From: Rubrobacter aplysinae
GTDB lineage: Bacteria; Actinomycetota; Rubrobacteria; Rubrobacterales; Rubrobacteraceae
Length of the DNA stretch: 44,061 nt
Direction of reading: 5' to 3'
NCBI RefSeq assembly: GCF_001029505.1
Contig: NZ_LEKH01000023.1
Span: forward strand, 1-44,061
Made by a program: the position numbers and the translations under genes. The notes under the pieces were generated by a model. That model was not told where the DNA came from. It made no database searches and saw nothing but the letters and a program-made list of their open reading frames with translations. This document shows positions 1 through 44,061 of this stretch, piece by piece (position 1 is the first letter of the stretch; every line of letters begins with the position of its first letter).

Positions 1-93
1 AACGGATCTCATCTGGTGGCGCTGGTTAGGGCCGGAGCGAAGTTCAGAAACGGAGAGCTGATAGAAGGAAGCGAGGAGAAGGTCGCCGCGTGA
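1..93 (+). CDS. 3' end of an unidentified coding region
   Basis: The first 93 bases read open in frame 1 to a TGA at 91-93 and encode NGSHLVALVRAGAKFRNGEL followed by a ten-residue acidic tail. The window edge removes the rest, so no family can be named. The amphipathic content and GC-rich third positions look like real coding sequence, but thirty codons are too few to be sure. It points toward the next gene with about 250 bp between them. Confidence 0.4.
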   Translation, partial: NGSHLVALVRAGAKFRNGELIEGSEEKVAA

Positions 94-342
94 CCCGACC
101 TCGATCCACAAGATTTGCAAATATCTCTGTAAAGGGTTGGTGAGTTGGTCTGTACTGTAGTCATAGAATAAAGTTCTTTACTAACTCATAAAGTCCCGGC
201 ATCAATAGCATCGAGGAGCCCGCGAATGTCATACTTTTGGCGAAGCCGTCGGCACCACGTTCCGCTGGTGCGGTGTGGGGAGAATCTTTCCGATGCCAAT
301 TCGCCGGCACTTGAAGTTGGATAGGACACCCTGGGAGAAAAC
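94..342. other. Intergenic spacer before the HEPN gene
   Basis: No gene is convincing here. The stretch 150-210 is AT-richer than its surroundings and probably contains the promoter of the following gene, but I see no clear -35/-10 pair. Small palindromes such as AAAG-TT-CTTT occur near 175-184. Confidence 0.4.
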
Positions 343-1932
343 GTGGTGAGTAGTGATGAGCTCGAATCCTCCGGCAACGGCAGCGACCGGAACGTGAGCG
401 CCATGCTCGCCACCATGAGGGACAAGATCCCCGAGGCGGCCGATCGTCCATTGTTCGAGGAGGCAGTGATCTGCTTTGAGGCCGGCGCGCTGAGGGCTTC
501 CTACATCGTGACCTGGATCTCGGTAGCAGAGTCTTTGCGAAACAGGTTTTCGGCTATGGCCCATCGGGGAGATGGTCAGGCGGGTAAGGTATTGAAGGAG
601 CTCGAACGGCTCGAGAAGGATAACCAAGCCACGGACCTCCACCTCCTCGACCAAGCCAAAGCCCTGGGCCTCGTAACGAACGAGCAGCACGACAAGCTCT
701 CTCATCTCCGCGACATGCGCAACCGTTATGCCCATCCGACCGGGCGAGGACCCACGGAGCAGGAAACGCTGGCCGCGCTCGAGATCGCGGTCGACGGCGT
801 GCTCTCACAGCCGACCCTCCTGCGGCACGGCTATGCCGATTATCAACTCGCCGCCCTATTCGACGAGACCCACTGGCTGCCCGACGACGAGCAGGCCGTC
901 CGGGAGAACGCCGCTGGCGTGGCCCGCAGGCTGCACCCCATCGCCGCGCCCCGGCTGCTAGAGGGGCTGGTCGAGGGGTACGAGCAGGTCTTCGGTGATC
1001 CTGAGCGCGACACCATAAGGAGGCGGGCCGGGTGGTTCCTGGGGGGCTTCGTGGCGGAGATGCTGCCGAACTTCTCCGAGCCCCGCTGGAGCATCCTGGA
1101 GGTGGTCCGCCGGAGGCCCGTCGCGGCCTCCCTCATGCTCGGCACGCCCGAGGCCTTCGGCCTGCTGCCAGACCAGGCGCGGGGAATGGTGCTTGGTCAC
1201 TTAACCAAACCGGTCGACGGCGCGTCGTCCACCGCAAAACTACTTGGTCTGCGGCGAGCCCGCGGGCTACTTACAGCCGGCCTTCTAACCCCGGAGGAGC
1301 TCGACCAGGTAAGGTCGAGGGTAGACGAGGCCTCCTACCGTGCCCTGCAGAGCGCCGGTGTGCCGCTCGAGGCCTACGCCGACAGGCTGCTTGACGACCT
1401 ACGGTCGCACAACTGGGACCGGCAGAACGCCGCAGCCTCTGCCTTGGGAAACGCAGGACCGTACCAGTTGAGGACTCTCCGATCGGAGGAACAAGAACAA
1501 ATGGGTAGGAACGTTCTCCAAGCGGCGCAAGGCTCGTCGTTCGGCGCCCAGGGGCTCATCGATCGCATCCGCCGGTCCCCAGCCTCCTGGCCCGGGTCGT
1601 TTGTATCCGGTCTCTTCTTCGAGACCTTGGTCGACGACGGGGGCCTCTTCCGCCTAAAGGGCGCTCATCTCCCCGACGCCCTCGCCGTGCTCCTCGCGCG
1701 CGGGCAAGCCGTGGAAACGCTCGGACGTACGGCCGAAATCGTCCAGGCTTCCGAGCCTAAGCGGGACCCGGAGGAGTACAGTTTCGAGAAGGGCTGGTTT
1801 AACCAGTACGACGAAGCGGTCGAGATCCTTACGCGCGCCGGGAAGGATGCCGCGCCCGAAGAGGAAGGTTTAGTCGGAGTTTTGATAGAGGCGGTGCGCT
1901 GCGCCAAGCCCCCGGAAGAGCCAGAGGAGTAA
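343..1932 (+). CDS. HEPN-motif protein with helical-repeat C-terminus, putative defence effector
   Basis: 529 aa, starting at GTG 343 five bases after a GGGAG ribosome binding site. Residues about 30-150 are helical and end in DMRNRYAHP, which gives an RX4H motif (R126, H131) of the kind that forms the RNase active site of HEPN domains. Residues about 180-480 are leucine-rich helices that resemble HEAT/ARM-type repeats. HEPN proteins with this architecture are usually RNases that act in toxin or abortive-infection systems; that function is inferred, not shown. The gene converges on the SIR2-Argonaute gene with only 52 bp between the stop codons, and a restriction-modification system follows, so the context is defence. 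A structural, non-enzymatic HEPN domain is the alternative. Confidence 0.6.
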   Translation: MVSSDELESSGNGSDRNVSAMLATMRDKIPEAADRPLFEEAVICFEAGALRASYIVTWISVAESLRNRFSAMAHRGDGQAGKVLKELERLEKDNQATDLHLLDQAKALGLVTNEQHDKLSHLRDMRNRYAHPTGRGPTEQETLAALEIAVDGVLSQPTLLRHGYADYQLAALFDETHWLPDDEQAVRENAAGVARRLHPIAAPRLLEGLVEGYEQVFGDPERDTIRRRAGWFLGGFVAEMLPNFSEPRWSILEVVRRRPVAASLMLGTPEAFGLLPDQARGMVLGHLTKPVDGASSTAKLLGLRRARGLLTAGLLTPEELDQVRSRVDEASYRALQSAGVPLEAYADRLLDDLRSHNWDRQNAAASALGNAGPYQLRTLRSEEQEQMGRNVLQAAQGSSFGAQGLIDRIRRSPASWPGSFVSGLFFETLVDDGGLFRLKGAHLPDALAVLLARGQAVETLGRTAEIVQASEPKRDPEEYSFEKGWFNQYDEAVEILTRAGKDAAPEEEGLVGVLIEAVRCAKPPEEPEE

Positions 1933-1984
1933 GTTGCGGACCCTGGCTCATGGGCTGTTGGACAACGCGGTTGCGCATTTCTTC

Positions 1985-4900
1985 CTAGATGAAGAGCCTG
2001 TAGTCGTAGGAGTTACTACCGAGCCTGTCGAGCAGGCCGCCGATCTTCGCTATCTCGTTCGATGAGCGCAGGGTGGTGGGGACCTTCGTGTACAGGTCGA
2101 GCGAGTTCCAGTCCATCTTCGATAGTCCGAGTATCTGCTCGGCCAGGACCGGCAGGCTCGACGCGCCGTGGTGCCGCCTCAGCATGAGGGGAGCCGGTAT
2201 CCTGCTCCTCCCCTGGTAGTAGCGTCGGTTGCCCTCCACCGCGTCGACCGTGCCGTGCACCCACGCCAAAGCCCGTTGCCTGTCCAGAGCGACGGCGGTG
2301 CCGCGCCTCACGGGGAAACCGTCCCCCTTCATCTGGTTGCCGCTGATCCAGGAGGCCACGTACCGGAGCGCCGGGTCCACCGTGATCTCCAGCATGTCGA
2401 CGGAGGACATGTCCCCGAGGCCCTCCAGCAGGCCGCGGCGCTCGTCGTCGGCTATGGGGCCGTTCTTGTGGACCACCACCCGATCCGGCATGCGGCGTCC
2501 CGACTCGCAGAAAAGCTGCACGGCGTTCTCGGCCATGCGACGAGCGTCTTCCTTCGACAAGAAAGAGTTGCCGCGCCGCATCACGGAGTTCTCCAGTTTG
2601 CCGAGCTTGTAGCTGAGGCCCAGCCCTTCCGAGTTGTAGACGTGGCTGCAGCCCATGAGGACCTGTCGGCCGCGTCCGGCGGTGGGATCGAGGCTGAAGC
2701 CTAGGCCGATAAAGGCGAGGTCCGGGTCCATGTCGGCCAGTAGCCAGGGTGTGCGCATGGCCTTCACGTAGCACTGCAGGGCAAGCCACCACGAGATCTC
2801 GCCTTGGTGCGCCTTCCCTAGGGTCCTCTCCCGCAAGAACTGCGTGCCGATGCCCCTTTGTACGCAGCCGGCCTTCACGAAGTCGTGTAGGTCGAAGCGC
2901 TGGTCCTCCGTGTCGAATTCCTCCCACGGTGCCCACGACGCTGGCACGAAAACCAGCACCACGTTCGGGTTCGCCGAGGAGCGGAGGGAGTCGATGCTCG
3001 CCAGGATGCGGCGCCCAAGCTCGGGGCCGGCGCGCTCCGGGGCAAGGCCCGCGTCCGGCTCCGAGCACGAGGCCCAGGCCGAGTTGTGCGGACCAGGGAT
3101 GTTCAGGGAGATGCCGAACGCCCGATCGAACCCAGGATAGTCCAGGAGGTACTCCTTTTTGCTGTCTACTCGCCGATCCTGGCGCAAGTCGCCGAGGTAA
3201 TCGGAGAGCGTACCGGCGTGCGCCGGCGGGCAGACCACCCCCACCCGTATCTCGTCACCGAAGATGCCCGTGTTGAGTGGGTAGTCGTAGGGCCTGTTTT
3301 CCAGCAGGCCGCGCACGGGGTTGACGTCTCTCTCGTTGCCGTCGCCGCGGCGGTTGCTGAACAGCAACTCTGGCTCGTCGATCTCCACGCCGGCGACGTC
3401 CACTAGGCGCTTTACGTCGTGCGGTACCCTAATCGTCCGTCTGCTGCGTCCAGTGATCTTCGCAAAGTTGGGCGCGGGCCGGATGCCAAACCTGAAAGTT
3501 GACCCAGCATCCGGCGGGAATTCCACGTTGCGGCTCGCACGAAACAACCGCTCGCGCCAGCGGTTGACGGCATCGTTGAACTTGTCGTTGTGCTGCTTTC
3601 CCAGCACGGCCCGCTTTACTTCCTGCTCCACTTCACGGGGCAACTCCTCCCCCGCCTCGTTCGTGCAACGAAGCGTGGGCATCAGCACAAGGTGCTGCTT
3701 GCCGCCGTACCGTCTGAGATGCACGAGGAGGGCCTCGTGCACGCGGCAGGCCGTCCCGTAGGCCCGCCGCCTCTCGTATTCGTCCTCGATCCAGAGCAGC
3801 CTGCGCCCGTCGGTGCCAAGTCCACGTTCGGTGGCGAGGGCGCGCGTTAGGCCTTCGGTAAGGAGACCCACGACGACGCCGTCTTGCATCCCGAGCTCGT
3901 GCCCGCCTATCGGGGTCCGCTCGATCTGGCCTTCAATCTCCCCCGCGAACGCATCCTTGACCGCGTCTACGGTCCCGAGCGCCAGCACCTTGCGCCGGAG
4001 GAGACCCGCGACGACGTCCTTTCCGGCTACACGCTCCCTAAGGCGTCGCCAAGCGCCGCGCTCGGAGGCGTACCGCCAATCGAATTGTAGGACCTCGCTC
4101 GGACACTCGACGGGGAAGGCGTTGCTCTTTATGACCCCTACGGTTCTTCCCTCGTGAATGGAGAAGGGCGCGCTATTCCCCTCGTTACTCCGGCTCGTGC
4201 GCAACTCTTTCACGCGTTGGTGCTCCTCCTCGGGCAGGCACCCGAGCGCCAGCCTCTCGAGGATCTCGTCGAAGCCCGGGGCGGGCACGTAGTATGCCTC
4301 TCTGCCATGGTCCGTGGCCGCCGCGATCAATGCGCTTACCGGGCCGGACGGTCCCGCGTCGCCGTGCCCGCACCAGAACAGCCGCCCGGTACCCGGCCGC
4401 GAGTAGGCCTCCCGCAGCGAGTCCATTATCGACCCGTCGCGCCCGCTGTAGCCTGCCACGACCAGGTCCGTCCCGGCCGCGCGGTCGACCAGGGCTTCCC
4501 GCAGGGTTGCGTCCTGGTTCTGTATCTCTTTTGCCGTGTTCTTCAACGCGTCGTACCGGAAATCGCCGTGCAACGCGACGTGCAGGAGCTCGCCCCGTCT
4601 ACGCGACCTTAGCACTCGGTCAGGGCTGTCCAGGCCGACCTCGACCACTGTTACCTCGGCGTCGGCGGCCCTAGCCGCGAGCCTATCGAAATTGGTCGTC
4701 CAGACCGACTCCACGATCTCGTTGGCGGCCAACAAACCCAAGAGTTGGTATCCGGGGGAGGGCCTAACGCCCTCCACAAGATTCTGAAAATACTGTCGTC
4801 TGGCTTTATCCGTGGGATAGCACTTCTCGGCGTAGAAACCATACTCATCGGGGGCGTCTTCCTCAGGATAGACTCCCTGGGTGTCGAGCCAGTGTTGGAT

Positions 4901-5170
4901 CCTCCGGCGCACCGATGGCAGCGATAATTCTTCCAGCTGGTGTGCTAACTGAGGCTCTTCGGTCCTGACGATCTCCCGCTTCCACTCCCACAGGCACGCG
5001 TACGCCGAGTACACACCGGAACTCACCGAGGCCCCCGCCCCCAGGAAGAAGGCGCAAGGGACGCCCCGGTTCACGCCCATGATGCGCACGAACGCTGGGA
5101 AATCCAGCAGCGAGTTTCCATTATCAGTCCCCAATAAACGGGTATTGTACCGGTAGTTCCTCGGTTTCAC
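1985..5170 (-). CDS. Single-chain SIR2-APAZ-short prokaryotic Argonaute
   Basis: 1061 aa. The N-terminal SIR2 domain (about 35-300) shows FFLGAGAS (G44-S48), TTNFD with catalytic-type N160, ALHGD with H201, and VAGYSGRD (238-245). An APAZ-like region follows (about 340-600). The rest is MID-PIWI: EPELLF-NPVRGLL at the start of the MID part and a C-terminus YDYRLFI, typical of Argonautes. The PIWI catalytic positions are lost: the first aspartate is glycine in FIGLGFSLD (about residue 822) and the later one is asparagine in VVHKNG (about 902). In this family a guide-loaded inactive Argonaute senses invader nucleic acid and the SIR2 domain destroys NAD+, stopping growth of the infected cell. 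Start GTG 5170 gives the longest frame; ATG 5080 (M31), 13 residues before the GAGAS motif, is an alternative. No good ribosome binding site precedes either. Confidence 0.9.
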   Translation of the reverse strand: MKPRNYRYNTRLLGTDNGNSLLDFPAFVRIMGVNRGVPCAFFLGAGASVSSGVYSAYACLWEWKREIVRTEEPQLAHQLEELSLPSVRRRIQHWLDTQGVYPEEDAPDEYGFYAEKCYPTDKARRQYFQNLVEGVRPSPGYQLLGLLAANEIVESVWTTNFDRLAARAADAEVTVVEVGLDSPDRVLRSRRRGELLHVALHGDFRYDALKNTAKEIQNQDATLREALVDRAAGTDLVVAGYSGRDGSIMDSLREAYSRPGTGRLFWCGHGDAGPSGPVSALIAAATDHGREAYYVPAPGFDEILERLALGCLPEEEHQRVKELRTSRSNEGNSAPFSIHEGRTVGVIKSNAFPVECPSEVLQFDWRYASERGAWRRLRERVAGKDVVAGLLRRKVLALGTVDAVKDAFAGEIEGQIERTPIGGHELGMQDGVVVGLLTEGLTRALATERGLGTDGRRLLWIEDEYERRRAYGTACRVHEALLVHLRRYGGKQHLVLMPTLRCTNEAGEELPREVEQEVKRAVLGKQHNDKFNDAVNRWRERLFRASRNVEFPPDAGSTFRFGIRPAPNFAKITGRSRRTIRVPHDVKRLVDVAGVEIDEPELLFSNRRGDGNERDVNPVRGLLENRPYDYPLNTGIFGDEIRVGVVCPPAHAGTLSDYLGDLRQDRRVDSKKEYLLDYPGFDRAFGISLNIPGPHNSAWASCSEPDAGLAPERAGPELGRRILASIDSLRSSANPNVVLVFVPASWAPWEEFDTEDQRFDLHDFVKAGCVQRGIGTQFLRERTLGKAHQGEISWWLALQCYVKAMRTPWLLADMDPDLAFIGLGFSLDPTAGRGRQVLMGCSHVYNSEGLGLSYKLGKLENSVMRRGNSFLSKEDARRMAENAVQLFCESGRRMPDRVVVHKNGPIADDERRGLLEGLGDMSSVDMLEITVDPALRYVASWISGNQMKGDGFPVRRGTAVALDRQRALAWVHGTVDAVEGNRRYYQGRSRIPAPLMLRRHHGASSLPVLAEQILGLSKMDWNSLDLYTKVPTTLRSSNEIAKIGGLLDRLGSNSYDYRLFI

Positions 5171-5506
5171 GACCGCGAAGGGAGGCTGCTTTCCCTCTAT
5201 TTACTCAAGTTACGAGGGTCTTTTCCTGAGGGCTTAGTGGAGCCCGGCGAGGGCTCCGTTACCTTGGTCTTGCCTCGATCCGGGGCGATACTCGCCGAAG
5301 CGGATTTCGTATCAGCCCTTGCGCCCAAGATCCGCTGCGCGGTACTTGCCGTCCCTAGCGGAGTCCTCTGTAAAACTTATGCTCGGCTGAACAGCCCCAC
5401 CGACGAACCGACGGACAATCCTGTCCGGAGGCTACTGGTATTCCGGGGCCATTGTTAGCGAGGTTCTCGTATCGGATACTAACCGTGTGAGTAGAGAGGG
5501 AGCCCT
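5171..5506. other. Divergent spacer between the Argonaute and mod genes
   Basis: 336 bp between two divergent defence genes. It contains a GGAGCCC-5-GGGCTCC hairpin (5239-5257) and the mod promoter described separately. A 73-codon reading frame at 5237-5458 has no recognisable features and is not called as a gene. Confidence 0.5.
5452..5480 (+). promoter_or_regulatory. Predicted promoter of mod-res
   Basis: TTGTTA (5452-5457), a 17-bp spacer and GATACT (5475-5480) form a sigma-70-type promoter. The expected start site is about 20 bases before the mod ATG, leaving room for the GAGAGGGAG ribosome binding site. Confidence 0.5.
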
Positions 5507-7126
5507 ATGCCTAAGCTAGACTGGATCGGCAAGCAGTACGTAGTCAATCACGTAGAGCAGGTACCATTTCGCCTGCTGAAAGGTGTACCGGAGTCTTCCT
5601 ACAATCAGAATTCCGGCGACCCCGGTAACATGATTGTCCACGGCGACAACCTCGAAGGGCTGAAGGCCCTGCTCCCCTATTACCGTAACCAAGTGAAGCT
5701 GGTCTTCATAGATCCCCCATACAACACTGGCAATGAAGACTGGGTCTACAACGACCGGATGAACGCGCCGAAGATGAAGCAGTGGCTAGGTAAGGTAGTT
5801 GGCGGGGAGGGCGAAGATCTCTCCAGGCACGACAAATGGCTGTGCATGATGTACCCGAGGCTTCAGCTTTTGCGAGAGCTGCTTTCCGAAGACGGCAGCA
5901 TATGGGTGACCATGGACGACAACGAGGCCCATTATGCCAAGGTTCTCATGGACGAGATATTCGGCCGTGATAACTTCATCGCCTCAGTGATTTGGCAGAA
6001 GGTCTTTTCTCCGAAGAATACAGCCAAATACTTTTCCGACGATCACGACTACGTTCTTGTCTACGCTAAGAATGCAGAAGTATGGCGACCTAACTTGATC
6101 CCGCGCAGTGAAGCAGCCGATGAACGCTACAAGAATCCGGACAACGATCCGCGTGGGCCATGGACTTCCGGTGATCTTTCAGCACGTAACCATTACAGTA
6201 AGGGTACATATCCAGTCACCACACCTTCCGGGAAGGTAATTTCTGGTCCTCCAAAGGGCTCTTACTGGCGTGTTTCCAAAGAGTATCTGGAAGAGTTGAA
6301 TGCCGAAGGACGCATCTGGTGGGGTAAGGATCAGAATAACGTGCCGCGCCTCAAGCGCTTTCTCTCTGAGGTAAAGCAGGGAGTTGTTCCGCAAACGATC
6401 TGGAGCTACGAGCAGGCCGGTCATACTCAAGATGCCAAGAAGGAGCTGGTCCGGCTCATGGATTTCCAGGATACTTCTGATGTCTTCATTACCCCTAAGC
6501 CTGTGAAACTTCTGCAGCGGATAATCCAGGTTGCTACGGATCAAGACTCCATAGTGCTCGATTCGTTTGCCGGATCCGGTACTACTGCACACGCGGTCTT
6601 GAAGCAGAACGCTGAGGATGGCGGAAGCCGGAGGTTCGCCCTAGTCGAGATGGAGGACTATGCAGACTCCCTCACCGCAGAGCGAGTAAGGCGAGCTATC
6701 CGGGGTGAGGGCGGTCAGCCCTATCTCGGCTCGGAGGCCGGCTTCGATTTCTACGGTCTGGGCGAAGAACTGGTTAATGAATCAGGGGACGACATCAACC
6801 CGGAGATCAAGCGCGAAGAACTCGCACGGTTTGTCCTGTTCCTCGAAACCGGACGTGCGGCTGAGAGCATTGCGGAGGATGGTTCGGGCTACATAGGTGC
6901 TGCGAACGGGGCAGAAATGTACCTGTTCTACGTACCGGACCAGACTGCGACATTCGGCGAAGACGAACTGGCCGCCCTGCCATGTGGAGGCACGCAGAAA
7001 ATGGTCTACGCCGACAGATGTACCGTGGACGACGACGATTTAGCGGCTCGTAGCATCAGTTTCCGCAAGCTTCCCAGAGACCTGCTGGAAAGAATCTCGC
7101 GCTGGAGCAAGGAGGCGAATATTTGA
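5507..7126 (+). CDS. mod: Type III-like DNA adenine methyltransferase (Mod subunit)
   Basis: 539 aa. Motif IV is FIDPPYNTG (near residue 75) and motif I is LDSFAGSGTTAHAV (near 355). This IV-before-I order defines the beta class of N6-adenine methyltransferases that contains type III Mod and related enzymes. The stretch between them (about 165-320) is the likely target recognition domain; its DNA (roughly 6000-6560) is less GC-rich than the flanks, as is common for exchangeable recognition domains. The protein should methylate one strand of an asymmetric site and, with the Res subunit, direct cleavage of unmodified DNA. ATG 5507 follows GAGAGGGAG. The TGA stop overlaps the start of res, so the two are translationally coupled. 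Confidence 0.92.
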   Translation: MPKLDWIGKQYVVNHVEQVPFRLLKGVPESSYNQNSGDPGNMIVHGDNLEGLKALLPYYRNQVKLVFIDPPYNTGNEDWVYNDRMNAPKMKQWLGKVVGGEGEDLSRHDKWLCMMYPRLQLLRELLSEDGSIWVTMDDNEAHYAKVLMDEIFGRDNFIASVIWQKVFSPKNTAKYFSDDHDYVLVYAKNAEVWRPNLIPRSEAADERYKNPDNDPRGPWTSGDLSARNHYSKGTYPVTTPSGKVISGPPKGSYWRVSKEYLEELNAEGRIWWGKDQNNVPRLKRFLSEVKQGVVPQTIWSYEQAGHTQDAKKELVRLMDFQDTSDVFITPKPVKLLQRIIQVATDQDSIVLDSFAGSGTTAHAVLKQNAEDGGSRRFALVEMEDYADSLTAERVRRAIRGEGGQPYLGSEAGFDFYGLGEELVNESGDDINPEIKREELARFVLFLETGRAAESIAEDGSGYIGAANGAEMYLFYVPDQTATFGEDELAALPCGGTQKMVYADRCTVDDDDLAARSISFRKLPRDLLERISRWSKEANI

Positions 7127-9432
7127 GCTTGCTGCCGAGCTATCCCGGTACACTGAGCCTGAAGGACTATCAGCGCCGAGTGCTCGAGGAGATCGAGGAA
7201 TACGCCGCGCTGGTCGGGCGTTACCTTGGCATCGGCGAGGATAATCCAGCGGGCCTGGCTTTCTATGGGAAGACTAACAGGCCATTCAATCCGCTGGAGA
7301 ACAACCCGGAGACACCGTTCGTCTGCCTGAAAGTCCCTACGGGTGGCGGCAAGACCCTTATAGCCGCTTCCACGGTAAGCCTGCTCTACGATTCTCTGTT
7401 GACAGATAAGGATGAGAGCGGCGTGGTACTGTGGCTAACCCCGAGTGAGACCATTCGCTCCCAGACTTTACGAGCACTCAAGGATCAGAATCACCCCTAC
7501 CGCAAGGTGCTAGAGAGTGGCTTCAACAAGCCCGTGACCGTACTAAGCAACGAGGAGGCGCTCAAGGTCCGCCCCGACCAGGTGCGAGACGGTGTTTGCC
7601 TCATCGTCTCCACTATGCAGGCGATGAAGCGGGAAGATAAGGAAGGGCTAAAGGCTTACGAGGACAACGGTTATCTCCAGAGCCACTTCACCAGTGAAGA
7701 GGAGCAGAGGGGAACCACCTTTTCACTCTTCGAGGTCATACGGCGCTCCAGACCACTCGTTATCGCAGACGAGGGGCACAACTACGGCTCCGAGCTTTCG
7801 GTGGATCTCCTCGGCTCCCTGAACCCGTCGTTCGTACTGGAGCTTACCGCGACACCCGCCAAGGGAAGCAACGTGCTCTCGGAAGTGTCCGCTCTGGAGC
7901 TCAAAGAAGAGCAGATGGTGAAACTCCCCATAAACCTCGCTAACGAGACCCACTGGGAATCCGCTCTCCGAGGCGCCGTGGACAAGCGCCACGAGCTAGA
8001 AGAGGCGGCAAAGCAGGAACGAGCAGATACTGGCGAGTACATCAGGCCGATCTTGCTAGTTCAGGCAGAGCAGGACAAGGCCCATCCGGATAAGATCCAC
8101 GTGACCCGGGTAAAAGAGTTTCTCGCCGGAGAGCTTGGCATCCCAGAGCCTCAGATAAAGATCAGAACGGGCAGCCAGGACGAGCTAGGCGACACGGACC
8201 TCTTGGCCGAGGACGTAGAGGTACGCTATATCATCACGCGGGACGCTCTGAAAGAGGGTTGGGACGCACCTTTTGCCTACGTACTCGCCTCCGTCTTCAA
8301 CCTCGGCTCGCCAAAGGCGGTAGAACAGCTCCTGGGCAGGATACTGCGGCTACCGAGAGTACGTGAGAAGCGGCGCGCGGAGCTCAACGAGGCCTACGTT
8401 TACACCTCGGCGGAGCAGTTCAACAAGGCCGTGGACTCCATCGTCAAAGGCATGGTGGAAAATGGCTACAGCAAGTATGAGGTGAGAGACTCCTCATCCT
8501 CTCTGAAGTACATGATCCCCATGCAGGCTCGCTACGAGAATCTGGAGATACCCCTTATGGCCGTGAGTACGAGCGAGGGGGGGCGCGAGCTACGATACGT
8601 CCAGGATCTGCTAGGGAGCAACTTCAACCTGACCGGCATCTCCTTCAATGCGAGCGACCTGAATAAGGCCACAAGCCAGGGAGCACGGGTCGACGTCGAC
8701 CAGGATCGTCCGTTCGTTACGGAGATGGCAGAGGCGGAAGAGTCTAGCGGCGTGGTGGTCGAGACACCGCAGCGGATGGCGAGCTGGCTGCTCGGCAAGA
8801 TAGGCCGCTATAACGAGCTTGCGGACAAGGATCTCAGACAGTACGTCGAGGAGGCCGTAGACGAGCTCCTGAAGGCTTACCGCGCCGAGGAACTGTACCG
8901 GATGAAGTATCACGTCCGGGACCGGCTAAAGCAGAACCTCGATGAACACTACGTGCGGTGGGCCAAGGACAGCTACGAGGATTTGAAGAGCGCCGGCGAA
9001 CTGGTAGCGGACCAGGATATTTCGTTTCAGGTGCCAGATGAGCTGGAGCTGCCCCACAACCAGTGCACTGTGTCCTTTCTCAAGTCCGTATTCGAGTACC
9101 CGGGCAAGCTCAACACCGAAGAGCAGGAGTTCGCCGCCAAGCTGGACGCCTTGGATAGTGTCCGCTGTTGGTACCGTAATCTCGACAAGGGCGGCTTCTC
9201 CTTACAGGGTTATCATCGGCAGAAGTTCAACCCGGATCTCATAGCGTTCATGAAAAGCGGGAAAGTAGCGGTGCTGGAGTGGAAGGGCAAGGACAGGTCC
9301 ACCGACGCGGCCAGCGAATACAAGGAGGCGCTCGGGAACGACTGGCAAGACCTGGACCCAGATAACCGCTACTTCAAGCTGGTGACGGTGGATAACGTGC
9401 AGAGTACCCTGAACGAGGTCTCCAACCTCTGA
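7123..9432 (+). CDS. res: Type III-like restriction enzyme (Res subunit)
   Basis: 769 aa. The superfamily 2 helicase core has Walker A VPTGGGKT (near residue 70), a DEGH motif II (IADEGHNYG, near 217), LTATPAKG (motif III), and VEQLLGRILRLPR (motif VI, near 400). The C-terminus has NPDLIAFMKSGKVAVLEWKG, i.e. the D...E-x-K pattern of a PD-(D/E)XK nuclease, near residues 707-727. It therefore couples ATP-driven translocation to cleavage. The start is TTG 7123, which overlaps the mod TGA as TTGA, with AAGGAGG eight bases upstream; this placement is well supported. It is shorter than the 900-1000 aa usual for classical Res subunits. Confidence 0.92.
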   Translation: MSLLPSYPGTLSLKDYQRRVLEEIEEYAALVGRYLGIGEDNPAGLAFYGKTNRPFNPLENNPETPFVCLKVPTGGGKTLIAASTVSLLYDSLLTDKDESGVVLWLTPSETIRSQTLRALKDQNHPYRKVLESGFNKPVTVLSNEEALKVRPDQVRDGVCLIVSTMQAMKREDKEGLKAYEDNGYLQSHFTSEEEQRGTTFSLFEVIRRSRPLVIADEGHNYGSELSVDLLGSLNPSFVLELTATPAKGSNVLSEVSALELKEEQMVKLPINLANETHWESALRGAVDKRHELEEAAKQERADTGEYIRPILLVQAEQDKAHPDKIHVTRVKEFLAGELGIPEPQIKIRTGSQDELGDTDLLAEDVEVRYIITRDALKEGWDAPFAYVLASVFNLGSPKAVEQLLGRILRLPRVREKRRAELNEAYVYTSAEQFNKAVDSIVKGMVENGYSKYEVRDSSSSLKYMIPMQARYENLEIPLMAVSTSEGGRELRYVQDLLGSNFNLTGISFNASDLNKATSQGARVDVDQDRPFVTEMAEAEESSGVVVETPQRMASWLLGKIGRYNELADKDLRQYVEEAVDELLKAYRAEELYRMKYHVRDRLKQNLDEHYVRWAKDSYEDLKSAGELVADQDISFQVPDELELPHNQCTVSFLKSVFEYPGKLNTEEQEFAAKLDALDSVRCWYRNLDKGGFSLQGYHRQKFNPDLIAFMKSGKVAVLEWKGKDRSTDAASEYKEALGNDWQDLDPDNRYFKLVTVDNVQSTLNEVSNL

Positions 9433-9463
9433 CGGTAGATAGAAGGAAGCTCTTTACAGTCAG

Positions 9464-9829
9464 CTATTTCCCGGCGAGCCGCGCTTGGATGCGACTGCCT
9501 AGCTCTGGGTCCTCGGCGAGCTCCGCGAGGAGCGCCCGTACCACTTTCATCCCATCAGCGTCGTGGTCGTAGGCGTAGTCCCGTAGGAACCGGTGCTCTG
9601 AGATCGGGAGATCCACCGTGATTCGCTTGGTCCTGGGCTTCGTACTGCCCTGCTCCTCCACCATCTGTCCAGTATGGCTCGCCTCCTGAGGATCGTTACT
9701 CTCCGGGTATTCACGGCCTTCGAGCGGGGACACTCCCCCCCTCCCCAGGCTACGTTTGATGTTCTCGCCGCGGCCGCTCCGCCCGAGCGCAGCCCGGGCA
9801 CTGCCGCCCTTACGCTTCTCCTCACTCAC
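9464..9829 (-). CDS. Ribbon-helix-helix partition protein (ParB/ParG-type)
   Basis: 121 aa. The first 65 residues are basic and disordered; the C-terminal part carries KRITVDLPISEHRFLRDYAYDHDADGMKVVRALL, which reads as a beta strand followed by two helices of an RHH DNA-binding fold. Small RHH proteins with flexible N-termini encoded directly after a ParA ATPase are the centromere-binding partners in type Ib partition. GTG 9829 overlaps the parA TGA as GTGA, with GGAGGTG upstream. The TCAGTA arrays next to parA are the expected binding sites. The function rests on position and fold rather than on clear family similarity. Confidence 0.75.
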   Translation of the reverse strand: MSEEKRKGGSARAALGRSGRGENIKRSLGRGGVSPLEGREYPESNDPQEASHTGQMVEEQGSTKPRTKRITVDLPISEHRFLRDYAYDHDADGMKVVRALLAELAEDPELGSRIQARLAGK

Positions 9830-10443
9830 CGCACCACCTCCTCGCGCTCGCCGAGTAGCTCTCTGGCTACCCGCTCGTACTCGCCGAGATCCCTTATAGG
9901 CTGGCCGAAAGAGTCAGAGTATCGGCCAAGTAGCGGTATCTCGGCCTCGAGTAGCGGTAGCTCCATCTCCGCCATTGCTCCCCTGGTGTCCTGTCCCTCG
10001 CGCGAGATGCGGCGCACCCGGGTCAAGAGTACGTAGTAGGTGAGCCCGGTCATGTCCTCGACGTCCGCTATCAGTTCAAGCGTGGGCATGACCCGGTCTA
10101 GGTCTATTGGTGTCGGCGGCACCACCAAGACAGCCACGTCGGCTGCCATGAGCGCCGAGCGGGCGACCATGTAGTCTCCTGGCGGCGTGTCCATCACGAC
10201 ATACTCGTAGTCGGCCTCAAAGTCCCGTATACGCCGGTTTACGTCCTTCACCGGCAACCCCATTACCGAGAAACCGACCTCTCCCCCATCTTCCTCTACC
10301 GCCGACGCCCAAGAGAGCGACGACCCCTGCTCGTCGCAGTCTGCGAGCAGCGTCCGGCCCCGCGCGGCGAACGCCGTCGCCAGGTGGAAGCTCGAGACCG
10401 TTTTCCCCGAACCGCCCTTCAGGTTCACCACCGCTACCTTCAT
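9826..10443 (-). CDS. parA: ParA-family partition ATPase
   Basis: 205 aa from ATG 10443 (ATG 10446 lies too close to the AAGGGAGG ribosome binding site). The deviant Walker A is KGGSGKT near the N-terminus, with LADCDEQGSS (A') and YEYVVMDTPPG (Walker B). The short length and absence of an N-terminal DNA-binding domain put it in the ParF-like type Ib group. It moves plasmid copies apart by dynamic binding to the nucleoid, using the RHH partner encoded next to it. The promoter region upstream is packed with TCAGTA repeats, so autoregulation by the partner is likely. Confidence 0.92.
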   Translation of the reverse strand: MKVAVVNLKGGSGKTVSSFHLATAFAARGRTLLADCDEQGSSLSWASAVEEDGGEVGFSVMGLPVKDVNRRIRDFEADYEYVVMDTPPGDYMVARSALMAADVAVLVVPPTPIDLDRVMPTLELIADVEDMTGLTYYVLLTRVRRISREGQDTRGAMAEMELPLLEAEIPLLGRYSDSFGQPIRDLGEYERVARELLGEREEVVR

Positions 10444-10456
10444 CATCCTCCCTTAC

Positions 10457-10526
10457 GTACTGATGTACGGCGATGCGTCTAACAGTATATCAGTATCAGT
10501 ATAAACGTATGTCAGTACATACTGAT
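10457..10526. repeat. TCAGTA hexamer array A, candidate parS/operator
   Basis: Directly upstream of parA. GTACTGATGTAC lies at 10457-10468, TCAGTAT at 10490-10496 and 10496-10502, and a perfect dyad TCAGTA-CA-TACTGA at 10512-10525. The same hexamer and the same two-base-spaced dyad recur at 11250-11288. Such arrays next to ParA/RHH operons usually serve as both centromere and operator. Confidence 0.75.
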
Positions 10527-10613
10527 GTGCGAGGGCAGGATAGTCTCCGAACGCTAACCGCTGACTCAAGTATGTAGCCACTGGCAGCAAGTCTTCGCGC
10601 GTAGAATCTAGGC

Positions 10614-11174
10614 GTGAGCCTGGAAGCTATAGGAGTCGTCCTATCGGGCGTGGCAGCGCTGACCGGCGTGGTGGCTGTGTGGCAGGGTCGCCGACGCGGC
10701 AAGGAGCGGGAAAAAGACCGCCGCTTGGTAGAGGAGCAGCTCGCGCTCGCTCGCGAACAGGCGGAGATGCGTCCCTATATCCGTGTACGTGACGTCCGCC
10801 TTGTAGACCCGGAGGACTCACAGGCGTTGGAAGGCTCGGTGGAGCCTCAATGGGTTAACAAGCTGCGGAACATAGGAAAGGTTAGCCCTCTCGATGCGGT
10901 GACGGCGTTCATTCAGCAGGGGAGGCTCATGGACGCGACCCTCGCAGATAAGACGATCGTTGTGGAGCTCGTCAACGAGGGCAAGGCTGAGGCACGTCTC
11001 ATGACCGGATGGATTTACCTGGACGCCAGCTGCTTTGAGCCGACCAAGCCCTCTGGAGGACCCAACGTGTCGCGGGAAGGTGGCGAGTACAGAGTTGATC
11101 TTGCCGCGTCGCGCAGTCGCGCTGCGCGCCCACGTCGCCGTGCTCTCATCCGGCGATACCCGTATCCGGTATGA
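10614..11174 (+). CDS. Membrane-anchored hypothetical protein, probably frameshifted
   Basis: 186 aa from GTG 10614. One N-terminal membrane helix (about 4-24) is followed by a charged coiled-coil stretch (RRRGKEREKDRRLVEEQLALAREQ...) and then a beta-rich cytoplasmic part with IRVRDV and VELVNEGKAEA. The last 30 residues turn abruptly arginine-rich and end at 11174. The +1 frame, open at least from 11035 to 11229, supplies a much more natural end (ALRAHVAVLSSGDTRIRYDFVSS). A single-base indel or sequencing error near 11100-11120 is likely; the intact gene would end at 11229. Function unknown. It sits between the two TCAGTA arrays. Confidence 0.55.
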   Translation: MSLEAIGVVLSGVAALTGVVAVWQGRRRGKEREKDRRLVEEQLALAREQAEMRPYIRVRDVRLVDPEDSQALEGSVEPQWVNKLRNIGKVSPLDAVTAFIQQGRLMDATLADKTIVVELVNEGKAEARLMTGWIYLDASCFEPTKPSGGPNVSREGGEYRVDLAASRSRAARPRRRALIRRYPYPV

Positions 11175-11249
11175 CTTCGTTTCCTCATTAGGTGGAGAAA
11201 CGCAGGGCGAGTGGAAGGTTTCGACCTGACCGGCTTAAGCAGCGCATCA

Positions 11250-11288
11250 TCAGTATATCAGTAGATACTGACAACAGTATGTCAGTAC
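11250..11288. repeat. TCAGTA hexamer array B, candidate second centromere half
   Basis: TCAGTAT (11250-11256), a perfect dyad TCAGTA-GA-TACTGA (11258-11271), CAGTAT (11275-11280) and TCAGTA (11282-11287). It matches array A in unit and dyad spacing and lies about 730 bp away across one gene. Confidence 0.7.
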
Positions 11289-11340
11289 TTGATATTGGAC
11301 TTTCGGACATAAGCCAGAGGGTTTCTGACCCGTTTGGGGT

Positions 11341-11811
11341 CTAGTTGGTCTCTTCCCGGGTAATGCCCTCTCGTCGGGCCGCCTTGTATAGAGCGGAGTC
11401 GTAGGACGTCAGCCACACCTGCAACTCCTCTGGTGGCTGCTGTTGACGCCGGTATAGCTCACGAGCCTCTTCGCGCAGCTCCAGCGCTGTCGCCAGATGC
11501 ACCGCATCGTAGGCTCTAAGGGCGTGGCTCCGTACCATCTCGCCCGCCTGCACGATGATCTCTCCGGAGACCCGACGCAGCAGGTAAAGCTCGCGGAAGT
11601 CGTGCTCCAGGTGCTCCAGGGCCTCGTCATGTTCTTCTTTAGAGAAGGAGCCCTCGCGCTCCCTGCGGGCCAGCGCCGAGCGGGCCTCGACGTAGCCGAT
11701 CTCGGAGACGGCCGCCAGTCTTGCCTCTTCAACGGCGTACCGTACCTCTCCAGTCTCGGGCTCTTCGGCATAGAGCTTGATGAGCGCGGAGGTGTCTAGG
11801 TAGAGGATCAA
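11341..11811 (-). CDS. vapC: VapC-family PIN-domain toxin
   Basis: 156 aa. The PIN-domain acidic residues are all visible: D6 in MILYLDTSALIKLY, E42 in YVEARSAL, D102 in RAYDAVHLATAL and D138 in TSYDSALYKAA. PIN toxins cleave specific RNAs, commonly tRNA or rRNA, when the antitoxin is lost. The antitoxin gene lies 15 bp upstream in the same operon. On this replicon the pair would act as an addiction module. Confidence 0.88.
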   Translation of the reverse strand: MILYLDTSALIKLYAEEPETGEVRYAVEEARLAAVSEIGYVEARSALARREREGSFSKEEHDEALEHLEHDFRELYLLRRVSGEIIVQAGEMVRSHALRAYDAVHLATALELREEARELYRRQQQPPEELQVWLTSYDSALYKAARREGITREETN

Positions 11812-11826
11812 CCCTTTGAGCTTCGG

Positions 11827-12162
11827 TTAGTAGCCGCTGCTCTCGCGCTCGGCGAGTACCGCCTCAGAGAGGGTCTCGCCCTCGGGGAGGTGGACCGCCT
11901 TCTCGCGAGGGACTCCAGGCGTCCGGTGAGCATACTGCTCCGAACGCTCTGAGAGTGCCTCGGCCAGAGATAGCTCGCGCGGCCGGTTCGACGCTGGCGA
12001 AACCGGCGATGCAGGCGCCTGCGCCGTCTCCTCCTCTTCGAGGTAGCGCTTCAGGGCCACGGCCAGGATCTCGTAGATCTTCTCGCCTCTGGTGGCGGCA
12101 AGCGCCTTCACGGAGCGCAAGAGGTCATCCTCCATGTAGGTTGTCATCTTCTTGAGAGTCAT
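11827..12162 (-). CDS. vapB: VapB-type ribbon-helix-helix antitoxin
   Basis: 111 aa from ATG 12162. The N-terminus TLKKMTTYMEDDLLRSVKALAATRGEKIYEILAVALKRYLEE is an RHH DNA-binding unit; the rest is a flexible, acidic toxin-binding tail. A TTG at 12189 would add nine residues but those codons overlap the promoter. TACAAT at 12174-12169 sits six bases before the ATG and no ribosome binding site is present, so the message is probably leaderless. Autoregulation by the VapBC complex is expected from the family. Confidence 0.82.
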   Translation of the reverse strand: MTLKKMTTYMEDDLLRSVKALAATRGEKIYEILAVALKRYLEEEETAQAPASPVSPASNRPRELSLAEALSERSEQYAHRTPGVPREKAVHLPEGETLSEAVLAERESSGY

Positions 12163-12168
12163 GGGGTT

Positions 12169-12174
12169 ATTGTA
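12169..12174 (-). promoter_or_regulatory. -10 box of a leaderless vapBC promoter
   Basis: TACAAT on the minus strand, six bases from the vapB ATG, so the transcript should begin at or next to the start codon. No strong -35 element is visible at the usual distance. Confidence 0.5.
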
Positions 12175-12245
12175 CCCGCGCACCAGCAAAATTGCCTACT
12201 GGTAACGAGTCTGCTAGAGTGCCGAAAAACAAGTAGATATACGAA

Positions 12246-12319
12246 AGCGGCGGTGAGTCCCCGGCAAAAGGTCTCCAACACCGCCGCTAACCGGATAAAT
12301 CTTAGCATATTCGGTTAGC
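12246..12319. repeat. Nested inverted repeats upstream of rep, candidate origin or leader
   Basis: Stem A pairs AGCGGCGGTG (12246-12255) with CACCGCCGCT (12279-12288). Stem B pairs GCTAACCG (12286-12293) with CGGTTAGC (12312-12319) around an AT-rich loop of 18 bases. The arms share GCT at 12286-12288. Placement directly before the replication gene suggests an initiator site, a replication origin or a control of rep expression. Confidence 0.55.
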
Positions 12320-12356
12320 TAGGTGAATCCGCTGCTTAGGTCATGGGGAGGACCAT

Positions 12357-13736
12357 GTGGCGGAAGAGCCGCAACAAGCAATAGATCTCTACCCGGACGG
12401 AACCGCCGATCCCGGATCGGAGCAGTACCCTAAACAGCTAGCCCTGCCCCTGGATATGAACGGCGAGCGGTGGGTAACAGATCCCCGCCACTACGCAGGG
12501 CAGCTCCACTCAGGCGGCAGGGGAACAGTGGCTCTTGCCCACAGAAACGCCGGGCGCTGGCTTGAGCGTACCTACCCTGTAGAGGCGGCCGTGGCCGCTG
12601 CAAACGCTTATCGCGGCAGGGCAGACGTCTACCTCTCGACTCAGAGGTTCAGGGGCCGCCGGCGACTAGCAACGCTCCTCTCTCTATCCAGCTTCTACGC
12701 CGACCTCGACTACTACCGCATCCCAGAGCTCGCGGGGCTCCATCCCTACCACGTCCTCGAAGGCGCTCTGGCACTCCTCGAAGCTCGCGGCATCCCGCCG
12801 CCGACACTGGCGATCAGCTCCGGCAGAGGCCTGTACCTGGTCTGGCAGCACGAGCACGTAAAGCGGTCGGCACTCCCGCGCTGGAGAGCGGTCCAGAGCG
12901 AGATCACCCGCGCCCTACTGCCCCACGGCGCAGACCCCCAGGCTACGGATGCGGCGAGGGTGCTCAGGATGGTCGGGACCACGAACCAGGACGAGCCAGT
13001 CTACTCCCTGCTTCCGGTAGGGGAGGTGTACGAGTTCAACAAGCTGGCCGACAGGGTGCTCCCCATGACCCAGGCCGAGATTCACGACCTCCGCGTCCAA
13101 CGAGCCCTCAGAGCTTCGAGAAAGCCCGAGAAGCGCTCGCAGGCCCCACCAGAGGGGTTCACCGGGGCCACGCTCTGGGAGGCGCGTCTCACGGACCTAC
13201 AGAGGCTCAGGGAGCTAAGGTTCATGGATGCCCAGATGACGGACTACCGCCATCGCTGGCTGTTCGTCGCCGGCGTGGGGATGAGTTGGCTGGCATCGAG
13301 CCCCTACGCCATGAGGCGGGAGCTGTTCGAGCTCGCGGCCGAAGCCGGGAGCTGGTCAGAGGATCACACGGCGGGCAAGCTCTCAAGTGTAGTGAACAGG
13401 ACCAAGAGGGCGTTCGCCGGCGAGAGGGTGGAGTGGCGGGGCGAGATGCTGGATCCGCGCTACCGGCTCACGAACCAGCGGATCATTGAGTGGCTCGAGA
13501 TAGACGCGTCGGAGGAGAGTCATATGCGGACCCTGCTCTCCTCCGACGAGCGACGCCGGCGCGACCGGGAGCGCAAGGACCCAGAGATGAGCCGAGGGGA
13601 GTACGAGGGTAGAGCATCGCAGAGGCGCGAGGATGCCCGCAGGATGGCCGCCGAGGGTCTTACGCACCAGCAGATCGGACAAGCGTTGGGCGTAACTAGA
13701 TCCGCGGTGAGCAAGATGCTGAAAGATAAGATGTGA
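12357..13736 (+). CDS. Plasmid replication protein with primase (AEP-like) domain and C-terminal HTH
   Basis: 459 aa from GTG 12357, five bases after GGGGAGGA. The region 110-215 has the hallmarks of an archaeo-eukaryotic-type primase used in plasmid replication: FYADLDYY (D116, D118, metal-binding), AISSGRGLYLVW (154-163) and HGADPQATDAARVLRMVGTTN (190-210). The last 35 residues, EGLTHQQIGQALGVTRSAVSKMLKDKM, form a helix-turn-helix. The usual histidine of the second motif (SGRGLH) is tyrosine here (Y160). The protein probably recognises the origin and primes synthesis. Nested inverted repeats lie immediately upstream. No helicase domain is present. Confidence 0.8.
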   Translation: MAEEPQQAIDLYPDGTADPGSEQYPKQLALPLDMNGERWVTDPRHYAGQLHSGGRGTVALAHRNAGRWLERTYPVEAAVAAANAYRGRADVYLSTQRFRGRRRLATLLSLSSFYADLDYYRIPELAGLHPYHVLEGALALLEARGIPPPTLAISSGRGLYLVWQHEHVKRSALPRWRAVQSEITRALLPHGADPQATDAARVLRMVGTTNQDEPVYSLLPVGEVYEFNKLADRVLPMTQAEIHDLRVQRALRASRKPEKRSQAPPEGFTGATLWEARLTDLQRLRELRFMDAQMTDYRHRWLFVAGVGMSWLASSPYAMRRELFELAAEAGSWSEDHTAGKLSSVVNRTKRAFAGERVEWRGEMLDPRYRLTNQRIIEWLEIDASEESHMRTLLSSDERRRRDRERKDPEMSRGEYEGRASQRREDARRMAAEGLTHQQIGQALGVTRSAVSKMLKDKM

Positions 13737-14123
13737 AAGTCCTCCGGTTGTATTGTGGGCCGTTGGTTGTCTGGGTGGCTCTCGGGGCTCCTCTGTTGCA
13801 TTATGCGTCGTTGTTCCCTTTATTTTTGCCGAGCACGGACCGGATCTTTGATCCGGGTCGCGCGCAGGGGACGAGGCCGGTCTTCTTCTCTTCGCTGCTC
13901 GCTAGGAGACTTTCCGGCCGCTGTCAGGTTCGCTGTTCCGTTTCTCTCCTAGCTCTGCTGTTCTGGGATGGGTTGAGGGGTTTAAAAGGGGAGAAGGGAA
14001 ACCCTTCCTCTGAGAGTAATTGGTAGCCTCCAGGGTATCCGGGGTATGAGAACGTGCCCTCCACGCGACTCGAATACTTGTATCCCCTACCCTGTAGACG
14101 GAAATTTAGGGAGGCTAGAGACT
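13737..14123. other. Non-coding or decayed spacer after rep
   Basis: No supported gene. It holds copy 1 of a 51-bp diverged repeat (13830-13880) and the hairpin GAAGGG-AAA-CCCTTC (13993-14007). A 97-codon frame at 13733-14026 has no family features, although its part inside the repeat shows a coding-like substitution pattern (see findings). Confidence 0.5.
13830..13880 (+). repeat. 51-bp diverged direct repeat, copy 1
   Basis: Matches 28042-28092 at 43 of 51 positions without gaps. This copy contains the perfect hairpin CCGGATC-TTT-GATCCGG (13840-13856). The second copy lies just outside the right end of the transposon. Confidence 0.8.
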
Positions 14124-14240
14124 ATGGAACTCTACTATGACAGCGAGGGTGACTATCTGGAGATCATCTTCCATCTTGAACGCGTAGCGTTACTCTCCAG
14201 GGAATTCTGTACTGCGAGAATGCAGGCGGTGAGTCCCTGA
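14124..14240 (+). pseudogene. Truncated DUF2283-like gene
   Basis: The product begins MELYYDSEGDYLEIIF, the strand-turn-strand signature of small DUF2283 proteins, and has GGGAGG nine bases before ATG 14124. After residue 16 the frame runs into unrelated sequence and stops at 38 codons, where intact members continue with a second half. A deletion or frameshift remnant is the simplest reading. DUF2283 genes often sit in small toxin-antitoxin-like pairs. Confidence 0.5.
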
Positions 14241-14265
14241 GGAAGTACAGGGGAGGTGACCTGAC

Positions 14266-14499
14266 ATGGATCGGGAGGAGCCGAGGGACATGGAGCTAGG
14301 GCAGTTCGACTACTGTCCGGTTTGCGGCGGCGAGCTCTTGAAACGGCAGGTAGAAAAGATTGTCCGCGGTGGTGATGACACTGCTACCTTGAACGTAGAG
14401 GCTAGGGTCTGTCAGTGGTGTGGCGAGCGGCTCTACAGCGCGGATACTGTAAAGAGCTTTGAGCGGATCCGGGCAGGACTCTACCAGTCAGGGCGTTAG
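14266..14499 (+). CDS. YgiT-type small zinc-finger protein
   Basis: 77 aa. Two CxxC pairs, CPVCGG (near 18-21) and CQWCGE (near 49-52), are arranged as in YgiT/MqsA N-terminal zinc-binding domains, followed by LYSADTVKSFERIRAGL. Proteins of this type are usually antitoxin-like partners of small RNase or DUF4258 toxins. No toxin gene remains beside it; the DUF2283 remnant 25 bp upstream may be its decayed neighbour. ATG 14266 follows GGGGAGGTGA. Confidence 0.65.
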   Translation: MDREEPRDMELGQFDYCPVCGGELLKRQVEKIVRGGDDTATLNVEARVCQWCGERLYSADTVKSFERIRAGLYQSGR

Positions 14500-14714
14500 A
14501 GAAAATCCGTGGCAGGGCCTTGCCCGTCCCGACTCGCGCTCTTTGAGCACTTCGCCGGTTCAAGAGGTGGCACACTTTGATTGGGGGGGACTGGGTTAAG
14601 GAAGAGATCCACCCTAGTCTAGCGCTGGAGTCCACAGGAAGGATTTCTGCGCAACTATCCTAGAAGGCGCACATAACGCTATGGGCATCTGGACGACTTT
14701 CCAATCCACTCGCC
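14500..14714. other. Spacer left of the transposon
   Basis: No gene supported. One copy of the GGCCTTGCCC decamer lies at 14516-14525; the following sequence (CGACTCGCGCTCTTTGAGCAC) resembles that after the copy at 30731-30740. Confidence 0.5.
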
Positions 14715-14719
14715 AAGAC
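14715..14719. repeat. Left target-site duplication AAGAC
   Basis: The five bases AAGAC immediately outside the left terminal repeat are repeated exactly at 28022-28026 immediately outside the right terminal repeat. Five-base duplications are the rule for the Tn3 family. Confidence 0.9.
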
Positions 14720-14757
14720 GGACCGTGAGTAGCAACGGAACCGAAACGTACGTTAAG
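14720..14757. repeat. Left terminal inverted repeat (38 bp)
   Basis: Begins GGACCGTGAGTAGCAACGGA and ends ACGTTAAG. It agrees with the reverse complement of 27984-28021 at 31 of 38 positions. The outer 20 bases differ at one position. The inner ...TTAAG end is typical of Tn3-family repeats. Confidence 0.93.
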
Positions 14758-14859
14758 CTCTAAGCATTGGAGGCATCGGCCGGCCTCCTACCTTTCTACG
14801 AGTCAGGAAGCGGCGCTCCGATGTGGGGCGTTCCACTTATGGAAGTTGCAGAGCCGGTC

Positions 14860-17700
14860 CTAATCCCAGTCGCCCTCGAGGACGAACGAGGACCAGTGGA
14901 AGGGATGGTCGAACCGGCCGTTGCTTCTCACGCCCCGTTGGGCGATCTGCAGGGCGTGTGCCTTGCTTGTTCTCGTTGCAACGCCGTCCTCCGACGAAGG
15001 ATCGAGTAAAACCTTGTAGAACCGCTCCATAAGCTCGCCCGTGGACCTATCGTGCACCGACCACAGGCTGACCAACAGCGAAGGGGTTCCAGTATAAAGG
15101 AATGAGCGTGTTAGTCCGATGAGTTCCTCTCCGGGGTAAATCTTGCTGAGCCCGCTATCGCACGCGCTCAGGCCGACGAGCGTCGCCTTGAGCTCCAGGC
15201 CGAGCACGTCTTCGACGTTGAGGTCGGGTTGCTCGTCTTCTTCTCCGCCGCTGGTGGCTAGCTCAACCCGAGACTCGAGGGGAGCCTCAGCGTCGAATCC
15301 GCCGTGGCAAGCGAAGTGCAGCACGTCTATCTCGCCTCCCGCCCGCCGAAGCGCCTCGTAAAGGACGGCCTTGGTCGCCCGATTCCTGAGGTAGGCGTTT
15401 GTGCCGAAGAGCGCGGCCACGGCTACCGCTTCTCCTTCCGCGAAGTCCAAGGGCCGGGTGCGCGGCAACGAATTGCCCAACACCAATGCGGTTTCGGGGA
15501 CGCGGCCTGGATTCTTGGCCCTCGAGTACCGGAAGACCGAGGCACTAGGTGTGTAGAACACCGGGTTGCGGTCGGCCAGGTAGCGGCCACCGAGTTTGAG
15601 CGCGTGTAGCGGGAGGCGGTGCAGCTCGCGGTGGGGAACGATCCACACCACGTCACCCTCCTCGCTGCACTCTTCGATGGGTGCGACCAGTCGTCCCATC
15701 TCACTCTGCCAGGCTTGCAAATCCCATAAGTTTTCGTAGTTGCAGGTTTTGACCTTCGCGAAGACCTCGTCGGCCCAAACCTGCAAGGCGTCTCGTGAAA
15801 CTTCGACCTCGTAGGCGCGCGGCTTCTCGAAGTCGGACCGCCCAATGAAGACGAGGATCTTCTCCTCAGCGACGAAGTAGTCGACCAGCACTACGCGTTC
15901 CGCGCGCTCGCTTGCGGTGTAGGGCTCATGGCCCGGCCCGATCGTGGCCCTGGTCGAAGCCAAGGTGTTTCGGATGCCCGCGTAGTCCAGCGGCGCGCCC
16001 TCCCTCATCGAGACGTACTCTTCGCCCCTCACGCCGCAAGCACTTATCTTTTCTCTGACCTCGCGGAGTCGCCGCTCGGCTTCCTCGACCTTCGCCTGCA
16101 GGTCGTAGGCGCCCCTTGCGGCATTTCCGCGGGACCCAGAATCCTGTAAGGCCCTCAGATTTCCGGCCCGCTGCCTCTCCTCTGCCACCAACTCCTCGGG
16201 TACGCCAGCCGGAGCGGGCACGTCCTTCGTAGCCAGTCGCTCGGTAAGGACTCGCGACTTGGACCTCTCGGCATAGGCAAGGGCCTCCGCGTTCTTTGGT
16301 GCCTCCGGGCCATCCGCTCTCGGCTGACAGAGGTCGACGATCAGCTCCTCATACGGACGGTCCTTCAGGTCTAGCATCGAAATTTTCGAAGACTCAGGCA
16401 GGTGCTGCGAGCGGAGTCGCTCGATCGTTTCGACACACTTTTTCAACTCGCTTCGCGCCTCCTCGGGACGATCTTCAGCCCTGTGTACCGAGGCGAGTGC
16501 ATATCGGCCGCGCCATAGGGTCTCGGGCGTGCCGTTACCCTCCGCGAGCTCAACCGCCTCCTCCAGATTCTTTCTGGCGCGCGCCGGATCGTCGAGTTCG
16601 AGGTGGGCTTCCCCAAGATAGAGGCGGTGTTCGCCAGCGTGCTGGACCAAGTTGAAATCGCTACTAAGGGACAGCGCCTTCTCAAGATCCTCGATCGCCG
16701 CGTCGTAGTCGCCGTCCAGGATCTGCGTGCGGCCCCTCTGCAGCCGCGCCTCCGACTCCCTGTCCGAGTGTTCCCGGTCCCGATCCTCCTCCGGCACCAT
16801 GTCCAACACCCGCAGCGCGTCGTCGAACGCCTCGAAGCTCGACGTGTAGTCTTCGTCCTCCCGGCGGGCGAGCTCCCTCCGGGCTCTCCCGGCAGTGACG
16901 TAGTCAATGGCGGCTTGCAGGAATCTACCGGGTTTCTCCTCGCCCAATACCTCCTGAATCTGAGCGGCGGACAGGGCGTTGCTCTCCGCCTCCTCATATT
17001 CGCCGAGATCTGCATGCACGATAGCCCGCGCGTTGAGCAGGCGGGCCGACTCGTCCCGGTGGGTGTGGTGGTCCAGCCTGTGCCTGACCGCCTCTAGTCG
17101 CTCCTCGGCGATGGAGAAGCTCTCCCGGGCCTCACCGAAAGCGCCGACCCGTCCGTGCATGGATCCGAGCTCCCTGTGGTCGGTAGGTTCGTACACGGCG
17201 TCGCGGCCGAGCTCGGCGTGTGACTCCTCTATACGAGCATACGCGCCTTGCTCGCCCAGGTTAATAGTCTTCTCATAGGAGTCTATCGACTCCCGCCACA
17301 GCCCGAGAAAGCTGCTGGTGGACGCCTTTGCCTTCCAAGAGCGGTAAGTCTGTATGACACGCTCGGTTGAGTCGTTGATGTAATTGGTGCCTTTCATGAT
17401 CAGCTGGATGACCTCGTAAGCTTCCTGATGGTATCCGAGCTGGTTCATGCTTTGGGAGCCGGCGCCGAGTTGCTTGACGAAGTCTACCGGCACGTTCCCG
17501 CAACGTATGTAGGCGCGCATCGCGTCACGGTACGCAGCCATCGCGCTGGCGAATTGGTTGGGGTCCATAGTGCCGGACACTACTGCCTCCTTTAAGCTAG
17601 AACTAAAATCGTTGTGGCTGTAACTGTCTCGCCAGGTCCTTACCAGCTCCACTCCGAATAGTAGGTAGAGGATGAGAGCGAACACGCAAACGGATTGCAC
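14860..17700 (-). CDS. Membrane-anchored TPR-CHAT caspase-like protease
   Basis: 946 aa from GTG 17700. An N-terminal hydrophobic helix (VCVFALILYLLFGVELV) is followed by many tetratricopeptide-type helical pairs (about 130-480), a coiled coil (about 540-600) and a C-terminal CHAT domain. The catalytic dyad is visible: H799 in VLHFACHGGFD and C847 in VGLSACDSG. CHAT proteases cut a partner protein when their sensor repeats are triggered; known cases activate gasdermins or other effectors in antiphage defence. The gene is the last of a minus-strand operon, 72 bp after a gene for a nuclease-motif protein that is an obvious candidate substrate. That partnership is inference. Confidence 0.88.
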   Translation of the reverse strand: MQSVCVFALILYLLFGVELVRTWRDSYSHNDFSSSLKEAVVSGTMDPNQFASAMAAYRDAMRAYIRCGNVPVDFVKQLGAGSQSMNQLGYHQEAYEVIQLIMKGTNYINDSTERVIQTYRSWKAKASTSSFLGLWRESIDSYEKTINLGEQGAYARIEESHAELGRDAVYEPTDHRELGSMHGRVGAFGEARESFSIAEERLEAVRHRLDHHTHRDESARLLNARAIVHADLGEYEEAESNALSAAQIQEVLGEEKPGRFLQAAIDYVTAGRARRELARREDEDYTSSFEAFDDALRVLDMVPEEDRDREHSDRESEARLQRGRTQILDGDYDAAIEDLEKALSLSSDFNLVQHAGEHRLYLGEAHLELDDPARARKNLEEAVELAEGNGTPETLWRGRYALASVHRAEDRPEEARSELKKCVETIERLRSQHLPESSKISMLDLKDRPYEELIVDLCQPRADGPEAPKNAEALAYAERSKSRVLTERLATKDVPAPAGVPEELVAEERQRAGNLRALQDSGSRGNAARGAYDLQAKVEEAERRLREVREKISACGVRGEEYVSMREGAPLDYAGIRNTLASTRATIGPGHEPYTASERAERVVLVDYFVAEEKILVFIGRSDFEKPRAYEVEVSRDALQVWADEVFAKVKTCNYENLWDLQAWQSEMGRLVAPIEECSEEGDVVWIVPHRELHRLPLHALKLGGRYLADRNPVFYTPSASVFRYSRAKNPGRVPETALVLGNSLPRTRPLDFAEGEAVAVAALFGTNAYLRNRATKAVLYEALRRAGGEIDVLHFACHGGFDAEAPLESRVELATSGGEEDEQPDLNVEDVLGLELKATLVGLSACDSGLSKIYPGEELIGLTRSFLYTGTPSLLVSLWSVHDRSTGELMERFYKVLLDPSSEDGVATRTSKAHALQIAQRGVRSNGRFDHPFHWSSFVLEGDWD

Positions 17701-17772
17701 GTTGCTCTGACTTAACGAGTAGCAGGCAGGCTCGGATAGTCAACACTGACCTTCGCTATCGACTCGGTTATG

Positions 17773-20127
17773 CTATTCAGCACTTATCTGCTTTGCAAAC
17801 GGGAGTACCTTCAGATCGTCCTCGGTGGCCTCGGCCAGGTAATCCCTTAGCTCCGGGGGCGTGGCGACGCGTGGTAGGTCGCTTGTCACGAAGAAGCTGG
17901 GGTCGTCGGTGTCAATGAACTCTGGCACGGTGGAGCACAGCAGCGTGACGATGTGGGTGTAGCCTTCGGCCAAAAGATCGTAGTTGCTGCCTCGGGGTCG
18001 CTCGGCCAACTTCTTGGCTTGCTTGTCAGCATGCTCGACGTAGCACTCGAACTTCTGCCAGCGGTTTCTCAGGTCCGCGTGGGCGTACCCTCGATACCCT
18101 GGTGAGACCTGTATGGACTTGGCATCTATTGCCACCAGAACCGACCCGATCGTCAACGAGGCGTCCAGCTCGGCAATAATCCTGCTCCTCTCACCTGGAG
18201 GATGCACGCGAAGCTTTTTCGAGGGCTCAAACGCCCGAGGATGGTCGAGCTCGTGATCGAGGTAGTCTCCTAACCTTTGCTCCAGGCTCCCGGACACTCT
18301 CTGGCGAGGCGCCTCTTCGAGGATTAAGCAGTCGACGATGCCCTGCAAGAAGTCGCCTACGCCGTTCAGGTCCACGATCCTGTATTCTCCCGCTGGATAG
18401 ACGAAAGGCGTGGGCATCGGGATCATCTCATCGTAATTAGAACGTCTAACGTAAGGCTTACCATCCTCAAGGTTCAAGTCTTCGCTGCGGTACGAATCGA
18501 GGTACGCGAGGCTCTTGAGGCCATGAGCGAACCTATCTGGATCTTCCGGCTGGGGCGCTTCGGGAAAGGCCTTGCGGTAAGCCTCAACGGCCCACTGGCC
18601 CAGTATGCCGCTGTCCATGGCCTCGCTACGGATGATCAGGTACCCTCTTTTATCCAGGTACGCGATTCTTTGGGCGAAGGTATTTACCAGCGTCTCTTTT
18701 TCGTTGGGAAACACGAAGCGAACCACGGCTTCGTTGAGAGCCGAGAGCGCGGCAACAATGAGCTCGGGCGCAAGATTATACTGGGCGACAACGTCATCTT
18801 CGAGTAGCTTGAGGTACTCGTAGGCTGGTGTGAGGTTTGCTGAGGAGAGATCGAACCGCTTGTCCCGCTTCTGGATCAGCCTGCGGGATTTCTCGTACCG
18901 CCAGTGACCTCCGCCCTCATCCTCCCGGTAGGTAGTACGAACTGCCTGCGTAGAGTGCATACCATCCGTCTGCTCTTCGTCTTCGTGCGAAGGACCCAAG
19001 ACGCCTGCCGTCTCCCCTAGGAATGAAAACTTACTCGTGCGCTCTTCGTGGAGATCCAGGCGCCGCTTCAGCTCCGACCCTGGGCGCGAGTCCGAGACGC
19101 CATCGGGACGCAATATTATAGTCTGGCCTCGAACGATCCCTCTGCGCATCCTCTCAAGGTAGGCGAGATGTATGCCCCCCAGACGGACGAGGGAGAAGAC
19201 CTCCGCGAGACGCTCTGCGTCAACGTCCGGTATATCCTGTGCAAATTCCGACGTTTCAGACTCACAGGGAACAAGCTCTATCCCGTTTGCGTCCCAGTTG
19301 GCGTATTTGAGAACGGCGTGCTCGGTGACCTCTGCCTGGTAGGCATCGAGGCGGCTAGTCGCACTTTCCGTTTCCTTCTCTCCCAAGAAGAACTGGTCAG
19401 TGGGCAACCGTCTCAGGAGAGAAAGCAAGTGGAGCAGACTCCAGGGCCTTCGGGAGAGCAGTGCCGCTATCCTCTCTTCGGTCTGCGCGCACCAATCGTC
19501 TAGCGTATCTGCACCCTGCTTGCCAGAGAACTCTAGTCGGCGTCTGTCGTGCTCAAACTCTTCGACCCATAGGGGCTTCTTGAACGGAGAAGACGGACCT
19601 CCCAAGATATCGACGGCCGGCGAGGAGAGGCGCTGCATCTTCACAGTCTCCGCATCCCAAAGTATCTCTTGCCATTCGCTCGGCTCCATCGAGTCTGTGG
19701 TCTCCTCCCGGGCGGCTCCGTCTGCCGCATATGCTGATGTGTCCGACCATGGCGACGAGCGAGACTCTGCACCCCAGGCTGCTCCTGCCTCCAGCTTACG
19801 CTGAACCTCGCGGCGCAGTTCTGACCAAGGCGAGACAGGAAGCTCGCCCACCGTATCTGAAGGCGGGTTCAAAACCCATCCCTCGAAACCTTGCTGCGAG
19901 GCGCCCTCAGCCATCCTGTAGAAGTCGTCTGGGTCCTCAGAGCCTACCGGGTACCAGTCAACCCCCGGCTCTCCTCTAAGGTGGTGCTCCGCGTACTGGA
20001 AAGCCATGATCTCGAGACTAAATAAGCAGATAGCCCTACATCCCGACAAGGGTATGCTCACCGGTAGGCCGCTACCCACGTGGTTGATCCAGAACAGCGG
20101 GGGCACACGCTCGCGCTCCTCGTTCAT
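17773..20127 (-). CDS. Large protein of unknown family with C-terminal PD-(D/E)XK-like motif
   Basis: 784 aa from ATG 20127 (TTG 20130 is an alternative). I do not recognise the family. Residues about 650-675 read IIAELDASLTIGSVLVAIDAKS, fitting a PD-(D/E)XK nuclease core with E654/D656 and D669-x-K671. The middle of the protein is charged and helical; the N-terminus (1-45) is mildly hydrophobic with two cysteines. It starts six bases after the resolvase stop and precedes the CHAT gene by 72 bp, so all three are probably one transcript. A working idea is a nuclease or nuclease-like effector held inactive until cut by the CHAT protease. DNA-independent roles for the motif cannot be excluded. 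Confidence 0.6.
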   Translation of the reverse strand: MNEERERVPPLFWINHVGSGLPVSIPLSGCRAICLFSLEIMAFQYAEHHLRGEPGVDWYPVGSEDPDDFYRMAEGASQQGFEGWVLNPPSDTVGELPVSPWSELRREVQRKLEAGAAWGAESRSSPWSDTSAYAADGAAREETTDSMEPSEWQEILWDAETVKMQRLSSPAVDILGGPSSPFKKPLWVEEFEHDRRRLEFSGKQGADTLDDWCAQTEERIAALLSRRPWSLLHLLSLLRRLPTDQFFLGEKETESATSRLDAYQAEVTEHAVLKYANWDANGIELVPCESETSEFAQDIPDVDAERLAEVFSLVRLGGIHLAYLERMRRGIVRGQTIILRPDGVSDSRPGSELKRRLDLHEERTSKFSFLGETAGVLGPSHEDEEQTDGMHSTQAVRTTYREDEGGGHWRYEKSRRLIQKRDKRFDLSSANLTPAYEYLKLLEDDVVAQYNLAPELIVAALSALNEAVVRFVFPNEKETLVNTFAQRIAYLDKRGYLIIRSEAMDSGILGQWAVEAYRKAFPEAPQPEDPDRFAHGLKSLAYLDSYRSEDLNLEDGKPYVRRSNYDEMIPMPTPFVYPAGEYRIVDLNGVGDFLQGIVDCLILEEAPRQRVSGSLEQRLGDYLDHELDHPRAFEPSKKLRVHPPGERSRIIAELDASLTIGSVLVAIDAKSIQVSPGYRGYAHADLRNRWQKFECYVEHADKQAKKLAERPRGSNYDLLAEGYTHIVTLLCSTVPEFIDTDDPSFFVTSDLPRVATPPELRDYLAEATEDDLKVLPFAKQISAE

Positions 20128-20133
20128 CAAACC

Positions 20134-20739
20134 CTACACTCCCGCAGTATCCCTCTTCAAGATCTCGTTGACGGTAGTCTTCGAGAGCCCGAGCTTCTCG
20201 GCTATCTTACGCTGGGAGAGCTTCTCCTCCTCCGCTAAACGAATCACCTCCGGCGCTTGCTTGTCCGACGGGCGGTAGCCTGGTCTCCGCCCGAAGGTCT
20301 GACCCCGGGCCTTCGCGGCAGCTACCCCCGACCGCACCCTCTCGCGCAGCAGGTCGTGCTCGAACTCCGCCAGGGACGCCATCAGGTTGGCGACGAGCTT
20401 ACCCTGTGGCGTAGTGAGATCGAAGGTCAGCCCGGTCTGCGCGACCAGCGATACATCCCACGAGGCGAGCTGACCCAGTGTGTCCATTAGATCCTGGGTA
20501 GAGCGCCCCCACCGGGTCATCTCCGTAACCAGCACCGCGTCTATCTTCCGGGCCTGGGCAAGCTCCATCACCCTACTGCGCTCGATTGGCTGCTTGCCCT
20601 TCGCCTTCCGGATTCCTGAGAGGGTCTCCTTGAAAACCTCGACCACCTCGAAGTCAGCCCGCTCGGCGTACTCCAAGAGATCTCGTTCCTGCCTATCGTT
20701 ATCTTGATCGGAGGTGGACACTCTGCAGTAGATCGCCAC
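20134..20739 (-). CDS. tnpR: Serine resolvase of the Tn3 transposon
   Basis: 201 aa from GTG 20739, which has AAGAGGAG seven bases upstream; TTG 20778 or 20811 would lengthen it. The catalytic serine is in AIYCRVSTSDQDNDRQ. The arginine region is ALVTEMTRWGRSTQDL-like (VTEMTRWGRS). LMASLAEFEHDLLRERVRSG forms the long dimer helix, and the C-terminal RKIAEKLGLSKTTVNEILKR is the DNA-binding HTH. It resolves cointegrates at res. The candidate res site lies just upstream. It is the first gene of the minus-strand operon that leads into the CHAT cargo. Confidence 0.93.
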   Translation of the reverse strand: MAIYCRVSTSDQDNDRQERDLLEYAERADFEVVEVFKETLSGIRKAKGKQPIERSRVMELAQARKIDAVLVTEMTRWGRSTQDLMDTLGQLASWDVSLVAQTGLTFDLTTPQGKLVANLMASLAEFEHDLLRERVRSGVAAAKARGQTFGRRPGYRPSDKQAPEVIRLAEEEKLSQRKIAEKLGLSKTTVNEILKRDTAGV

Positions 20740-20841
20740 CCTACGACTCCTCTTCCGACCCCCATTTTCGTGTACCAAATAAACCCTCTGAACAAAGCGT
20801 GCTTGTAACAACGTTTTAATCGGTTTCTCGGTCTGCCGGAA

Positions 20842-20938
20842 GCGTACCAGAAGAAGTAGAGTTCAAACGGTACGCAACAGTTCAGGGCGTACTCTATACC
20901 GTGTCTCTATCCCCTACCGTGCTGTGGGAAGTACCGTC
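20842..20938. other. Candidate res site
   Basis: A 34-bp dyad has outer arms GCGTACC (20842-20848) and GGTACGC (20869-20875). It is followed by GCGTAC (20887-20892) and three spaced direct repeats TACCGTG, TACCGTG, TACCGTC (20897, 20915, 20932). Position upstream of the resolvase gene and a first palindromic subsite followed by further half-sites fit a three-subsite res region. The exact subsite borders are uncertain. Confidence 0.55.
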
Positions 20939-21025
20939 TGCCCTCCCAACGCTTATCACCCTCGGTTCGTTAGCCTCATCCGATAGTAACTACCCGACGG
21001 CGTAGCACGCTGCTCAGGAAGGGTA

Positions 21026-21520
21026 CTAATCCGTCGGCCGCTCATCCCCAAGCCAGTATCTCGGCCCCGCCCCGTGAGTGGCTACACGGTCGTCGGGGTT
21101 TAGGATCTGACAACTCTCAAGCGACAAACACCCGCACCCGATGCAGCCGGTCAGCCCGACCTTCAAACGCTTTAGCTCCTCTATGCGCTCGTCGATCCTG
21201 GCGCTCCAGGTTTTCGTAAGCCGAGCCCAGTCTTTGCTTCCCGGCACCCGGTCCGTGGGCAGCTTGTCGAGTTCGGCCCGGATCTCTTCAAGGGTAAGCC
21301 CGACCCTCTGAGCGAACACGATAAACGCCACGCGCCGGGCCAGGTAGCGCGGGTAGCGACGGTGGCCGGAGTCGCTGCGCTCCGGGTGTAGTAGCCCACG
21401 CTCCTCGTAAAAACGCAACGCAGATGTGGCAACCCCCGTGCGTTCCGCAAGCTCCCCAACGGTTAGAGGCTTCGTAACGTCAACAGTACCATCCACAGCT
21501 TTATTCGTGTCCCTATCCAT
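21026..21520 (-). CDS. soxR: SoxR-type redox-sensing MerR regulator
   Basis: 164 aa. The N-terminal MerR helix-turn-helix is LTVGELAERTGVATSALRFYEERGLLHPERSDSGHRRY. A dimerisation helix follows, then CIGCGCLSLESC, the exact four-cysteine spacing (C-x2-C-x-C-x5-C) that holds the [2Fe-2S] cluster of SoxR. In actinobacteria SoxR responds mainly to redox-active natural products rather than superoxide and switches on exporters and reductases. It is divergent from such an operon, with a SoxR-like operator in the shared promoter. No ribosome binding site precedes ATG 21520; TAATAC lies seven bases before it, so the message may be leaderless. Confidence 0.92.
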   Translation of the reverse strand: MDRDTNKAVDGTVDVTKPLTVGELAERTGVATSALRFYEERGLLHPERSDSGHRRYPRYLARRVAFIVFAQRVGLTLEEIRAELDKLPTDRVPGSKDWARLTKTWSARIDERIEELKRLKVGLTGCIGCGCLSLESCQILNPDDRVATHGAGPRYWLGDERPTD

Positions 21521-21548
21521 AATTTTCGTATTAGAACAAAAAATACCC

Positions 21549-21579
21549 TTGACTTCAAGTGTAGTTGAAGAATTAAGCT
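21549..21579 (+). promoter_or_regulatory. SoxR-controlled promoter with 19-bp spacer and operator
   Basis: TTGACT (21549-21554) and TAAGCT (21574-21579) are 19 bp apart, the stretched spacing that MerR-family activators correct. The 18-bp dyad CTTCAAGTGTAGTTGAAG (21553-21570) fills the spacer and matches the classical soxbox CCTCAAGTTAACTTGAGG at 13 of 18 positions. Confidence 0.8.
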
Positions 21580-21602
21580 CTCCTTCGTAGCCATACAGGA
21601 GA

Positions 21603-21625
21603 GCCTCTCGAGCAGCTCGAGAGGC
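21603..21625 (+). promoter_or_regulatory. Perfect 23-base palindrome in the operon leader
   Basis: GCCTCTCGAGC (21603-21613), one central base, then GCTCGAGAGGC (21615-21625). It lies about 17 bases downstream of the expected transcription start and 25 bases before the first start codon. It can act as a 5' stabilising hairpin, an attenuator or a second operator. Confidence 0.65.
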
Positions 21626-21649
21626 CTTTAAAACGAGAGGAGAGACGTG

Positions 21650-22006
21650 ATGGGTGAAGGATCAGGGGCAACGGTAGAGCAAGAGGTTGCGGACTGGCCG
21701 GGGGTGAGTACAGGAGAGACCAGTAGGGGCGGACGGGCGCTCACTTACGGCAAGGTTGAGCTCGGGCATCTGCACGGGAACAGTTTCGCCGATTTGCCGT
21801 TCCCGAAGAAGGTTCGAGACGAGCTCATAGAGCAGGGCAGGGCCTCCGTACACCCACCGCTGCCGGAGTCGGGCTGGGTAAGACACCGGCTGGACGGCCC
21901 GGGCGATGTGGGAGCCGTGATCGAGCTCTTCCGCATGAATTACGACCGCGCAAAGGCCCGTGCCGAGAAACAAAGCCCAAGGCAAACGGCTCCGGAGGGG
22001 GAGTAA
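21650..22006 (+). CDS. DUF5519 (luciferase-domain) family protein
   Basis: 118 aa from ATG 21650 (GTG 21647 is in frame and adjacent); AGAGGAGAG is the ribosome binding site. The conserved core reads ELGHLHGNSFADLPFPKKVRDELIEQGRASVHPPLPESGWVRHRL and ends with a helix VIELFRMNYDRAKAR. Databases label this family luciferase domain or DUF5519, without known activity. It opens the SoxR-controlled operon, two bases before the FMN reductase start, so a role in redox stress or detoxification is likely. Confidence 0.75.
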   Translation: MGEGSGATVEQEVADWPGVSTGETSRGGRALTYGKVELGHLHGNSFADLPFPKKVRDELIEQGRASVHPPLPESGWVRHRLDGPGDVGAVIELFRMNYDRAKARAEKQSPRQTAPEGE

Positions 22007-22008
22007 TC

Positions 22009-23172
22009 GTGTACAGGCCCAGGATAGGCATAGTCATCGGCACCACCCGCGAGGGCCGGTTCGGAGAGACGCCGGCGCAGTGGATACTGGACGTTGCCTC
22101 CGGCCAGACCGATCTCGACTTCGAGATCGTCGACTTGAGAGAGTATCCACTTTCCTTTCTTGGGGAGCCGAAGTCTACCGGTGCAGGGGACTACGGACAT
22201 TCTGACCCCGGTTCACGTTGGACCATGGAGATGGCTCGGTTCGACGGGTACGTCTTCGTCACGGCCGAGTACAATCACTCCATTTCGGGCGTACTGAAGA
22301 ACGCCATAGACCATCTCGGCTCCGAGGTCCACAACAAGCCCGCGGCGTTTGTAGGCTACGGGGGAGTCGGTGGCGTCCGAGCCGTAGAACAGCTGCGCCT
22401 AGTCTGCATCGAGCTTCAGATGGCCCCGACCAGGACCGCCGTGCATATAGGCATGGAACCGTACATGGGCGTCTCCAGAGAAGGCAAGGAGCTCCGGGAT
22501 TTTGACTCTCTAAATCGCAAGGCGCGGGCTATGCTCGAAGAGCTCTCCTGGTGGACCCACACGCTCAAAGCGGGCCGGAAAGAAGCTGCCGGTACCGAGG
22601 AACGGATCGAAGAGATTCTCGGGTTCTGGTTCGGTCAGGAGGGAGACCCCGGCTATGGAGAGTTCCGCAAGGCTTGGTTCTCCGCCGAGCCGGATTTCGA
22701 CCGGGAGATCCGGGATCGCTTTTTGGCGACCTACGTAGAGGCCCGGGAAGGAAAGCTGGATCGCTGGCAACACGAGCCCAGGGGCGCTCTGGCGCTTGTC
22801 ATACTCCTCGATCAATTTCCGCGCAACGTGTTCCGTAACTCGCCCGGCATGTACGAGACCGACGAAAAGGCGCGCTCTGTCGCCGATTCCGCCCTGAGTA
22901 AGAGCTGCGATAAGCAGTTGCCAGCATTCCAGAGGTGGTTTCTGTACATGCCTTTCCTCCACAGCGAGAATCTTGCCGATCAGCATAAAGCTACGGAGCT
23001 ATTCGAGGCCGTGGAGCACGGTTCAAATGGTAGTGGACCCGGAGACTGGCACCTGAGGACCATAGAGCGCTTTGGCCGATTCCCGCACCGCAACGAAATC
23101 CTTGGCAGGGAGAGCACTCCAGAGGAGATCGAGTTCCTCGAAGCGCAGAACACCACAAAGCAAGAGGCTTAA
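22009..23172 (+). CDS. NADPH-dependent FMN reductase fused to a DUF924 domain
   Basis: 387 aa from GTG 22009, two bases after the previous stop, with GGAGGGGGAG upstream. Residues 1-185 are a flavodoxin-fold NAD(P)H:FMN reductase: RIGIVIGTTREGR at the phosphate loop, VTAEYNHSISGVLKNAIDHL at the flavin site, and AAFVGYGGVGGVRAVEQLR. Residues about 195-385 are a DUF924 helical repeat domain: IEEILGFWFG, LDQFPRNVFR, RWFLYMPFLHSENLADQ and RFGRFPHRNEILGRESTPEE. Both domains look complete, so this is a true fusion rather than a misread stop. It probably reduces quinones or other redox-active drugs. The DUF924 part has no known activity. Confidence 0.88.
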   Translation: MYRPRIGIVIGTTREGRFGETPAQWILDVASGQTDLDFEIVDLREYPLSFLGEPKSTGAGDYGHSDPGSRWTMEMARFDGYVFVTAEYNHSISGVLKNAIDHLGSEVHNKPAAFVGYGGVGGVRAVEQLRLVCIELQMAPTRTAVHIGMEPYMGVSREGKELRDFDSLNRKARAMLEELSWWTHTLKAGRKEAAGTEERIEEILGFWFGQEGDPGYGEFRKAWFSAEPDFDREIRDRFLATYVEAREGKLDRWQHEPRGALALVILLDQFPRNVFRNSPGMYETDEKARSVADSALSKSCDKQLPAFQRWFLYMPFLHSENLADQHKATELFEAVEHGSNGSGPGDWHLRTIERFGRFPHRNEILGRESTPEEIEFLEAQNTTKQEA

Positions 23173-23173
23173 G

Positions 23174-24649
23174 ATGAGGAGGGCGAGCGACTCCGACGCG
23201 AAAGACGAACGGTCCACTGCCGCCGCGGGGAATGAGGCCCTCGACGAGAAGCCTCCCGTATCGGCCCGACCGTTCCTGGTGGTGGTCGCCTTGGCCGTGT
23301 TCGTCACGGTGCTCACGGGCAACGTCGTCAACGTCGTAATACCTCTTATGAGAGAAGAGTTTGGCGCCTCCGCCGCCGGGGTGGGATGGATCATCACCGG
23401 TTACGCCCTCGCCTACGCAATAGGCGTACCGCTCTACGGACGAGTCTCGGACTTTTTCGGGGTCAGGCGCGTTTTCGCCTTGGGGCTACTAGGGTTCGCC
23501 GCCGGCGGCCTCGTCTGCGCCCTCGCTCCGAGCCTGTCTGTGCTGGTCGCGGGACGAATCTTGCAGGGTATCGGAGGTGCGGCGGTACCAGCCCTCGCCA
23601 CCGTCTCTGTAGCGAAGGTACTCCCACCCGGTGAGCGAGGCGCCGCCCTGGGAGTCGTGGCCTCCAGCGTGGGCGTGGGCTCCGCGGCTGGACCGGTAGT
23701 GGGCGGGATCGTCGGGCAGTTCGCTGGTTGGCGTCCCCTCTTCTTGGGCACGCTCGTTTTGATGCTGCTCCTGGTGCCATTCGCCCTGCGTGTGCTGCCG
23801 GGCGGAGCCTCAGAGGATGAGCGGCGTGGCTTCGACCTCTTGGGTGGTGTGCTGCTCGGCCTGGGCGCTGGGCTATTCCTCTTCGGTATCACCCAGGGGC
23901 AGGGCGAAGGCTTCGCCTCGTTCTCCTCCTGGGGCAGCTTTCTCGGGGCGGTTGTAGCCCTGGTGGGTTTCGTCAGGCGTATAAATGCGGTGTCAGAGCC
24001 TTTCGTGTCAGCTTCCCTATTCCGGAACCGGGCGTACGTAGCTGCTCTCATCGTTGGATTCTTAGCCAGCTTGGTCAATCTCTCGGTACTCTTCTTCGTA
24101 CCGATGCTCCTTGTAGAGGTGAATGGTCTCTCAGCGGGGGCCGCCGGGATCGCGCTCACTCCCGGGGCCGTGGCCCTAGCGGTGCTCTCCCCTTTTACCG
24201 GACGGCTCTCCGACCGTACCGGCGCGAGACTGCCCCTCGTGGCGGGCCTTGCGCTTATGGGACTCTCCGCCCTGTTCGTTTCAACATTCGCTGGGGCGTC
24301 GCCTGTACTCATCGCCGCAGGGGTGGTAGGCGTGGGTTCGGGCTTCGCCCTCGTCCAGTCTCCGGCTAACAACGCCGCCGCCAACGCGCTTCCTGAGGAA
24401 GAGATCGGAGGAGGACTGGGCATCTTCTCGGGTGCCTTCTTCCTGGGATCGGGAACCGGGCCGGCGCTCATCGGAGCTTTACTCGCCGCCCGCCAGGAGG
24501 CTGGATTGGATGCCATCAACCCCATGTACACGCAGGGCGCCGCCCCATTCTCCGACGGCTTTTTGGCTTTGGGCGCCGTGGCGCTAGTAGCTTTGGTGGC
24601 CGCTACCCGACTTCGAGAAGGCAGCGGCAAGAGCAAGGGAGGTGGATGA
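23174..24649 (+). CDS. MFS drug exporter (DHA2-like)
   Basis: 491 aa from ATG 23174, one base after the reductase stop. Longer readings of the frame only run back into that gene. The major facilitator motif A is [14 protein letters not shown] and motif C is [10 protein letters not shown]; the hydrophobic profile fits about 14 membrane helices. It should pump small toxic compounds out using the proton gradient. Last in the SoxR operon, it fits the known actinobacterial SoxR regulon, which pairs exporters with reductases. The N-terminal 35 residues are a charged, poorly conserved cytoplasmic tail. Confidence 0.88.
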
Positions 24650-24779
24650 TCCGGGGAGGACACACAACGAAGATACAGGAGCGGACGGAGGCGCCAGATG
24701 GAACGCCGACACGTCTTTGTCTATACAGACCTTGTTGGCGAACGCTCTAGGTAGTCACGCTGGCCTATCGGATAGCCTG

Positions 24780-27700
24780 ATGCCTGTAGGTTTTCTTACT
24801 AAAGAACAAAGGCGCTCCTACGGCCGCTACACCGGCGAGCTCTCGCCAGAGCAACTGGCCCGTTTCTTCCATCTGGATGACGAAGACCGGCGGCTGATCG
24901 CCCTCCGCAGAGGTAACCACCACCGCTTGGGCTTCGCCCTACAGCTCGCCACGGTTCGCTTTCTCGGTAGTTTTCTCTCCGATCCCACAGATACGCCCGA
25001 CGGTGCAGTATGCTACGTCGCGGCGCAGCTCGGAATCGAGGACCCGATCTCCGTGCTACCCCGGTACCTTGAGCGCGAACCGACTCACCGCGATCACGCC
25101 GCCGAGATCCGTCACGTCAAGGGCTACGCACCGTACGGCTCCCAGCCCGAGCTCTTTCGACTGACGCGCTACCTCTACAACCGCGCCTGGGTGTCGGCCG
25201 AGAGTCCGAGCTTACTCTTCGACCTGGCTACCGCCTGGCTATTTGAGAGGAAGGTTCTGCTACCAGGTCCTACCACCCTTGAGCGCCTTGTCTCGCGAGT
25301 CCGCGAAAAGGCGACGACTCGCCTGCACGCGAGGCTCGCACACCTACCGGATGCCAGACAGAGAGCGGGCCTTTCGGGACTGCTCGTCGTCGAGGCTGAC
25401 GGGCGCCAGACGAGGCTGGAGCGGCTGCGTCGTCCGCCTACCAGCGTAAGCGCCAAAGGTCTCGTAGGCGCGCTGGACCGCCTGGAGGAGGTGCGCTCTC
25501 TCGGGGCTGGGGCGCTCGACCTCGCGGGAATACCAGAGGGTAGGCTAAAGGTGCTCGCCCGGACAGCCGCCTCCGTGAGGGCACAGGCTATAGAGCGTAT
25601 GCCCTACGAGCGCAGGGTTGCAACGCTACTCGCGTTTGCCAGAAGGCTCGAAGCCACCGCCCAGGACGACGCTCTGGATGTCCTCTACGCCCTGACCGCC
25701 GAGATGATCTCTCAGTCAAAGGGTAAGAAGAACAAGGAGCGCCTGCGCACGATCAAGGATCTCGACGCGGCGGCGCTGACGCTCAAGGAGGCCTTCGAGG
25801 TGTTCTTCGACCCTTCGCTTTCCAGAGAGCACAGTCTGGGAGAGGCCAGAGATACGGTCATCCTCTGGTCCGGCGAGGACAAACTCCGACGAGCTCTTGA
25901 GAAGGTTGCCGAAGTGGCGCGTCTGCCGGAGGAGGATCACCAGAGAGAGCTGCTCTCCCGGTGGAAGACCGCGCGGACCTTTTTGCCCCGTTTGCTCTCC
26001 ACCATCGAGTTCGGGGGCACCGATGCCGCGGGTCCCGTGCTCGAGGCCTACGATTATCTAAAAGAGATTGACTGGAGCTCGCACTCGCGTTTGCTACCAG
26101 ACCCTCCGCTCTCTGTGGTTGGAAAGGGTTGGCGCCGACTGGCCTTTGGGGAGTCTGTTAGGGAGTTCGGCGACGGCGCCGCTGCCAATGCCATCGCTGC
26201 CAACGGCGATGGTGTTAGGGCGGACGGCCGGGTAGACCGCAAGGCGTACGCCCTGGGCACCCTGGAGGCGCTGCACGAGGCGATGCGTGGCCGAGAGGTG
26301 TTTGTGGAGCCGAGCGAGCGGTGGTCGGATCCGCGAGCAAAGCTACTCTCCGGGGATGAGTGGCAGGCGGCTCGACCCGGGGTCCTGCATGCCCTCGGCC
26401 TCTCTTCTGGGCCGGAGGCATACCTGAGTGAGAAGGCCGGGAATCTCGACGAAGCACACCGCCGGACAGCCGAGAATTTGCCGGGGAACGCCGCAGTGAG
26501 CATAGATCCCGCGAAGGCTGCCGGCGACGCCGACGCCCTGGACATCTCGAACCTCGACAAGCTCGAAGAGCCGGAGTCCCTAAAGCGGCTCCGCAAATCT
26601 CTCGGCGCTACCGTACCCGTCTTGGACCTGCCCGATCTCATGCTGGAAGTCGGGCAGAGGACCGGCTTCGCCGAGGAGTTCGACCACGTCTCCGAGGGTG
26701 GCTCTAGGGTTAGAGACCTACAAAAGAGCGTATGCGCCGTACTACTCGCCGAGGCCTGTAATGTAGAGCTTGAGTCTCTCGTTGATTCGGGAGATATAGC
26801 GCTGACGAGGGGCCGGCTATCCTGGATCAAGCAGAACTACCTTCGCAACGAGACGCTCGCCAGAGCCAACGCCCGGCTCGTAGATGCCCAGAAAAAGATA
26901 CCGCTAGTCTCCGCCTGGGGCGCCGGAGAGGTCGCCTCGGTGGACGGTCTGCGCTTCGTCGTCCCCATACGGACGGTTAACGCCGGCCCGAACCCCCGCT
27001 ACTTCGGAACTGGCAGGGGTATCACCTACCTCAACTACGTCTCCGACCGCTCCACCGGCTTCCACGGCATCGTTGTGCCGGGCACCCTGCGCGACTCGCT
27101 CTTCGTACTGGACGGTCTCCTCGAACACGAGACGAGCCTCAAGCCTACCGAGATAACTTCCGACACTGCTGGCTATTCGGACTTGATCTTCGGCCTGTTC
27201 CACCTGCTCGGCTACCAGTTCAGCCCCCGCATCGCGGACGCCGGAGAAGCCAGATTCTGGCACATGCGGCATATGCAGCCTCGCGGCGACTACGGTGGTT
27301 ACGGTCCACTCGACGGCCTCTCACGCGGCAATCCCATCAAGACCAACCTCATCCGGGATAACTGGGAGGACATACTCAGAGTGGCCGGCTCCCTAAAGCT
27401 CGGCACGGTAAAGGCCTCGGACCTGACCCGCGCACTTCACTCTGGCGCAAAGCAGTCCGAGCTCTCGAAGGCCATAGCCGAGATCGGCCGGATAGCAAAG
27501 ACCCTCTTCCTGCTCTCATACGTAGATGACGAGGCTTACCGCAGACGTGTACTGGTCCAGCTTAACCGCCACGAAAAGCGCCACGAGCTCGCTAGAGAGA
27601 TCTTTCATGGCGACCGGGGCCGGGTAAGAAAGCGATACCGCGAAGGCCAGGAGGATCAGCTCTCCTCTCTCGGGCTCGTCCTTAACGCGATTGCACTCTG

Positions 27701-27920
27701 GAACACGCTGTATCTGGATAGGGCGGTCGACCACCTTCGGCAAGAAGGTGAAGATGTGCGAGAGGAAGACCTGGCGCGCATCTCCCCGCTAATGAACTCT
27801 CACATACACTTCACGGGCCGCTACCATTTCCGACTAGACCAGGCGGTGGCCGAAGGCGAGCTCAGGCCCCTGCGTGATCCTTCGGAGATAGACGATTTCG
27901 AGTTGCCCTCCGAACCCTGA
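24780..27920 (+). CDS. tnpA: Tn3-family transposase
   Basis: 1046 aa from ATG 24780, where the typical N-terminus [19 protein letters not shown] begins. An in-frame GTG at 24642 would add 46 unconserved residues and overlap the exporter gene. The DDE catalytic core is visible: [12 protein letters not shown] (first D), [20 protein letters not shown] (second D) and [13 protein letters not shown] (E). The C-terminus [16 protein letters not shown]...[18 protein letters not shown] is also characteristic of the family. It acts on the 38-bp ends to make cointegrates. Length and motifs suggest an intact enzyme. Confidence 0.95.
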
Positions 27921-27983
27921 CCGCCTACCGTAGGCTAATACCCGGATTACCTTGCTACCGCAATATACCTACAGTGCTTGCAC

Positions 27984-28021
27984 GTTAGCGTATGTTTTCG
28001 CTCCGTTGCTACTCGCGGTCC
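27984..28021. repeat. Right terminal inverted repeat (38 bp)
   Basis: Reads GTTAGCGTATGTTTTCGCTC inward to the terminal GCGGTCC. Its reverse complement matches 14720-14757 at 31 of 38 positions. The arrangement TTA-CGT-GTTTTCG-TCC also resembles the classical Tn3 end. It lies 63 bp after the transposase stop. Confidence 0.93.
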
Positions 28022-28026
28022 AAGAC
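28022..28026. repeat. Right target-site duplication AAGAC
   Basis: Exact copy of 14715-14719, directly abutting the right terminal repeat. Confidence 0.9.
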
Positions 28027-28041
28027 GAAAAATAAGGAGCC

Positions 28042-28092
28042 CGAGCACGGATCGGATCCTCGACCCGGAGCGCGCGCAGGGGGCAAGGCCGG
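28042..28092 (+). repeat. 51-bp diverged direct repeat, copy 2
   Basis: 43 of 51 identical to 13830-13880, no gaps. The hairpin of copy 1 is broken here by one A:C mismatch, while the loop changed from TTT to CTC. Confidence 0.8.
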
Positions 28093-28281
28093 GGAGGGAG
28101 AACACCGCCCATCTCCGGGTATCGAGCCAGCCGCGTCAGCTCACCACGATGTGTCGAGGAGCTTTGAGCGGCTACGTAGCCCGGTGGGTAACGACGATGT
28201 CAGTGCCATTCTTCCGGGAAAGGACCGGTACGAGTACTCAGGGGACCACGCTTCATCAACAACGGTGCTAGCGGTTAGCCG

Positions 28282-28315
28282 TTGTTTACTGTGTCAGTAT
28301 TACCGCAGTAAACAA
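28282..28315. repeat. 34-bp dyad TTGTTTACTG / CAGTAAACAA
   Basis: Perfect 10-bp arms (28282-28291 and 28306-28315) separated by 14 bases. There is no T-tract, so it is a poor terminator. An operator or recombination site is more likely; the loop contains one TCAGTA hexamer like the partition arrays. Confidence 0.55.
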
Positions 28316-28335
28316 GCCTGATAGGAGGGCGTTGC

Positions 28336-28372
28336 GATCCGCTCTTCCCTACCGGGTTAAGACCGGCGGATC
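28336..28372 (-). terminator. Possible terminator hairpin of the Xre gene
   Basis: GATCCGC (28336-28342) and GCGGATC (28366-28372) can pair, with a nested CCGG/CCGG. It lies 10 bases past the minus-strand stop. No U-tract follows, so the assignment is weak. Confidence 0.3.
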
Positions 28373-28381
28373 AGCAGAGGA

Positions 28382-28612
28382 TCAGCCGACCAGCTCGTCG
28401 GTCTCCACACCCAGGGCGTCAGCCAACTTCCTTACGATCCGTCCCTGGGCGCCGTGGTCGAGGTTTTCCAGCCCGTTAATCGTGGAGCGGTACACTCCGC
28501 TTTGCTCCTGAAGCTCCCGTAGCGAGAGCCCCTTGCGCTCACGGGTCTGCTTGAGATTCGGGAGCATGATTCCGCGTCCTCGCGTTCTCCTGTTGCCCGT
28601 CCGCTGATCCAT
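28382..28612 (-). CDS. Small Xre-family DNA-binding regulator
   Basis: 76 aa from ATG 28612 with AGAGGTG upstream; ATG 28567 (LPNLKQTRERKGLSLRE...) is a second possible start that still keeps the whole fold. The helix-turn-helix is LKQTRERKGLSLRELQEQSGVYRSTINGLENLDHGAQGRIVRKLADALGVETDEL, a complete Cro/C1-type domain with nothing else attached. It is divergent from the operon beginning at 28841, and the shared region contains paired CACGTG palindromes, so it probably controls both directions. Confidence 0.8.
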   Translation of the reverse strand: MDQRTGNRRTRGRGIMLPNLKQTRERKGLSLRELQEQSGVYRSTINGLENLDHGAQGRIVRKLADALGVETDELVG

Positions 28613-28666
28613 CCAGCACCTCTTAGTAATGTTTGTAGCTTAACTCTGCATCAGCTACGAGTATAC

Positions 28667-28692
28667 CACGTGTCACAGTATTTCACGTGAAA
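28667..28692. promoter_or_regulatory. Paired CACGTG palindromes, candidate Xre operators
   Basis: CACGTG at 28667-28672 and, inside the 12-bp perfect palindrome TTTCACGTGAAA, at 28684-28689. The 17-bp centre spacing is a little over one and a half helical turns. Both lie between the Xre gene and the downstream promoter. Confidence 0.55.
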
Positions 28693-28729
28693 TAACATAA
28701 AAAAATTATATATTTGGCCTCTTTTGGCC

Positions 28730-28757
28730 TTGATTTGTCCTAGAAATAGAGTATACT
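28730..28757 (+). promoter_or_regulatory. Predicted promoter of the zinc-ribbon/sigma operon
   Basis: TTGATT (28730-28735), a 16-bp spacer, TATACT (28752-28757). A direct repeat TTGGCCT (28714-28720 and 28724-28730) abuts the -35 box and may be an activator or repressor site. Confidence 0.55.
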
Positions 28758-28775
28758 ACGGGTAGTCATAAAAGA

Positions 28776-28817
28776 GGCCCAAGGGGAGTCCTACCAAGAC
28801 TCAAATCCCCAAGGGCC
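28776..28817 (+). promoter_or_regulatory. Structured 5' leader, imperfect 42-base hairpin
   Basis: GGCCC pairs with GGGCC and GGGGA with TCCCC across a symmetric AA/AA internal loop; GAGTC/GACTC can extend the stem. It lies between the predicted promoter and the GAAGGGAG ribosome binding site of the next gene. Confidence 0.55.
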
Positions 28818-28840
28818 AGGACCACGAAGGGAGCACCAAC

Positions 28841-29137
28841 GTGATCGAGGACAGTGTAGCTCAGGGTCACGGCCCACAAAACCCGGAGCAGGCCGAGTGC
28901 TTCCGATGCGAAGGCGAGAATTGCCGCCGCTGCGACGGCTCCGGCTGGAGGAACCGCAGCCGCTGCGCCGGGTGCGGCGAGCCGTCGGGAAAGCCGAGCG
29001 AGGGCGGCAAGGCTCTTGGGGGTCTTAGGAATCGCCGGGGCAAGGATCAGCCCATGTACTGCATGGAGTGCCACCCGGAGCTCATGGGCGGCGGCAGCGT
29101 GGCGAGGATCGCGCTGGTGAACCTGGGGGCGGCGTGA
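28841..29137 (+). CDS. Zinc-ribbon-like plasmid protein
   Basis: 98 aa from GTG 28841 with GAAGGGAG eight bases before it. Cysteines come in pairs: CFRCEGENCRRCDGSGW, CAGCGE and YCMECH, similar to the zinc-binding repeats of DnaJ-like or ribbon proteins. The rest is glycine- and arginine-rich and probably disordered. No known family. It overlaps the sigma-like gene (TGATG), so the two are coupled. Confidence 0.65.
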   Translation: MIEDSVAQGHGPQNPEQAECFRCEGENCRRCDGSGWRNRSRCAGCGEPSGKPSEGGKALGGLRNRRGKDQPMYCMECHPELMGGGSVARIALVNLGAA

Positions 29138-29877
29138 TGGCCCCCAGGTTCACGGTCGCTGCGTCGAGGGCGAAGAGGACGGAGACGGACGAGGAGAGGC
29201 TGGCTAGGTTCGCCACGCTCCGGGACTCCAACGACCCGTGCGACGCGGAAGAGGCGATGAGGCTGGCAGAAAAGCTGGTCGAGCACTACGCGGGGCTAGT
29301 GGGAGCCGCGGTCAGGCGGTGGCGAAACCGGATGCCCTCCGGCTTGCGAGTGCTGGGCTTCGACGACCTCCATGCTGCGGGACTCAGGGGGCTCTGGGAA
29401 GCGCTGCTTAACTGTGACCCGAGCGGCGAGCAGCCCTTTGCCTCTTTTGCGAGCACCCGGGTATCCTGGGCGATCAGTCTTGAGGTCAGGCGCGCGGACT
29501 TCCTAAAGGAGCACGCCAGGCGCGAGGTCTTGCGCTCGTGGCGCGCCGTAAGCAGCCTTGAGAACTGCCTCGGGCGCGAGGCCACCGAAGAGGAGGCGGC
29601 GAAAGCCTCCGGCGTGAGCGTGGACCGTTACCGCGACCTCTGTCTGTGGGACCGCCGCTCTTTGACCTCCGAGCTTACGGACCCGGTCGAGAAGTATCTC
29701 TCAAGGACCGAAGGCGACCCGCTTGAGAGGCTGTGCGCCGTCGAGGAGGCCCTGGAGAGCCTCAAAGGGCGCGACCAGGAGATGAGGGAGGCCGCCCTTG
29801 AAATCGGAGTAGCGGTCGAGAAGGTCAAAGGTTACTTCGAGATAGCCGAAGCGGACGAGACGGAGAGGGCGGCATGA
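29137..29877 (+). CDS. Plasmid-encoded sigma-70-like factor
   Basis: 246 aa from ATG 29137, overlapping the previous stop by one base. Residues about 40-135 correspond to sigma region 2: LVGAAVRRWRNRMPSGLRVLGFDDLHAAGLRGLWEALLNCDPSGEQPFASFASTRVSWAISLEVRRADFLKEHARR, with the core-binding and -10-recognition helices. LGREATEEEAAKASGVSVDRYRD is region 3-like. Region 4 is degenerate: VEEALESLKGRDQEMREAALEIGVAVEKVKGYFEIAE keeps the helices but not a clear -35-binding sequence. It may redirect RNA polymerase to plasmid promoters. An inactive paralogue used as a regulator is the alternative. Confidence 0.75.
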   Translation: MAPRFTVAASRAKRTETDEERLARFATLRDSNDPCDAEEAMRLAEKLVEHYAGLVGAAVRRWRNRMPSGLRVLGFDDLHAAGLRGLWEALLNCDPSGEQPFASFASTRVSWAISLEVRRADFLKEHARREVLRSWRAVSSLENCLGREATEEEAAKASGVSVDRYRDLCLWDRRSLTSELTDPVEKYLSRTEGDPLERLCAVEEALESLKGRDQEMREAALEIGVAVEKVKGYFEIAEADETERAA

Positions 29878-30149
29878 GCGCCGCCCTCTTTCCCCTGGGG
29901 CGCGTGGTGGCTACGCCCGGCGCGCTGGAGGTACTGGGGCAGACCAGCGCGGACCCGGCGCAGCTCTTGGCGCGTCACCAGTCCGGCGATTGGGGCGAGG
30001 CCCCGCCCGAAGACGTGAGGGAGGACCGCCTTAGCGTCGAGCGCGGATTCCGCATCCTTAGCAGTTACCCGGTAGGGGACGAGCGAGTCTGGATCATCAC
30101 GGAGGCGGACAGGTCGAGCACTTGCCTGCTCTTGCCGAGCGAGTATTGA
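29874..30149 (+). CDS. Conserved plasmid protein of unknown function
   Basis: 91 aa, ATG overlapping the sigma stop (ATGA). The sequence FPLGRVVATPGALEVLGQ...QLLARHQSGDWGEAPPEDVREDRLSVERGFRILSSYPVGDERVWIITEADRSSTCLLLPSEY matches a small family seen mostly on plasmids and genomic islands, often annotated as plasmid-related protein. The ends FPLGRVVATPGAL and ITEADRS-T-LLPSEY are its most conserved parts. Activity unknown. Confidence 0.75.
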   Translation: MSAALFPLGRVVATPGALEVLGQTSADPAQLLARHQSGDWGEAPPEDVREDRLSVERGFRILSSYPVGDERVWIITEADRSSTCLLLPSEY

Positions 30150-30171
30150 AACCAGTAGCCGCGAGTGGCGG

Positions 30172-30188
30172 CGCGATCTCTGATCGCG
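30172..30188 (+). terminator. Candidate transcription terminator hairpin
   Basis: CGCGATC-TCT-GATCGCG, a perfect 7-bp stem 22 bases after the preceding stop. The following bases are only mildly T-rich, so termination efficiency is uncertain. Confidence 0.4.
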
Positions 30189-30244
30189 TCGTCTGCTCGT
30201 GGAACTCGGGGAAGAGCGAGACATACTGAAGGGAGAAGGAGATC

Positions 30245-30472
30245 TTGAGAGTCGTGGAGAAGCTGATGGATATGTGCGTGAGGATGCTGCTGTGGCTAAC
30301 GGCGGCGCTGGTGGCGCTGGCGGTGGTCGAGGCCGTGACCGACTCACTGGCCGAGGCGGTGGGTATACCCTACGAGCAGACGTTGATCCTGGTGGCGGGT
30401 ACTCCCCTGCTGATCTTCGGTCTATACCTGGAGCGCGGTGGCGGTAGCAGCCGAGGCCGGAAACGACGGTAG
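30245..30472 (+). CDS. Small two-helix membrane protein
   Basis: 75 aa from TTG 30245, preceded by GGAGAAGGAG. Two hydrophobic stretches (about 13-32 and 45-61) are separated by a short acidic loop, and the C-terminus is basic (GGGSSRGRKRR), which places it in the cytoplasm. No family is recognised. It is alone between the sigma operon and a long repeat-bearing spacer. Confidence 0.55.
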   Translation: MRVVEKLMDMCVRMLLWLTAALVALAVVEAVTDSLAEAVGIPYEQTLILVAGTPLLIFGLYLERGGGSSRGRKRR

Positions 30473-30569
30473 CAGAGAGGCGATGTGGGGCGGGCTCGGA
30501 GATACCGGGTCCGCACCGCTCGTTGATTCGGCGCGGGAGATACCGGGCTCTCCGACAAGAGCTACACGA

Positions 30570-30878
30570 CGGCGGGGCCTTGCCCGCTCTTCGAGCGAGC
30601 GGCGGCCCGGTTCTTCCGGGGAGGCTTTCCTGCCAACCCGGCTCGACACAGGTAGAGTCTCATACAGGGTTCAGCCGGGGGCCTCCTCGAAGACCACGGA
30701 ACCCGGTCTATAGGAGCCACGTCACGGCGGGGCCTTGCCCGCGTGGACTCGCGCTCTTCGTGCACATCGCCCACGCGACCGGCGGCCACAAATCGGGCCA
30801 AGTCTGTTAGTGCTTCGATCCCCGGCAAATGTAGACGAGGTTAGCGCGTTTCCACCGGGAGCCTTCTTGGAGACCACG
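30570..30878 (+). repeat. Diverged tandem repeat, two modules
   Basis: Both modules start CGGCGGGGCCTTGCCCGC (30570 and 30725) and end in a related GCCT-CT-GAGACCACG stretch. Offsets differ (155 and 180 bases), so the middles have diverged by indels. Each includes one GGCCTTGCCC decamer. Confidence 0.65.
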
Positions 30879-30958
30879 AAAGCAGCGTGGAGGGAGCTTC
30901 TCGGCGGCCTCTTCTTTCGTCACCAACGTATGGCAGGATAAGCGTTGTCGCTCGTGAG

Positions 30959-31008
30959 AGCGCTTGGTTGACTATAGTAGCTTTACTAATACATAATGAA
31001 TAAGCGCT
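30959..31008 (+). promoter_or_regulatory. Promoter and dyad of the mobilisation operon
   Basis: TTGACT (30968-30973), 18-bp spacer, CATAAT (30992-30997). Inside the spacer TAGTA-GCTT-TACTA is a small dyad; around the promoter AGCGCTT (30959-30965) and AAGCGCT (31002-31008) form a larger one. The ribbon-helix-helix protein encoded next is the natural repressor. The same region could hold oriT. Confidence 0.6.
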
Positions 31009-31049
31009 GATTGCAGCGACTGTCAGGGTATGGGAGCGCTAGGGGGAAA

Positions 31050-31559
31050 GTGGCTAAGAAGAAGGTTACTAGCTGGGTGGATGAGCGTACAGCCGGGGTA
31101 CTAAGAGCCAGGGCCGCCCAGCACGAGATCTCGATGAGCGAGGTGGTCGCCCAGACCCTGCAGGAGGCCGTCAGGGACGAGGCGGCGGAGGGCGTCGGCA
31201 CGGAGCTTTTGCTGCCGGCGGTCAGGGCGACGGTCCGGCGGGAGGTCGGGAGGATGAGCGACAGACTCTCTCACCTGATGGCGAGGTCGGCGCTCGAGAG
31301 CGCGGCCGACCGGAGGGCACTGTACCAGATCCTCGTGAAGGAGTTCGGCCAGGAGCAGGCGCGCGAGATCAACCGCCGCTCGTGGGTACAGAGCGTCGAG
31401 AGCTTGAAGAGACCGGCTGAGGGTCTGCGGGAGATCCTCGGCGAGCGGGCCGGGGACGATCTGGGGTCGGAAGACGCCAGATCGGAGAGTATGATACGCC
31501 GGGAACGAGAAGGGTCGGAGGACGCTGAAGAGGGCAGACCTGAGGGCGGTGAGCACTAG
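31050..31559 (+). CDS. Ribbon-helix-helix relaxosome accessory protein (MobC-like)
   Basis: 169 aa from GTG 31050, after AGGGGG; the longer frame from 31011 has no support. The N-terminus AKKKVTSWVDERTAGVLRARAAQHEISMSEVVAQTLQEAV is an RHH DNA-binding unit. A helical middle with ATVRREVGRMSDRLSHLMARSALESAADRRALYQILV follows, and the acidic tail is disordered. Genes of this kind directly before a relaxase usually bind oriT and repress the operon. The stop overlaps the relaxase start (TAGTG). Confidence 0.72.
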   Translation: MAKKKVTSWVDERTAGVLRARAAQHEISMSEVVAQTLQEAVRDEAAEGVGTELLLPAVRATVRREVGRMSDRLSHLMARSALESAADRRALYQILVKEFGQEQAREINRRSWVQSVESLKRPAEGLREILGERAGDDLGSEDARSESMIRREREGSEDAEEGRPEGGEH

Positions 31560-32464
31560 TGAGCCCGGCTATCGTGAAGGTCAACTACGTAGCCATGAGC
31601 GCGGGAGGGAGGGCGGCGGCCGGGGCGAGCGCCGACTACTACGCGCACCGGCCCGACTCGGATGGAGAACGCGAGTACCGGCCCGGCTTTGACGTCGAGA
31701 CGGAGGAGCTCGACAAGAACGAGGTCTACTCCAGGATCGAGCAGGGCGAGGGCGACTACGTCTACCGGATAATCCTCAGCCCCGGCGAGGAGGAGATGGA
31801 CGCCGCGGACGTGAGGGAGTGGGCCAGGGACGTGATGGAGCCCGTTGAAGAGGCCGGGGGAGAGTGGGTCGGGTTCGTCCACGACGACCAAACCGACCAT
31901 CCCCACGCCCACGTCATCGCCTTCACCGACGAGAAGCTCGACCGGGGGGACCTCGCGGAGATGCGCGAGATCGGCACGGAGGGCGCCGAGATCTTCGCCG
32001 AAGCCAACAAAAGCTGGCTCGAAAAGGTCGGCGAGGAGGCGAGGGATCTCGCCGAGGAGGCGGGAGCGGAGGCGAAGAACCTGGCGTCCGACATGAGCAC
32101 TCACGGCGTGATCGGCGCGGCCGAAGGCGCAGGCGAGGAGATCAAGGATCTGGCCTCCGACGCGGAGTACGCGGGGGCACGGATCGCGGCGCTCGTGCCC
32201 GGAGGTGAGAGGGAGCCCGACCCGGAGCGGGACCGGGCGGAGGAGGACGCGCGGGAGATGGAGATACAGGACTGGATGGACCAGCTCAAGTCGGAGAGCG
32301 ACGAGCTGATGGGGATAAAGGATCCGATGGAAAGCGAGATCAAAGAAGATTTGGAAGATGGCGAGGACGAAGGCCATGAAAAGCGTGAGCCGGAGATCGA
32401 CCGGAGGGAGTTGATGGCGCTTGAGCACGAGGACCCATCCCCTGAAGCGCAGCCCGAGCCCTGA
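31559..32464 (+). CDS. Short relaxase (HUH-type mobilisation nuclease)
   Basis: 301 aa from GTG 31559. Residues 1-145 are a compact VirD2/MobA-like relaxase domain: YYAHRPDSDGEREYRPGF supplies candidate active tyrosines near residues 27-28 and 40, YVYRIILSPGEE is the central strand, and TDHPHAHVIAF (113-122) gives the metal-binding histidine motif. The remaining 155 residues are highly acidic, alanine-rich and probably helical, perhaps a translocation or coupling-protein signal. It would nick oriT and lead one strand into a recipient. It is shorter than classical relaxases and lacks helicase or primase domains. Confidence 0.8.
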   Translation: MSPAIVKVNYVAMSAGGRAAAGASADYYAHRPDSDGEREYRPGFDVETEELDKNEVYSRIEQGEGDYVYRIILSPGEEEMDAADVREWARDVMEPVEEAGGEWVGFVHDDQTDHPHAHVIAFTDEKLDRGDLAEMREIGTEGAEIFAEANKSWLEKVGEEARDLAEEAGAEAKNLASDMSTHGVIGAAEGAGEEIKDLASDAEYAGARIAALVPGGEREPDPERDRAEEDAREMEIQDWMDQLKSESDELMGIKDPMESEIKEDLEDGEDEGHEKREPEIDRRELMALEHEDPSPEAQPEP

Positions 32465-34538
32465 CAGCCCCGGTACGGGGCGGGCTCGCGGACCGGGCGG
32501 ACCGGGTACGGCGAATGGAGCCGGCGGACGAACCCCCGTCGAGTGGTGGCTAAGGTGGTGGATGGACACCACGGGCGGCGCGTCGGGCGTGGTAGCCCCG
32601 GCCAGCGGGGCCGCGATAGCCGGGCTGATAGATCCTGCGGCGATCCCGCTAGGACTCGCGGCGGGCCTTCTGATCGGGCTGCTCTGGAGCCTTGGGACCG
32701 CCGGTAAAGCCGCAGTCGTGATCGGGCTGGTGTCGTTCGGCCCGCTGGCGGTGATGGGGCTCGGCGCCGTCGCCGGCTCCAGCTCCGGGCTTCTCTTGTC
32801 TCTCTTTGTGGGTGGATCGCTGCCTCTGGTCGGGATAGTGGCGTTTATCTGGCACCTGCGCCGTCCGAAACCAGACCAGCCTCACTATCACGCGCACTGG
32901 GCGGCCCGGGAGGAGGTATCGGATCTGACAGGGACCGAGGCCTCGGGGGAGAAACGCGGGCCTGAGAACCTCTCAGACGGCGTCATACTCGGCACCCACG
33001 GAGAGACTCGGGAGCCGCTAGTCGTGAGGCCCGGCCAGGACGGCCGTAGGGAGATAGGTCACTTCCTGGTGTGCGGTCCCAGCCGCAGCGGGAAGAGCCT
33101 GCACCTGACCACGAACCTCCTTAGCTGGGGCGGCTCGGCGGTCGCCGTCGACGTGAAGGGCGAGTTGTACCGGAAGACGGCCGGGATCAGGGCGAACCTG
33201 CCGGGAGGCGAGAACCGGATACTGGTGCTCGACCCCGAAGGCCGCGGCGACCGCTACGACCCCTTCGCCGAGCTCTCCTACAGCGAGGAGGCGACCAAGC
33301 GGGCGGTGCATCTGATACTGGAGACCGACAAGGCGCGAGACCCCGTATTCGCCCGGCGCGCCTCGTCCGCCGTGTACGCGGGGCTCGTGGGAGCCAGGAT
33401 CGAAGGAGCGCCGTCGCTCGCCTACTTGCGGGAGATCACCGCGGAGGGGCCTAGAGTGTACGTCGAGCGGCTCCTTGAGCTCGGAGACCCGGAGATACGC
33501 CGGAGCCTGGTGGACTTCCTCGGAGGTCCGCCGGAGGAGATGGAGCCCCGCGACTACAGGAACGACAGGTTCCTTTCGAGCGCGTGGGGCACGATCACCT
33601 CACAGCTCGACGCCGTGTTCAGTCCAGGAATACTCAAGATGACCGGGGGCAGCGACTTCCGGGCGGCGGACCTCGTGAAGAGCCCGGCCACGCTGTACCT
33701 GATGTTCTCGGAGACGGAGCTCGAGTACACGGAGAAGATCTTCCAGATCACCCTGCTCGCCCTCACGAGCGGCCTCATAAGGCACGGCGACCGCGACCCG
33801 GACGGCGTGTCGGGCGCGGTACCGATGCTCTTCGCCCTCGACGAGGCCGGGAGGACTCCGATACCGAGGTTATCCGACATGATCTCGACCATCGCGGGCC
33901 GTGGCATGGCCGCGATGATTTACATCCAGGACCTAGCCCAGCTAGAGAGCGCCTACGGCCGCGAGGCTGCGCAGACCATCAGAAGTGGCTGCCACACCCA
34001 GCTCTACTACCGGCCCCAGGACCACGACACGGCCCTGCACATCTCGAGGATGGCGGGGCAGAAGAGCATCGAGGACCTGAGAAAGAACACCGGAGGCGGC
34101 GGCAGCGAGAGCATAGGGCAGACCAAGAGAGAGCTCATAACGCCCGACGAGGTCAGGCAGATGTCTCACGAGGACATCATCGTGTTCACTGGGAACAAGC
34201 CGCCGATCCTAGCGCAGAGGCTGAAATGGTTCGAGTTCTTCGAGGACGGACAGGAGCTGGTGGACGAATATCCGTCGGCGGAACCCGAGCCGCTGGAATC
34301 GCCGGAGCTCGTCAGGGCAGATTACAAGACCGCCGGGGATAATGGCGCTGGTGATGAGTCTGGTGACGGCGGTAATACCGGGGAAGACCCATCAAAAGCG
34401 AGGGAGGGCGTAGTAACTTCAGAAGCTTCAGAAGCGGACGAGGTCGGCGACGATCCATCCAGTAATGGAAAGCGTGGCCGCGAGCGCATGGGCACCCCCA
34501 AGGACGACGCCGGAGGCTACGTTGAACCGGAGCTATAG
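32421..34538 (+). CDS. VirD4/TraG-type coupling protein
   Basis: 705 aa from TTG 32421, overlapping the relaxase end by 44 bases. Membrane helices lie at about 60-145, followed by a cytoplasmic ATPase: Walker A GPSRSGKS (219-226), VDVKGELYRKTAG, LVLDPEGRGDRYDPFAEL and Walker B MLFALDEAG (about 469-477). These are the signatures of type IV coupling proteins that hand the relaxase-DNA complex to a secretion channel. No channel genes are seen, so a helper element would be needed. The C-terminal 100 residues are acidic and low in complexity. Confidence 0.9.
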   Translation: MSTRTHPLKRSPSPDSPGTGRARGPGGPGTANGAGGRTPVEWWLRWWMDTTGGASGVVAPASGAAIAGLIDPAAIPLGLAAGLLIGLLWSLGTAGKAAVVIGLVSFGPLAVMGLGAVAGSSSGLLLSLFVGGSLPLVGIVAFIWHLRRPKPDQPHYHAHWAAREEVSDLTGTEASGEKRGPENLSDGVILGTHGETREPLVVRPGQDGRREIGHFLVCGPSRSGKSLHLTTNLLSWGGSAVAVDVKGELYRKTAGIRANLPGGENRILVLDPEGRGDRYDPFAELSYSEEATKRAVHLILETDKARDPVFARRASSAVYAGLVGARIEGAPSLAYLREITAEGPRVYVERLLELGDPEIRRSLVDFLGGPPEEMEPRDYRNDRFLSSAWGTITSQLDAVFSPGILKMTGGSDFRAADLVKSPATLYLMFSETELEYTEKIFQITLLALTSGLIRHGDRDPDGVSGAVPMLFALDEAGRTPIPRLSDMISTIAGRGMAAMIYIQDLAQLESAYGREAAQTIRSGCHTQLYYRPQDHDTALHISRMAGQKSIEDLRKNTGGGGSESIGQTKRELITPDEVRQMSHEDIIVFTGNKPPILAQRLKWFEFFEDGQELVDEYPSAEPEPLESPELVRADYKTAGDNGAGDESGDGGNTGEDPSKAREGVVTSEASEADEVGDDPSSNGKRGRERMGTPKDDAGGYVEPEL

Positions 34539-35388
34539 CCCGAGCGAGAACAGGCGGGGTAGGATAGCCACCCTGGTAATGGTCGCGGCCCTGGGCCTGC
34601 TGGGCGTCGTCCTGGTCGCGGCCACTTCGCAGGGTACCGAGGGTGCTGAACAAGGCCCCGGACAAGAAGCAGATCCTTCCTCGTCCGCCGCCGACGGATC
34701 TTCCCCGGATGGTTCAGAGGTCTACTCATCCGACGACGCCTCGGACTTCGTTACTACTGAAAGCACCGAGAGCACTGAAAGCACAGGGGACGCCGGGGAG
34801 AGCGCACACGAGCCGGAGCGGACGACGCCTCCCGATGACCTGTCTTTCGTTTGCGACAACTTCGCTCCTACGGAGGACGCCGGCATACCATCCGAGCAAA
34901 GAGAGAGTATGGAGAAGGCGGCGGAGCGGTACATCTTGACCGCCTACGGAGATCCCGGCACGGACCCCGCGGCCTACGAGAGCAGCGTGGAGGAACTCAC
35001 GGTGGAGGAGTGCTTCTCCGAATCTCCCGCCGCGGGTTACGTCGAGAATGGGGAAGGGATGGCCGAGCAGGGCGGCCGGCAAGTAGCACCCGTGGACACG
35101 CTCGACGACACGACGTTCTCCAGGGAGTTCGTCCTGTTCGACCCCTCCTCCGCCGAGAGCGTGGAGGACGAGGAATCTGGCGCGGTCTATACGAAGGTAA
35201 CGGGAGAGGCGGTGTGGGTATCCGAGGAGTCCGACGGCAGCGGAGCCGTGGGCAAGCAGCAGACTCTCACACTTGCGAAGCCCGAGTCCGGGCAGGGAGA
35301 GTGGAAGGTGTCCTACGGTCAGACCATCCCGCCGCCGTCTTACATGGACAGCGAGTACCAAAATGAGCTACCTTCGGGAGTAGGCTAG
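34522..35388 (+). CDS. Exported or membrane-anchored protein of the transfer operon
   Basis: 288 aa from TTG 34522, which has GGAGG five bases upstream and overlaps the coupling protein stop by 17 bases; ATG 34465 lacks a ribosome binding site. One membrane helix (RIATLVMVAALGLLGVVLVAA) follows a short basic cytoplasmic segment. A serine/acidic linker with a TEST-STEST repeat leads into an extracytoplasmic domain with AAERYILTAYGDPGTDPAAYESSVEELTVEECF. That layout recalls VirB8/TcpC-like transfer proteins, but I cannot confirm the family. Confidence 0.55.
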   Translation: MNRSYSPSENRRGRIATLVMVAALGLLGVVLVAATSQGTEGAEQGPGQEADPSSSAADGSSPDGSEVYSSDDASDFVTTESTESTESTGDAGESAHEPERTTPPDDLSFVCDNFAPTEDAGIPSEQRESMEKAAERYILTAYGDPGTDPAAYESSVEELTVEECFSESPAAGYVENGEGMAEQGGRQVAPVDTLDDTTFSREFVLFDPSSAESVEDEESGAVYTKVTGEAVWVSEESDGSGAVGKQQTLTLAKPESGQGEWKVSYGQTIPPPSYMDSEYQNELPSGVG

Positions 35389-35435
35389 TTGGCGGGGATC
35401 TCGAACTTTGCGAACCGATGGTATAAGGAAGCAAC

Positions 35436-36233
35436 TTGAGATTACGCGACCTAATAAATCGGAGACGTAAGAAGAGGGCCTACACGCCTGCGATGCCTCC
35501 GGGAAACCCGCCTGGAGATTTCCGCAAGTGGCAGCGCAACCGGGCAACTCAGAATGCCATACAGCGTCAGGAACAGGACCCACCCCGGCCCAACAAGGGC
35601 AGAACGCAAACCTCCCTCGCCAAAAAACTAGAAATACTCTCGCAGCTATACCCACATCCTGACGGCGGCCAATGGACGGCACAGGAAATCGAAGAGGCTA
35701 CGAATCGTGAGATACATCCTAGCTATTGGTTAGCCATGAAGGAAGGTAGAACGGACATTATCGCGGGTATCGCCCAACACGGGACTATATCGAATCTTTG
35801 GGAGGCCATTGAACATAAGATCAGGCTTATAACGCGTGCTATGGGCGTGCCTTATGACCTCTGGTTCAGGCCCATGTGGTGGTGGGAGAAAGTATACGAG
35901 GAATGGGCACGAGGTGAAGACGTAGAAGATAAGCTACATGATGAAAAGTACGACTCCGATGACAGTAGGCCAGCTCGTTTGCTGGTGAACTGGGAGTATG
36001 TCCGACCCACCGCCGACGACTGGACTCTGGGGCAGCTCAATATTCGCCCGCGCGACCTGCGAGCCAGCGTACCCGCGTGGACCCTCTGTAGTGTCGGGGA
36101 AGCGGCAACACTACTCCAGATACCGGAGACAGAGGTAGAGGAGATGCTGGACACGGGAGAGCTGCAGGGCGGCCAAAGTGACCACGGCTGGGACAGCGTC
36201 AACCTGGACTCGGTATTACGGCGGCTTGATTGA
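35436..36233 (+). CDS. Two-headed DNA-binding protein (EspR/Xre-like plus MerR-like HTH)
   Basis: 265 aa from TTG 35436 with AAGGA six bases upstream. Residues about 58-145 (TSLAKKLEILSQLYPHPDGGQWTAQEIEEATN...SPSYW-type HPSYWLAMKEGRTDIIAGI...LITRAMGVPYDLWF) follow the pattern of EspR-like Xre regulators, where a long first helix precedes the HTH and GVPYDLWF ends it. The C-terminus CSVGEAATLLQIPETEVEEMLDTGELQG...SVNLDSVLRRL resembles an excisionase/MerR-type HTH. The central part is acidic and tryptophan-rich. It probably acts as a transcription regulator of the accessory region. Confidence 0.55.
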   Translation: MRLRDLINRRRKKRAYTPAMPPGNPPGDFRKWQRNRATQNAIQRQEQDPPRPNKGRTQTSLAKKLEILSQLYPHPDGGQWTAQEIEEATNREIHPSYWLAMKEGRTDIIAGIAQHGTISNLWEAIEHKIRLITRAMGVPYDLWFRPMWWWEKVYEEWARGEDVEDKLHDEKYDSDDSRPARLLVNWEYVRPTADDWTLGQLNIRPRDLRASVPAWTLCSVGEAATLLQIPETEVEEMLDTGELQGGQSDHGWDSVNLDSVLRRLD

Positions 36234-36451
36234 TGTCTTCGGGGAGGATCGTGGATAAAGCAAAAGATCTCGGGGATGAAGCTCTAGGATTCGTACTAGG
36301 CGTACCAGCGGGCTTGATCTACTACGCACTGGTCAAGTACAAGACGCGCGGCATGTCGAGAGCAGACACCCAGAGCGTAATGCTTAAGGAGCTAAAATTA
36401 TTCGGTGCGGATCTAACCCAAGATTCCGATGACAGCTCGCGGCGGCGCTAG
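36233..36451 (+). CDS. Small hypothetical protein with one hydrophobic segment
   Basis: 72 aa from ATG 36233, overlapping the previous TGA by one base, so it is translationally coupled. A short hydrophobic stretch (ALGFVLGVPAGLIYYALV) sits between charged ends. No family recognised. Position suggests a partner of the upstream regulator or a peripheral membrane protein. Confidence 0.5.
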   Translation: MSSGRIVDKAKDLGDEALGFVLGVPAGLIYYALVKYKTRGMSRADTQSVMLKELKLFGADLTQDSDDSSRRR

Positions 36452-36477
36452 ACTGCCTCTCACCCAGCCTTAGTCAC

Positions 36478-37758
36478 ATGAAGATCACCTTTACCGTCGC
36501 CGGGTCGAGAGGCGACCTACAACCCTATGTCGCGCTGGGCACGAGACTACGGGCAGAGGGCGCGGAAGTTCGCATAGCCGCGCCCGCGATGTTCGAGGAT
36601 CTCGTGGTCGGCCACGGTCTAAAGTTCAGTCCCATACCCCTGGATCCTTGGGGAGCCATTAGCCGGGTGCTAGGAGGCCGTAGCACGAACCTCCTCGCCG
36701 CTGGCCGGGCGAGCAGAAAAGAGTTGAGCCCGATAATGGACGATCTCCTCCACACTTACTCCAAGGCGTGCGAAGGAGCGGACGCGGTGGTCTACTCTCC
36801 GGTGGGATTTCTAGGCCGCGCGATAGCACAAGACAAAGGAATCTCCAGCGTAGGCGCCGCGTGTCAGCCTTTTCTCAACCGGACTAGCTCTTTCCCCAGC
36901 GCCTTCTTGCCGGTACCCGGCCGCCAGGTATGGGCGCCCGGCAAGGCGCGTTGGCGCGTCTACAACCGTCTTACATATACCTTTTCTCAACAACTACTGT
37001 GGAGCTTTATACGGGCTCCGGCGAACCGCGCGCTCTCTGGAGTCGACGGAAGCTCGCCTCTACCACGTCTAAGTCATCTAAAGGAGCTGAACGAGTCGGG
37101 CGAGCTGATACTCAACGGCTGGAGCCCTCGCGTCTTACCGCATCCCCCCGATTGGGGCGACAACCTCCCGATCACCGGATACTGGACCTTGCCGGATGGA
37201 GCTGGTTGGACGCCTCCAGGTGATCTCGTTGAATTCCTGGAGTGCGGGCCGGCCCCGGTGGTCATCGGCTTCGGCAGCATCGCGGGGGAAGATCCTCAAG
37301 AACTGAGGGACTTGCTCGTCGGAGCGCTGCGCCGAGCGCGGAGGCGCGGAGTCGTGCTAACGGGTTGGAGCGGGCTCTCGAATGCCGAGTTCCCCGAGGA
37401 CGTTTACTCGATCCCGGAAGCTCCTCACGACTGGATATTCTCGAAGGCCGAAGCGGTGATCCACCACGGCGGCGCGGGCACCACGGGGGCGTCTTTGAGG
37501 TCCGGGAATCCCACGATTGTAATGCCCTTCTACGCGGATCAATTATTCTGGGCGCGAAGAGTCGCTCACCTGGAAGCAGGAGTGGCTACACTGCCCAGGG
37601 CGAAAATGTCTGCTAGCCGGTTAGCAGAAGCCATAGAGCAAGCTACCAACGACTGGAAGATCAAGGTTCGTGCGCAAACGCTAGGGCGCGATTTGAGGTC
37701 GGAGAATGGCGTTGAGGTAGCCACCAAGTATATATATCAAATGCTACAAAATCGATAA
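36478..37758 (+). CDS. GT1-family UDP-glycosyltransferase
   Basis: 426 aa. MKITFTVAGSRGDLQPYVALGTRLRAEGAEVRIAAP is the acceptor-side Rossmann start of macrolide/sterol-type glycosyltransferases. The donor-binding half has VVIGFGSIAGEDP and the signature HHGGAGTTGASLRSGNPTIVMPFYADQLFWARRV (near 325-360). It transfers a sugar from a nucleotide donor to a small lipophilic acceptor such as a sterol, carotenoid, macrolide or antibiotic; the acceptor cannot be told. Its 3' end overlaps the next, convergent gene by 15 bases. Confidence 0.88.
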   Translation: MKITFTVAGSRGDLQPYVALGTRLRAEGAEVRIAAPAMFEDLVVGHGLKFSPIPLDPWGAISRVLGGRSTNLLAAGRASRKELSPIMDDLLHTYSKACEGADAVVYSPVGFLGRAIAQDKGISSVGAACQPFLNRTSSFPSAFLPVPGRQVWAPGKARWRVYNRLTYTFSQQLLWSFIRAPANRALSGVDGSSPLPRLSHLKELNESGELILNGWSPRVLPHPPDWGDNLPITGYWTLPDGAGWTPPGDLVEFLECGPAPVVIGFGSIAGEDPQELRDLLVGALRRARRRGVVLTGWSGLSNAEFPEDVYSIPEAPHDWIFSKAEAVIHHGGAGTTGASLRSGNPTIVMPFYADQLFWARRVAHLEAGVATLPRAKMSASRLAEAIEQATNDWKIKVRAQTLGRDLRSENGVEVATKYIYQMLQNR

Positions 37759-38502
37759 ACGCCGCACGACTCGTTCGGCAACCTCATCCGGCAGCAATAG
37801 GTAAGTCAACCAGCCGTTGTTCTTCTTAGAAGCGGGTAAATATCTATAAAGCTTCAGCAGCTCGTAAACGGAGCGATTTGGCTTGCGAGTCATAAAGGAT
37901 GCTAACTCCTCGGGTAGCAACCCGGATTGGACCGTGAGAAGCACTTGATACCGCCATGGACCCACTATGCTGCCTATCTCTTTGAGCAGCCGATCCGTAA
38001 GAGCGCTTCGTGAGTAATTCGCAAGCAACTGTTTATGGCGTTGGACTCTATACTCCTCATAAGTGGAGGGCAGGTCGGCTATCTCCATAGCCGATCCTAA
38101 CTCAAGCATCGACCGACAGTGCTCTACGCGATCCTTCTCGGACATCCGTCCATACACGATCTCATGGACCCGCTCACCATAATCAATGAACAAATATATG
38201 AAATCCCTATAAGCCCAATGAGGGATCGCTTCACCTCTAACTCGCTGCGCCTCAGCGTGTACACGATTGATCCTGTCTACCTTAGCCATGGCCGCGCTCG
38301 GGTGGCACGTGAAAACGTCTTGTAGAAAGGCGGCTGTATCCAGTGAACGCTCCAGTAGGTCTTTGTGTGCGGATCGTGAAACCCATAACCAATCCACCGC
38401 CTTGTTATGGGCGAACTCCGATAGTAGGCCCGTGGCGAATAGGAGCACCGCGTCGGGGGTACTCCAGACACGCCTCGTCGCCGCACTTGTGACCATCTCC
38501 AT
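37744..38502 (-). CDS. MpaB/DUF2236-like putative oxygenase
   Basis: 252 aa from ATG 38502 (GTG and ATG codons two and three residues inside are alternatives). The core RINRVHAEAQRVRGEAIPHWAYRDFIYLFIDYGERVHEIVYGRMSEKDRVEHCRSMLELGSAMEIADLPSTYEEYRVQ has the spacing of the rubber-oxygenase/MpaB catalytic domain, including the conserved helix histidine (RVHA) and the LP-xYEEY segment. Members bind heme b and oxidise hydrophobic compounds. The protein is at the short end for the family. Identification is tentative because I rely on pattern alone. Confidence 0.5.
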   Translation of the reverse strand: MEMVTSAATRRVWSTPDAVLLFATGLLSEFAHNKAVDWLWVSRSAHKDLLERSLDTAAFLQDVFTCHPSAAMAKVDRINRVHAEAQRVRGEAIPHWAYRDFIYLFIDYGERVHEIVYGRMSEKDRVEHCRSMLELGSAMEIADLPSTYEEYRVQRHKQLLANYSRSALTDRLLKEIGSIVGPWRYQVLLTVQSGLLPEELASFMTRKPNRSVYELLKLYRYLPASKKNNGWLTYLLLPDEVAERVVRRLSIL

Positions 38503-38531
38503 TCGTACAACCTTACCGAAAATTATCCCTG

Positions 38532-38551
38532 TCGAGAAGCGTGATTCTCGA
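38532..38551. repeat. TCGAGAA-N6-TTCTCGA dyad, site 1
   Basis: TCGAGAA (38532-38538), spacer GCGTGA, TTCTCGA (38545-38551), preceded by ATTATCCCTG. It lies in the divergent promoter region between the MpaB-like gene and a small plus-strand gene. Confidence 0.75.
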
Positions 38552-38651
38552 ACACTCGCGTAGCCCAGTCCAACACTAAAACGGACAGTAGCAACCCCTC
38601 TGCCTCCATCTGATTTATCCTTATGTGTGGGGCTAGGGAAGGAGCTTAGAG

Positions 38652-38888
38652 ATGGAAGGGTACGGAACCTGGGAAGACCTGAAGGAGCGTATCATGGAGG
38701 CCGCGCCCGGGGTTGCGGAAGAGGGCGGCATACGAGCCTTCACAGAGAACGACCTGGCCCGCGAGCTAAGTATGGAAGATGCTCAGGGCAAGCGCCAACT
38801 CTCCACTGCAGTCAATCAGTTGGTGGATGAGGGACGGCTTAGGAGCAACCCGGGGTTGAGCAAGAACCTCAGTATAGGTACAGGGTAG
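38652..38888 (+). CDS. Small winged-helix-like hypothetical protein
   Basis: 78 aa from ATG 38652, with GGAAGGAG eight bases upstream. The stretch FTENDLARELSMEDAQGKRQLSTAVNQLVDEGRL reads like the recognition helix and wing of a small winged-helix DNA-binding domain. No named family. It is preceded by dyad site 1, about 100 bases upstream. Confidence 0.5.
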   Translation: MEGYGTWEDLKERIMEAAPGVAEEGGIRAFTENDLARELSMEDAQGKRQLSTAVNQLVDEGRLRSNPGLSKNLSIGTG

Positions 38889-39021
38889 ATAACCTCCCAG
38901 TAGGCCACCTCGCCACCTCCGCGCCCTCGATCCGTTATGAGAATCCAGGTTCTCGGCACTAGCTCGCAAGAAGCATGTCCCAACGTTGACAAACTACTCT
39001 ATCGTGGCTAGCTTGACCGGC

Positions 39022-39645
39022 ATGTCCGTCGAGTTCGTTCTTACCTCGCTCATCGTTGCTCTCGTTCCAGGAACGGGCGTGGTCTACACGATCTCTAGCG
39101 CGATAGGTGGGGGCTGGCGTAGTGGTCTATTCGCTACCGTCGGCTGTACCCTTGGCATAGTCCCCCACATAATGGCCGCGATGCTCGGGCTCTCCGCACT
39201 CATGCAGGCCGGCTCGGTGGTCTTCGAGGTGGTGCGGTGGGCCGGGGTGGCCTATCTCGTCTACCTAGGCGTTTCCATGATCCTAGCGGGAGGCTCGCTG
39301 GAGTTCGACACGGACGAGAACAGTTCCTCTAACCGTAACCCGGTAGGGTTGGTGATCCGGCGCGGGATCTTGCTGAACCTCCTTAACCCGAAGCTGACCC
39401 TGTTCTTCTTCGCCTTTTTGCCGCAGTTCTTGGGTAGCGCTCCATCGCTTCTGGACCCGAGGCTAGTCGGGCTCGGCGCGGCTTTCATGGCCGTGACCTT
39501 CGTCGTGTTCTTAGGCTACGCTAGCGCGAGCGCCGCCGTCCGAGACCTGCTTCTCGGCTCCGCTACCTTACGGAAGTGGTTCCAGAGGTCTCTCGGGGCG
39601 CTGTTGGTCGCCTTCGCCGCTAGGCTCGCCCTAACGGAGCGGTAA
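39022..39645 (+). CDS. LysE/RhtB-family exporter
   Basis: 207 aa from ATG 39022; a TTG at 38986 would add twelve residues. MSVEFVLTSLIVALVPGTGVVYTISSAIGGGWRSGLFATVGCTLG is the typical N-terminus with the conserved PGTG turn, and LLNLLNPKLTLFFFAFLPQFL is the second signature. Six membrane helices fit the profile. Such proteins export amino acids or related small molecules. Neither start has a clear ribosome binding site. Confidence 0.85.
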   Translation: MSVEFVLTSLIVALVPGTGVVYTISSAIGGGWRSGLFATVGCTLGIVPHIMAAMLGLSALMQAGSVVFEVVRWAGVAYLVYLGVSMILAGGSLEFDTDENSSSNRNPVGLVIRRGILLNLLNPKLTLFFFAFLPQFLGSAPSLLDPRLVGLGAAFMAVTFVVFLGYASASAAVRDLLLGSATLRKWFQRSLGALLVAFAARLALTER

Positions 39646-39698
39646 TCAGATAATCTCCTAGCGCACCAAGACGTACGTCAAGAAAAGGAGGCTCTGTA

Positions 39699-40400
39699 AT
39701 GTTCGCCTACGATGCAACGGTCGCCGGGCGATACCCGGAGGTTCACGCAGGAGTTCTCCACGCTACAGGGCTCCAGGGTGGAGAGTCTTCACCGAAACTT
39801 CTGGATGAGTACCGGGCGGAGCAAAGAGCTGTCGCCGGGAGGCTCGACAGTGTATCCATAGCCGAGCTAGCGCAGATAGCCGCCTGGCGCAGGGTTTTCA
39901 GCGACTTCGGCGCAAAGCCGACCCAGTACCGCAACGCCGCCGAGGCGCTTTTGCGCAGGCTCTCAAAGCACGGCGACATACCGACCATCAACGCCCTCGT
40001 GGACATCGGCAACCTCGTCTCTATCCGTTACGCAATGCCCGTCGCCGTGTTCGACATGGGGAAGGTAGCAGCACCTATCACGGTCAAGTTCGCAACTGGA
40101 GACGAGGGCTTTACAGACCTGGGCTCGACCGAGACGGTCCAGCCAGATACCGGCGAGGTAATCTTCGCCGATGCCGACGGCGGTGTGTGCGCCCGCCGGT
40201 GGTGTTGGCGTCAAAGTGCGGGTAGCGTCACCGGCCCGGACACTACCGAGGCCCTGTTCGTCATAGAGGGACACCACGACAGTGTTCGCCAAGACATCGA
40301 ATCGGCGCTGGCCGATCTCACCTCGCTACTCGCCACGCACCAGCCCGAAAGCGAGATTGAATCTTACGTGCTGTCGCCGAGCGACCACCATGCCGGGTGA
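39699..40400 (+). CDS. B3/4 domain (tRNA synthetase beta-like) protein
   Basis: 233 aa from ATG 39699, after AAGGAGG. The core AWRRVFSDFGAKPTQYRNAAEALLRRLSKHGDIPTINALVDIGNLVSIRYAMPVAVFDM is the stand-alone version of the B3/B4 domain of phenylalanyl-tRNA synthetase beta chains. In the synthetase that domain contributes to editing. Free-standing copies may hydrolyse mischarged tRNA or bind amino-acid-like compounds; the role here is unknown. The chorismate mutase gene follows within 35 bases, a pairing that points to phenylalanine-type metabolites. Confidence 0.82.
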   Translation: MFAYDATVAGRYPEVHAGVLHATGLQGGESSPKLLDEYRAEQRAVAGRLDSVSIAELAQIAAWRRVFSDFGAKPTQYRNAAEALLRRLSKHGDIPTINALVDIGNLVSIRYAMPVAVFDMGKVAAPITVKFATGDEGFTDLGSTETVQPDTGEVIFADADGGVCARRWCWRQSAGSVTGPDTTEALFVIEGHHDSVRQDIESALADLTSLLATHQPESEIESYVLSPSDHHAG

Positions 40401-40434
40401 GTCTGGGCCGGGTAGTAATGAGAGGGGATTAGCT

Positions 40435-40731
40435 TTGAGGGAATGCCAAAGCCTCGCTGAAGTGCGCGAATCCATAGACGCCATAGACCGGGAGATAGTC
40501 GGGCTGTTGGCCCAAAGAGGGGATTATGTTCGCCAGGCCGCTGTTTTCAAACAGACCACCGAAGACGTGAAGGCCCCGCAGCGCGTTGAGGCGGTGGTTA
40601 AGAAGGTTAGGAATCTGGCTAGCGAGCGCGGCGCGGAGCCCGAGGTTGTAGAGCGAGTTTACCGGGAGATGATTTCGGCCTTCGTAGCCCAAGAGATGCA
40701 GGAGCACTCTAAAAAAGCCGGAGACGAGTAA
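40435..40731 (+). CDS. AroQ-type chorismate mutase
   Basis: 98 aa from TTG 40435, seven bases after AGAGGGG; ATG 40390, which would overlap the previous gene, has no ribosome binding site. The three-helix AroQ fold is visible: LAEVRESIDAIDREIVGLLAQRGDYVRQAAVFK (with the D-x-I-x-x-LL-x-R signature), QRVEAVVKKVRNLASERGAEPEVVERVYREMISAFVAQE. It converts chorismate to prephenate, on the way to phenylalanine and tyrosine or to specialised metabolites. No export signal is present. Confidence 0.85.
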   Translation: MRECQSLAEVRESIDAIDREIVGLLAQRGDYVRQAAVFKQTTEDVKAPQRVEAVVKKVRNLASERGAEPEVVERVYREMISAFVAQEMQEHSKKAGDE

Positions 40732-40825
40732 GCCTTGGATGCTGACCGGTGGCGCGAGCCCCGTCCACTGTTTGGCCCTGCCTAACGCCCGGTTCGTCTT
40801 CTCGATGCTGGGATAATTATTCCTA

Positions 40826-40845
40826 TCGAGAAAGAGTATTCTCGA
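40826..40845. repeat. TCGAGAA-N6-TTCTCGA dyad, site 2
   Basis: TCGAGAA (40826-40832), AGAGTA, TTCTCGA (40839-40845), preceded by ATTATTCCTA. A further half-site, AGTATTCTC, lies at 40867-40875. Located about 160 bp before the PAS-GGDEF-EAL gene. Confidence 0.75.
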
Positions 40846-41003
40846 CCAGCAGCGTCTCGCAGATCTAGTATTCTCACTGGAGCGCGTCGTAACTTGAGTA
40901 CTCTGTAACTTCTCGGACGGAGTTCGTGGCTGGGCTAGCGCAAACTCCGCTCCCAAACTCCGTTGCAAGGGGATTAGGTAAGGCCAAATAGAGAGGGATC
41001 TTG

Positions 41004-43601
41004 ATGGATGAAGGAGGGGTTCCGGCAGGCACCGACATATTCTCCGTGCACGCCCGCTATGGTTCGGAGGTAGTTACTGTCCTAGAGCCAGACGGCACGA
41101 TACGCGGGGAGACCTCTACAATCTACCGGCTTCTGGGTTACAGACCAGAGGATGTAGAAGGTACGGACTATGACCCTGGCCAGAGCAAGTGGTTTGGCTT
41201 CGTCCACCCTGAGGATAGCGAGAAGCTACTTTCAGCCGTTGGCGGGTGCCTGGCTACCGCCGGAGAGAGCCCAGCGGTAGAGTACCGTATCCGACACGCC
41301 GACGACTCGTGGCGCTGGTTCGAGTCTCGGGGGGTCAACCTTGCTAGCGATCCACAGGTACAGGGCGTGGTGGTCTCCACAAGGGATGTTACCGACCGCA
41401 AAGAGGCCGAGCAAGCCCGTATCCAGAGCGAGACACGCCTGAAGAGCGCCTTCGAGGATGCGCCAATGGGGGTGGTCGTCTACGACCTCGAAAGCACCCT
41501 GATCGCGGTAAACCCGGCGCTTTGCAAGATGCTCGGCTACGACCGTCAAGAACTACTCGGGAGCTCTCCGCTAGAGATAACCCACCCGGATGACCGACCG
41601 CGGAGCCAACAGCGCACTCGGAAACTTCTCGATGGTGAGTTCCGCGAAAAGGGACTTGAAAAACGCTACTTGCGCAAGGGTGGCGGCTTCGTGTGGGCCT
41701 ACTGTGAGGCCCGGTTGGTGCTCGATGAAGGCGAAAGACCAAGTCACTTCGTCTGCCACATCCAGGACATTACAGAGCGAAAGCGCACCGAGACTGAGCT
41801 GGCCGAGAGCGAGCGGCGCTTTCGGCAGCTGTTCGAGCAGTCGGTTGACGCTGTGATCGTCCACGACAGTGAGGGGAACATAACGGATGTAAACCGACAA
41901 GCCGTGCTCTCTTTGGGCTACAGCCGTGAGGAGTTGCTCTCTATGAACGTCTCTGATTACGAGACGAAGCTGCTCTCAGAAGAGGAGCGCACCGAGAGGC
42001 AGAGGAGTGGGGACACACTCTGGCAGAGGATAGTGGCAAACGAGCCGGGGACGGTCATTGGTACGTCAAACGGAGAGAACCGTCGAAAGGACGGGAGTAC
42101 CTTCCCAGTAGAGGTTCTGGTAGGTGGGGTGGACTACGGCGGTCGTAGGCTTATCCTCTCTTCGATCCGGGACGTTACAGAGCGCAAGGCCCTTGAAGAG
42201 CGCCTAAAGCACCAGGCCCTGCACGACCCCCTTACCGGGCTTGTGGGTCGCGAGCTGGCGACCGACAAGCTCAAGAGCGCCTTGGCGCGTTCACGGCGTA
42301 ATAAAGAGAGCGTCGCCGTGCTCTTCGTCGACGTGGATAATCTCAAAATGGTAAATGACTCCTTGGGCCATGAGGCCGGCGACCGGCTGCTAGTCAACGC
42401 AGGCGAGCAGCTGCAGCAGTGCGTAAGAGAAGGGGACACGGTGGCCCGCTTTGGCGGCGACGAGTTCGTCGTCTTGCTAGAGAGCTCCGGTAGCGAGGAG
42501 GATGCCCTGCTCGTCGCCGACCGCATCCTAAAGAGATTTGAGGAGCCCCTGCGGGTAAGCGGCTACGAGGTGCCCGTAACCGTTAGCGTAGGCGTAGCCG
42601 TTGACTCCTACTGGGCGGAAAGCTCCCATGTAGAGGAGACAGCCCCAGAGAGCAGCTCGGTAGAGGCTTCTACGGACAGAGGCGAGAGTGGCTCGGTGAG
42701 CGCCGGAGAGCTAGTACGCCAGGCCGACGCCGCGATGTACCGGGCCAAGTCCTCCGGCGGGGCCAGCTACGCTGTCTTCGAGCCACAGATGGGCCGGGAG
42801 GACATTGAGCACCTGGAACTTTCGAGCGATCTGCACCGTGCCATAGAGCGCGGTGAGCTTAGGACCTACTATCAGCATAAGGTAGACCTCTCGACAGGCA
42901 GGGTTGCGGGCTGGGAGGCGCTCCTCAGGTGGGAGCACCCGGAGCGCGGCCCTATAGCGCCGGACGTGTTCATACCTCTAGCAGAGGGGAACGGCCTCAT
43001 AGTCCCTATAGGCAAGTGGGTGCTAGAGAGAGCCTGCGAGCAGGCCCGAATCTGGCGCGAGCGTTACCCGAAAGAGCCCGGGCAGTTCATGAGTGTGAAC
43101 CTCTCTGCAAAGCAGTTCGCCGATCCCGCCCTCGGAGATGAGGTAGAGCATATCCTGGAGCGTACGGGCCTACCGGCAGCCGCGCTAGACCTGGAGATAA
43201 CCGAAAGGGTCCTGATGAAGGTCGAGGGCTCGGAGTTCGCGCGGATGCGGGAGCTTAGAGAGCTTGGGCTTAGCTTTTCCTTGGACGATTTCGGTACCGG
43301 CTACTCCTCGCTGCGGTCTTTGAAAGAGCTTCCGGTGGACTTCATAAAGATAGACCGCTCCTTCATGGAGGGTGTGCCCGGAGAGTCCGAGGACGAGTCC
43401 TTCGTTACCGCGATGGTCGACCTTGCCCACGCCCTAGGGCTTGCCGTGGTCGGCGAAGGCGTAGAGAGTGAGGCGCAGTGGCATCGGCTAAGGGAGCTGG
43501 GCTGTGACTACGGGCAGGGCTACCATTTCTCACCACCTCTACCATCAGAAGCGGCCACGCTCAGCATGGAGCGCCTGGAGCGAGAAGGTCCTAGCGCATG
43601 A
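41004..43601 (+). CDS. PAS-PAS-PAS-GGDEF-EAL cyclic-di-GMP enzyme
   Basis: 865 aa from ATG 41004 (TTG 41001 is adjacent). Three PAS sensor domains (about 15-135, 145-262, 270-398) each end in a DVTDRK, DITERK or DVTERK linker. The GGDEF domain keeps RFGGDEFVVLL (near residue 485) and an RxxD inhibitory site (REGD) five residues before it. It carries a 40-residue acidic/serine insert near 530-570. The EAL domain keeps WEALLRW, LEITERVL, DDFGTGYSSL, IKIDRSF and VVGEGVES, so both cyclase and phosphodiesterase activities look intact. No membrane helix is seen, so it is a cytoplasmic sensor. Confidence 0.93.
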   Translation: MDEGGVPAGTDIFSVHARYGSEVVTVLEPDGTIRGETSTIYRLLGYRPEDVEGTDYDPGQSKWFGFVHPEDSEKLLSAVGGCLATAGESPAVEYRIRHADDSWRWFESRGVNLASDPQVQGVVVSTRDVTDRKEAEQARIQSETRLKSAFEDAPMGVVVYDLESTLIAVNPALCKMLGYDRQELLGSSPLEITHPDDRPRSQQRTRKLLDGEFREKGLEKRYLRKGGGFVWAYCEARLVLDEGERPSHFVCHIQDITERKRTETELAESERRFRQLFEQSVDAVIVHDSEGNITDVNRQAVLSLGYSREELLSMNVSDYETKLLSEEERTERQRSGDTLWQRIVANEPGTVIGTSNGENRRKDGSTFPVEVLVGGVDYGGRRLILSSIRDVTERKALEERLKHQALHDPLTGLVGRELATDKLKSALARSRRNKESVAVLFVDVDNLKMVNDSLGHEAGDRLLVNAGEQLQQCVREGDTVARFGGDEFVVLLESSGSEEDALLVADRILKRFEEPLRVSGYEVPVTVSVGVAVDSYWAESSHVEETAPESSSVEASTDRGESGSVSAGELVRQADAAMYRAKSSGGASYAVFEPQMGREDIEHLELSSDLHRAIERGELRTYYQHKVDLSTGRVAGWEALLRWEHPERGPIAPDVFIPLAEGNGLIVPIGKWVLERACEQARIWRERYPKEPGQFMSVNLSAKQFADPALGDEVEHILERTGLPAAALDLEITERVLMKVEGSEFARMRELRELGLSFSLDDFGTGYSSLRSLKELPVDFIKIDRSFMEGVPGESEDESFVTAMVDLAHALGLAVVGEGVESEAQWHRLRELGCDYGQGYHFSPPLPSEAATLSMERLEREGPSA

Positions 43602-43701
43602 TATAGCCGTCATCCCTGTAGCGGCTAAAATCCGTGGCGACATCCCGCAGACCCGGAGCCGAATAGCCAGAGTAGATCAAGCGTCCTGCATTTTATTCCT
43701 C

Positions 43702-43721
43702 GCGAGAAAGCGCATTCTCGT
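43702..43721. repeat. TCGAGAA-N6-TTCTCGA dyad, site 3
   Basis: GCGAGAA (43702-43708), AGCGCA, TTCTCGT (43715-43721), preceded by TTTATTCCTC. The outermost base pair differs from sites 1 and 2 on both sides (G:T instead of T:A), while the inner arms are identical. Confidence 0.7.
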
Positions 43722-43976
43722 CTCTAACCGTTTTATGCAGCTCTGGTGAATATCTGGTGCTACGGGAGCCCGAAAAGGCTCTAAAATCTCCGCTGAGGAG
43801 GTCGTGGCGGATCCGACGCTTGTAACAAGTTTTGAGGTTTTGAATAGATATACCGCTACATGAATAGCAGAGATGGAAACCAGACTCGTGAGGCAGCGTT
43901 CCACACCAGTTCTGTGACGGCTATATGTAAATGGGAGGTATAAGTAGAAGTTGTGGATCGGGCGTTTGAAAGGCAC

Positions 43977-44046
43977 GCGGTGTACCTTCCCTGTAAGCAA
44001 TCAGCAAAGACCCGGCGCACGAACGCCGGTGGGAAGGATACACCGC
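43977..44046 (+). promoter_or_regulatory. Riboswitch-like leader that sequesters a ribosome binding site
   Basis: GCGGTGTA (43977-43984) pairs with TACACCGC (44039-44046), and CTTCCC (43986-43991) with GGGAAG (44031-44036), forming a 14-bp stem with small bulges. Inside, CCGGCG-6-CGCCGG (44012-44029) forms a second hairpin and 43992-44011 is a single-stranded purine-rich strip. The GGGAAGGA that should serve the ATG at 44048 lies in the 3' arm. I could not match it to a known riboswitch class. Confidence 0.6.
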
Positions 44047-44047
44047 A

Positions 44048-44061
44048 ATGGACACACTACA
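44048..44061 (+). CDS. Possible start of the next gene (cut by window edge)
   Basis: ATGGACACACTACA begins nine bases after the buried AAGGA and directly follows the leader stem. Only four codons are visible, so this is a prediction from the regulatory context. Confidence 0.3.

Follow-up and report, generated by a model that had tools for sequence, protein, structure and literature searches.

A covarying leader before IS256-family transposase genes of Actinomycetota as a probable clamp on transposase translation

Background

Several insertion sequences are known to restrain their transposase through the leader of its mRNA. In ISPpu9 of Pseudomonas putida, a structured leader buries the ribosome binding site of the transposase mRNA, and weakening this 5'-UTR structure raised reporter activity 26-fold (PMC8450116). 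For IS200, the work of Beuzon (1999) and Ellis (2015), to the extent that it is cited in PMC2965389 and PMC8450116, likewise describes mRNA secondary structure that represses transposase synthesis, and for IS10/Tn10, transposase expression is described as guarded under outside transcription (Davis, Simons, Kleckner 1985, as cited in PMC2965389). Structured IS leaders also include the 'mobile attenuators' found upstream of transposases, which are thought to prevent expression in transcribed sites (PMC2965389). The LEU element of actinobacterial leuA has a base stem over the Shine-Dalgarno sequence and no conserved unpaired core, and a LEU-like sequence has been reported in a Bifidobacterium transposase gene (PMC1262725).

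Here we analysed a window of 44,061 bp that is the whole contig C23 of the 3.19-Mb genome of Rubrobacter aplysinae, at the end of which an original prediction had placed a riboswitch-like leader masking the ribosome binding site of the next gene. The leader turned out to lie at the left end of an insertion sequence of the IS256 family. Elements of this family are widespread and have terminal inverted repeats of about 25-40 bp and target duplications of 8-9 bp; to our knowledge, the control of their expression is poorly described.

Results

The last 127 bp of the window match the end of contig C7 of the same genome exactly, and the open reading frame that starts at ATG 44048-44050 runs in frame across this exact overlap into contig C7, where it encodes a 422-aa transposase (291 bits against NF033543, the IS256 transposase model with a cut-off of 150, and 208 bits against PF00872). 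The gene after position 44048 on which the original prediction depended, and which could not be seen at the time because the contig ends at 44061, is thus present and specifies an IS256-type (Mutator) transposase. The ends of the element, of 28 bp, have the length that is usual for terminal inverted repeats in this family, the left end GAGGTATAAGTAGAAGTTGTGGATCGGG and the reverse complement of the right end GAGATATTTGCAAATCTTGTGGATCGAG being alike at 20 of 28 positions. The left end begins with GAGGTAT, which is common to relatives whose flanks differ. The same element recurs at the start of the window, which opens with a copy's right end (Table 1), and contig C10 begins with another; the window contig probably ends at 44061 because the element is repeated, and an exact overlap of 127 bases, together with a contig start at which the IS part ends at base 127, looks like assembly breaks at a repeat.

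The flanks adjoining the IS ends, TGTAAATGG on the left (43926-43934) and TGTAAAGGG on the right (128-136), are alike at 8 of 9 positions and may or may not belong to one copy. Should they derive from a target duplication that has since mutated, the contig of 44 kb might be circular and carry a single IS copy; other flank pairings are possible because contig C10 carries another right end. At the right end of the copy on contig C7 (L003, 6561-6562), two N bases directly after the IS mark an artificial join, and the flank there is untrustworthy. The gene before the element (41001-43601) encodes an 866-aa protein that is PAS/GGDEF/EAL-like as judged by eye, ends 333 bp before the IS and has no evident link with the leader.

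Table 1. Features of the element and its leader in the window
Feature	Position	Strand	Basis
Left end of IS256-family insertion sequence, first 127 bp of element	43935..44061	+	Exact overlap with end of contig C7
Left terminal inverted repeat, about 28 bp	43935..43962	+	GAGGTATAAGTAGAAGTTGTGGATCGGG compared with reverse complement of right end
P1 5' arm GCGGTGTACCTTCCC, anti-Shine-Dalgarno arm	43977..43991	+	Folds and covariation
Variable interior	43992..44011	+	Low conservation; extra hairpin P2 in some relatives without consistent support
P3 hairpin CCGGCG-CACGAA-CGCCGG (44012-44017 with 44024-44029)	44012..44029	+	Covariation; 97.7% of cells paired in 56 leaders
P1 3' arm GGGAAGGATACACCGC, A44038 bulged	44031..44046	+	Folds; 91.2% of P1 cells paired in 56 leaders
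Shine-Dalgarno sequence GGGAAGGA in P1 3' arm	44031..44038	+	Sequence; predicted accessibility
Transposase gene start (ATGGACACACTACA...)	44048..44061	+	Continues on contig C7 minus strand, 422 aa
Right end of a copy of the same element	1..127	+	Last 30 transposase codons, stop 91-93, right terminal repeat ending at 127

The leader (43977-44046) folds into a 15-bp stem with one bulged A, P1, around a 6-bp hairpin, P3, so that the layout first described is present with an outer stem slightly longer than the 14 bp then given and with the hairpin as stated. The RNA of 43950-44061 has a minimum free energy of -44.6 kcal/mol (z -3.5 against dinucleotide shuffles, with none of 200 shuffles as good). 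Nine bases separate the Shine-Dalgarno sequence GGGAAGGA from the ATG. As long as the P1 5' arm is present, the seven paired bases of this sequence have a predicted unpaired probability of about 0, irrespective of whether the transcript starts inside the element or 100 nt outside; removal of that arm raises five of the seven to at least 0.75. In the predicted fold the Shine-Dalgarno sequence is therefore buried in a stable helix, as in translation-masking transposase leaders of the IS200/ISPpu9 type.

A transcript that starts after the 5' arm has, in silico, a mostly open Shine-Dalgarno sequence, which is what a protection of the IS10/IS50 type would require. Here the element's own mRNA, started from a promoter inside the leader and lacking the 5' arm, would be translated and only read-through mRNA would be clamped. 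Protection of Tn10 from external promoters is described as established in the citation of Davis (1985) in PMC2965389, and this reading is a sub-version of a clamp on translation that differs in the start of the element's own transcripts. However, a scan for sigma-70-like promoters, which is specific for this promoter type, found none in 43860-44061, the interior of the leader is variable and has no consistent TANNNT, and the best -10-like motif (TATAAG, TATGCT or TATAAC) belongs to the left terminal repeat and precedes the entire stem. Since no sigma-70-like promoter was found inside the leader, we regard such protection as possible but unsupported, and on balance rather unlikely. No intrinsic terminator was found on the + strand.

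With regard to the ends themselves, a -10-like TATAAG or TATGCT is present in left ends (window 43939-43944), and an outward-pointing TTGCAA or TTGACG in right ends (window 100-127; L015, L016). Judged from these motifs, ends joined with about 6 bp between them would form a promoter whose spacer measures 17 bp, similar to those of IS circle junctions.

A DNA search of 99 relatives returned homologous elements, several with the leader, and a protein scan of genome contigs gave one relative only, because a single-protein query reaches close relatives (the nearest named relative in the scan was a Rubrobacter MAG). A first covariance model, built from ten Rubrobacteraceae leaders, detected the leader in 9 of 39 genomes of the family and 18 of 396 genomes of Actinomycetota. 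With a second model, 26 of 297 genomes sampled from the class of an actinomycete relative proved to contain it. Matches are located on plasmids of Streptomyces, Mycobacterium, Mycolicibacterium, Pseudonocardia and Rhodococcus, and those in Mycobacterium include an M. avium IS666 copy. The position of the leader before IS256 transposase genes is constant: among 52 model matches that were checked, tblastn found a transposase downstream in 43, four run into a contig end (one of which, L085, still shows the transposase start) and five are decayed copies or an unclear remnant (L056). The latter is the sole unclear case among the scored relatives with enough downstream sequence, in all others of which a transposase gene or remnant follows.

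Three decayed elements (L094, L100, L109) have kept a recognisable leader before a broken transposase gene. In a Streptomyces copy (L075, NZ_CP109117.1, 297-356), the reverse transcriptase of a group II intron is the immediate upstream neighbour and other sequence, perhaps the 3' end of that intron, takes the place of the leader up to the start codon, with CTG instead of GTG.

When loci were sampled by protein first, 19 of 27 had the leader at E below 1e-7. Seven of the other eight show a visible helix of different sequence before the start (e.g. GAACATACCCTCC with GGAGAGTATGTTC), and one (L165) has no usable start. These helices range from weak in L179 (30/200 shuffles) and L171 (9/200) to strong in L181, L182 and L184 (0/200), in tests for which the start codon was picked among candidates by its helix, a choice that favours finding one.

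Covariance searches and alignments also revealed the compensatory changes on which the original prediction had staked its case. An alignment of the ten Rubrobacteraceae leaders made without any structure keeps both helices; one P3 pair is G-C in five leaders and A-U in five and a second P3 pair also changes on both sides, while P1 has only one-sided changes at that depth. Across 56 leaders, two-sided changes occur at 12 of the 21 pairs and 93.4% of cells pair, with 77 two-sided-change cells compared to 24.9 in shuffled alignments and at most 13 in slid versions. One P3 pair (alignment columns 66 and 78) is G-C in 34 of 56 leaders and A-U in 22. The larger alignments, of 27 and 56 leaders, were fitted to the structure model and lean towards that structure; folding of the 27-leader alignment by itself recovered the same helices. 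The helix that takes up the Shine-Dalgarno sequence in its 3' arm covaries across Actinomycetota, which supports the masking of the ribosome binding site that had been proposed.

A consistent third helix between P1 and P3, P2, was rejected, as the region alone has a mean fold z of -0.42, with 13 of 56 leaders below -1. P2 looks real in some Rubrobacteraceae leaders (e.g. L014, L021, L038), without general support.

Repeats near IS ends can bind transposase, and the stem folds well as DNA too (z -4.7), so the inverted repeats might act as DNA, e.g. as a cruciform or as a site bound by transposase or a repressor, and not as RNA. Against this stand the G-U pairs at many positions in the 56 leaders, the finding of the structure at the left end only, where its register with respect to the start codon is kept, the identity of the 3' arm with the Shine-Dalgarno sequence and the separation of the terminal repeats from the stem; we consider a role as DNA very improbable.

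The architecture resembles that of translational riboswitches, and for the analogous ISPpu9 leader, opening by an antisense RNA has been proposed (PMC8450116). A true switch, in which a small molecule, a protein or an antisense RNA opens or closes P1, would also agree with the good conservation of one interior A (column 28 of the 56-leader alignment) and the G preceding it. The remainder of the interior argues otherwise: the commonest base has a mean frequency of 0.48 in the unpaired interior versus 0.86 in paired columns (56 leaders), only one interior position reaches at least 0.9, and an aptamer-like core is thus not conserved, by which a ligand-binding core was rejected and a ligand pocket or metabolite riboswitch is unlikely. 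No conserved alternative pairing was seen, the regulated gene is a transposase, and Rfam gave no match to the leader, whether at the gathering threshold or with E values of up to 5 allowed. The ligand-sensing function originally proposed found no support, neither an alternative fold nor a ligand being indicated. A true switch is, in our opinion, quite unlikely.

Distant IS256-family transposases (about 23-50% identical) were compared at their annotated starts, since a choice of start by the best helix is biased. A start-site helix, counted if at most 10 of 200 shuffles reached it, is present in 7 of 16 of these as compared to 1 of 21 control ORFs, and the elements that carry it include Staphylococcus aureus IS256 (4/200), IS1542, ISEf1 and ISVa19. 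The other 9 of 16 have no significant start-site helix by this test (annotated starts, 200 shuffles), so that either such a helix is common but not universal in the IS256 family or the start calls are wrong in some elements.

Discussion

The explanation that we hold to be likely is that the leader is a cis-acting RNA clamp on transposase translation of an IS256-family element, which keeps transposition low. The leader would be the 5' part of the transposase mRNA, whose promoter would lie at the left end or outside it, and in this transcript the P1 5' arm would pair with the arm that holds the Shine-Dalgarno sequence. P3, a GC hairpin immediately next to the 3' arm, probably helps to bring the arms together. 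By hiding the ribosome binding site in a long stem that nearly abuts the start codon, the clamp would allow the transposase to be translated only rarely, and as such would limit transposition, also after landing in a transcribed region.

Divergent IS256 relatives, S. aureus IS256 among them, often carry an analogous stem of different sequence. It is conceivable, but we think it unlikely, that a start-site clamp is an ancestral, family-wide IS256 feature, which was kept by compensatory change during drift and is opened by a specific signal (an antisense RNA, a host factor or the element's own junction transcript) that licenses transposition. A covarying leader before IS256 transposases across Actinomycetota, together with the analogous stems in S. 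aureus IS256 and in enterococcal IS1542 and ISEf1, provides a testable account of element quiescence. Moreover, the leader would add an RNA family that is lacking in Rfam and would mark the left end and the true start codon of such elements.

Control through a transposase leader is a mechanism of a known kind, and we found no earlier report of this leader RNA, nor of stem-loops for IS1245 and IS1311, in the open-access literature. The leader is not a LEU element, as place and fold are different: LEU has a pseudoknot, and the copy reported in a transposase gene occupies coding sequence of a single element and not a leader (PMC1262725). 'Mobile attenuators' are intrinsic terminators (PMC2965389), in contrast to the structure described here, and IS10/Tn10 differs in that here no internal promoter of the sigma-70 type was detected downstream of the 5' arm. 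IS200 belongs to another IS family and, in the part of its literature cited above, also uses a cis-encoded sRNA and Hfq, while the ISPpu9 leader is proposed to be opened by the antisense sRNA Asr9 (PMC8450116). By analogy, the clamp here would nevertheless work like the leaders of IS200 and ISPpu9, a likeness that concerns mechanism and implies no homology.
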